41,505 bases of DNA from Truepera sp. bin119. Its GTDB lineage: Bacteria > Deinococcota > Deinococci > Deinococcales > Trueperaceae. The DNA is taken from the NCBI GenBank assembly GCA_002239005.1, contig MPNL01000029.1:1-41505 (forward strand), given 5' to 3'. Both the position numbers and the translations under genes were made by a program. Under the pieces are notes generated by a model. The model made no database searches, was not told the DNA's origin, and was given only the letters and a program-made list of their open reading frames with translations. How positions within the stretch are numbered: position 1 is the first letter of the stretch; the number at the start of each line of letters is the position of its first letter. Below are positions 1 to 41,505 of the stretch, in pieces.

Positions 1-119
1 CGTTCCCGCGACCATCAACGGGCCAACAAGGGTCGCCTTCAAGGACGCATAGCCTCGCTCGGAAGGTCTCGAGGGCCAGGTAGCACCGATAGGCTGGCCG
101 GTCAAGCCCCTAACCGCTT

Positions 120-813
120 GTTCCGAACATCTATCGGCTGCTGTAGGAACTTGCACCTGCGGGCCTACGGTCATATCTACTCAAACCAGTGAGCTACGAC
201 CAAGGGCATCACTGCAGAGACCATGGACGGTATGTCACTGGCAAAAATCGACCGCATTATCAACGAGCTTCGTTACGGGCGGTTCTGGTGGACTCCGGTG
301 CGCCGGGTCAACATTCCCAAGCCTGGCGGCAAGACTCGCGCCTTGGGCATACCGACGGGGCCGGACAAGCTGCTGCAAGAGGTCATCCGGATGATTCTGG
401 AAGCCTACTACGAGCCGCAGTTTTCCGACCACTCCCACGGCTTTCAGCCCGGCCGGGGTTGCCACACCGCTCTCAGCAACGTGGTGAACTACTGGTCTGG
501 AGTCCTTTGGTTCGTCGAGGGAGACATCAAAGGGTGCTTCGACAACGTCGACCACGATGTCCTGCTGTCGGTGCTCGGCGAGAAACTCCACGACAACCGC
601 TTCCTCAACCTGCTCAAGTACTTACTGGAGGCAGGCTACATGGAGGACTGGAAGTATGGCCGCACGCTGAGAGGTACCCCGCAAGGTGGTGTGATCAGCC
701 CCATCCTCGCCAACATCTACCTAGACCGGTTGGACAAGTTTGTCGAAGACGTGCTGATCCCAGCCCACACCCGAGGCACTGGAGGCCGTTACGGGCACGG
801 CCAGCGGCGGTGA
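120..813 (+). pseudogene. Group II intron reverse transcriptase/maturase, degraded
   Basis: The frame from the ATG at 223 encodes the N-terminal half of a group II intron RT. It shows the basic IPKPGGKTR segment, the RT2-RT3 regions with GDIKGCFDNVDH (first catalytic Asp) and GTPQGGVISPILANIYLD. Homologous N-terminal sequence continues upstream but is interrupted by an in-frame TGA at 190-192 and by a frame change near 135-145. After the TRG segment near 775 the homology stops: the YADD active-site motif, domain X and any endonuclease domain are missing. About half of a normal protein of 400-plus residues is therefore deleted, and the sequence runs straight into the intron's domain V region. 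It is clearly non-functional. Confidence 0.88.
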
Positions 814-895
814 AGGCAACGACCCGGACCTCAACTCCAACTCCGGCCCGCCTCCGTCTTGGCCTGGTCGGGCCTATAACGGCCAAGACACTGAA

Positions 896-929
896 GAGCC
901 GGGTGCGGTGAAAGCCGCACGTCCGGTTC
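896..929 (+). ncRNA. Group II intron domain V
   Basis: The 34-nt hairpin has the bacterial domain V signature: a lower stem starting GAGCCGG, which contains the catalytic AGC triad and pairs with the terminal CCGGTTC, an upper stem GTGCGG/CCGCAC, a GAAA tetraloop, and the two-nt bulge on the 3' side. It is the most conserved part of the ribozyme and looks structurally intact even though the encoded protein is not. It could still work if a related intron supplied maturase in trans. Confidence 0.88.
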
Positions 930-993
930 AGAGGGGGGCCGACGGAAAAGTGCTCCGGTAACACGGAGTAGCTCGCCGGCGGCCTCCCCTACT

Positions 994-1300
994 CAAGAGG
1001 AGCTACGTCGATCGGACAGTAGAGCTCGAGACGGAACGGCTCTCGCTTGGAGCCGACGCCGTCGTGCGGGCTGCCGTGGAGTGCGGCCGGCCCGTAGCAC
1101 ATGTGATGAAGATGCAACGACACCTCGCCGCCAAGGGTGTCCCTTCGAGGAGGTGTCGGTCGACGAGACCTTACACCCGGCGTCGCACGCCGAGCATGGG
1201 CTGATCGCCAGCGAACTCAGGCGGCTCGGCGTCGACGGGGTGAGCCTCGCCCCGCGCTATGTCGGCCGTTTCGAGAAGGACATCGACTATCTCGGCACTC
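994..1300 (+). pseudogene. UxaE-like tagaturonate epimerase fragment, frameshifted
   Basis: Right after the intron 3' end the sequence codes, in two frames, for a protein resembling the UxaE/tagaturonate epimerase family. The first part (994-1140) reads RSYVDRTVELE and later HVMKMQRHLAAKGVP. The second (from about 1143) reads FEEVSVDETLHPASHAEHG and SLAPRYVGRFEKDIDYLG. A one-base loss in the C-run at 1140-1144 separates the frames. The similarity ends near 1300, well short of a full family member, so this is a 3'-truncated, frameshifted remnant. It may be the exon into which the group II intron inserted. The family assignment is from memory of motifs and is moderately sure. Confidence 0.5.
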
Positions 1301-1378
1301 CGCAGGCGCTACCTTCTGCAGGGCCTTGGCCACCCCCTTGGGTGTCTGAGTGAATTCGCGCACGGTTGGGCAAGAGGG

Positions 1379-2683
1379 TCAGGCGATATCGCTTAGGGCC
1401 TCGTCGATCAGGTCACAGCCAGCTTCGAGATCCTCACTGGTGACATTGAGGTGCGGCGCGATGCGGATGACGTTTCCGTGGAGCCCCCCCTTGCCGATCA
1501 GCAGACCGCGGGTGCGGGCAGCGCCGATCAGGGCGGTGGCCCGGGCCGCATCCGGGGTCTTCTCCCGCCCGGGCTCGACCAGCTCGAGCGCCTGCATCAG
1601 GCCCAAGCCGCGCACCTCTCCAATGAACGGATGCGCCTCTTTGGAGGCCTCGAGGCGTGCCCGCAGGCGAGCCCCCATAAGTTCGGCGTTGGCAGCCAGG
1701 TTGTGTTCCTCGATGTACTCAATAGTGGCTAATGCCGCAGCCATGGTGACCGGGTTGCCGCCGAAGGTGGCGAAGGTCAGGCCGTCGACGGCCTCGGCGA
1801 TCTCGGGGGTGGTAACGGTGCAGCCGATGGGGCTACCGTTGGCCATACCCTTGGCGAAGGTCATGATGTCGGGTTCGATCCCCCAGTGCTCGATGCCGCA
1901 CAGGTAACGGCCGGTGCGTCCCCAACCGGTCTGCACTTCGTCGATGATGAGCACCCCACCTGCCTCCCGGATCAGCGGCAGAATCCGCTGAAAGTAGTCC
2001 TGCGGGGCCACGATGAAGCCTCCGACACCCTGGATCGGCTCGGCCATGAAGGCGGCGATCCGACCGTCGGTCACCGTGGCCAGGGTCTCCTCGAGATCCT
2101 GGACACAGAGGTCGAGGAGCCTCTCTTCGTCGAGGCCGACCGGGGCGCGGTAGCTGTAGGGGTTGCGCACATGCCTGATGCTGCCGTCGAACACCCCGCC
2201 TAAGCGCCAGTTTCCGTGTGCGGTGAGGCTCATGGATACCAGGGTCCGACCCGAGTAGGCGTGGCGCAGAGTGATAATGTCCGGGTTGCCGGTGTACATC
2301 CGGGCGGCCATGACGGCGGTCTCGTTCGCTTCGCTGCCAGTCGAGGTGAAAAACGACTTCTGGAGTCGCCCGGGGGTGATGGCGGCGACTTTCTCCGCCA
2401 CCCGGACCATGATCTCGTTCAGGTAGAGGGTCGAGGTGTGCTGGACCGTCTGGAGTTGCTCGGCGGTGCGCCTGGTGACCTCGTCGTTGCAGTGGCCGAC
2501 CGAGACGGTGAGCACCCCGCCGAAGAAGTCGAGGTAGCGGTTGCCCTCGATATCCCAAACGTACTGGTCCTTGGCCCGGTCTACGACCAGCGGGGTGTCT
2601 CCATAGTAGGGTGAGACGGCTGGGAAGATGAACTCTTGGTGGCGATCGAAGATCTCTTGGCTTCGGGTCTTGGTAGGGATCAC
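1379..2683 (-). CDS. Class III PLP aminotransferase, probable beta-alanine transaminase
   Basis: A 434-residue class III (subgroup II) aminotransferase of the AGXT2 / 4-aminobutyrate type. Visible landmarks are the PLP-phosphate region TSTGSEANE (113-121), the cofactor Asp in IIDEVQTGWGR (Asp248), and the Schiff-base Lys in MTFAKGMANGSPIG (Lys278). The start is a GTG at 2683 with an AGGAGG ribosome site seven bases before it. Members of this family use omega-amino acids. It lies on the same strand as, and downstream of, the pyrimidine-degradation operon, so the natural inference is transamination of beta-alanine or 3-aminoisobutyrate to the semialdehyde, the last step of that pathway. Alanine-glyoxylate or GABA transamination cannot be excluded from sequence alone. 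It is cut off from the operon by the plus-strand kinase remnant, so it probably has its own promoter. Confidence 0.88.
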   Translation of the reverse strand: MIPTKTRSQEIFDRHQEFIFPAVSPYYGDTPLVVDRAKDQYVWDIEGNRYLDFFGGVLTVSVGHCNDEVTRRTAEQLQTVQHTSTLYLNEIMVRVAEKVAAITPGRLQKSFFTSTGSEANETAVMAARMYTGNPDIITLRHAYSGRTLVSMSLTAHGNWRLGGVFDGSIRHVRNPYSYRAPVGLDEERLLDLCVQDLEETLATVTDGRIAAFMAEPIQGVGGFIVAPQDYFQRILPLIREAGGVLIIDEVQTGWGRTGRYLCGIEHWGIEPDIMTFAKGMANGSPIGCTVTTPEIAEAVDGLTFATFGGNPVTMAAALATIEYIEEHNLAANAELMGARLRARLEASKEAHPFIGEVRGLGLMQALELVEPGREKTPDAARATALIGAARTRGLLIGKGGLHGNVIRIAPHLNVTSEDLEAGCDLIDEALSDIA

Positions 2684-3066
2684 TTGGTCCTCCTGGGCTC
2701 TCTGAGTCGGCGGTGCGAGGCGGTACGTCAGTCTATCTCACCTGCTCGGTCGCCTCTCCGCTATTCACTCGGGAACTCTGCCCCAATGTTCGCTTGAACG
2801 TCGGAGAACCATCGCTACCTCACCGAGGTGGTCGCGGAGCCATTCGCTGCCGTATGCCCGCTCTCAGCATGAGGAGGGCTGCCACCGGGAAGGGTGACCC
2901 TAGGTAGTTTCATCGTTTAGCCCCGCCGATGTAGGTCGCCCCTACTGTGAGCGGGGTGCGTAGCCGTCATTCGCAGTTCATGACCTTACAGCAACCCTGG
3001 CCGACAAGGCGGTTCGGCCCTTATATGATGTTCGAGCAGCAGCCAGTTAGGGAGGTGCTTCCGTGA
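2684..3066. other. Divergent intergenic region, aminotransferase / kinase
   Basis: This 383-bp stretch separates the aminotransferase (minus) from the kinase remnant (plus). The translations seen here have no recognisable domain or family motif and no ribosome site. It holds the Shine-Dalgarno of the aminotransferase (2688-2693) and the kinase promoter and ribosome site described separately. Nothing else was recognised. Confidence 0.5.
3001..3029 (+). promoter_or_regulatory. Candidate sigma-70 promoter of the P-loop kinase
   Basis: A -35-like CCGACA (3001-3006) and a -10 TATGAT (3024-3029) are separated by 17 bases. They lie just ahead of the GGAGG ribosome site at 3051-3055 and the GTG at 3067. 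The -35 matches four of six consensus bases and the -10 five of six. Confidence 0.4.
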
Positions 3067-3855
3067 GTGCTATCCACCTTCGACCGAGATCTGGTTATGC
3101 CACCCCCCTCGGCTGAGGCGTTTACCCTCGACCTGGCGGGGTTTCGCACCTGCATCTCGGTCGCTCGGCGGGAGCTCGAGGGGTTGCACCTGCCACTACT
3201 CGCCGAACTCGGGTCACGCTTTAAGGGGTCCGACCGGATCATCGTCCTGCTGGCGGGGCCCCCGGGATCTGGTAAGACGACCCTTGCTGCCCTTTGGGAG
3301 GAGCTTGGGTGGAGCACAGGTGTGCCTGTGCAGGCGCTGCCCATGGACGGATTCCACTTGCCCAATGTGGAACTGGACGCCCGCACCACCGTTCGGGATG
3401 GCGTAGCCGTCCCGCTACGGCGGATCAAGGGGAGTCCGGAGACCTTCGATCTCCCCGCCCTCCTGACCGCCGTTGGCGGTCTCCGGCGGGGGGAAGTGCT
3501 TTAAGTGGCCACGGTACGACCGGACGCTCCACGACCCTGTTCTGGACGCCCTTGAGGTGGGCGAGCGGGGCGCCCTGATTGTCGAGGGTAACTACCTCCT
3601 CCTCGACGAGCCCGGTTGGCGCGACCTTCGGATCTTAGGGGACCTGAGCATCTTCGTCGAGTGCCCCGATCCCGTAGCGCGCGAGAGGATCATCGCGCGC
3701 TACCTGCGTGGCGGCCGGTCGGTCGAGGCTGCTCAGAGACACTACCTGAGGAGCGACCTGCCCAATCTCGAGTGGGTCGGGCGGAGCCGACTCCCTGCCG
3801 ACATTGTCCTGCGCGTCGAGTCAGGTCGGAGCCTGCGAAGGGTGGAGGGGCCTTA
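3067..3855 (+). pseudogene. P-loop nucleoside/sugar kinase (CoaA/FrcK-like), one frameshift
   Basis: Two overlapping frames together give one kinase of about 260 residues in the PanK/uridine-kinase-like superfamily (COG1072 type). The first frame (GTG at 3067 or ATG at 3097, to the TAA at 3504) has the Walker A GPPGSGKTTL and the substrate-site motif MDGFHLPN. The second (about 3500-3855) has KWPRYDRTLHDPV, IVEGNYLLLDEPGW and the arginine-rich lid ARERIIARYLRGGRS. The frames join at the T-run 3499-3503, where one extra base breaks an otherwise continuous protein. The phosphate acceptor cannot be told from sequence; relatives act on pantothenate, nucleosides or fructose. The gene sits between the transporter binding protein and the aminotransferase but on the opposite strand. 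A sequencing error in the T-run is the alternative to a real frameshift. Confidence 0.75.
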
Positions 3856-3936
3856 GTCTGCCGACAGGGAGTAGCTAGGTGCCCCCGAGACCGGTTGAGC
3901 CGCGTGAACCGGCCCGCGGCGGCAACCAGGAGACGG

Positions 3937-3961
3937 GTGCAGGTCTTCCTGCGCCCTGCAC
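3937..3961. terminator. Hairpin between convergent genes, possible bidirectional terminator
   Basis: A perfect 7-bp stem (GTGCAGG at 3937-3943, CCTGCAC at 3955-3961) lies between the convergent kinase and binding-protein genes. There is no U-tract on either strand, so intrinsic termination is only a suggestion based on position. Confidence 0.3.
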
Positions 3962-3979
3962 TTACCTTGTAGAGGCGCT

Positions 3980-5035
3980 CTACTCGACCCCGATAGCTTC
4001 GAGCACACTGGTGTCCACGACATCGGCGAAGCCGACGCTCTCGTTGAGGAGACCCACCTCGACGAGGAGTTCTACGGAGCGTTCCCAGGCACCCTGGTCG
4101 ATCGCACCGATGGTCGAGTACATGTCGGGCTGGACCAGTTCGGCCACCCGGGCCATCTGCCAGGTCTGATGGATGAGAGGGCTCTGGGTCGAACCGGAGC
4201 CGGCGCAGGTGTCACCGCAATAGCCGAGTACGATAAACACCGCCTCGTCGGGGTTGTCCACGGCAGACTGCCAGCCGCGCAGGGTGGCGCGGAGGAAGCG
4301 CTCTGCGACCTCCCGGCCGCTGACACCACTCTCCTTGAAGTCAGGGTCGGCGAGCACATCGGGGGTGGTGAAGATCAGATCCTCGAGGAGAGCCGCGTCG
4401 ATATCGGCCGGGTCGAGCACGGTGAGGCTGGCGAGTGGGAAACCGAGGCCGACGATCTGATCGAGTTCGTTGTAGATCATGGCGCTGGCGACGTCCACCT
4501 CGTTGGGGAAGACCAGGGCGGGATCGAAGGCGTAGACCACGATGCTAACATCGGGGCTGCCGACGGTCGGGTCGAGATCGGAGGTGAGTTCCTCAGTGGC
4601 GAAGACCGCCTGTGATACAAACTCGTTGCCGAAGCCCCACACACCGACTGTGCGGCCCGCCAGATCTCCGAAGGTCTCGATGCCGGAGTCGCCGAGCGCC
4701 ACCATCCGGTAGCCCGAAGTCTGGAAGACCTGCGCGACCTGGACCACGTTGAGGCCCTGCTCACGTTGGACTAACATGTTGGCGATCCAGTCGGTGCCAA
4801 AGTCGGCGTTGCCGCTCGCGACCTGGACCGTGGGGTTGACGTTGCCACCGTCGAGCACGGTCACGTCGAGGCCCTCCTCGGCGTAAAAGCCCTTGTCGAT
4901 GGCGACGAAGTAGCCGGCGAACTGCGACTGGGGGAACCACTTCGACTGGAAGTTGACGGGGATGAGATCCTGGGCGGTTGCCAAGGGTAGTGCCGCGACG
5001 AACAGAGCGAGCAGGCTTAGGACGGTTCTCTTCAT
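3980..5035 (-). CDS. ABC transporter substrate-binding protein, NMT1/THI5-like
   Basis: A 351-residue periplasmic binding protein. It begins with a clean signal peptide: KR, a hydrophobic core of about 15 residues, and an ATA-QD cleavage site near residue 21. Typical NMT1/THI5 and SsuA-like features follow: KWFPQSQFAGYFVAIDKGFY, EEGLDV, the GNADFG segment, and LAGRTVGVWG. The ATG at 5035 has the ribosome site AAGGAGG. Relatives bind thiamine pyrimidine precursors, riboflavin, taurine or similar small organics. Here it is the last gene of an operon for uracil/thymine degradation, so the inferred ligand is a pyrimidine, dihydropyrimidine or hydantoin. A 90-bp gap separates it from the upstream permease, wider than the other gaps in the operon, which could allow separate mRNA processing for higher expression. 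Confidence 0.87.
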   Translation of the reverse strand: MKRTVLSLLALFVAALPLATAQDLIPVNFQSKWFPQSQFAGYFVAIDKGFYAEEGLDVTVLDGGNVNPTVQVASGNADFGTDWIANMLVQREQGLNVVQVAQVFQTSGYRMVALGDSGIETFGDLAGRTVGVWGFGNEFVSQAVFATEELTSDLDPTVGSPDVSIVVYAFDPALVFPNEVDVASAMIYNELDQIVGLGFPLASLTVLDPADIDAALLEDLIFTTPDVLADPDFKESGVSGREVAERFLRATLRGWQSAVDNPDEAVFIVLGYCGDTCAGSGSTQSPLIHQTWQMARVAELVQPDMYSTIGAIDQGAWERSVELLVEVGLLNESVGFADVVDTSVLEAIGVE

Positions 5036-5125
5036 AACACTCCTCCTTAAGACTACTGTGGCGGCTTAAAATCGGTTCTGACGCCAGCGCCCACTTGGTG
5101 GGGTCCATGGTATCTTACCATCCTT

Positions 5126-6241
5126 TTATGCCCCCTCCTCTCGGAATGACGAGTGCCAGCCGGTGAGCCGGCGTTCGAGCAACGACAGAAGGCCGTAGAT
5201 GGAGATCGATATCGCACTGGAGAGGAAGATGGCGGCAAACACTACGTCGTAGGCGCCGCGACGGGCTGACAGGCTGATGCGCTGCCCCAGGCCTTCGGGT
5301 GGCCCGGGGATGAGGAATTCGGCTACGATCACGCTGATAACAGAGAGCACCACCGCCAGCTTCAGGGCATTGAAAAGGAAGGGCAGGGCGTTGGGGAGCC
5401 TTAGCTTCCGGAAGATCCCCCACGGTTTGGCGCCGTACGCTTGGAGCAGCTCGAGCTTGAGCGGCTCGACTAGGACCAGCCCCTGCACGGTATTGAGCAC
5501 GACGGGGAAGAAGGTCACGATCACCACCACCGCCGCCTTCGACTCCCAGTCGACTCCGAAAGCGCGTCCCAGGACCGGTGCCAGCCCCACGATGGGCACC
5601 GCCCCGAAGGCGGCGGCCAGGGGAAGGAAGCCGCGCTGGAGGAGCGTGCTACAGGCCACTGCCACCCCGACAAGGAAGCCGCCGAGGAGGCCGACGCCGA
5701 AACCGAGCAGCACCTCCTTTACGAAGGTCACGTAGCTGTCGTTAAGCAGCACCGGGTAGCTCTGAGTCAGGACCTCGACCACATGGTGTACCCCGGGGAA
5801 GATCCCTTTGGGGACCTCGAAGCCCACTACCAGGCCCTGCCACACGAGCAGCAGGACCAGCGGGACGCTGCCGGCGGGGATGGCCCCGCGGAGGCGTTGG
5901 AGGAGAGGCCCTTCGTCCGGGTCGGCCTCGACCAGGCTGATCCGGCCGGTGGCGGCCAGACTTGCTAATAGGAAGCCCCAGAAGAGCAGCCAGTAGCCCG
6001 GGCCGCCTCCGCCCTCGAGCCGCAGGAGTGCGAGCAGGGCCCCAGCGAGCCCGGAGGGGATCAGCAGCGCGACCGCTGGGGCGCGCCCGGTCGCGGCGAG
6101 GAGTAGGACCAGGGCGGTCAGGAGCGTCCCCGGCAGGCCTGCGACCGCAACCCCGAGCGATCGGTCGTCCACTCCGTAGGGGACGACCAGGCCCAGGCCG
6201 GCCATCAGGGCGGCCGCTAGAGCGGACCAGATCGGTTTCAC
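5126..6241 (-). CDS. ABC transporter permease 2 (SsuC/TauC type) with extra N-terminal helices
   Basis: A membrane permease of 371 residues. The best start is the GTG at 6241, whose GTGA overlaps the stop of the upstream permease; a longer reading adds only arginine-rich sequence. The C-terminal 200 residues are the BPD_transp_1 core, with the EAA-loop segment LLQAYGAKPWGIFRKLRLPNAL that docks on the ATPase. The first 110 or so residues contain about four additional hydrophobic segments not needed by the core fold. The C-terminal helices end near SIYGLLSLLERRLTGW. It probably forms a heterodimeric channel with the 618-residue permease, with one ATPase serving both. The substrate is inferred from the pyrimidine operon. 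Confidence 0.87.
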   Translation of the reverse strand: MKPIWSALAAALMAGLGLVVPYGVDDRSLGVAVAGLPGTLLTALVLLLAATGRAPAVALLIPSGLAGALLALLRLEGGGGPGYWLLFWGFLLASLAATGRISLVEADPDEGPLLQRLRGAIPAGSVPLVLLLVWQGLVVGFEVPKGIFPGVHHVVEVLTQSYPVLLNDSYVTFVKEVLLGFGVGLLGGFLVGVAVACSTLLQRGFLPLAAAFGAVPIVGLAPVLGRAFGVDWESKAAVVVIVTFFPVVLNTVQGLVLVEPLKLELLQAYGAKPWGIFRKLRLPNALPFLFNALKLAVVLSVISVIVAEFLIPGPPEGLGQRISLSARRGAYDVVFAAIFLSSAISISIYGLLSLLERRLTGWHSSFREEGA

Positions 6242-8094
6242 GCGCGCTTCCAGGGGGCGAAGATCCGCTCGAGGAGACCCACAAGTGCTACCAGCCCGAT
6301 GCCCAAGAGGCCCGAGAGGATCAGCAGGATCCACACGTCGGCGACATTTCCGGACTGCACCTGTCCCAGGATCTGGAAGCCGAGACCGCGGCGGTTATTC
6401 GACTCGGTCTCGGCCACAAGGGCGCCCACCAGTGCCGCGGCGGTACCGAGTTTGAGGCTGGTGAAGAGGAACGGCACTGCGGCTGGAAAGCGGATCTTGA
6501 GAAACAGTTGTGATGGCGTCGCTGCGTACGAGCGCATTAGATCCAGCGCCAGCGGGTCGATAGAGCGGAGGCCCTTCACAGTCCCTACCACCACCGGGAA
6601 GAACACGATGTAGGCACCGATGAGGGCGGTGGGTAGGAGGCTTGTCTGGATGGTGATGCCGAAATTGCCGAGCACTAGGAGGAGTACCGGGACGAGCGCG
6701 ATGATGGGGATCGTCTGCGAGGCGACGACCCAGGGTAGGAGGGCGCGTTCGAGCGGCCTGAGCAGCACGAATACGACCGCGAGCAGGATGCCGACGATGC
6801 CGCCTAGGCCGAGGGCCGCCAGGGTGCCCAGGGTGGTATAGAACGTAGCCCGAACGACGTTCCGCTCGTCATTGAGGGGGAACTTGCTCATAAACGGCGC
6901 CACCCGCCTCGCGATCCAGTGGGGGAAAGGGACCGGATGTTGGGGCAGGGCCAGAAAGCACTGGTATAAGGTAGGGCCGCAGGCAGGCTCGGAGTAGTAG
7001 CTATACTCCGCCACCCACAGGACCGCCCCCGGCATGGGCGGTTCAGCCAGCAGGACCTCGCCTCGCTCGGGATCCACTAGGAGGTAGTCCGGGTGGAGGC
7101 GCAGGCGGGCGTTGCGGGCTGGGGGCTTGACAAATACCACCTCGGTGCCGCTGTGGTGATAGTCGATACCCTCGATAAGGACCCGGCCGTCCAGGACAAC
7201 GAGACCACTCGCACTCTCGAAGGTGAAGGTGGCCCGCTCGCCCGATACCCGCTCAGACGGCCGCTCGCCGTTGCCGCGAAGGGGGCTACCATCGAGATAG
7301 AGGGCGCGCCCTCTATCGTTCTCCAAGACCGGAGTATGTTCGAGGGTAAAGAGGCGGTTGGCTCCGTCGCTCTCGCCTCCGAGCCGCTCAGCCAGTCGCA
7401 CCACCTCCTGCGCCCACTGGAGTGGGGCTGCGGCCGGGCGTGCAAGGGCGACGATGCCGGCTGCGGCGTCTAGCACGGCGTAGTCTGCAGCGATGCGCCT
7501 CACCTCGCTGCCGAACGGGGGCGCTTCCGAGAGGATCACCCGGCCCTGATCGAAGTTGAAGCCCTCACCCTCAAGGAGCAGTCTGTCAGCGACCAGGACC
7601 GGTCCCTCCGCGCCCTCGAAGGTGAAGTCGAGCCGCTTGCCGTCGGGCCGCTCTGCGGCGGGGGAGATGCCCTCCTTAAGGAGCCTAGTTCCTGCGTAGA
7701 TCGCGTCGGCACCTTCCCCGGCCAGCGCCTCGACGGGAAATCTGTAGAGCAGGTCGGTCAGTCGCTCCGGGACCTCACCTGGTACCAGGAGAGGTCTGCC
7801 AGCTGCCGCCGCGACCGCGTTTGCGTCGGTGTCAGGTTCGACCTCGAGCGGATGGCCTTCGAGTACCAAGACCGACCTCCCAGGCTGTGGAGAGAAGGTG
7901 ATAGCCCCCCCTTCAGCCAGTGGGGTAAGGTCGCTGGGTGCCAGGGACGTGACCAACTCCTTCCTCCACTTCCGCAGGTCGCTTAAGTCGCGCCTAGCCA
8001 GCGGTAAGCCAAACACCAGGGCCAGCGGGTAGCCGAGTGCGATGACTGCGGCGAGGACTACCAGAATGGGAAGGACCTGCCTGAACGCAGGCAC
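6238..8094 (-). CDS. ABC transporter permease 1 with large duplicated extracytoplasmic domain
   Basis: A 618-residue permease, more than twice the length of SsuC/TauC proteins. Residues 5-30 form one transmembrane helix. Residues 31 to about 395 are hydrophilic. From about 415 the usual BPD_transp_1 permease core follows, with the coupling loop MRSYAATPSQLFLKIRFPAA (520-539). The hydrophilic part contains two homologous units of about 90 residues (132-222 and 264-356). Each has a TFE segment, a [VL]L.[DA]R.L[LI]EG turn, a VIL/VVF strand and a Y.[VL]LD..[RAG]G[IE]V.LA segment. They look beta-rich, and topology puts them outside the membrane. The GTG start overlaps the ATPase stop by one base (TAGTG), and the stop overlaps the next permease start, so translation is coupled. 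The ectodomain may help dock the binding protein or receive the ligand; that is conjecture. Confidence 0.85.
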   Translation of the reverse strand: MPAFRQVLPILVVLAAVIALGYPLALVFGLPLARRDLSDLRKWRKELVTSLAPSDLTPLAEGGAITFSPQPGRSVLVLEGHPLEVEPDTDANAVAAAAGRPLLVPGEVPERLTDLLYRFPVEALAGEGADAIYAGTRLLKEGISPAAERPDGKRLDFTFEGAEGPVLVADRLLLEGEGFNFDQGRVILSEAPPFGSEVRRIAADYAVLDAAAGIVALARPAAAPLQWAQEVVRLAERLGGESDGANRLFTLEHTPVLENDRGRALYLDGSPLRGNGERPSERVSGERATFTFESASGLVVLDGRVLIEGIDYHHSGTEVVFVKPPARNARLRLHPDYLLVDPERGEVLLAEPPMPGAVLWVAEYSYYSEPACGPTLYQCFLALPQHPVPFPHWIARRVAPFMSKFPLNDERNVVRATFYTTLGTLAALGLGGIVGILLAVVFVLLRPLERALLPWVVASQTIPIIALVPVLLLVLGNFGITIQTSLLPTALIGAYIVFFPVVVGTVKGLRSIDPLALDLMRSYAATPSQLFLKIRFPAAVPFLFTSLKLGTAAALVGALVAETESNNRRGLGFQILGQVQSGNVADVWILLILSGLLGIGLVALVGLLERIFAPWKRA

Positions 8095-8903
8095 TAGTGG
8101 CCCCCTCGGAGCGCCTCTCGAACTTCGGTGGCGAGCTCGAAGAACCGCTCGGATTCCCGGGTCTCGGGGTCCCGAGGGTAAGGGAGATCCACCTCGACCA
8201 CCCTCTCGATCTTGCCGGGACGGGGAGTCATGACCACGATTCGGCCCGACAAGAACACAGCCTCGGGGATCGAGTGGGTAACAAAGACCACAGTCTTCCG
8301 GGTCTCCTCCCAGATCCTTAGCAATTCAAGGTTCATAGCTTCTCGGGTGATCTCGTCCAGGGCGCCGAAAGGCTCGTCCATCAGCAGGAGCTTGGGGTCG
8401 AAGGCGAGCGCCCGGGCGATCGAGACCCGCTGCTGCATCCCTCCAGAGAGCTGCCAAGGGTACTGCTGGTGGAAGCCGCTGAGCCCCACCCGCTCGAGGA
8501 GTCGGGCCGCCCGTAGACGCCGCTCATCGCGGGGGACTCCCATGATCTCAAGGGGGAGCATCACATTCTTGAGAACCGTCCGCCAGTCGTAGAGGACCGG
8601 AGCCTGGAACACGTAGCCGTACTCCCGGTCGAGCCGCGCCTGGCGTGGCGACTTCCCGGCCACCTCGAGGCGGCCGGAGGTCGGTTGGATCAGATCCGCC
8701 ACGAGTCTTAGCAGCGTCGTCTTGCCACAGCCAGAGGGGCCGATGAGGCTAACGAACTCTCCGTTAAGCACCGAGAGATTGGCATCCTGCAGCGCCACCG
8801 TTTCGGCACCCCGTTCGCTGTAGACCATCGAGAGGCCGTCGACCTCGATGACAACCTCGGTGCCCTCACAGCCTGTGGGGGCGCTGGGGCGCGGTTCGAC
8901 CAC
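8094..8903 (-). CDS. ABC transporter ATP-binding protein (SsuB/TauB type)
   Basis: A 269-residue nucleotide-binding subunit with all expected motifs: Walker A GPSGCGKTT (55-63), Q-loop VFQAP (Gln100), signature LSGGMQQR (152-159), Walker B LLLMDEP (172-178), D-loop GALD and the switch His in VFVTHS (His210). The GTG start at 8903 follows the dihydropyrimidinase stop by six bases, and its GAGGAG ribosome site overlaps that stop. The last base of its own stop is the first base of the next gene's start. It supplies the energy for import by the two adjoining permeases and acts on the cytoplasmic face of the membrane. Confidence 0.93.
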   Translation of the reverse strand: MVEPRPSAPTGCEGTEVVIEVDGLSMVYSERGAETVALQDANLSVLNGEFVSLIGPSGCGKTTLLRLVADLIQPTSGRLEVAGKSPRQARLDREYGYVFQAPVLYDWRTVLKNVMLPLEIMGVPRDERRLRAARLLERVGLSGFHQQYPWQLSGGMQQRVSIARALAFDPKLLLMDEPFGALDEITREAMNLELLRIWEETRKTVVFVTHSIPEAVFLSGRIVVMTPRPGKIERVVEVDLPYPRDPETRESERFFELATEVREALRGGH

Positions 8904-8909
8904 GACTCC

Positions 8910-10289
8910 TCAGCTTACGGGCTCACGCCGCAGCAGCTCTCCGCGGGTCGGATCCCCTATGAAGGTGCCATCCCGGACCTGAACCGCCCCGCGCACCGTG
9001 ACCACGCTCGGCCTGCCATCGATCTCCATCCCCTCATAGCCGCTATAGTCGACATTCATGACCTGTGTGGAGGCCGATAGCTTGCCCCGATAGCGGGGAT
9101 CGTAGACCACGAGGTCTGCATCGGAACCGATCTGGATCGTGCCCTTGCGTGGGAAGAGGCCGAACAGCTTGGCCGCACGGGTACTGGCTGCGTCGACGAA
9201 GCGGTGGATGTCGAGTCTGCCCCGGCTTACCCCGTAGGTGTAGAGCAGGTTCACCCGGTCCTCGATAGCGGCGATGCCGTTCGGGATCTGTGTGAAGTCC
9301 TCCCTGCCCATCTCCTTCTGGCCCCGGAAATCGAACGGGGCGTGGTCGGTCCCGACGGTGTCGATGAAGCCCTGCTCCAGCGCCCACCACAGGGCCCGCT
9401 GATCGCGGAGTGTCCTCAGCGGGGGAGACATAACGTATTTGGCACCCTCGAAGTCGGGCCGCTCCGCGTAGCTGGCATCGAGGATTAAGTGGGGAATCAC
9501 GCACTCGATTGCGAGATCGACGCCGCGACTCTTGGCGGCCATCGCGGCGGCCAGTGCCGCCTCACAGCTTAAGTGCACGACGTAGCCCTTTGCGCCGGTC
9601 GCCTCGACGAAGGTGGCGAAGTGGGAGGTCCCGTCAGCCTCCACCTGCACCGGCCGGCTCGGTTCATGCCACTCGGGGCCGGTCTTGCCCTCGGCGAGGA
9701 GTTGGGCCTGGAGCTGCGCTATCAGATCGGCGTTCTCAGCGTGGGCGGTAACGATGACCCCGAGTTCCTTTGCTAGGGCGAGGACCTTAAACAGCTCTTC
9801 GTCATCCACACCGAAGAACCCCTTGTAGGCGAGATAGACCTTAAACGAGGTGGTGCCGTCGCGCACGACCTCGCGGAGCTGATCTGCGGTGGTGGTGTCG
9901 AACCTAGACACCCCCATGTGGAAGGCGTAGTCGCAGGCGCTGTTGCCAGCGGCCTTGGATTTCCACAGCCCGTAGCTCTCGAGGGGATCATCAAACCGGG
10001 TGCCCGCACACATTTCGATGAAGGTGGTGGTGCCGCCGATGAGCGCCGCTTGGCTACCGGTCGTGTGAGTGTCTTTCGAAAGGGTCCCCATGAACGGCAG
10101 GTGGATGTGGACATGAGGGTCGACAAATCCGGGGAAGACGTACTGCCCGGCCGCGTCGATCTCCTCGGTCCCTGGGGGCACCTTGAGAGCCGGGCCGATG
10201 CGGGTAATGATTTCGCCTTCGCAGTAGATGTCGGCTCTGAACCGGCTGTCGCCGGTAATGATCTCGCCGTTCTTGATAAGCAGGGGCAA
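8910..10289 (-). CDS. hydA: Dihydropyrimidinase / D-hydantoinase
   Basis: A 459-residue cyclic amidohydrolase. The binuclear zinc site is complete: HVH at 59-61, the carboxylated Lys150 in TSFKVYLAYK, His183 in TAHAEN, His239 in VVHLS and Asp315 in GTDHAPF. The length and the C-terminal DVDY-like segment NVDYSGYEGMEI fit dihydropyrimidinases. The start is a TTG at 10289 with a strong GGAGGAGG ribosome site. It hydrolyses dihydrouracil or dihydrothymine to the N-carbamoyl-beta-amino acid. It lies 37 bases after preA and 6 before the ATPase gene, in the middle of the operon. A hydantoinase role is possible, but the PreT/PreA and PydC partners favour pyrimidine breakdown. Confidence 0.93.
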   Translation of the reverse strand: MPLLIKNGEIITGDSRFRADIYCEGEIITRIGPALKVPPGTEEIDAAGQYVFPGFVDPHVHIHLPFMGTLSKDTHTTGSQAALIGGTTTFIEMCAGTRFDDPLESYGLWKSKAAGNSACDYAFHMGVSRFDTTTADQLREVVRDGTTSFKVYLAYKGFFGVDDEELFKVLALAKELGVIVTAHAENADLIAQLQAQLLAEGKTGPEWHEPSRPVQVEADGTSHFATFVEATGAKGYVVHLSCEAALAAAMAAKSRGVDLAIECVIPHLILDASYAERPDFEGAKYVMSPPLRTLRDQRALWWALEQGFIDTVGTDHAPFDFRGQKEMGREDFTQIPNGIAAIEDRVNLLYTYGVSRGRLDIHRFVDAASTRAAKLFGLFPRKGTIQIGSDADLVVYDPRYRGKLSASTQVMNVDYSGYEGMEIDGRPSVVTVRGAVQVRDGTFIGDPTRGELLRREPVS

Positions 10290-10326
10290 GGGTTCCTCCT
10301 CCGTTCTCTAGGTCTTGGGGGTGGCG

Positions 10327-11679
10327 CTAATGGATGTCGATGCCGACCTCGGCGCGGTAGCGTTCCATCTGGTCCCACTCGAGGATCTCGGGCCGCTCCG
10401 AGACGAGTTGATTCCAGGTGACGCTCTTGCGGCCCGAATCGACCTCGACCATGCTGATGCACTCGTCGACAGGGCAGACAAGCGAGCAGAGGTTGCAGCC
10501 GACACAGTCACCCTCCCGGACCAGGGGCTGCGGCTTCACCTCGCCAGCGTAGGTGGTGGGATCGATCTTCGCCCCATCCACGGTGAGGTCGATGCACTGG
10601 TGGGCTCCCTCATCGCAGGCGACGTAGCAGAGGTTGCAGTTGATGCAGGTCTCGGGGTCGATCCGGGCGACGACCTTGTAGGAGAGGTCGAGGTTGCCGA
10701 AGTCACTGATCCGTGGTACTGACAGGCCCACGATGTCTCGGACCGAGGCGAGGCCCTTCGCATCCAACCAGTTACCGAGCCCGTCGGTCAGGTCCTCGAT
10801 GATGCGGAACCCGTAGTGCATCACCGCGGTGCACACCTGCAACGAGGTGGCACCTAGCAGCAGGAACTCGGCCGCATCGCGCCATGTCTCGATCCCTCCC
10901 ATGCCGCTGATCGGGAGCCCCCTTGTCTGCACCTCTTGGAGTCCGGCCACGGCGGATAGCATGTGGAGCGCCACCGGCTTGACGGCGGGCCCCGCGTAGC
11001 CGCCATGGCCGGACTTGCCGCCGATATCGGGGTAGATCTTAAAGGTGTCGAGGTCAACACCGATGATCGAGTTGATGGTGTTGATGAGACTTAAGGCGTC
11101 GGCTCCGCCGCGCACCGCAGCGCGGGCGGGCGGCGTTACGTCGGTGACGTTGGGAGTAAGCTTCACGATCACGGGGATAGTGGCTGCCTCGGCCACCCAG
11201 CCGGTGATCATTGAGCAGTACTCGGGGACTTGGCCCACCGCCGAGCCCATCCCCCGCTCCGACATGCCGTGTGGGCAGCCGTAGTTGAGTTCGATGCCGT
11301 CGGCTCCGGCATCCTCAATGCGGGCGACGATGTCCTGCCAGGTCTCAGGCTTGGACTCGACCATGGCCGAGACCACGACGGCCCGGTCTGGCCACAGGCG
11401 TTTGACCTCCGCGATCTCCCTTATATTCACCTCGAGGGGCCGGTCGCTGATCAGTTCGATATTGTTGATGGCCACCAGCTTCTGGCCGCCGAACTCGAAG
11501 CCGCCGTAGCGATTGGAGACGTTGAGGATCGGCTCCCCGATCGTCTTCCACACCGCTCCCCCCCAGCCCTGCTCGAAAGCCTTGTTGACCTGATAGGCGC
11601 TGTTCGATGGGGGGGCAGAGGCGAGCCAGAACGGGTTAGGGCTCCTGATGCCTGCGAAGTTTATGGAGAGATCGGCCAT
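10327..11679 (-). CDS. preA: NAD-dependent dihydropyrimidine dehydrogenase subunit PreA
   Basis: A 450-residue protein with a dihydroorotate-dehydrogenase-like FMN barrel, followed by a two-cluster ferredoxin domain. Landmarks are NYGCPHGMSERGMGSAVGQ (132-150), the KLTPNVTD strand, SLINTINS and the GMGGI phosphate site. Two 4Fe-4S sets follow: Cys345/348/351/355 and Cys392/395/398/402. It has the length of bacterial PreA, which corresponds to the C-terminal half of animal DPD. With PreT it forms the enzyme that interconverts uracil/thymine and their 5,6-dihydro forms. The ATG at 11679 has a GGGAGG ribosome site, and the gap to preT is nine bases. Confidence 0.94.
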   Translation of the reverse strand: MADLSINFAGIRSPNPFWLASAPPSNSAYQVNKAFEQGWGGAVWKTIGEPILNVSNRYGGFEFGGQKLVAINNIELISDRPLEVNIREIAEVKRLWPDRAVVVSAMVESKPETWQDIVARIEDAGADGIELNYGCPHGMSERGMGSAVGQVPEYCSMITGWVAEAATIPVIVKLTPNVTDVTPPARAAVRGGADALSLINTINSIIGVDLDTFKIYPDIGGKSGHGGYAGPAVKPVALHMLSAVAGLQEVQTRGLPISGMGGIETWRDAAEFLLLGATSLQVCTAVMHYGFRIIEDLTDGLGNWLDAKGLASVRDIVGLSVPRISDFGNLDLSYKVVARIDPETCINCNLCYVACDEGAHQCIDLTVDGAKIDPTTYAGEVKPQPLVREGDCVGCNLCSLVCPVDECISMVEVDSGRKSVTWNQLVSERPEILEWDQMERYRAEVGIDIH

Positions 11680-11688
11680 GGGGCCTCC

Positions 11689-13056
11689 CTAAAGGGCTGC
11701 TGCCGCACTGGAGAGTTGGGCGTGGATGCTTCGGGCGGCGATCTTGCCATCCTCGGTTGCGGTCACGGTCATCGCCTCACCGACCAGGCGGATGCAATCT
11801 CCGCCCGCGAAGACCTGGGGGTTGGAGGTTCGGAGTTCACTATCCACTTTCAGGTACCCACTCTCCTGCTCGAGGTCGAAGGCCTGTGCGAGTGCGTGCG
11901 GTGCCTCCTGACCGATGGCTCGGATGACCTGGTCGCAGGGCAGCACCCATTCGCTGCCCTCGACCGGCGCGGGCCGGCGGCGACCGTCGGGCCCGGGCTC
12001 GCCGAGGGCTACGCGCACGCACCGCAGTCCGGTCACCCTACCGCCCTCTCCGATCACCTCTACGGGCTGGTTGAGGAAGCGGAACTCCACCCCCTCGCTC
12101 CGGATGAAGTCGACCTCAAAGTCGTAGGCGGGCATCTCTGTCTCACCCCTCCGGTAGACGATGACGACCCGTTCAGCGCCGAGGCGCTTGGCGATGGTGG
12201 CGGCATCAATGGCGGTGTTGCCCGCCCCGATGATGGCGACCTCGCGGCCGACCGGGAGGTCGGCCAACCCTTCGAGCCCGTCTTTCTCGGCGAGCTTGGT
12301 CGCCGCGATGAACGACAGGGCCTCGGTCGAGCCCTCGAGGTTCTCACCGGGGATGCCCAACTGGGGTACGCTGCCCATGCCGGCGCCGATGAACACGGCA
12401 TCATAGTTCTTCAGCAACTCTTCGGTCGGGATGTCGCTCCCCACCGTGACTCCGGTTCGGATCTCTACGCCGAGTTGGCGGATGAACTCCACCTCCTGGA
12501 GTGAGACCCGGATCGGTTCCCGCATCACCACGATGCCGTAGGTGGAGAGACCGCCTGGCAGTTCATTCTTCTCAAATACCGTGGTCCGGTAGCCGAGCTT
12601 GGCCAGCTCCCCTGCGCAGGTCAGCCCTGCAGGTCCGGCACCCACGATTGCCACGGACCGACCGTTATCAGGCGCGGGTGTGAAGGGGGCTAGGTCGAGG
12701 CTGTAGAGGTAGTCCATGGCGTAGCGCTGGAGCCTGCCGATCTCGATCGGCTTGTGGTCGCTACCAAGGACGCAAGCCCCTTCACACAGCTCCTCAACCG
12801 GGCAGACCCGGCTGCAAGTGGCCCCCATCAGGTTGGCTTCTAGGATGGTCACGGCCGATCCGGTGATGTTGTCGGTAGCGATCTTCTTGATGAACGTTGG
12901 GATGTCGATCGAAGTCGGACAGGCCCGGATGCAGGGAGCGTCAAAGCAGTACAGACAGCGATTCGCCTCAATTTTCGCCTCACGGCGGCTGAGCGGCGGT
13001 TTCAGCTCAGTGAAGCGTTCAGCAAGGACCTCCAGGGACAGGGGGGTGGTAGCCAT
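11689..13056 (-). CDS. preT: Dihydropyrimidine dehydrogenase subunit PreT
   Basis: The FAD/NAD(P) and Fe-S subunit, about 455 residues from the ATG at 13056, seven bases after the pydC stop; an ATG at 13077 overlapping pydC is the alternative. The N-terminal domain has eight cysteines in two groups (34/37/42/46 and 81/85/91/95), as in glutamate synthase small chain and the N-terminal part of DPD. An FAD-binding GAGPAG follows at 139-144, then ELPGGL, the nucleotide-binding IIGAGNTA and the C-terminal FAD segment VFAGGDC. It would take electrons from NAD(P)H and pass them through its clusters to PreA. Gene order preT-preA matches the two-gene bacterial enzyme. Confidence 0.92.
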   Translation of the reverse strand: MATTPLSLEVLAERFTELKPPLSRREAKIEANRCLYCFDAPCIRACPTSIDIPTFIKKIATDNITGSAVTILEANLMGATCSRVCPVEELCEGACVLGSDHKPIEIGRLQRYAMDYLYSLDLAPFTPAPDNGRSVAIVGAGPAGLTCAGELAKLGYRTTVFEKNELPGGLSTYGIVVMREPIRVSLQEVEFIRQLGVEIRTGVTVGSDIPTEELLKNYDAVFIGAGMGSVPQLGIPGENLEGSTEALSFIAATKLAEKDGLEGLADLPVGREVAIIGAGNTAIDAATIAKRLGAERVVIVYRRGETEMPAYDFEVDFIRSEGVEFRFLNQPVEVIGEGGRVTGLRCVRVALGEPGPDGRRRPAPVEGSEWVLPCDQVIRAIGQEAPHALAQAFDLEQESGYLKVDSELRTSNPQVFAGGDCIRLVGEAMTVTATEDGKIAARSIHAQLSSAAAAL

Positions 13057-13063
13057 CAGGGAT

Positions 13064-13915
13064 TCACCAGCCGTCATGCAGTTCGGGGCAGCGGTCGTGG
13101 TAGAACTGCCAGAGGTCACGAACCTCCTGGATCGACTCTAGGTTGAGGTCCGCCGTGATCAACTCATCCTGATCTCGGCTGCCGACCGCCACGATCTTCC
13201 CACCTGGATTCACGAAGTACGATAGTCCATGGAATTTGCTGGTATCCCAGGATTGCTCGTGCCCTACCCGATTGATGACTCCGACGAAGTAACCGTTGGA
13301 AACGGCGTGGGCCGGCTGCTCAGGCCTCCACAGGTGCTCCGGTAGGCCAGCCGCTACCGCTGACGGGTTGAACACGATCTCTGCACTGCTGAGTTCCAAT
13401 GCCCGTGCCCCTTCTGGGAGGTGTCGATCGTGGCAGATATAGATACCGATATTACCCACCGCCGTTTCGAATACGGGGTAGCCGAGGCTTCCTGATCGGA
13501 AGGAGAACCGCTCATAGAGGCCGGATCTCAGGGGAATTTGGGTCTTGCGGTACTTGCCTAGATAGCTCCCGTCAGCGTCGATCACTGCGGCTGTATGGTA
13601 GTAGGCACCGGTCAGTTCCTGTTCGTAGACCGGCACCACGAGGACCATGCCATGTCGCTTGGCGAGTTCCATCATCATCTGGGCGATGGGTCCGTCCGGG
13701 ATGGATTCTGCGGTGTCGTTCCACCTACTGTCCTGGCTGGTGCAGAGGTAGGGCCCGCAGAAAGTCTCTTGGAGGCAGAGTACCTGCACCCCCTGCCTCC
13801 CCGCCTCCTCAATCAGGGAGATATGCTTGTCGACCCTAGCCTGCTTGATGGTGCCGAGATCAGTGTCGCTGGGGGTGGACGCCCGGACCAGTCCACCTTT
13901 GACAATCCTTGGCAT
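13064..13915 (-). CDS. pydC: Beta-ureidopropionase, nitrilase superfamily
   Basis: A carbon-nitrogen hydrolase of 283 residues. The true start is the ATG at 13915, which has a GGAGG ribosome site; the open frame continues upstream but with unrelated, proline- and glycine-rich sequence. The nitrilase triad is present: Glu50 in LCLQETFCGP, Lys124 in GKYRKTQIP and Cys161 in IGIYICHDRHLPEGAR. The ICxDRHxPEG form resembles N-carbamoyl-beta-alanine amidohydrolases. It would convert N-carbamoyl-beta-alanine to beta-alanine, ammonia and CO2, the third step after PreTA and HydA. It is the first gene of the operon, so the operon promoter should lie just upstream, within 13916-14350. Confidence 0.88.
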   Translation of the reverse strand: MPRIVKGGLVRASTPSDTDLGTIKQARVDKHISLIEEAGRQGVQVLCLQETFCGPYLCTSQDSRWNDTAESIPDGPIAQMMMELAKRHGMVLVVPVYEQELTGAYYHTAAVIDADGSYLGKYRKTQIPLRSGLYERFSFRSGSLGYPVFETAVGNIGIYICHDRHLPEGARALELSSAEIVFNPSAVAAGLPEHLWRPEQPAHAVSNGYFVGVINRVGHEQSWDTSKFHGLSYFVNPGGKIVAVGSRDQDELITADLNLESIQEVRDLWQFYHDRCPELHDGW

Positions 13916-14354
13916 GGCTACCTCCGTTTCGGTGGCGAGGCCTAATGAGTGATGTCGGTCCTCGCCGGGTGCCGCCACACCCCACAGACTTGCCGCCTTG
14001 GGGGCACCCGGCGTCAGGCGGCATGGGCTAGGAGTTCCTACAGCATACCCATCAGGCCCCGCTAAGGGCGTGGCAGTATGGGGCGGAGACCTGCACTCAA
14101 CTTGGCCTCCACGGGAGAGGGGTTGTTGTAGGGTCGCGGCCCCCAGAACTCTCAACGGGGTCCCGAAAGTACTTCGCTAGAAGGTCCACACTCCTGTGGG
14201 CTGGCGTTGTCGGTGTGCCGGTGTGCCGGTGTGAGCTTCCGGCTCGCAGGGATTCCTATCGGTCGGCATTTCCCCTGGTGATGAAGCTGAATCTTCAGGG
14301 TTCGAACGTCGACGTTTCAGCGTATAGATTGCGACGCAACCCACCGTGCATATT
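13916..14354. other. Upstream region of the pyrimidine operon
   Basis: About 440 bp without a supported gene. It must contain the promoter of the minus-strand pydC operon, but no convincing -35/-10 pair was found. It also contains three tandem copies of an 8-bp unit (14211-14234). No regulator gene or clear operator palindrome was seen. It ends at the left tip of the IS982-type miniature element at 14355. Confidence 0.45.
14211..14234. repeat. Short tandem repeat, three 8-bp units
   Basis: The octamer CGGTGTGC occurs three times head to tail at 14211, 14219 and 14227; the last copy ends in A instead of C. It lies upstream of both the pydC operon and the miniature IS. No function can be assigned, and slippage-prone variation is possible. 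Confidence 0.8.
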
Positions 14355-14568
14355 ACGTCGTTTGCTACTTGATCTGCAGGTAAAGAACGGGGGATGGTAG
14401 GTTGTTATGATTCCCCATCCCCGATACCGGTATACGCTAGCAGACCTGTTCCAGACGGACTCTACGAATCTTGTCCGTCCTCGAGTCCGACTTTGAGCGC
14501 GGGTAAACCTTAAGATTGCAACCTTCGACCTGCTCTACTCGGGGTGCTATTCAGGTAGCAAACGGGGT
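14355..14568 (+). mobile_element. 214-bp internally deleted IS982-type element (MITE-like)
   Basis: The left tip begins ACGTCGTTTGCTACTTGATC and the right tip ends with the inverted form ATTCAGGTAGCAAACGGGGT. The two pair as imperfect terminal inverted repeats sharing the core GTTTGCTACNTGA. The first 105 or so bases match, in the same orientation, the 5' end of the IS982-like transposase unit at 20827 and inwards, including the transposase start codon (ATG at 14408). The last 55 or so match the tip at 18506-18560. The middle of the element is missing. The tetranucleotide TATT flanks it directly on both sides (14351-14354 and 14569-14572), as expected for a target duplication. It has no coding capacity and could move only with a transposase in trans. 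Confidence 0.72.
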
Positions 14569-14600
14569 TATTGGCATATTGCTGTGTTATAGTTTCTAAA

Positions 14601-14616
14601 CCTCAGTTCCCTGAGG
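14601..14616 (+). promoter_or_regulatory. Hairpin holding the ribosome site of the di-haem gene
   Basis: CCTCAG (14601-14606), a four-base loop, and CTGAGG (14611-14616) make a perfect 6-bp hairpin. The GAGG of the 3' arm is the only Shine-Dalgarno-like sequence for the gene. It is too close for the ATG at 14617 but nine bases from the GTG at 14626. The hairpin could reduce translation; that is inference. Confidence 0.4.
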
Positions 14617-14625
14617 ATGGTGGTT

Positions 14626-16125
14626 GTGACCCTGCCTCGTACCCTCTGTCTGCTCGGCGTGCTTCTCGTTGCCAGGGCGCTCCTGTCGCTGACGGTAAGA
14701 GCGCACGAGCCTCACGTCTGCCCAGAGGATTACCCCGACACACCCGCACTGGCCGGACATGTTGAGCAACGGGAGATCGTGAGCAGGTTGATCGACTTCG
14801 ACGAGATCGTTGGCATCGGGAGGGAGTGGTTCGTCGCTGTCGTGAACTCCTGCGACGGTCAGGGCCGCCCGGCAACGACGGGAGCGGGCAACAAGCGTGC
14901 CCCCGGCCAGCCGGCCTTCATCCGCACCTCGGCTCCCGATTCGAATTCCTGTGCTGGCTGCCACGTCCAGCCCCGGGTTGGCGGCGGCGGAGACTTCGTC
15001 GCCAACGTGTTTGTTCTCGCCCAAGACCGGGACCCGGTGACGGATCGCGTGTCGGCGGAGTTCAGCAACGAACGGAACACCCTGGGCATGTTTGGATCGG
15101 GGGCGATCGAGATGCTCGCCCGCGAGATGACGGCGGATCTGCAGGACATCCGTGAGGCCGCCATCGCCGCGGCGGCCGAGAGCGGTGAGGTGGTAACCCG
15201 GTCGCTAGACACGAAGGGTGTGAATTTCGGTAGCGTCACTGCCTTGCCCGACGGCACTGTCGACACGAGTGGGGTCCTCGGGGTCGATGCCGACCTGATC
15301 ATTAGACCGTTCCACCAGGCCGGAGTGGTGGTATCCCTCCGAGAGTTCACCGTAAACGCTTTCAACCACCATCACGGCCTACTGGCGGAGGAACGTTTTG
15401 ACCTCAATCTTGCTAAGGGATTCGACTCGGACTATGACGAGGACGGCGTTCACAGGGAGCTGACGGTTGGAGACATCACCGCTGTCACCCTCTTCCAAGC
15501 CGCTCTGGGCACGCCGGGGCGGGTCCTGCCCGTCCTGGTCGACGAGCAGCAGGTGGTGGATCTTGGAGAGCGTCTGTTCGCACAGGTGGGTTGTGCCAGC
15601 TGCCACGTGCCGAGCATGACCCTCGAAAGCCGGAACTTCGTCGAGCCAAACCCCTGGAATCCGGCCGGGACGTTTAGCGACACGGCGCAATCGTACCGCT
15701 TCGATCTGACCGCTGAGGGGGAGCTTCCGCGGGTGGAGGCTAGGACAGGTGGTGGGGCGGTGGTGCGGGCCTACACCGACCTGAAACGCCATAATCTCTG
15801 TGACGAGGAGACGGGGTTCTATTGCAATGAGCAGCTCGCACAGGGGCGTCCCAACCAGATGGGTGTGCCGGGCCAGAAGTTCTTCCTCACCCGGAAGCTC
15901 TGGGATGTCGGCAGTTCCGCCCCTTACGGCCATCGCGGAGACCTGACGACGATCACGGACGCAATCCACTATCATGGTGGTGAGGCGAGGATGGCCAGGG
16001 ACACTTTCCTGAATCTCGACGTTGAGGGCCAAGCTGCTATCGTCGCGTTCCTCAAGACACTCCGAGTCCTCCCGCCTGGGTGCGAAGAGCTGATCGTTGA
16101 AGAGGATCACGTCTGTCTCAATTGA
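14626..16125 (+). CDS. Di-haem cytochrome oxidoreductase (DHOR family, COG3488)
   Basis: A secreted c-type cytochrome of about 499 residues. The GTG at 14626 is preferred because its ribosome-site spacing is right; the ATG at 14617 adds three residues. A signal peptide with hydrophobic core LCLLGVLLVARALLSL ends near residue 28. Two haem-binding motifs are seen: CAGCH at about 108 and CASCH at about 322. Between and around them are segments typical of the DHOR/DUF1111 thiol-oxidoreductase-like family, such as REFTVNAFNHHHGL, LWDVGSSAPYGHRGD and the C-terminal AIVAFLKTLR. It should act outside the cytoplasmic membrane in electron transfer; the substrate is not known for most of the family. It stands alone, with a mobile element ending 57 bases upstream of the start. 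Confidence 0.87.
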   Translation: MTLPRTLCLLGVLLVARALLSLTVRAHEPHVCPEDYPDTPALAGHVEQREIVSRLIDFDEIVGIGREWFVAVVNSCDGQGRPATTGAGNKRAPGQPAFIRTSAPDSNSCAGCHVQPRVGGGGDFVANVFVLAQDRDPVTDRVSAEFSNERNTLGMFGSGAIEMLAREMTADLQDIREAAIAAAAESGEVVTRSLDTKGVNFGSVTALPDGTVDTSGVLGVDADLIIRPFHQAGVVVSLREFTVNAFNHHHGLLAEERFDLNLAKGFDSDYDEDGVHRELTVGDITAVTLFQAALGTPGRVLPVLVDEQQVVDLGERLFAQVGCASCHVPSMTLESRNFVEPNPWNPAGTFSDTAQSYRFDLTAEGELPRVEARTGGGAVVRAYTDLKRHNLCDEETGFYCNEQLAQGRPNQMGVPGQKFFLTRKLWDVGSSAPYGHRGDLTTITDAIHYHGGEARMARDTFLNLDVEGQAAIVAFLKTLRVLPPGCEELIVEEDHVCLN

Positions 16126-16559
16126 GGAGCTAGGCTTAAGTCCCCTCTGGGTTCGAGTAGGCTTTGGTCACGATGGACCTGTGGTCTACGACCTGCTTAG
16201 ACGGGCCCACCAACTGTTTGCAAGCTGGATGAGATGGGATGTGCTGAAACCGATTCCGACAAGGGCAGGGTATGGGGTGCAGCCTCGGGTGATCACGTCG
16301 AGTGGCGGGTAACTGACTTGGGGCGCAGGGTGGTGCCGGGGGCAGTCTCTGTGTAGGCCGCAACCTGGGTTGGAGGGATGTCTAGGTTGCCGATCTGACA
16401 ACCGGAGAGGGCAGGTGAAGGCACAGTTTCTGGGGTCCCTGGCAAGAGCCAGTGGGAGCTTGGTGGAGCCTTGTGGCAGTCGGGGAGCGCCGGTAAGGGC
16501 AGGGTTGAGCAGGTCGTCGTGGATTCAAGTTGAACTCTCTCCCCACCCTTGCAGAGGGA
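16126..16559. other. Intergenic region, nothing recognised
   Basis: About 430 bp between the convergent di-haem oxidoreductase and the broken kinase. Open frames are present on both strands, but none shows a family motif, a ribosome site or a sensible composition. No terminator hairpin with a T-tract was found. Confidence 0.5.
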
Positions 16560-17166
16560 TGGCCCCTCGTTCCCAGATGGCTGCGCCGTTCCTCACGACG
16601 AGGTCGAAGGTGCTCGAGATACCACCTCTCGATGGGCTCCACAAGGGGGTACCAACACGCCAGGAGGCTCGGCTCCTCGCGCGCCGAGAGTCGTTTGTGG
16701 CGCGTCTCCACAGGTGCGTCCACGGGTACGGACAGGTCGATCGGATCGCTCGGTTCGGGGCGGATGGAGAACAGGCAGTCGAGCACAATGACACTTCGGG
16801 GCTCCCGCTCAACGAAATCCGTTCGCATAAGATAGGTCCCATCGGGTCGAGCAGCCTCGAAATCGTAGATCTGCCACTTTGCAGACTTCCCGGTCAGGAG
16901 TGGTTCCAGGGCTTCGATGCGCAGGCGTTGCCAGTCGAGAGCGTCCGCAACCCTTGCCGACGGTGTGCGAGCATACCACTCTACATCCGGGATGTCCGAA
17001 GTGATGAAGTTGTCTGAACTAGAGCAGCGTCCAGTGTTCCCGTGATCAGGTGGGCCAGAGTGGACTTCCCAGAGCCGCTGCCACCGTCGAGAGCAATCAG
17101 GATCGGGCCGTCGCGTTGAGCAATCAGGTGACGAGCTTCGGCGAAGATTGCGTCTGCAGTGGCTTC
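16560..17166 (-). pseudogene. Uridine-kinase-like P-loop protein, two frameshifts
   Basis: Reading the minus strand from 17166 gives a P-loop kinase of about 200 residues spread over three frames. The first has LIALDGGSGSGKSTLAHLI (Walker A). After a one-base loss near 17009-17016 it continues as NFITSDIPDVEWYART, then DWQRLRIEALEPLLTGKSAKW and SVIVLDCLFS. Near 16602-16616 a second shift leads to FDLVVRNGAAIW. The order P-loop, DWxRL, PLL.G, YD, lid fits the uridine-kinase-like family of small P-loop kinases. No good start codon precedes the P-loop closely; an ATG at 17286 is possible. Two independent lesions make a sequencing error less likely than true decay. Confidence 0.62.
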
Positions 17167-17384
17167 TGAACCGGAGGTTGGGGTCGGGTCGGGACCTGAC
17201 CGATGCCTGAGTCCCTCAGCACACCAGGGTCTCCTGTCTGGTCGAGTTCTCTGTTGCTCCGCAAGACCGCGAACACCCCTTCCCAACCGTACGGCCTTTG
17301 CGATTCAGGCGCGCAGAAGGCTGCGAGATCGAGGGCAGTGCCGCGCGACCTCCTTGAGGGGGGCGGGTGTCGTCGGTAGCTCGG

Positions 17385-18158
17385 TCAGCCGTAGCTCCCG
17401 TGGGGTAGGAAACCGAGGAGTCGGCGCAGGCGTGGGTTGGCGTCTGCGTAGATGTGCTCGGGCATGAGGTAATTCATGAACGGGTAGTACTTGTGGCCGA
17501 TGATGCGACGTGCGTAGGTGACTTGGGTGATGTAGCGGGTGCGGTCACTCCGGTTGGGTCCGCCCCGGTTCCAGACCTAGTTGTTGAACAGAACGACGCT
17601 GCCCGCCCGGCCCAGGTTGTAGTGGATCTGGCTCTCCCACTCGGTGCCCTCGAGCCTCTCAGGGGGCGTGGCGCCGAACAGATGGGAGCGGGGGATCACT
17701 TCGGTGCCGCCGTGCTCGATATCGGTGACATCTGTGAGGTGGTAGTTGGCGGTGAAGAAGAGGACCGGGAGATGCACGTTGGTCGGCGGGTCGCCGTGGG
17801 TGACAATGTAGTGAGCGTGATCGTCCTGGTGCCAGCTGGTGATACCCCCTCCCGGAGGGCTCTGGAACGAGTCGTTGTGGATCACATGGCAGTTGGGGGC
17901 AATCAGCACCTCAGCCAGACTGACGATCGGCTCGAGGTCGAAGAGCCGCACATTCAGTTCGCTCGTCTCGAACAGCCTGTGACTCAGCCGGGTCTTGTCG
18001 CTGATGCGATTGAGACCGTTCTTGTTCTCTCGTAGAGCCCGGTCGAGGTCGTCACGCAAGGTCGTGCACTAGTCGGGCGGCAACACGTTCTCGAGGAAGA
18101 GAAAACCTTCTCGGTGAAATGCCTCCACCCAGGCCTCGAGTTGCTCAGGACTTGCCAT
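17385..18158 (-). pseudogene. Phytanoyl-CoA dioxygenase (PhyH) family, two in-frame TAG codons
   Basis: One uninterrupted frame of 258 codons from the ATG at 18158 to the TGA at 17387-17385, apart from TAG at codon 30 (18071-18069) and codon 194 (17579-17577). The product resembles Fe(II)/2-oxoglutarate PhyH dioxygenases. It has an N-terminal EGFLFLENVLPPD, the iron HxD in SWHQDDHAHYIV (His110, Asp112), GGTEVIPRSHL, and a C-terminal VWNRGGPNRSDRTRY where the 2-oxoglutarate Arg is present. The distal iron His expected three residues after the second TAG is Asn. No frameshift is present. The simplest reading is a recent pseudogene; amber readthrough is the other option but would not restore the missing His. 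A MITE lies 73 bases upstream of the start. Confidence 0.75.
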
Positions 18159-18209
18159 CTGGCCGGCCAGGTACGTGGGTACCCCTCGAGTATCCATGAT
18201 TGAGGGTTT

Positions 18210-18215
18210 ATTGTA
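18210..18215 (-). promoter_or_regulatory. -10 element of the PhyH gene, -35 region displaced by MITE
   Basis: On the minus strand TACAAT (18215-18210) matches five of six bases of the -10 consensus and lies about 52 bases before the PhyH ATG. The -35 position would fall at 18233-18238, inside the left terminal repeat of the MITE at 18231. The insertion therefore probably replaced the original -35. Confidence 0.35.
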
Positions 18216-18221
18216 CCGTAG

Positions 18222-18492
18222 CCGCTCGTGGGTCGTAACGTGAGATTATCTCTTACCCCCTTCAAGCCGTTCCCAAAACGAAGTTATCTCCGTCTGGAAG
18301 GCGATTTCTCGATGATTCTTCCTTCCCCTGGTACGGGTATAACTCGGTGAAGCTTATTCGAGAACCGCCCCTTCACTCTTCATCATGACCCCCCTACCGG
18401 CACCAATTCCAAAACCACGGATTCTGCCAACGTCTAGTACGCATGTCCTCTGGTAGGGGTGCGAGATAATCTCACGTCACTACCCGCTCGTG
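18222..18492. mobile_element. 253-bp MITE-like element with 9-bp target duplication
   Basis: The element runs from 18231 to 18483 and is bounded by inverted repeats of about 29 bp (18232-18260 and 18455-18483, about 24 of 29 identical). The shared core is ACGTGAGATTATCTC. The 9-mer CCGCTCGTG occurs directly outside both ends (18222-18230 and 18484-18492), the signature of a target-site duplication. No open frame inside resembles a transposase, so this is a non-autonomous element. The parent family is not certain from the ends. Confidence 0.75.
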
Positions 18493-18603
18493 ACATGAGA
18501 CAATAACCCCGTTTGCTACCTGAATAGCACCCCAGAATGGAGCAGGTTGAAGGCTGCAATATCCGTCGCCCCAACCTCCCCGACGCCTTCCTCTTTTCGC
18601 AGA

Positions 18604-18765
18604 CTATCCTGCTACATAACCCGTCGTTGTAATAGTAGGAGAGCCGCTGCCGGGTAATGTGCCGATAACGGCCAACGGTAAGATTGTGGAGAAGACGAAG
18701 GTTCCTAAGCGACCATAAACAGGTAGAGGGTATTTTGCAAACTCGGTCAGGCTCCAAATCTTAGA
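18604..18765 (-). pseudogene. Possible ABC-2-type permease fragment
   Basis: Minus-strand translation from about 18765 reads SLTEFAKYPLPVYGRL and FVFSTILPLAVIGTLPG, followed by a short tail and a stop at about 18604. The YP.PVYGR ... F..T.ILPLA pattern recalls the last helices of ABC-2 family permeases. The fragment is fused in frame to the IS5-type end upstream, which explains its apparent start. It has no other part of the gene nearby. The identification is tentative. Confidence 0.35.
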
Positions 18766-18896
18766 GTTTGAACGAAAAGTCATCATTCCCGGGATCAACC
18801 GATCTTTCCAACCAGTCGGCATCTTGCTACCCGTCGCATCATGAACCGGCAGGCTGCCAGTTTCACCCAGGCCATCGAACTCGCAAGGGTTCGAAG
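18760..18896 (-). repeat. IS5-type 3' end, copy B
   Basis: About 137 bp nearly identical to 19861-19997 and in the same orientation. It covers the left tip (TTAGAGTTTGAACGAAAAGT) and the last 35 or so codons of the transposase. Copy B stops where copy A continues into the catalytic domain. The two copies bracket the three small membrane genes. Confidence 0.82.
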
Positions 18897-18990
18897 GGCG
18901 GATTCTCGCTAAGCCACCAGCAGTCCCAGGACGAACGATGCAACTACTATCCTTCTCATAGGACCAGAGCTAGGACTGCCAGGACTTGTT

Positions 18991-19266
18991 TCATTCGTCG
19001 TACTCCATCCTCGGCCTGTTCGCGCCGACCGGGTGCTTGTTGGCCATGACCTGATCCCGGATATCCAGGAGTATGCAGATCGGGCCGAAGTAGAAGATGC
19101 AGAGAAAAAAGCCGGTGACCAAGCCCAGGAGAGCCCCCAGGAGGATCCCGACATCTCCCAGAGGCTCCCTGATACCTAGTGCTCCCCCAACAATGGAGCC
19201 GATCATGACTACCGCAATGCCGATGTCGATCAGTCCTGGAACTGCCCGCACGATTAGACCCCTCAT
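18991..19266 (-). CDS. Small membrane protein, 91 residues, unknown
   Basis: The ATG at 19266 follows an excellent ribosome site (TAAGGAGGGAAC), which supports a real gene. The product has two long hydrophobic segments (about 10-32 and 38-68) with a short loop GIREPLGDVG between them. A polar C-terminus, RDQVMANKHPVGANRPRMEYDE, is probably cytoplasmic. I do not recognise the family. It is the third gene of a tight three-gene set on the minus strand: nine bases separate it from the 55-residue gene upstream. The set lies between two IS5-type ends, so it may be cargo of a composite element. Confidence 0.65.
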   Translation of the reverse strand: MRGLIVRAVPGLIDIGIAVVMIGSIVGGALGIREPLGDVGILLGALLGLVTGFFLCIFYFGPICILLDIRDQVMANKHPVGANRPRMEYDE

Positions 19267-19275
19267 GTTCCCTCC

Positions 19276-19443
19276 TTAGATTCCGAGGATTGAAAGGGCG
19301 ATCACCGCTCCGAACACAACCCCGACCACGATATAGGTGGCGGCTATGCGGAGGGAGATTCGATCTCGCTTCCGCAGGAACAGTGTGAGCTGAACCAGGA
19401 AGACGACCGCGATGGCCAGGATGATCCAGTTCAGGGGACCCAT
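19276..19443 (-). CDS. Small membrane protein, 55 residues, unknown
   Basis: A short gene from the ATG at 19443 to the TAA at 19278-19276. The ribosome site AAAGGAG lies within the end of the preceding gene. The product has two predicted helices: the first spans residues 5-23 (LNWIILAIAVVFLVQLTLF), then a basic turn RKRDR, and the second spans about 31-53 (LRIAATYIVVGVVFGAVIAL). It starts three bases after the stop of the coiled-coil gene, so the two are translationally linked. No family was recognised. The strongest evidence that it is real is its position in the tight gene chain and its good ribosome site. Confidence 0.6.
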   Translation of the reverse strand: MGPLNWIILAIAVVFLVQLTLFLRKRDRISLRIAATYIVVGVVFGAVIALSILGI

Positions 19444-19446
19444 GGG

Positions 19447-19776
19447 CTAACTCCTTTCGGCTTGGAGGTCGGTTATCGCTTTGCCGTGATGAAGTACGAT
19501 CCTGTCGATCTTCTCCCCCCTCCGCTCTATATCTTCGATCAGTCTCTCCTCAAGGTAGTCCAGGCGAGCTTCGAGCTTGCCTATCAGTTCCTCAAGGTGG
19601 TCCAGGCGAACCTCAATCCCGCCCAACCTGGTACGCAAGTCCTTGAAACCGAGATGGAGGAGCTTTATCTCAGAACGGATTGCCCGCATCTCGTCGCGGA
19701 CACCGGTCAACATCAACCGGTTGATGGTCACCAGGATGACGCCCACGATGATGATGACCAGGATTTCGGCGGTCAT
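19447..19776 (-). CDS. Membrane-anchored coiled-coil protein, 109 residues
   Basis: The N-terminal 22 residues (AEILVIIIVGVILVTINRLML) form one transmembrane helix. Residues 25-105 are charged, with a clear heptad pattern: three related stretches around LGGIEVRLDHLEELIGKLE, ARLDYLEERLIEDIERR and GEKIDRIVLHH. This suggests a long parallel coiled coil in the cytoplasm. The ATG at 19776 has AGAGGT as ribosome site. It is the first gene of the three-gene membrane set. Similar small TM-plus-coiled-coil proteins occur beside mobile or toxin modules, but no specific family is recognised. Confidence 0.7.
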   Translation of the reverse strand: MTAEILVIIIVGVILVTINRLMLTGVRDEMRAIRSEIKLLHLGFKDLRTRLGGIEVRLDHLEELIGKLEARLDYLEERLIEDIERRGEKIDRIVLHHGKAITDLQAERS

Positions 19777-19860
19777 GCCATTACCTCTACCTATCAGTTA
19801 TGAAGGCTAACAGAGGGTTATGTCAACAAAGCTGTATACTAATCCCACCACGGTTCCGCT

Positions 19861-20330
19861 CTAAGAGCTTGAACGAAAAGTCATCATTCCCGGGATCAAC
19901 CGATCTTTCCAACCAGTCGGCACCTTGCTACCCGTCGCATCATGAATCGGCAGGCAGCCGGTTTCACCCAAGCCAACGAACTCGCAAGAGTGCGCTCGAA
20001 GTCCTTCGCTAGACGCCGACAGCGACCTAGCCAGGCAAAGGTCCTTTCGACTACCCAACGACGAGATAGCACGGTAAAGCCCTGCTTTCCCTTGGGTTTG
20101 ACCACGATCTCGAGTAGATCGGAGAGTCCCAACTTCTTTGACCTCCCCGCTAGTTTCGGACCCGCATAGCCACCATCGGCAAACAGCTTCTTTACCGTTG
20201 GAGCCCTCGCCAGCAGTTCTAGGATTACGAAGGACGGACTCTTCGGGTCGGTCGTCTTGATGCTCTGGCTGTCGATGACAGCCGCCGTCGGCTCCAGACC
20301 CGAAGCGAAAACGGCCAAAGCCGGGGCCCC
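19861..20330 (-). pseudogene. IS5-family (IS427-like) transposase remnant, copy A
   Basis: Minus-strand translation shows PTAAVIDSQSIKTTDPKSP (first catalytic Asp), then LFADGGYAG (second Asp) and the C-terminal RRWVVERTFAWLGRCRR (catalytic Glu), typical of IS5/IS427 DDE transposases. About 50 residues normally lying between DSQS-KTT and the ADGGYAG segment are missing, and the whole N-terminal third is absent. The left end of the element is near 19861, where it matches copy B at 18760. No matching right end was found. The remnant begins where the IS982-like transposase stops making sense, so two different IS families are joined here. Confidence 0.8.
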
Positions 20331-20396
20331 CCGCTGGGGGTACGGACTCTACGGGTCTACGGGCCCAACGAAGCCCTAAAGGCGGACTCTTCGGGT
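20235..20396. repeat. Motif CGGACTCTWCGGGT, three copies at IS junctions
   Basis: Copies lie at 20235-20248, 20343-20356 and 20383-20396. A partial copy (CGGACTCTACG) lies at 14456-14466 in the miniature element. Each sits at, or within about 40 bases of, a point where one IS sequence breaks off. Confidence 0.6.
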
Positions 20397-20775
20397 TCGC
20401 CACCGGTAGTGGTTTGCTGTCGACCAGATGAATCCGGTTAGCTGTCAGCACTGAGAGGGCGAGCTTGGCCAGTAGCCTTTCGGCATTCCGTAAGATCCGA
20501 TGGTAGCGGGTGTAGTGGGGTAGTTTGGGGAACAGTTCACTGAAGAGTTGGTTGACGATCCAGTACCAGGTACTCTCATATCCAGCGAATCCGTCCTTCG
20601 GTTGGGCAAGGATCTCACCTACGACTGCGATGGTCAAGAGTTCGCTGTAGCTCGCTTTCTGGGCAGGTTGCTGGGGTAGTAGCTTCTGATAGGGTTTGAG
20701 CCAGTCATCGATATAGACGAATACTGTGAGAAACAGGTCTTCTGGCTTATACTGGTATCGGGGATGGGGCTTCAT
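20340..20775 (-). pseudogene. IS982-like transposase, N-terminal half
   Basis: From the ATG at 20775 about 135 residues look like an IS982 transposase N-terminus: YQYKPEDLFLTVFVYIDDWL, SELLTIAVVGEILA, LPHYTRYHRILRNAE and IHLVDSKPLPVAN with the first catalytic Asp. After this the frame reads into a low-complexity stretch and then IS5-type sequence in another frame. The second and third catalytic residues are lost. Twenty or so codons of the same start also survive in the miniature element at 14408. Confidence 0.72.
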
Positions 20776-20860
20776 GAAAACCTACCATCCCCCTTTCTTT
20801 GCCTGCAGATCAAGTAGCAAACGACGTAATACGGTGGCGAGGCCGTTGGAGGGAGAGAGT

Positions 20861-21177
20861 ATGGTCATGCAGGGTTTGGTGCTCAGGTTGAGGGAGCGCT
20901 TGAGGAGTACACGCGCCATCACAATCAGATCCCGACGCATTGGCCGGAGCTCATCGCCGCGCTCCGCGAAAGCGGGGTCAGGAAGATCCGTACCTTCGTT
21001 GCCGAGCCGTATCTCTACCTGTACGCTGAGGTGGAGGATGAAGGGGCCTTTCCACACTTGTGGGACACTGAGGCGCACAAGGAGTGGGCTAAGGTCATGG
21101 ATCCGCTGATCGAGCTCAATGAGGAGCAGAAGCCCAACGCCCGCTTTATTCCCCGGATCTTCACATTTGATGCCTAG
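20861..21177 (+). pseudogene. rhaM: L-rhamnose mutarotase (RhaM), one frameshift
   Basis: From the ATG at 20861 (or 20867) the frame gives MQGLVLRLR, the usual start of rhamnose mutarotases. After a shift of one base at 20887-20896 the other frame continues with ALEEYTRHHNQIPTHWPELIAALRESGV, and later LYLYAEVEDEGAF and FIPRIFTFDA, ending at the TAG 21175-21177. The catalytic-type His in the HH..HWPEL region and the total length of about 104 residues fit RhaM (COG3254), which interconverts alpha- and beta-L-rhamnose. The stop overlaps the start of the SDR gene (ATG at 21170). A sequencing error would make it intact; the location at the edge of the mobile zone makes real decay likely. Confidence 0.72.
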
Positions 21178-21997
21178 GTTGGAGAGCGGCCCCGACCTCG
21201 CTGGCAAGGTTGCCGTGGTGACCGGAGCGAGTCGGGGCTTGGGCAGTCGGGCTGCGATCCGTCTGGCGGAGTGCGGCGCTCGGTTGATGCTCGTGGCCCG
21301 TGGTGAGCGGGGTTTGGCGGAGACCGCCTCGGTGATCGAGAGTGCGGGTGGGCAGGCGACTACTTACCGCGCCGACCTGAGCGACCCCTCGTCGATCGGC
21401 GGTCTTGCGGCCGCCACCCTCGAGCGGCTAGGGCAACCGGCGATCCTGATGAATGCGGCAGGCACATTTGGGCCGGTCCAGTTCATTCGCGACAGCGACC
21501 CGGCGGCGTGGACCGACACCCTCATGATCAACACCGTGAGCGCCTACCTCACCTGCCGCGCTTTCGTCGGCGGCATGATCGACTCGGGCTGGGGCCGGAT
21601 CGTGAACGTCAGTTCGGCCGCCTCACTGCACGAGCCGGGCCCGCTCAATAGCGCCTACGCAACCAGCAAGGTAGCGCTCAATCGGTTCACTCGCCAGCTC
21701 GCTGCTGAGCTGGTGGGCAGCGGGGTGACCGCCAACGTGATCCATCCGGGCGAGGTGAAGACGGAGATGTGGGCCTATATCTGCGACACCGTTCGGGACG
21801 CCGGCCCCGAGGCTGACCGCTACCGCGAGTGGGCTACCATGGTGGAGGAGACGGGGGGTGACGACCCCGACAAGGCTGCCGACTTGGTGCTCGGGCTGAT
21901 GAGCGAGGATTCCGCGTCGGTGACCGGTCGCTTCCTCTGGATTGAGGGTGGTCTGCAGGTGCCCATCCCGAGTTGGGACGATCCTCCGGGCAGGTAG
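21170..21997 (+). CDS. Short-chain dehydrogenase/reductase
   Basis: A classical SDR of 275 residues from the ATG at 21170, which overlaps the rhaM stop. The Rossmann glycine motif is TGASRGLG (18-25), followed by NAAG (95-98) and the catalytic set Asn121, Ser149, Tyr163 and Lys167 (YATSK). The end of the sequence, VTGRFLWIEGG, is the usual SDR C-terminal segment. An Arg at 44 following the second strand suggests NADP(H) preference. The substrate cannot be told from sequence. Coupling to rhaM hints at a sugar such as rhamnose or fucose. A long hairpin begins at its stop codon and could end the transcript. Confidence 0.87.
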   Translation: MPRLESGPDLAGKVAVVTGASRGLGSRAAIRLAECGARLMLVARGERGLAETASVIESAGGQATTYRADLSDPSSIGGLAAATLERLGQPAILMNAAGTFGPVQFIRDSDPAAWTDTLMINTVSAYLTCRAFVGGMIDSGWGRIVNVSSAASLHEPGPLNSAYATSKVALNRFTRQLAAELVGSGVTANVIHPGEVKTEMWAYICDTVRDAGPEADRYREWATMVEETGGDDPDKAADLVLGLMSEDSASVTGRFLWIEGGLQVPIPSWDDPPGR

Positions 21998-22008
21998 TCC
22001 TGCCGGAC
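21985..22008 (+). terminator. Hairpin at the end of the SDR gene
   Basis: TCCGG-G-CAGG pairs with CCTG-CCGGA around a TAGT loop (21985-22007): nine base pairs with one bulge, overlapping the last codons and the stop. There is no T-run, so termination would be of the weak or factor-assisted kind. Confidence 0.4.
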
Positions 22009-22510
22009 CATGCTCCGCTCTAAGCGCTTTGGAGTTTCTCCAGTGCCACCAGAGCACCGTAGTTGTAGGGGATTCCGCCGCACCCATAGACCGCGACGCA
22101 GCGACCCTCCATGTGAGGTCGTATGGATCCTGCCAGCTCTTTAGGCTAGGGCCCAGACCGTCTGAGCGAAGCTCTCGAAAAGCTCCGTGAAGCTTCAGTT
22201 GCTGGGCTGGGCGAAGCCGAAGTGATAGCGATGCTGGTGTCGGGGTTGTCGTTCGCTTGGAGACCCCCGGTCAGGGTACGCACCCGCGTCACCGACCTCT
22301 AATCTCGAGAGAGGGGATCGGGAGATCCGTATCTCTCCTCTGCATATGGGTGAGCGCCGGGAGTAGTAAAGGGGCCGAAATCGTGTGCAGGCCCCCACTG
22401 GTAGTGACCGGAGTTTACAACAGGAGTGGGTGGGTGCCGATGGGAGGCTGGACATGGCTCCCGGTGCTCGAGGAGGACCCGGTCGCCGGCGAAGCATGAA
22501 ATAATGGCGT
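22009..22510. other. Intergenic region with a possible gene remnant
   Basis: About 500 bp before the molybdenum hydroxylase gene. On the minus strand 22112-22018 a 31-codon frame begins ATG and reads VAVYGCGGIPYNYGALVALEKL, which faintly resembles the N-terminus of a metallophosphoesterase; it ends in a TAG and no continuation was found. The rest has no recognisable gene, repeat or RNA. No good ribosome site precedes the next gene. Confidence 0.3.
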
Positions 22511-24796
22511 ATGGCGAACACCGAAGTTGTGAAGACGAACGGGGGCCGGCGGATCCTGGGCAAGGGGCGGAAGCTTATTGAGGGGCGTGAGAAGGTCACT
22601 GGACTTGCCCGTTACAGCGGCGACGTAGTGCTGCCCGGCATGTTGCACCTGCGGCCTGTGCTCAGCACCGAGGCCCACGCCCGCATTATCTCGGTCGACA
22701 CGGAGGACGCGGCGGCAGTTCCGGGAGTGGTAGCGGTCCTCACGGCGGAGGATCTGCCCAGCCGGGATCGCATTATCACCTCACGCAATAGCTCGGTCTT
22801 GGCCAAGGAGCGGGTGCTGTTCGTAGGTCAGCCGGTGGTGGTGGTGGTAGGGGAGACCGAAGCGGCCGCTCAGGACGGTGCCGACCGAGTTCAGATTGAG
22901 TACGAGCCACTGCCGGCCGTGGTCGGCCTTGAAGAGGCCATCTCCGACGATTCTCCGGTGGTGTGGCCCGAGGGGCTCCCCGACGACGAGGCGGACCTCG
23001 CCTCCCTCCACGCTGAGGTTGACACCTCGGGGGAGGAGGTCGAGCGCAAGATTTCTAATGTCCACGATGAGAACCGCTATGAGCGTGGCGACATCGAACA
23101 GGGCTTCCACGAAGCCGACTTGGTGGTTGAGCATACTTACCGGGTGCCCATGGTGCATCAGGGCTACATTGAGCCGCATGCGGCGGCCGCAGAGCCAGCT
23201 GGTGAAGGGGTGACCGTCTATACCAGCACCCAGGGGCAATTCCAGGTGCGCAACGAAGTAGCTCGTCTCCTGGGCCTCTCGCGGAGCAAGGTCCGAGTCG
23301 TGCCTATGACGGTGGGAGGCGGTTTCGGCGCCAAGTACGGTATCCTCGACCCGCTGGTGGCAGCTGTGGCACTCACCCTGGGGCGACCCGTACGGCTTAC
23401 GCTGTCGCGCTCCGAGGACTTCCTTACGACCACCCCGGGACCTGCTACTGTGATCCACCTCAAGACAGGTGTCAAGGGCGACGGCACCCTCACCGCACTT
23501 GAGGCCCGTGTGCTGCTCGACAATGGCGCCTTTGCGTTCGGCATAGGCGGTATCCTGAGCCTGCTTCTAGGCGGGTACTACAACTTCCCGCACATGCGTA
23601 TAGATACCCTTGAGGTGATCACCAACAAGCACCAGGCGGGTGCCTATCGGGCTCCTGGAGCACCTCAGGCCTCGTTCGCCATCGAATCGAACATGGACGA
23701 GATGGCCCGGAAGTTGGGCTTCGATCCGTTCGAGTTCCGCCTCAAGAACGCTGTCGCGACGGGCGATCTCATGCCCAACAACAAACCTTGGGCTGACCTG
23801 GGTCTTAAGGCCTGCCTTGAGCGGCTGCGCGGGCATCCGGCTTGGAGCAATGGGACCTGTGGCGAGAATGAGGGGATCGGCCTAGCCGTCGGAGGCTGGC
23901 CCGGCGGTTACGGCCCTGCTGCTGCGGTGTGCCGTGTCGACGGGGACGGTACCGTGCGGATCCACGTGGGTTCCGTGGACATTTCCGGTGTCCACAGTAG
24001 CCTAGTTTTGATCGCCGCCGAGATCCTCGGCATGGATCCTGAGGATGTGGAGGTGGTCCAGGGTGACTCCACCTCCGGTCTGCACTCCCCGCCCAGTGGT
24101 GGCAGCGCGGTGACCTACAGCCTGTCGGGCGCCGTGTCGAAGGCTGCAGAGGAGGTCAAGAAGAGGCTTCTGGAGTTGGCCGCTGACCACCTCGAGGCGC
24201 GCCTTGAGGACCTCGAACTGGCCGATGGTCAGGTTCAGGTAAAGGGTGTCCCTTCCTCAGCAGTGGGTGTCAAGAATCTGGCCGCGATCGCTGAGAGCAA
24301 GGCGGGTGGACCCGGCCCCATCATCGGTGGCGGGAGCGCGGCCCCCGAGGACAACGCCCCCGCCTTCGTCGCCCACCTAGTCAAGGTGCGGGTCGATCCA
24401 GATACGGGTACCGTCACCCCGCTACGCTACGTGGCGGTCCAGGATGTCGGTTTCGCGCTTAATCCCACCATGATCGAAGGGCAGATCCACGGTGGGGTGG
24501 TGCAAGGGTTGGGCTGGGGTCTCCACGAAGCCGTCCGTCACGACAGCTCGGGCCAGCTTATCAGCGGTAGCTTCCTGGAGTACGTTCTGCCCAAGGCGGG
24601 TGCTGTACCCCCGATCGAGACAGCGCTTGTCGAAAACCCCTCCCAGAACGGGCCCTTCGGCACACGTGGTGTGGGGGAGCCTCCGGTGACAGCGGTCGCG
24701 GCAGCGGTCGCCAATGCCGTTCTCGACGCCACCGGTAAGCGGATGTTCGAGTTGCCGATCACGCCGGAGAACCTGTGGAAGGCGCTGAGTAGCTGA
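22511..24796 (+). CDS. Xanthine dehydrogenase-family molybdopterin-binding subunit
   Basis: A 761-residue large subunit of the molybdenum hydroxylase family (CoxL/XdhA-like). It has the N-terminal a/b hammerhead domain (about 25-150: GREKVTGLARYSGDV, HARI), then the molybdopterin-binding domains with GGGFGAKYG (about 270), AYRAPGAPQ (about 377) and the C-terminal GTRGVGEPP with the catalytic Glu at about 719. These hydroxylases act on purines, aldehydes, CO, nicotinate and related compounds. The small 2Fe-2S and FAD subunits that normally complete the enzyme are not in the neighbouring 20 kb on either side within the window. The ATG at 22511 lacks a clear Shine-Dalgarno sequence. The substrate remains open. 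Confidence 0.9.
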   Translation: MANTEVVKTNGGRRILGKGRKLIEGREKVTGLARYSGDVVLPGMLHLRPVLSTEAHARIISVDTEDAAAVPGVVAVLTAEDLPSRDRIITSRNSSVLAKERVLFVGQPVVVVVGETEAAAQDGADRVQIEYEPLPAVVGLEEAISDDSPVVWPEGLPDDEADLASLHAEVDTSGEEVERKISNVHDENRYERGDIEQGFHEADLVVEHTYRVPMVHQGYIEPHAAAAEPAGEGVTVYTSTQGQFQVRNEVARLLGLSRSKVRVVPMTVGGGFGAKYGILDPLVAAVALTLGRPVRLTLSRSEDFLTTTPGPATVIHLKTGVKGDGTLTALEARVLLDNGAFAFGIGGILSLLLGGYYNFPHMRIDTLEVITNKHQAGAYRAPGAPQASFAIESNMDEMARKLGFDPFEFRLKNAVATGDLMPNNKPWADLGLKACLERLRGHPAWSNGTCGENEGIGLAVGGWPGGYGPAAAVCRVDGDGTVRIHVGSVDISGVHSSLVLIAAEILGMDPEDVEVVQGDSTSGLHSPPSGGSAVTYSLSGAVSKAAEEVKKRLLELAADHLEARLEDLELADGQVQVKGVPSSAVGVKNLAAIAESKAGGPGPIIGGGSAAPEDNAPAFVAHLVKVRVDPDTGTVTPLRYVAVQDVGFALNPTMIEGQIHGGVVQGLGWGLHEAVRHDSSGQLISGSFLEYVLPKAGAVPPIETALVENPSQNGPFGTRGVGEPPVTAVAAAVANAVLDATGKRMFELPITPENLWKALSS

Positions 24797-25035
24797 CGAC
24801 AATCGCTAAGGGCGTGTAGGTGGAGGCACGTCTTTGATTGGCCGCCTAACTGTTTCGCTTCCAACGTACGGTACGCTTCGGGGTTTTGGTCGTCGTGGTG
24901 GTACTGATCTGGATGGATCGGGGCACATCCGGATGTCTTGTCGCGGCCTCGGTCGCGATAATGTTTCCACCTCTCTTGCTCCCGTAGTAGTCAGTTGCTG
25001 AGACCTCTGCTCAGCCGAGATTGAGGGGCGCGGCC
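24797..25035. other. Intergenic region, GGDEF gene upstream
   Basis: About 240 bp with no supported gene. A short TCGCG/CGCGA hairpin lies near 24942-24960. The GAGGGGC at 25023-25029 is a plausible ribosome site for the GTG at 25036. Confidence 0.4.
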
Positions 25036-26694
25036 GTGATACGCTCCAGTAAGGTGGAGCGTCCTCAAGCAGGTTTCTGGTCGGGCCTTCCTCTGAACCT
25101 CAAAGGCTTGGCAATGGTCGGTCCGCCCCTGATAGCGCTGGTTGTAGCGAGCCTCCTTACTCTCGATCTCATGCATAAGCGACGGGAGGCAGATGGCTTT
25201 GCTCAGATCGTGGGTGCGATCCGTGCCGAGGTCGGCCGGTTGCAGGGTCTTGTCCTCAAGGCGGGTATTGGGGATGACGAGTTCCTGCTGACCGGGGAGG
25301 GGACCAGCATGGTCTCGTCCCCGGACCTCGCGGCGGCTCTCGAGAGGATACGGACCCTCCTCCTGAACGAATCGGTTCGTCACCTCCTGCCGATTGTCGA
25401 CCGCTTCGGTCACGAGCTGGATGCCTTCGAGAAACTTCTCGGCTCCACTAGACTTGGAGGCGAGGGGGTGGGTGCTCCTGAGAGCGACAGGGGCCTTGCA
25501 GTGGCCGGGCAGCTGCGGGTCGAGAACCTGAACCGGTCGCTCCTCGAACTTCAGGACGACCTCCAGGTCCAGTTCGACGCGCAGGAGATCCGTCGAGCGA
25601 AGGCCGAGGCCCGCTTCACTACAGTTCTGATCGTGAACCTGTTTGTCGGGGTCAGCGGGAGCCTCCTAGGTCTCTTGGTGTTCGGCCCCATCTACCCGCG
25701 CTCTGGGGGGCGCCGCGGGGCCCCGGACATACGGGGGCTCGGTACCCAACTCGGCGAGTTGGCTGAACGCAACCGTCAGGTCACATTGATGAATGAGTTG
25801 AGCACCGCCCTGCTGCGCTGCGATGAACTCGACGAGTCTTTCTTTAGAGCTGTGCAGACCAAGGTCGCTGCCCTAGTCCCTGGGGCCTCGGGAGCGCTCT
25901 TCCTGTACCGCTCCGACCGGCGCCGCTACGAAATGGGAACTGCCTGGGGGGAGGCAGATCCGGTTGCCAAGGCAACCATCGATGCGTCAAAGACGGGGGC
26001 CTTCTATCCGGTTCCGACCCGGCTGGACGCCTTCCAGTTCCGCTATCCGCTCGTGGCTCAGGGCCAGCACTTGGGCATTCTGGCGGTGATAACCGTCGAT
26101 ACTCTGTCGAGTGGTACCGAGCAACTCTACTCGGCCGTGGCGGATATGGTGTCCCTCTCGATTACCAACCTGCGACTGCGCGCTAGCCTCGAAGAACAGG
26201 CTGTTCGCGACCCCCTGACAGGCCTCTATAACCGTCGGCACTTCGAAGGCACCCTTGAGGACGAGATCCGTCACGCGGATCGGACCGGCCGACCGCTGTC
26301 AGTGATCATGGCTGATATCGATTACTTCAAGACCTTCAACGACCGCTACGGCCATGAGGCCGGCGACGAGGTGCTCAAGGCCATTGGCAGGCTGATGAGT
26401 TCGACCTTCCGGGTTCGCGATGTACCCTGCCGTCACGGCGGGGAGGAGTTCGTGATCATACTGCCCGAGACTTATCTCATGGACGCGGCCGCTCGGGCCG
26501 AACGGCTTACCGAGCAGGTCCGTGATCTGAGCATTGACCTAGCTAACGGCTTGCTGGAGACGATTAGCATCTCCGTCGGGGTGGCGGCCTACCCAGAGCA
26601 CGGGGTGACCCCCTGGCTACTCGTGCGCCGCGCTGACGAGGCCCTCTACCGGGCCAAGGAGGAGGGGCGCAACCGGGTGGTGCTAGCCCGCTGA
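25036..26694 (+). CDS. Membrane-bound GAF-GGDEF diguanylate cyclase
   Basis: A protein of about 552 residues counted from the GTG at 25036; a TTG at 25021 would add five (numbering below uses the TTG). Residues 28-51 form a first membrane helix, 52-198 an extracytoplasmic sensor part rich in helices, and 200-222 a second helix. A GAF-like domain follows (about 255-385, with GALFLY and HLGILAVI). The cyclase domain begins at RDPLTGLYNRRHF, has MADIDYFKTFND, and the signature GGEEF at 473-477. The inhibitory site RxxD (RVRD, 464-467) is five residues before it, so product inhibition by c-di-GMP is expected. It makes c-di-GMP from GTP. No EAL domain is present. It stands alone on its transcript. 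Confidence 0.9.
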   Translation: MIRSSKVERPQAGFWSGLPLNLKGLAMVGPPLIALVVASLLTLDLMHKRREADGFAQIVGAIRAEVGRLQGLVLKAGIGDDEFLLTGEGTSMVSSPDLAAALERIRTLLLNESVRHLLPIVDRFGHELDAFEKLLGSTRLGGEGVGAPESDRGLAVAGQLRVENLNRSLLELQDDLQVQFDAQEIRRAKAEARFTTVLIVNLFVGVSGSLLGLLVFGPIYPRSGGRRGAPDIRGLGTQLGELAERNRQVTLMNELSTALLRCDELDESFFRAVQTKVAALVPGASGALFLYRSDRRRYEMGTAWGEADPVAKATIDASKTGAFYPVPTRLDAFQFRYPLVAQGQHLGILAVITVDTLSSGTEQLYSAVADMVSLSITNLRLRASLEEQAVRDPLTGLYNRRHFEGTLEDEIRHADRTGRPLSVIMADIDYFKTFNDRYGHEAGDEVLKAIGRLMSSTFRVRDVPCRHGGEEFVIILPETYLMDAAARAERLTEQVRDLSIDLANGLLETISISVGVAAYPEHGVTPWLLVRRADEALYRAKEEGRNRVVLAR

Positions 26695-27233
26695 GGCGGT
26701 ACATCTGGAGCCTAGATCTTCCCCTATAGCCCCTTTACTGGCAACGCGATCACTGTCAGAGAGTACGGACCCTCTGTCCATAACGGATGACTGGTTGGCA
26801 ATGTCGATTAGAGGGGTCCTCGTAAGTTCTGATTGCCCCCCTCTCTCCCTTTGACTCTCTTCTCGGTGCGGGGGTCGCTTAAGGGGAGGACGCCAGTGCC
26901 GGTGCGGAGAACCGTTCCTGATCGGTACACCCCACCTGATCCGAGCGTCCCGGTCCAGTGTGCGCATGCTGGGCGGCGACCGCAGCGCCGGGCGTTGCCT
27001 AATCGAGCGATCTGAGATGATCACCTCCTGCACGGCTGTCGTCGGTGCCAGTAGCGGGGTCGGCGGGTCAGGCCAGTGGAGGCTGAGGTCAGCACTGCGG
27101 GCCTGTTTGCGGAGTCTGGTGATGTCACTCCGATTGATCTCTGGTTCTTAAGTAGTATTGTGCGGCCACGTCTAGCCATATAGGCCTCTCTGCCAGGGTG
27201 GTTGTTGCGGCCTCGTGCTACCCTTTGCGGGTG
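26695..27233. other. Intergenic region, nothing recognised
   Basis: About 540 bp between the GGDEF gene and the ankyrin gene. Short open frames occur on both strands, but none has a family motif or a ribosome site. No tRNA, IS end or strong hairpin was seen. Confidence 0.45.
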
Positions 27234-28106
27234 ATGCCAAGCGGAGGGAAGTACTTGCTGGTCTGGGGTCTAATCTGCCTAGCAGCGCTGGCGGTTGCCA
27301 AAGAGTGCACAGGTTGGAACACGACTGAGTTCTTCGAGACAGCCTCACTAGAGGTGGTGGTTGATTGTCTGAATTCTGGTGCAGATGTGCAGGCGCGGGC
27401 TATGTCTGGCTTCACGCCCCTTCACATCGCAGCTACCCTTAGCGGTGACCCCGCTATCATAACTGCCCTGTTGGACGCTGGAGCAGATGCTAACGCTCGG
27501 AACGAGAGCGGCCGCACCCCACTACATTTGGCTGCTGTGGCCAGCGACAACCCCACCGTCATCAGCGCCCTTATAGAGGCTGGAGCGGATGTGCATGCGC
27601 GGGTCGTGCCTGACCTCACACCCCTTCACATTGCGGCTGTGGCCAGCGATAATCCAGCTGTTGTTGAGGTATTGGTGGAGGCGGGAGCGGACCCGAATGC
27701 CAGGGGTGTAGACGACCTCACCCCACTACATGTAGCGGCTGGGGGCAACACCAATCCGGCCATCATCGCCACTCTGTTATGGGCCGGAGCGGATGCGGAT
27801 GTCCGGGGTGAGGGTGGCCTCACCCCGCTACATGTGGCGGCCGCTATCAACGGCAACCCCGCGATCATCTCGGCCTTGTTGCGCGCAGGAGTGGAGGTGA
27901 ATGTCCGAACTGACTACGGCACCACCCCACTACACGCTGCGGCCGAGTCCGCCGACAACCCTGCCGTCATCGCCCTCCTCTTGGACATTGGCGCAGACGC
28001 GAGCGCCCGAGACTTCAGGGGCAAGACTCCCTGGGATTACGCCAAGGACCGAGATGAACTTAGAGGTACAGAGGTCTACAGGCGACTTGATGAAGAGCGC
28101 TTCTAA
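27234..28106 (+). CDS. Secreted ankyrin-repeat protein
   Basis: A 290-residue protein from the ATG at 27234; an earlier GTG at 27198 would put extra residues before the signal peptide. Residues 6-22 (KYLLVWGLICLAALAVA) are the hydrophobic core of a signal sequence. At least seven ankyrin repeats of about 37 residues follow, with the core TPLHIAA and the linker pattern .DNPAVI..LL.AGAD..AR; the last is degenerate (KTPWDYA). The unit is longer than the usual 33 residues, with an extra S.DNP turn, as seen in other bacterial ankyrin proteins. Function is protein binding in the periplasm or outside the cell; the partner is not known. Confidence 0.85.
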   Translation: MPSGGKYLLVWGLICLAALAVAKECTGWNTTEFFETASLEVVVDCLNSGADVQARAMSGFTPLHIAATLSGDPAIITALLDAGADANARNESGRTPLHLAAVASDNPTVISALIEAGADVHARVVPDLTPLHIAAVASDNPAVVEVLVEAGADPNARGVDDLTPLHVAAGGNTNPAIIATLLWAGADADVRGEGGLTPLHVAAAINGNPAIISALLRAGVEVNVRTDYGTTPLHAAAESADNPAVIALLLDIGADASARDFRGKTPWDYAKDRDELRGTEVYRRLDEERF

Positions 28107-28111
28107 CTCTT

Positions 28112-28128
28112 TAGGGGCGGTCGCCCTA
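28112..28128. terminator. Hairpin between convergent ankyrin and csaB genes
   Basis: TAGGG(G)CG and CGCCCTA face each other over a GT loop directly after the ankyrin stop. There is no T-run. The remaining bases up to 28383 hold no recognised gene. Confidence 0.35.
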
Positions 28129-28383
28129 ATACGGGGTAAGGGTCGCCACGGGGTTGCGATGTCGGTGGAATCGACTTCTGGCTGAGCTCCGTTCACATCC
28201 CGCTCGTGGCCTCAGGGTGTGGGGCGGTTCCCTGAGTCGGTACTTCCCCGAGCGGTTTCGCTTGGCTCTCTAGGCAGTATGGGTGTGGTTGGGGACACGC
28301 TGGGTTAGCCAGTGGGAGTCTCTATCGTCTCGCTGCAGGTCGAGTTGCTCGACCGACCAATTTGGAAGGCTGATCCTCGGAAC

Positions 28384-29382
28384 CTACGGGACCTCGTTAG
28401 AATTGGAGAGGAGATTCTCTAGCCAATCGATCCCGCGCCAGGCCCGCGACCTAAGGTCCGAAATCCGCTTCCTGGGCACGGCGGGCCGGGCTCGGACTGT
28501 CCGCACTAGGGTATCCCGGTCGATGGGGTGAGCAAAGGCCGGTGCCCCCGTCTCCTCAAGGAAGCTCGCCACCTTGGAGTCGTAGACCAGACCACAGTAG
28601 TCCCGCCCCGTTGCGGCCGCGAGGATGAGCCCGTGGAGTCGCGCAGAGACCACGTACCCTGCGCTCCCGGTCCTCGCCAGCACCTCTAGGGGTGTGGTCG
28701 CCCGCCACAGTTCGGTGCGGGGCGCAGCGGAGAGAAGGCGGGCGATCTCGGGCTCGTCTTGGTCGGCGTGAAGTGCAAGGGTGGCTAGGGGTGCGCCGGC
28801 CTCACCTAGGGCCGTGGCCACCTCGACCAGCGCGTCAGTGAGTCCCGGGTAACCGCCCCGCGGGATAAGCAGGGTCGGACCCGAGATCGGCAGAGCCGAT
28901 TCTCCACTCCCCAGGAGGAGTGCAGGGTCGGCCGTAAGCACAGCTTTTACGTCCACTCCCTTGAGGAGTTCGAGAGAGTGTCGGTCCCTGACCGCGACCG
29001 GGAGCCCGCGCAGAGCTTGAGCAACCCTATGGAGTCCTGCAGGGGAGAGGGGGCCGATCGACTGCCCGAACACCGCTACACGCTTACCTAGGCGCCGCGC
29101 CCACCGGATGAGCCCCAGATAGTACGCCAAGCTCCGCTGGCTCGTCGCGTCCTGGAGGAGCCCTCCTCCACCGGAGACGAGTGCGTCGCAGCGGCTGAGG
29201 GCGCTGGGTGCGCCGAAGTAGCGATGGGCGGCTTCGACTCCGTATAGACAGGAGGTCGCAGCGGGGTCATGCGAGAGGACCGTGACGTGGTACCGACCTC
29301 GAATCGCTCCGAGAAGTCCCGTGAGGATCGCCTCGTCCCCCATATTTCCGGAGCCGTAGTAGCCACTGATGAGGAGCTTCAC
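28384..29382 (-). CDS. csaB: Polysaccharide pyruvyl transferase CsaB
   Basis: A 332-residue member of the CsaB/WcaK polysaccharide pyruvyl transferase family. It has the N-terminal ISGYYGSGNMGDEAIL nucleotide-binding-like motif, SGGGGLLQD, FGQSIGPL and the C-terminal SARLHGLILAAATG. CsaB adds pyruvate to secondary cell-wall polysaccharide so that SLH-domain S-layer proteins can bind. The start (29382) overlaps the stop of the DUF5693 gene by four bases (ATGA), showing translational coupling, and this pairing with DUF5693 is a known neighbourhood in S-layer-bearing bacteria. This fits a cell envelope with an SLH-anchored layer. Confidence 0.9.
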   Translation of the reverse strand: MKLLISGYYGSGNMGDEAILTGLLGAIRGRYHVTVLSHDPAATSCLYGVEAAHRYFGAPSALSRCDALVSGGGGLLQDATSQRSLAYYLGLIRWARRLGKRVAVFGQSIGPLSPAGLHRVAQALRGLPVAVRDRHSLELLKGVDVKAVLTADPALLLGSGESALPISGPTLLIPRGGYPGLTDALVEVATALGEAGAPLATLALHADQDEPEIARLLSAAPRTELWRATTPLEVLARTGSAGYVVSARLHGLILAAATGRDYCGLVYDSKVASFLEETGAPAFAHPIDRDTLVRTVRARPAVPRKRISDLRSRAWRGIDWLENLLSNSNEVP

Positions 29383-31234
29383 GCGGATTCCGAGCGATCA
29401 TGAACCTCGCCCACGCGGTCACCCTCGGACTCGCTCTGGGCTAACCAGCGCCGGACCAGCCAGACTGCGGAGCGCACTAGGGGTGCCAGAGCAAGTCCGA
29501 GGGCGAGTCCGAGGGCTAGGGCTAGGAGTGTGCGTTCGAGCGAGATGAGGAGAGGGGTGTGATAGTGGCTGAAGCTGTTGAGAATGCTCGCCTGCGCAAC
29601 CACCCCCCCGGTCAGCAGGGCTCCCCGGATCCAGGCAGGCCAGCCGCCGCCTGTCAGACCTAGTACCGCCAGGGGATGCCCTAGAAGCTCCTTGAAGCGC
29701 GGTCGCACGAACAGACCTGAGAGCCACTCCCGCACGGCCAGTTCGGCGCTACTGATTCCGATGACAGGGAAGCTCCCACGCCGAAGGAAAACCAGAGCTA
29801 GCGCCCCGACAGCGACAGTGACGACCACCACGTCCCCGACTCGTACCCGGTGATTCCACAGGGCATTGATCCAGGCCGCGGGCTTTTGGAAGCGCAGGGT
29901 GTAGTGGAGAGCGAACAGGGCGGGAGGGACGATCAGCGTGGCCGCGACACCGGCAAACGGTCGAATCGCCAGCATTGATTCCTGATCGCTCCCCACCGCT
30001 GCCAACAGGACCGCGCCGGCAAGGCTGACCACGGTGGCTAAGCCGAGGCTCGCGAGCCGTTCGCGTAGGTAGCCGAAGCCGAGAATCGGAAAGGTGAGGG
30101 CGGCCGTGAGGGCCAGAGCGTCCCAGTCGAGACCTCCCGCGATTAGGCCCAGACCCAGAACGCTGGAGGTGACAGCTGCACCCCAGAGACCTGGATAGAG
30201 GAGGCCGAGAAGACCTAGTCCGGCGATCACCCCCACGGCCGCCAGGGCCCGCAGCCAGCCGATGGGCCTGTAGTCGCTCTGCAGAGTGGGTAGAGGCCCG
30301 ATGTGGAACCCTTCCCGCCTGAGGGCGGCGGTCAGCCTCTCGATGAGTCGCTCGGTGTTGGCAAACATGTCACCGAGCTGCTCCTCAGTGTAGGGGCGGA
30401 GGTAGAGGAGCCGGACACCCCGCTCGTTAGCGGCGAGCAGGTACTTCTCGACGACATCGTTCGGCAGGAGCCGTCGGTTGAGGTGGTCCTGATTGAAGCT
30501 CAGGAGCCGAACCGTGGGCACCTTTTGGTTGATCGCCCCCATGCCATCCTGGTTGGTCCCCTCGATCATGGCGGTGAGGTAGATCTGGGAGGCGGCCACC
30601 GTTTCGGCGAGCCGGTTCGGGTAGCCTGCGACCTGCAGTCCCGCATGCACGAGATAGCTCGCCTCTTCAGGAAAGTCGTCGCCTACGCGGGTCAGTCCGG
30701 GGAAGTTGCGGGGTCTGTAGGCGATGTCGAAACCGGCCTCGGACCAGCGCTTTAGTTCGACCGGGTCGGGCCCTGCAGGCCGGGCGTTGGTGTCGGTCCC
30801 CGAGTAGGCATACCAGATCCGACCGCCGAGGCGGGTCTCCTGGGGTTTAGGAGTGTTTTTGGCCAGCAGTCTGTCGAGTGCTCCAGGCTCGAGTTCGGTC
30901 ACCAGAGTGCTATTCCCTGGTACCTCGGGCACGGGTTCGCTGCCCCTGGCAGCCTGCGTCCGCGCCTCGTGACCCCGCATCATTCCGATCCGTCCCCTGG
31001 AAGCTAGCGACTCGATGGTCTCCTCGTACAAGGCAATTCCGGTGAGTCCTAGTGCCCGGTATCGGAGACCTAGGTCGAAGCTGGTGATACCCAGGTGGTC
31101 GGCCTGTATTGCGAGGGCGCGTTCGTCCATCACCAGCGCGACAGTACGGTTCCGGCCCTCGGATTGGATGCGACGGACTGCCAATACCGAAGCGGGAACC
31201 AGACTGAGGGCAACGATGCCCCACAGGAGCCGTT

Positions 31235-31238
<4 letters not shown>
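29379..31238 (-). CDS. DUF5693 membrane protein, CsaB partner
   Basis: A 619-residue protein starting at a TTG (31238) that overlaps the previous stop (TTGA). Residues 1-20 are an N-terminal membrane helix or signal anchor. Residues 25 to about 320 form a soluble extracytoplasmic domain with VALVMDERAL, GLTGIALYEETIESLASRG, TAMIEGTNQDGMG and GVRLLYLRPY. From about 325 to 600 there are eight or more hydrophobic helices, ending with LERTLLALALGLALGLALAP. The architecture and the next gene match DUF5693 proteins of CsaB loci. The biochemical role is unknown; a part in cell-wall polysaccharide pyruvylation or export is the usual guess. Confidence 0.8.
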
Positions 31239-33597
<2,359 letters not shown>

Positions 33598-34218
33598 GTG
33601 AGCGGTCGCGGCATCCTGTTTGTGATGACAGGTGCCTCCGGGGTAGGCAAGGACACGATCCGCCAAGCCTCTCTGCCCGCCGTAGAGGGCCTCCACTACT
33701 CGGTCTCTGCCACTACCCGCGAGCGCCGGGTCGGCGAGGTTCACGGGGAGCACTACTGGTTCCTCGACAAGGTGACGTTCAAGGGCATGGCTGACCGTGG
33801 CGAGTTCCTCGAGCACGCCGAGTACGTGGGCGACTACTATGGCACCCCTACCAGGGCGGTTCGTGATGCGCTCAACTGTGGCCGGGACGTGCTCCTTGAA
33901 CTGGAGGTCTCCGGTGCCCGCCAGGTCAAGAAGAGGCGACCCGACGCCATTATGGTCTTCATCGCCCCTCCCACACTGTGCGAGCTTGAGAGGCGGCTCA
34001 GGGGGCGCGGGACCGATGCCGAGGAGAAGATCCAAAAGAGGCTGGCTAGGGCTCGTGAGGAGCTCCGGGCGGTCAGGGAATTCGACTACGTAGTCGTCAA
34101 CGACACGATCTCTACGGCGGTGAAGGATTTCATCGCGATCATTCGTGCAGAACGGGCTAGGGCCCATAGAGTCACGGAGCAGGAGGTCGACCTGTTTCTG
34201 CGCGAGGTGAGGGCGTGA
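33598..34218 (+). CDS. gmk: Guanylate kinase
   Basis: A 206-residue guanylate kinase from the GTG at 33598. The P-loop is GASGVGKD (12-19), the GMP-binding region has SVSATTRERRVGEVHGEHYWF and FLEHAEYVGDYYGTP, and the lid has RLRGRGTDAEEKIQKRLARA. It converts GMP to GDP with ATP. The usual Ser/Thr after the P-loop Lys is Asp-Thr here; the same one-residue shift occurs in some other guanylate kinases. It is followed by rpoZ after about 67 bases and probably starts the gmk-rpoZ-coaBC run. Confidence 0.95.
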   Translation: MSGRGILFVMTGASGVGKDTIRQASLPAVEGLHYSVSATTRERRVGEVHGEHYWFLDKVTFKGMADRGEFLEHAEYVGDYYGTPTRAVRDALNCGRDVLLELEVSGARQVKKRRPDAIMVFIAPPTLCELERRLRGRGTDAEEKIQKRLARAREELRAVREFDYVVVNDTISTAVKDFIAIIRAERARAHRVTEQEVDLFLREVRA

Positions 34219-34236
34219 TCGGTGGCGAATGTGCCG

Positions 34237-34242
34237 TATACT
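34237..34242 (+). promoter_or_regulatory. -10-like TATACT before rpoZ
   Basis: TATACT lies 44 bases upstream of the rpoZ ATG, just after the gmk stop, so rpoZ-coaBC may also have its own promoter. No good -35 was found at the right spacing. Confidence 0.35.
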
Positions 34243-34285
34243 TACGCTTATGTCCGAATGAGGAGCGTCCTGAGAAGGAGGATTT

Positions 34286-34573
34286 ATGGTGTTAGAGGGA
34301 TTCGATAAGCTGATGTCGTTGACGGACTCGCGCTACCGCCTCTCCATGATCACAGCCCTGCGAGCGGCCCAGATCAAAGGGGGCATCCCCACTACCCTGG
34401 AGGCCGATGAGTTGCCGCGCACCAGCAACACCGTTTCGGTCGCCATGCGGGAGTTCGAACTGGAGAAGGGCATTCACTGGGGCGAGGATCTTCCTAGCCC
34501 CGAGGAGTTGAGGCGTCTCAGCCAACAGGATATGCGGTCGGACGAGATCGTCGGCACACCGACGGGCAACTAG
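34286..34573 (+). CDS. rpoZ: RNA polymerase omega subunit
   Basis: A 95-residue omega subunit with the family's N-terminal helix pattern: DKLMSLTDSRYRLSMITALRAAQI, then RTSNTVSVAMREFELEKGIHWGE. The ATG at 34286 has the strong ribosome site AAGGAGGATTT. The region resembles Deinococcota omega proteins more than those of Proteobacteria, in particular the IDKL/DSKYRL-like start, which is part of the basis for the taxonomic guess. It helps assemble RNA polymerase by holding the beta-prime subunit. The gmk-rpoZ-coaBC order is common in bacteria. Confidence 0.9.
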   Translation: MVLEGFDKLMSLTDSRYRLSMITALRAAQIKGGIPTTLEADELPRTSNTVSVAMREFELEKGIHWGEDLPSPEELRRLSQQDMRSDEIVGTPTGN

Positions 34574-34580
34574 CTTTAAG

Positions 34581-35783
34581 GTGGCACGCAAGGTGGTGGT
34601 GGCTGCCACCGGCGGAGTGGCGGCGATCAAGACTCCGGCTGTCCTGAGGCGCCTTCGGGAGGCTGGAATGGGGGTTCGTGCCGCCGCGACCGAAGATGCC
34701 TATCGATTCGTGACTAGGCTCTCCCTGGCCGTCGCTGCGGGGTCGGAGCCGTTCGACCGATCCGCTTGGTTCACCGCAGACGGTCAGGTCCGCCATCTCG
34801 AGTGGGCGGCTTGGGCCGACGCCTTGGTGGTGGCGCCCGCTACGGCAGACGCTATCTCCAGCGCGGCGAGCGGGAGGGCTGATGACGTAGTCTCGGCACT
34901 CGTGATCTCTGGAATTCCCAAGGTCCTGTGGTTGCCGGCTATGAATACCGCCATGTGGAGCCACCCAGCTGTGCGCCGTAATGTGGAGAGGCTCGAGGCC
35001 GATGGTCATACCCTGCTTGGGCCGGTCATCGGGCCGCTCGCAGCCCGAGGGGAGGGTGCAGGCCTGGGACGGATGGTGGAGCCCGATGCCGTGCCAGCGG
35101 CCGTAGAGGCGCTCTTCCAGGAGCGTGACTTTGAAGGGCGCAAGGTCCTCGTCTCGGCTGGCCCGACCCGGGAGTACCTCGACCCGGTCCGGTTCCTCAG
35201 CAATCCCAGCAGTGGCAAGATGGGATACGCTGTCGCTGAGGCAGCCCGGGCACGCGGTGCCTCGGTGACGCTGGTGTCGGGTCCCAGCGCGCTGGATGTT
35301 CCGGTGGGAGTGGAGAGGATCCGGGTGGAGAGCGCCGGACAGATGCTGGGTGCCCTCATCGGCCCGTTCGCGGACGCCGATCTGCTGGTCATGACCGCTG
35401 CCGTGGCGGACTGGCGGGCGGCCGAGGTGGCCACCGAGAAGATTGCCAAGTTCGACGAGCGCCAAGCGCTCGAGCTGGTTCGCACGCCGGACATTCTGAT
35501 GGCGCTCGCGGAGTACAGGCGCGATCAGGTGGTGGTGGGCTTTTCCATGGAGACCGACAAAGGGGTGGAGCGGGCTGCGGAAAAGGCGCGGCGTAAGCGC
35601 CTCGATTTTGTCTGCCTGAACTATCCTGCCACCGAGGACAGCGCCTTCGGCGGGGATTTCAACAGGGTCACGGTGGTTACCTCTAATGGCGAGGTGGAAG
35701 AGCTACCGAGGCTTCGCAAGCGGGAGCTGGCCGACTCTATCCTCGACCGGGTTCTGCCACGCCTCCGGCCCATTCAGAGCTAG
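34581..35783 (+). CDS. coaBC: Bifunctional phosphopantothenoylcysteine synthase/decarboxylase
   Basis: A 400-residue CoaBC from the GTG at 34581, seven bases after rpoZ. The flavin-dependent decarboxylase half has the proton-relay His72 in VRHLEWAAWAD and the substrate clamp PAMNTAMW (119-126). The synthetase half begins at VLVSAGPTREYLDPVRFLSNPSSG and has the KIAK segment at 287-290. It turns 4'-phosphopantothenate plus cysteine into 4'-phosphopantetheine, using CTP in the first step. The oddity is the segment AARGEGAGLGRM (154-165): in well-studied CoaC domains a conserved Cys lies here (ACGxxGxGRM), but no Cys is present. The overall fold and the remaining motifs are normal. Confidence 0.93.
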   Translation: MARKVVVAATGGVAAIKTPAVLRRLREAGMGVRAAATEDAYRFVTRLSLAVAAGSEPFDRSAWFTADGQVRHLEWAAWADALVVAPATADAISSAASGRADDVVSALVISGIPKVLWLPAMNTAMWSHPAVRRNVERLEADGHTLLGPVIGPLAARGEGAGLGRMVEPDAVPAAVEALFQERDFEGRKVLVSAGPTREYLDPVRFLSNPSSGKMGYAVAEAARARGASVTLVSGPSALDVPVGVERIRVESAGQMLGALIGPFADADLLVMTAAVADWRAAEVATEKIAKFDERQALELVRTPDILMALAEYRRDQVVVGFSMETDKGVERAAEKARRKRLDFVCLNYPATEDSAFGGDFNRVTVVTSNGEVEELPRLRKRELADSILDRVLPRLRPIQS

Positions 35784-35802
35784 CGGACAGTTCATGTATG
35801 AT
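35773..35802 (+). promoter_or_regulatory. Candidate promoter of argR
   Basis: TTCAGA (35773-35778) and TATGAT (35797-35802) with an 18-base spacer lie directly before argR. The -10 ends only ten bases before the ATG at 35813, so the mRNA would be leaderless or nearly so, which is common in Deinococcus. Confidence 0.4.
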
Positions 35803-35821
35803 GCTCGGCGACATGCCGAGC
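35803..35821 (+). promoter_or_regulatory. Palindrome over the argR start codon
   Basis: GCTCGGC (35803-35809), loop GACAT, GCCGAGC (35815-35821): a perfect 7-bp inverted repeat. The ATG at 35813-35815 lies at its centre. As DNA it could be an operator next to the -10; as RNA it would fold over the start codon. Confidence 0.5.
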
Positions 35822-36271
35822 AAAGAGTACCGTCAACATCTTATTGAAGAGTTGGTTGAGAGCGAATTCATCTCGACCCAGGCTGAGATCGCCAAGCACC
35901 TTGCGGGGCAGGGTATCAGGGTAACCCAGGCGACTATAAGCCGCGACGTGAACGAGCTAAGGCTGGTGAGGCTTCCTGCAGGCGTCGGTCGGCACCGGTA
36001 CCGCTCGACCCCCTTATCTGCCCAGGAGGATGTGAGGGGAGAGCTCGCTCAGCGTTTTAAGCTCTTCGTGCGCGACCTTGATCGGGGTGAACATACCCTC
36101 GTGATCAACACCGATGAGGGTTACGCCGAGGGGATCGCCTATGTGATAGGCAGGCTCGAGTACGATGAGATTGTAGGCACTCTCACCAGTCAGAACACCA
36201 TCCTGGTCGTCGCCCGCAGCGCCAGGGGGGCGCAGGCGCTGCTCGAGGAGTTCGAAGACCTCCTTGGGTAA
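35813..36271 (+). CDS. argR: ArgR-type transcriptional regulator
   Basis: A 152-residue ArgR family protein from the ATG at 35813 (an ATG at 35798 would add five residues). The N-terminal winged helix has TQAEIAKHLAGQGIRVTQAT and SRDVNELRLVRLP, the recognition region. The C-terminal oligomerisation domain ends with VGTLTSQNTILVVARS (121-136). In arginine-binding ArgR this loop is GTxAGDDT, whose two Asp bind the ligand; here they are Gln127 and Asn128. So it is likely a hexameric DNA-binding regulator whose response to arginine is uncertain. It follows coaBC closely but has its own promoter signal and a palindrome across its start. Confidence 0.9.
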   Translation: MPSKEYRQHLIEELVESEFISTQAEIAKHLAGQGIRVTQATISRDVNELRLVRLPAGVGRHRYRSTPLSAQEDVRGELAQRFKLFVRDLDRGEHTLVINTDEGYAEGIAYVIGRLEYDEIVGTLTSQNTILVVARSARGAQALLEEFEDLLG

Positions 36272-36383
36272 GCTTCTGGTGTACTACGGGGAGATCCTGG
36301 GGCATCTCCAGGAGGTTGGACAGAGGGCCCGTTCTCCCCGCTGTCGTGCTAGCCTTGGGCAAATCTGGCTGTGGAGGTTCCCT

Positions 36384-38654
36384 ATGCCCCGAAGGCTTCT
36401 TGTTGTCCTGCTCCTCCTCCCCCTGGGGTGGGGGGTGGCCGAGACCCTGATCGTCTACCCGATACAGAGCCAGGATGCTCTGTTGGGTGTCGCTGTTGCC
36501 GATCGCATCGCGACCGCTTTCGCTGACGAGTTCGACGAGGTCCTGGGCCCTGCAGTGGCGCCGAGCCTCTTGCCCCCCCTTACTGTCGAGGGGGGATTCC
36601 TGCATCCGACCGTCTTCCTTAAGGATCGGTCCCTTGGTAATCCGACCGGCGCGGCCTTGGCCCGCGAGGCGATAGGTGCTGATCTGGTTATTACCGGAGA
36701 GATCGTCTCCGGCCCTGAGGGCTCGACCCTCGAACTCTATCTCGCCGACACCGATGGGGTCCGTACCTTCACGGTTCGTGCGGATGAGGCGAACGCGGGC
36801 GTGTTGGTGCGCAAGGCGGTCGCCATCCTGGCCGTAAGGCTCGACCTGCCGCTGCCGAGTCTGGGAGGAGACCTAGACCTGACCGGTCCCGAGGGAGATT
36901 ACCTTAGGGCCCTCGGGCTCATCGGGGGCGGTTCCCTGGTCGAGGCGCAGGGGCTACTCGAGCTGCTTGATGACGATCCACGGGCGGGCTCGCTGCGGGA
37001 CCATCTCGAGGCGGTTCTTACCGGCGAGGATGGTGGCGACCCTGCCCTGCTGGCGACCATGGCCTTGAGCCGCAGCGATTTGGATGAAACCCTCATCATC
37101 GAATACTTCCGCGCGTTTGCAGGGGCTACCGAGCTACCCGTACCTCACGTGTGGCTTGGGGCGCTATCGGCCAGCGTGGACGATCATGACGGCGCCGCCG
37201 AGGCGTTCGACGCCGCGTCGCGGCGCTACACCTTCGGCCTGATCGCACGAGCCAGCTTCCGAGCCGCCGGGGGGTTCCCTGGGGTCGAGCAGGACGTCGC
37301 TACCGTTCTCAGCCGGGCCGTTGGGGGCGAGGCGGGGGTCGCGTCGCTGCTGGGGTTGGCGATCGTTGCAGGCCTAGAGGATGACGTGGGCCTCGAGAAA
37401 CGGGCGCTTACGGAGCTAACGAGGCTCCAGCCGGACTTCATCTATCCCTACGAGCGGCTCTCGTTCATCGCCTTCGACGAGGACGACGCATCTGGCGCTT
37501 ACAGTGCACTCCTGCAGGCGGTCAGGCTCGACCCCGACAGCGACCTGTACTGGACCAACCTCGGCTGGGCCTACTACCTGCTCGGCCTGCTAGAGAGGAG
37601 TGAGGAGGCCTCGGTTCGGGCCATCGAGCTTGACTCGAGTCAGTTCATCGCCCTCTATAATCTCGGCTTGGTCCAGACCGTGACCGGTCGGCTCGAGCTG
37701 GCCATGGAGCAGTACCGCCGGGCCGTTAGTCTCGATCCTGAAGTGGACGACGAGGCTATTCGGGACCTCGTCAACGCCCTTGACCTCTACCCCGATCAGC
37801 CGGCTATTCACTACGCGCTCGCCTATCTCTACGATCAGGAGGGGAACCGTGCAGCCGGTGCCGACCAGTACGAACTGTATCTGGAGCGTGCGGGGATGGA
37901 CGCGCCGTTTGCCAACCTCGTCACGCGGCGGATCGAGACTCTTAGGGGTCCGCCACCCCCGATCGAGATCGCGAGTGCGGTGGAGGTGACGCTGGGCGAG
38001 GACGGGATCGCTGCTGCCCCCTATCATCCCGCTGATACGGTCTATCCGGAGTTCGAGGTGTTCACCCCGGGTGACGTGTTACCGCAGCGTCTAACCATTA
38101 CCATCGAACTCCTTGATGGGGTGGGGGAGGTCCTAGCCACAGCATCCAGCGAGGTCGAGGTTCCGAGGAACGCTATCGGCCTGGTGATCGACCACTTCGG
38201 CCTCGACCTTCCTGCAGTTCTGGAGGCTGGCACCTACCGACTGCGGATCGTCGCCGGAGCCTCGGAGGGTCGTCTGGCCGAGGTGGAGGTCGAGCTGCCG
38301 GTCGAGGGGGAGACCGAACTGCTCCGGCAGTTGATCGGACGCGGCATCGTTATGGAAGGCCTGCAGACCAGCACTCCGCTGTATGGTCCTCGCGATCTGG
38401 CTCGGGCCGAACTGCTCCCGCAGGTACTGGTCCAGGAGTTGCGGGGTGCTGTAGAGGCGGCTGAGGAGGCTCTGCCCGAGATCGAGAGTGGGCGCTTCGA
38501 GGGCCTTTCGGGCGGCGAGTTGTTCGGACAGAGCACCGTCGAGGACGTGGGAGACTTTCTCCGCTTCCTCTTGGCCCAGCCCACCCGAGACGCGACTTTC
38601 GCGTTCGTCGACGCCTTCGCCCAGTGGGCACTGGATGGGGCACCGCTAGAGTGA
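36384..38654 (+). CDS. Secreted TPR-repeat protein
   Basis: A 756-residue exported protein from the ATG at 36384, which has a GGAGGTT ribosome site; longer readings are not supported. Residues 1-19 form a signal peptide (RRLLVVLLLLPLGWGVAE). Residues 20-150 resemble a periplasmic alpha/beta domain (LIVYPIQSQDALLGVAVAD, GADLVITGEIVSG), like that of FlgO/TolB-type lipoproteins. A run of helix-turn-helix repeats follows, the clearest around 375-480 with LYWTNLGWAYYLLGLLERSEEA and FIALYNLGLVQTVTGRLELAM, typical TPRs. The C-terminal part (about 540-690) looks beta-rich. A role as envelope scaffold is likely; no specific function can be given. Confidence 0.8.
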   Translation: MPRRLLVVLLLLPLGWGVAETLIVYPIQSQDALLGVAVADRIATAFADEFDEVLGPAVAPSLLPPLTVEGGFLHPTVFLKDRSLGNPTGAALAREAIGADLVITGEIVSGPEGSTLELYLADTDGVRTFTVRADEANAGVLVRKAVAILAVRLDLPLPSLGGDLDLTGPEGDYLRALGLIGGGSLVEAQGLLELLDDDPRAGSLRDHLEAVLTGEDGGDPALLATMALSRSDLDETLIIEYFRAFAGATELPVPHVWLGALSASVDDHDGAAEAFDAASRRYTFGLIARASFRAAGGFPGVEQDVATVLSRAVGGEAGVASLLGLAIVAGLEDDVGLEKRALTELTRLQPDFIYPYERLSFIAFDEDDASGAYSALLQAVRLDPDSDLYWTNLGWAYYLLGLLERSEEASVRAIELDSSQFIALYNLGLVQTVTGRLELAMEQYRRAVSLDPEVDDEAIRDLVNALDLYPDQPAIHYALAYLYDQEGNRAAGADQYELYLERAGMDAPFANLVTRRIETLRGPPPPIEIASAVEVTLGEDGIAAAPYHPADTVYPEFEVFTPGDVLPQRLTITIELLDGVGEVLATASSEVEVPRNAIGLVIDHFGLDLPAVLEAGTYRLRIVAGASEGRLAEVEVELPVEGETELLRQLIGRGIVMEGLQTSTPLYGPRDLARAELLPQVLVQELRGAVEAAEEALPEIESGRFEGLSGGELFGQSTVEDVGDFLRFLLAQPTRDATFAFVDAFAQWALDGAPLE

Positions 38655-38721
38655 TGTAGTCTAGTTCCCAGCGACTTGGGAAATGGGGAACGGGAGGATC
38701 TGGAGGGGGCATTTTAAATCG

Positions 38722-38750
38722 GCGAGTGCGTTTATGGGTATTGCACTCGC
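38722..38750. terminator. Hairpin downstream of the TPR gene
   Basis: GCGAGTGC (38722-38729) and GCACTCGC (38743-38750) form an 8-bp perfect stem with a 13-base loop, 68 bases after the TPR stop, between convergent genes. No T-tract follows. Confidence 0.45.
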
Positions 38751-38910
38751 ACACCTTATCGAGCCATCCTCTGTGCCTCCGACCCGGCCCTCGCTTCCCT
38801 GACCGGGGAGCCTAGTTGGTGTGTCCCTGCCATGAGCATAATGGTGTTCAGGCGCCGGGACCTGACGGAGTTCAGGAGCCTTTTGAGTTCATTGCTTAGG
38901 CAAGGCGCGC

Positions 38911-38926
38911 TCCCCCAGTTGGGGGA
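38911..38926 (-). terminator. Hairpin just after the methyltransferase stop
   Basis: TCCCCCA and TGGGGGA (38911-38926) form a perfect 7-bp inverted repeat with a two-base loop, eight bases beyond the stop of the minus-strand methyltransferase. On that strand the sequence before it is TTTCCCCC and no run of T follows. Confidence 0.4.
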
Positions 38927-38933
38927 AACCTTC

Positions 38934-39866
38934 TCAGGCGTCCCGGGAAGCTACTCGGAAGGTGCCAAACGCAAAGATACTGGGAACTTCGAATGGCAAG
39001 GTGCCGAGTTCCTCCTTGTACTGCTGCTCCAGGTGAGGTAGAGCGAAGTTTTCGACCGTCTCGAAGTCCTGTGCAGCCATCAAATCATTCATTGCTGCAA
39101 GCGAGTATTCACTGACCATAAGCTCTCCACGTCTCGCGACGAAGGACTTCATCCTACTTCGCATGGGAAGATGTTCGAATTTGGCAGACTCTTCATCGAG
39201 CAGGTAGTCGATCACCAAAAGTGTTCCTGCGGGCAGGTGCTGCGATATGGAGCGAGCGGTCTCGGTCAAAGAATCGGCTGTGATATAGTAGGCAACTCCC
39301 AGCAGAGTCAAGAACGTCGGCTGAGATATTTCGAAGCCCGAACCGGCTAGTGCATCTAGAGCGGAAATTCTCGAGAGGTCGGTGGGCACGAAATGTAGCC
39401 GGGGCGGGACTGACAGTCCCGCCCGACGAATGTACTCCAGCTTCTTCTGTTGTGTTACGGGGTGGTCGATCTCGAAGACATCGATTCGGTCCATCAGGTC
39501 GGGCCTGCGGAAAGCGAACGAGTCCATGCCAGCTCCGATGATGACGTACTGTGTGATGCTAGCTTCGATGGCTGTCTCCAGGGTCTGCTCAGCATATCGT
39601 GCTCGCATCAACACGCACATGGAGGCTGGTGCTATGGGCCTCAGCACGCCTCTGATGAACCATTCCAACGGGCGAATTCGCAAGACCAGTTGCCAGAACC
39701 GTCCGCACAGAAACTTGGCATAGGGGTCCTCAATGATCCGCACGCGTTCGCGCTGATGCATGGCCCGGACGGCGGCCGCGACTTCTGCGGTCGAGGATTG
39801 GCTTTTCCGCAATGTCTCTGCTATGGCGTGAGGTCTCAACGGCACACCCCCATTCTTAATACGCAA
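38934..39866 (-). CDS. SAM-dependent methyltransferase, LCMT/TIGR00027 type
   Basis: A 310-residue class I methyltransferase of the leucine carboxyl methyltransferase-like family. The SAM-binding motif is VIIGAGMDSFAFRRPD (108-123), followed by the acidic motif VFEIDHP (130-136), which contacts the ribose. YAEQTLETAI lies just before, and DYLL and TFLTLLGVAYYI further on. The start is unclear: a TTG at 39866 or a GTG at 39845. The family's conserved sequence begins at SSTAEVAAAVRAMHQRER. Bacterial relatives are often found in O-methyltransferase roles or polyketide/cell-wall lipid pathways; the substrate is unknown. Codon use is slightly less GC-biased than in the core genes, suggesting it is acquired. 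Confidence 0.85.
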   Translation of the reverse strand: MRIKNGGVPLRPHAIAETLRKSQSSTAEVAAAVRAMHQRERVRIIEDPYAKFLCGRFWQLVLRIRPLEWFIRGVLRPIAPASMCVLMRARYAEQTLETAIEASITQYVIIGAGMDSFAFRRPDLMDRIDVFEIDHPVTQQKKLEYIRRAGLSVPPRLHFVPTDLSRISALDALAGSGFEISQPTFLTLLGVAYYITADSLTETARSISQHLPAGTLLVIDYLLDEESAKFEHLPMRSRMKSFVARRGELMVSEYSLAAMNDLMAAQDFETVENFALPHLEQQYKEELGTLPFEVPSIFAFGTFRVASRDA

Positions 39867-39915
39867 TGAGGAACTCGCGATCAGCCCCTGTTGGCCACTG
39901 GGAGTTCAATCACGC

Positions 39916-39944
39916 TTGGGCCTTGTGTGTCCCAGCCCTATAAT
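39916..39944 (+). promoter_or_regulatory. Strong sigma-70-like promoter without a downstream gene
   Basis: TTGGGC (39916-39921), 17 bases, then a perfect TATAAT (39939-39944). It points to the right, into the 3' end of the minus-strand JAB-E1 gene. No plausible plus-strand gene follows. Confidence 0.45.
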
Positions 39945-40000
39945 GTGGGCTATTATCTAAAGACACTAATGCTAGAGGACGGACCTAGAGGGACCAAAGA

Positions 40001-41320
40001 TCAAGACTTCCAGGATACCTTATCGAAAAACCTGACAATGCGTTGCCTAACTGTACGCCACCAGGATTCCGGTGGCGTTCTTATCAAATAGGGCGGGTTT
40101 TCCGCATCACCTTGTGCGTGGCGCTGGCGGAAAGAGCAGCTAGGGTGACACTCGCTGTTGATGATACGCGTCTCCGCGGTGACAAATTGGTAGTCCTGTT
40201 GCCGTACCAACGGCCACCAATCGGCGGCGAGTAGATAGCGAAGCATCAGATTGACCTCCATTCCGGCAACGCCTAGACTGAACGGAAAGACATTCTGGTT
40301 GCCGCCCCGTTCTTCGGGCGGCAAATTACTGATATAAGAGGGATCGTCAAGCGACCCGTCCAGTTCCATTACCACCATGCTCGAGTTGTATTGCCCGTTG
40401 CAACGCAAACACTGGTGATAGAGTGTAACGATATGTGCACGCCAGTGCGCCGAAGACAAGCGGTCTTGCCGTCTGTCGGTCTCCACAGCGACTCCACCGT
40501 CGATGACCGGAATCAGATGCGCTTGGGCGATGTAATTCAAGACATCGCGGGGAACTGGACGGTCGACGCAACTAAAGAGAATATCGCAATCTAGTGCGGC
40601 CTTATAAGCCGTTTCGTCGTGAATCGAGAGTGGAAAAGCGGTTATCTTGATTCTTCCGGCAGTAGCGTGGCGTCGCATCGCCTCTGCGGCCAAATCGACC
40701 TTTAACTTGCCGATGTCCCTCGCCGTTCCGTAAAGCAACCGATCGAGATTATGCTCTTCGACTCTGTCGGGATCGATCAGTGTAACTTGTGAGATCCCGA
40801 TCCGGGCAATGGCCTCGGCGACGATACAGCCGACGCTGCCAAGCCCGACAATGCCAACTTTCAGACGTGCGATTGTATTTTGCGATTCGCGGCCCCACGT
40901 GTCAAAAGTGCGCTTGAGGACCTCTTTCCTTGGCGGCGGCGGTGTAATGTTGTCGTTGGGGTAGATCTTGTAGACCTGCGACCCGACAACACGGACTTTC
41001 TCACACCAATGACGGCGCATCTGCCTACCGTCTCTTTGCCAAAAGCGCGCACTCCAATAGCCATCGGTGCCGATTGTCAGACCTACCAGTGGCAAGCCGG
41101 TCGCGCCTGCTGGATACGCCAGAACATCCCGCTCTGCTTCGATGTCGGCGTTGCTCATCCCTTGCCATCCAGGATGTGGGTGGCTGTGCATAAAAGCCAC
41201 ACCCGCCTTCTCTTCTCGCGCAATTTGCATCACCCGCACCAGGTAGTCGGGTTCAAAACTGGCGTTGCCGTGCAGGAGCCGCTCACCTTTTCTTGGCAGG
41301 ATGACTTCGTCAATTAAATG
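40001..41320 (-). pseudogene. JAB-E1 (ThiF) fusion protein, 5' end cut by an IS
   Basis: A two-domain protein of at least 412 residues (numbered from the GTG at 41239). Residues 1-75 are the end of a JAB/JAMM domain with the metal motif MHSHPHPGWQGMSNAD (17-32). Residues about 105-370 are an E1-like adenylyltransferase with GIVGLGSVG (129-137), LIDPDRVEEHNLDR, SCVDR with a candidate catalytic Cys (Cys224), and the zinc ligands Cys277/280 and Cys364/368. Coding sequence continues upstream of the GTG (for example LIDEVILPRKGERLLHG) without a proper start, and stops at the IS481-like element near 41321. Part of the JAB domain, including its conserved Glu, is therefore missing. JAB-E1 fusions belong to bacterial ubiquitin-like conjugation or deconjugation systems; the partner genes are not in the window. 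Confidence 0.8.
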
Positions 41321-41505
41321 TGTCCTCTCAACCTTCTTCCCGTGCCCCTTTGCACCAAAAGGAGGAGGTCATGGGACGAACAGCAACGAAGGTTGGAAGC
41401 GGTGGCAAGCGCGATGCGGCGAGCGAGTCAGCTGAGCAGCGCCTGAGTGTTCTCGAGTTGGCCCGCGAGTCAGGCAACGTCGCTGAGGCCTGCTGTCAAC
41501 GAGGG
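41321..41505 (+). mobile_element. IS481-like insertion sequence, left end
   Basis: The element seems to begin at TGTCCTCTCAACC (41321), where the coding sequence of the JAB-E1 gene breaks off, and runs past the window edge. The transposase starts 50 bases inside. The right end and target duplication are outside the window. Confidence 0.65.
41371..41505 (+). CDS. IS481-like transposase, N-terminal part (truncated by window edge)
   Basis: Forty-five codons from the ATG at 41371, with a good GGAGGAG ribosome site. The segment RLSVLELARESGNVAEACCQRG is the first helix-turn-helix of transposases of the IS481 type, where it is normally followed by MDRTSFYEWKRRF. The catalytic DDE domain would lie beyond the window. 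It is transcribed away from the JAB-E1 gene that the element interrupts. Confidence 0.75.
   Translation, partial: MGRTATKVGSGGKRDAASESAEQRLSVLELARESGNVAEACCQRG

What the first reader, a model, noticed from the sequence alone, without database searches (positions are those of the whole stretch)
18222..18492. MITE-like element with a 9-bp duplication next to a promoter
A 253-bp element has 29-bp imperfect inverted repeats with the core ACGTGAGATTATCTC and a direct 9-mer CCGCTCGTG on both sides. It sits where the -35 of the PhyH gene should be. The gene below it is now broken by two stops, so promoter loss may have preceded decay.
Basis: partly seen in the sequence, partly recalled or inferred. 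Interest (0 to 1): 0.6.

Follow-up and report, generated by a model that had tools for sequence, protein, structure and literature searches.

The report
IS1-type miniature transposon beside decayed gene
This is one of about 40 copies of a small, gene-less jumping DNA element that is very probably moved by the IS1-like transposase of its larger relatives in the same Deinococcota genome; it is an ordinary kind of element, but many of its sister copies carry a puzzling 18-base insert found all over this genome's transposons.

Summary
Window 18231-18484 is a 254-bp element with 29-bp terminal inverted repeats (TIRs) and a perfect target duplication. The genome has 43 DNA matches, 24 of them near full length; 40 relatives have none.

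The partner transposon exists. Elements of about 1.35 kb with the same TIRs and 8-bp duplications carry (mostly broken) IS1-like DDE transposases. Intact relatives on Meiothermus and Deinococcus plasmids have similar ends; the Meiothermus copy also has an 8/8 duplication. A Caldilineaceae MAG has five identical 176-bp MITEs with these ends, each with its own 8-bp duplication. So this is a MITE family very probably mobilised by IS1-like transposases: a new member of a known kind.

The promoter-loss story is not supported: PhyH has two in-frame TAG codons, but the empty site scores no better as a sigma-70 promoter than the occupied one, and no relative allows dating.

More unusual: an 18-nt insert (AAGGACGGATTCGCTGGA, about 137 places) sits frame-neutrally in transposases and in 13 of 24 sibling MITEs, without a duplication and mostly before TCNG. 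The window copy is an empty site for it.

The parts
18231..18484 (+). MITE, 254 bp, no substantial ORF of its own
   Evidence: TIRs, duplication and 43 genomic matches; longest ORF inside about 40 aa, not conserved
18231..18259 (+). Left terminal inverted repeat, GGTCGTAACGTGAGATTATCTC...
18456..18484 (-). Right terminal inverted repeat, GGTAGTGACGTGAGATTATCTC... on the minus strand
18223..18230 (.). Target site duplication, left copy, CGCTCGTG
18485..18492 (.). Target site duplication, right copy, CGCTCGTG
18448..18449 (.). Empty site (CATGTCC/TCTGG) at which 13 of 24 sibling MITEs carry the 18-nt insert AAGGACGGATTCGCTGGA
   Evidence: alignment of copies, gap-free empty sites
17385..18197 (-). 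Neighbouring PhyH-family gene with two in-frame TAG codons (18069-18071, 17577-17579); not part of the element

Best explanation
The element is a MITE: a non-autonomous DNA transposon whose ends are recognised by the DDE transposase of IS1-like insertion sequences, present (mostly decayed) in the same genome. That transposase would bind the shared end (GGTMGTRRYGTGAGATTATCTC, with its GAGATTATCTC palindrome), excise or copy the element, and join it to target strands cut 8 bp apart, which leaves the 8-bp duplication. Shown: shared ends, the 8-bp duplication on both the MITE and the larger elements, and an IS1-like transposase with conserved D, D, E between such ends here and in Meiothermus. Inferred: transposase binding and mobilisation in trans, since no movement was observed. 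The insertion beside PhyH is a by-product, and its effect on that gene is unknown.
For: 43 matches in the genome; 8-bp duplications on MITEs and IS copies, 10 of 38 pairs against 0.3 expected; IS1-like transposase between the same ends (NF033558 E 1.4e-9, PF03400 E 4.8e-8); D, D, E invariant in five relatives; Meiothermus plasmid IS with similar TIRs and duplication GACAGTTG 8/8; relatives annotated IS1 transposase; five identical 176-bp MITEs with these ends and five different perfect 8-bp duplications in a Caldilineaceae MAG.
Against: No fully intact transposase copy was seen in this genome (best: a 342-aa open frame with short inserts and stops upstream of it). The MITE interior does not match the IS interior. 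IS1 model scores are below the curated cut-offs for this divergent group (only PF03400 on L095 passes). No orthologous empty site could be compared.
Confidence: 0.93

Rival explanations
1. The MITE arose as an internal-deletion derivative of an IS1-like element of this genome and its interior has since diverged beyond recognition, rather than from ends that captured unrelated DNA. Mobilisation is the same; only the origin differs.
For: About 33-35 bp of end sequence is shared, including ACCCCCCTACCAG just inside the TIR of L042.
Against: No interior similarity beyond chance to ten IS-like copies, although MITE copies are still 76% identical to each other on average.
Confidence: 0.3
2. Insertion removed the PhyH promoter, and the gene decayed afterwards.
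For: The element starts 33 bp upstream of the ATG, and the -35 position of the only TACAAT falls in the TIR.
Against: Best sigma-70 score with TACAAT is the same at the reconstructed empty site (8 of 12) as now (8 of 12, TTACGA-17-TACAAT); no site at scan threshold. Order of events is not datable.
Confidence: 0.1
3. The transposase and ends belong to the ISL3 family, which also makes 8-bp duplications, not to the IS1 group.
For: Weak ISL3 model hits (PF13542 E 4e-4, NF033550 E 5.5e-5).
Against: The IS1 model is much stronger on the same protein (8e-14), the DDE part matches PF03400, and annotated relatives are named IS1.
Confidence: 0.04
4. The repeat is kept as a regulatory hairpin RNA or DNA element, not as a mobile element.
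For: Folds much better than shuffles (z -5.2 and -5.5).
Against: The stem is the TIRs themselves; copies carry 8-bp duplications, many copies are truncated, and no Rfam family matches it.
Confidence: 0.02

Closest known systems
IS1 family insertion sequences, group with one ~1-kb transposase ORF (annotated IS1 transposases of Deinococcus peraridilitoris pDEIPE01 and D. wulumuqiensis pDrdI; related unnamed copy in Meiothermus taiwanensis pMtWR-220)
   Same: Ends starting GGT with a GTGAGATTATC-like core in Meiothermus and D. peraridilitoris, 8-bp duplication in Meiothermus; the larger elements of this genome encode relatives, 46-48% identical in protein
   Different: The window element has no transposase and its interior is unrelated
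Bacterial MITEs in general (Correia elements, MITEAba12, QMITEs; review PMC10969869)
   Same: Short, TIRs, target duplication, multi-copy, no transposase of its own
   Different: Different ends and partner; no promoter activity known or predicted here
176-bp MITE of Caldilineaceae bacterium CHL12 (L079, L081, L082, L084, L085)
   Same: Nearly the same 22-bp end and 8-bp duplications
   Different: Shorter, unrelated interior, copies identical (recently active)
For the 18-nt inserts: Rickettsia palindromic elements (RPEs; PMC10969869)
   Same: Repeats inserted into open reading frames without breaking the frame
   Different: RPEs are about 150 bp and lie in host genes; these inserts are 18 nt, leave no duplication, and are seen mostly in transposons

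Membership tests
MITE | Short element with terminal inverted repeats | tested here: met
   254 bp, 30-nt arms 87% complementary
MITE | Target site duplication | tested here: met
   8/8 at this copy; 10 of 38 TIR pairs against 0.3 expected
MITE | Multiple copies in the genome | tested here: met
   43 matches
MITE | No transposase of its own | tested here: met
   Longest ORF inside about 40 aa; copies differ by indels not in threes
MITE | Ends shared with a transposase-bearing element | tested here: met
   L059, L060, L061, L062 and others
MITE | Moved in trans by that transposase | not testable with these tools
   Needs a transposition assay
IS1 family (partner elements) | IS1-type DDE transposase | tested here: met
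   NF033558 E 2.7e-9 and 8.2e-14, below its curated cut-off; PF03400 E 4.8e-8, above its cut-off, for L095; D, D, E invariant in five relatives
IS1 family (partner elements) | TIRs beginning GGT and a duplication of about 8-9 bp (from own knowledge) | tested here: met
   GGTCGT/GGTAGT ends, 8 bp
IS1 family (partner elements) | Placement inside IS1 in a transposase phylogeny | not tested
   No reference set of IS1 subgroups was at hand
ISL3 family (considered) | ISL3 transposase above cut-off | tested here: not met
   NF033550 22 bits against a cut-off of 180
REP / RAYT elements (considered for the 18-nt insert) | Y1 (TnpA-REP) transposase in the genome | tested here: not met
   PF01797 absent in this 97%-complete genome, found in 5 of 14 controls

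The most novel reading that the evidence does not exclude
The MITE family records the movement of an ultrashort mobile insert. AAGGACGGATTCGCTGGA (18 nt, open in all six frames) enters DNA without a duplication, mostly just before TCNG, and is found in transposon sequences of several families, where it adds six residues without breaking the frame. With a second hairpin family (CGGACTCTTCGGGTCCG, about 150 near-copies) it would be a class of frame-neutral micro-elements moved by an unknown activity.
Probability: 0.35. Interest if true: 0.75.

Novelty: new member of a known kind. Interest (0 to 1): 0.42.

Why it matters
It ties a MITE family in a Deinococcota genome, with like-ended MITEs in Caldilineaceae, to IS1-like transposases, so these ends can be used to annotate such elements. 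The larger reward may be the 18-nt inserts: the MITE siblings give clean filled and empty sites, which makes the question of how so short a sequence spreads directly testable.

Tried and rejected
No TIR or 18-mer match in viral contigs. No MITE in 40 relatives, so no orthologous empty site; one paralogous near-empty site (L042 against L123, 80%) was found. The REP/RAYT idea for the 18-nt insert fails for lack of a Y1 transposase. Paper searches for IS1-type MITEs, ISMhu11 and short in-frame inserts gave nothing on this. The structured-RNA idea was set aside: no Rfam match to the element, and the fold is explained by the TIRs. Simple recent internal deletion of a known IS copy: not seen, no interior homology. 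A 9-bp duplication: the 9-mers match poorly across copies while the 8-mers match.

Full report
Observation. The element runs from 18231 to 18484 (254 bp). Its ends are inverted repeats (30-nt arms, 87% complementary), and the core 15-mer occurs only at these two places in the window, where 0.06 matches would be expected. The direct repeat is real. In 38 TIR pairs collected from the genome, 10 have at least 7 of 8 matching flank bases; shuffled pairings give 0.3 on average and at most 3.

Copies. The window lies in a 3.2-Mb, 91-contig genome with 43 DNA matches to the element and none in 40 genomes of the same family or order. The rpoB protein is by far closest to a group of polymerase chains that I recognise as Thermus (1iw7 and others) among solved structures, so the organism is most likely a member of Deinococcota; I could not name it further. 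24 near-full-length copies are on average 76% identical to each other. The window copy is 90% identical to the consensus and 85% to its nearest sibling. The family is old, although the perfect duplication here shows that this insertion has not decayed at its borders.

Partner transposon. Pairs of the same ends also stand 1.3-1.4 kb apart, several with perfect 8-bp duplications (L059 CGACGGCG, L060/L043 CAAGGGGC, L061 GAGCTTCT). Between them lie mostly broken transposase genes that match IS1 models; the best preserved (L062 = L095) has a 342-aa open frame. An alignment with a relative from the same family of bacteria (G009, L093) and with Deinococcus and Meiothermus plasmid transposases keeps D90, D151 and E243 of the first sequence in all five rows. 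The strongest independent check is that the intact Meiothermus taiwanensis copy is bounded by GGTAGTAGAGTGAGATTATCCC and GGTAGTTAGGTGAGATTATCTC with the 8-bp duplication GACAGTTG. A scan of one genome per species for the end pattern returned a Caldilineaceae MAG with five identical 176-bp MITEs, each flanked by its own perfect 8-bp duplication. A Rubrobacter contig shows the same end followed by a stretch that by eye reads like the transposase N-terminus (not tested further).

Mechanism. Shown: shared ends, shared duplication length, an IS1-like DDE transposase between such ends. Inferred: binding to the palindrome-containing end and mobilisation in trans. The interior of the MITE does not match the IS interior, so its origin is either an old deletion derivative that diverged or ends that captured other DNA.

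The gene next door. PhyH (17385-18197, minus) has two in-frame TAG codons and no frameshift. A neighbouring gene, 21119-21997, ends in TAG, so plain nonsense is the likely reading. The element lies 33 bp from the ATG. Rebuilding the empty site shows no -35 better than the one present now (8 of 12 matches with TACAAT in both), and the scan finds no sigma-70-type site at its threshold.

Unexpected: 18-nt inserts. In 13 of 24 near-full-length MITE copies the sequence CATCTCC/TCTGG is split by an 18-nt insert, consensus AAGGACGGATTCGCTGGA; the window copy is an empty site. The genome holds 137 places within 2 mismatches of the 20-mer AAGGACGGATTCGCTGGATC (control 0). There is no match at 1 mismatch in 38 other genomes of the family and no exact match in 110 other genomes of the phylum. 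Among 125 copies read there are 44 distinct flank pairs; some are probably diverged or recombined versions of one site, so 44 is an upper figure. Several sites have gap-free empty counterparts in sibling elements, which fixes the insert at 18 nt with no duplication; for the sites seen only once, the best hit was the filled site itself, so those have no empty counterpart yet. The right flank is mostly TCNG (T 36, C 34, G 34 of 44). In the transposase alignment the inserts appear as blocks of six residues (DPANPS, GRIRWI) absent from the relatives, and a longer block around DRTLRVRP is also in frame. By the motifs visible in their reading frames, hosts also include IS3-, IS66-, IS1595- and rve-type transposases (my reading), an ImmA/IrrE-type protein (PF06114) and the window's own IS982-like gene (NF033520). 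A second hairpin, CGGACTCTTCGGGTCCG, has 152 near-copies against 3 for the control. No Y1 transposase was found. I have no mechanism for this; it is reported as noticed in passing and as the novel case. The loci read were chosen partly by transposon ends, so the share of inserts in transposons is not a fair estimate.

Verdict. Observation confirmed, MITE reading supported and extended to an IS1-like partner, promoter story unsupported. New member of a known kind.

Noticed in passing
Genome-wide, 137 places at up to 2 mismatches (e.g. L009:721, L110:4665 on the minus strand, L121:1041); in the window 20581-20598 (-); empty site in this MITE at 18448/18449: An 18-nt insert AAGGACGGATTCGCTGGA, without target duplication, mostly followed by TCNG, in MITEs, several transposase families and an ImmA/IrrE-type gene, in frame where a relative could be compared.
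   Followed up: partly
Genome-wide, 152 places at up to 2 mismatches; in the window 20235-20251, 20383-20399 and, weaker, 20343-20359 (inside the IS982-like gene region): A second short hairpin repeat CGGACTCTTCGGGTCCG, control 3, also seen inside transposase genes.
   Followed up: partly
L062:1049-2399 and other IS1-like copies: A third, longer insert of the kind CGGACAAGAGCGGCTTCGTTGGAGCTTCGGGT, also in frame in the transposase of L095.
   Followed up: no
window 19861-20775 (-): Decayed IS982-like transposase (NF033520 E 1.9e-7) carrying the 18-nt insert, 1.4 kb from the MITE.
   Followed up: no
window 894-992 (+): Rfam match to a group II catalytic intron domain (RF00029, 50 bits).
   Followed up: no
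L079:1511-1686, L081:4502-4677, L082:4568-4743, L084:2380-2555, L085:3885-4060: Five identical 176-bp MITEs with the same kind of ends in Caldilineaceae MAG CHL12, each with its own perfect 8-bp duplication: a recently active family.
   Followed up: partly
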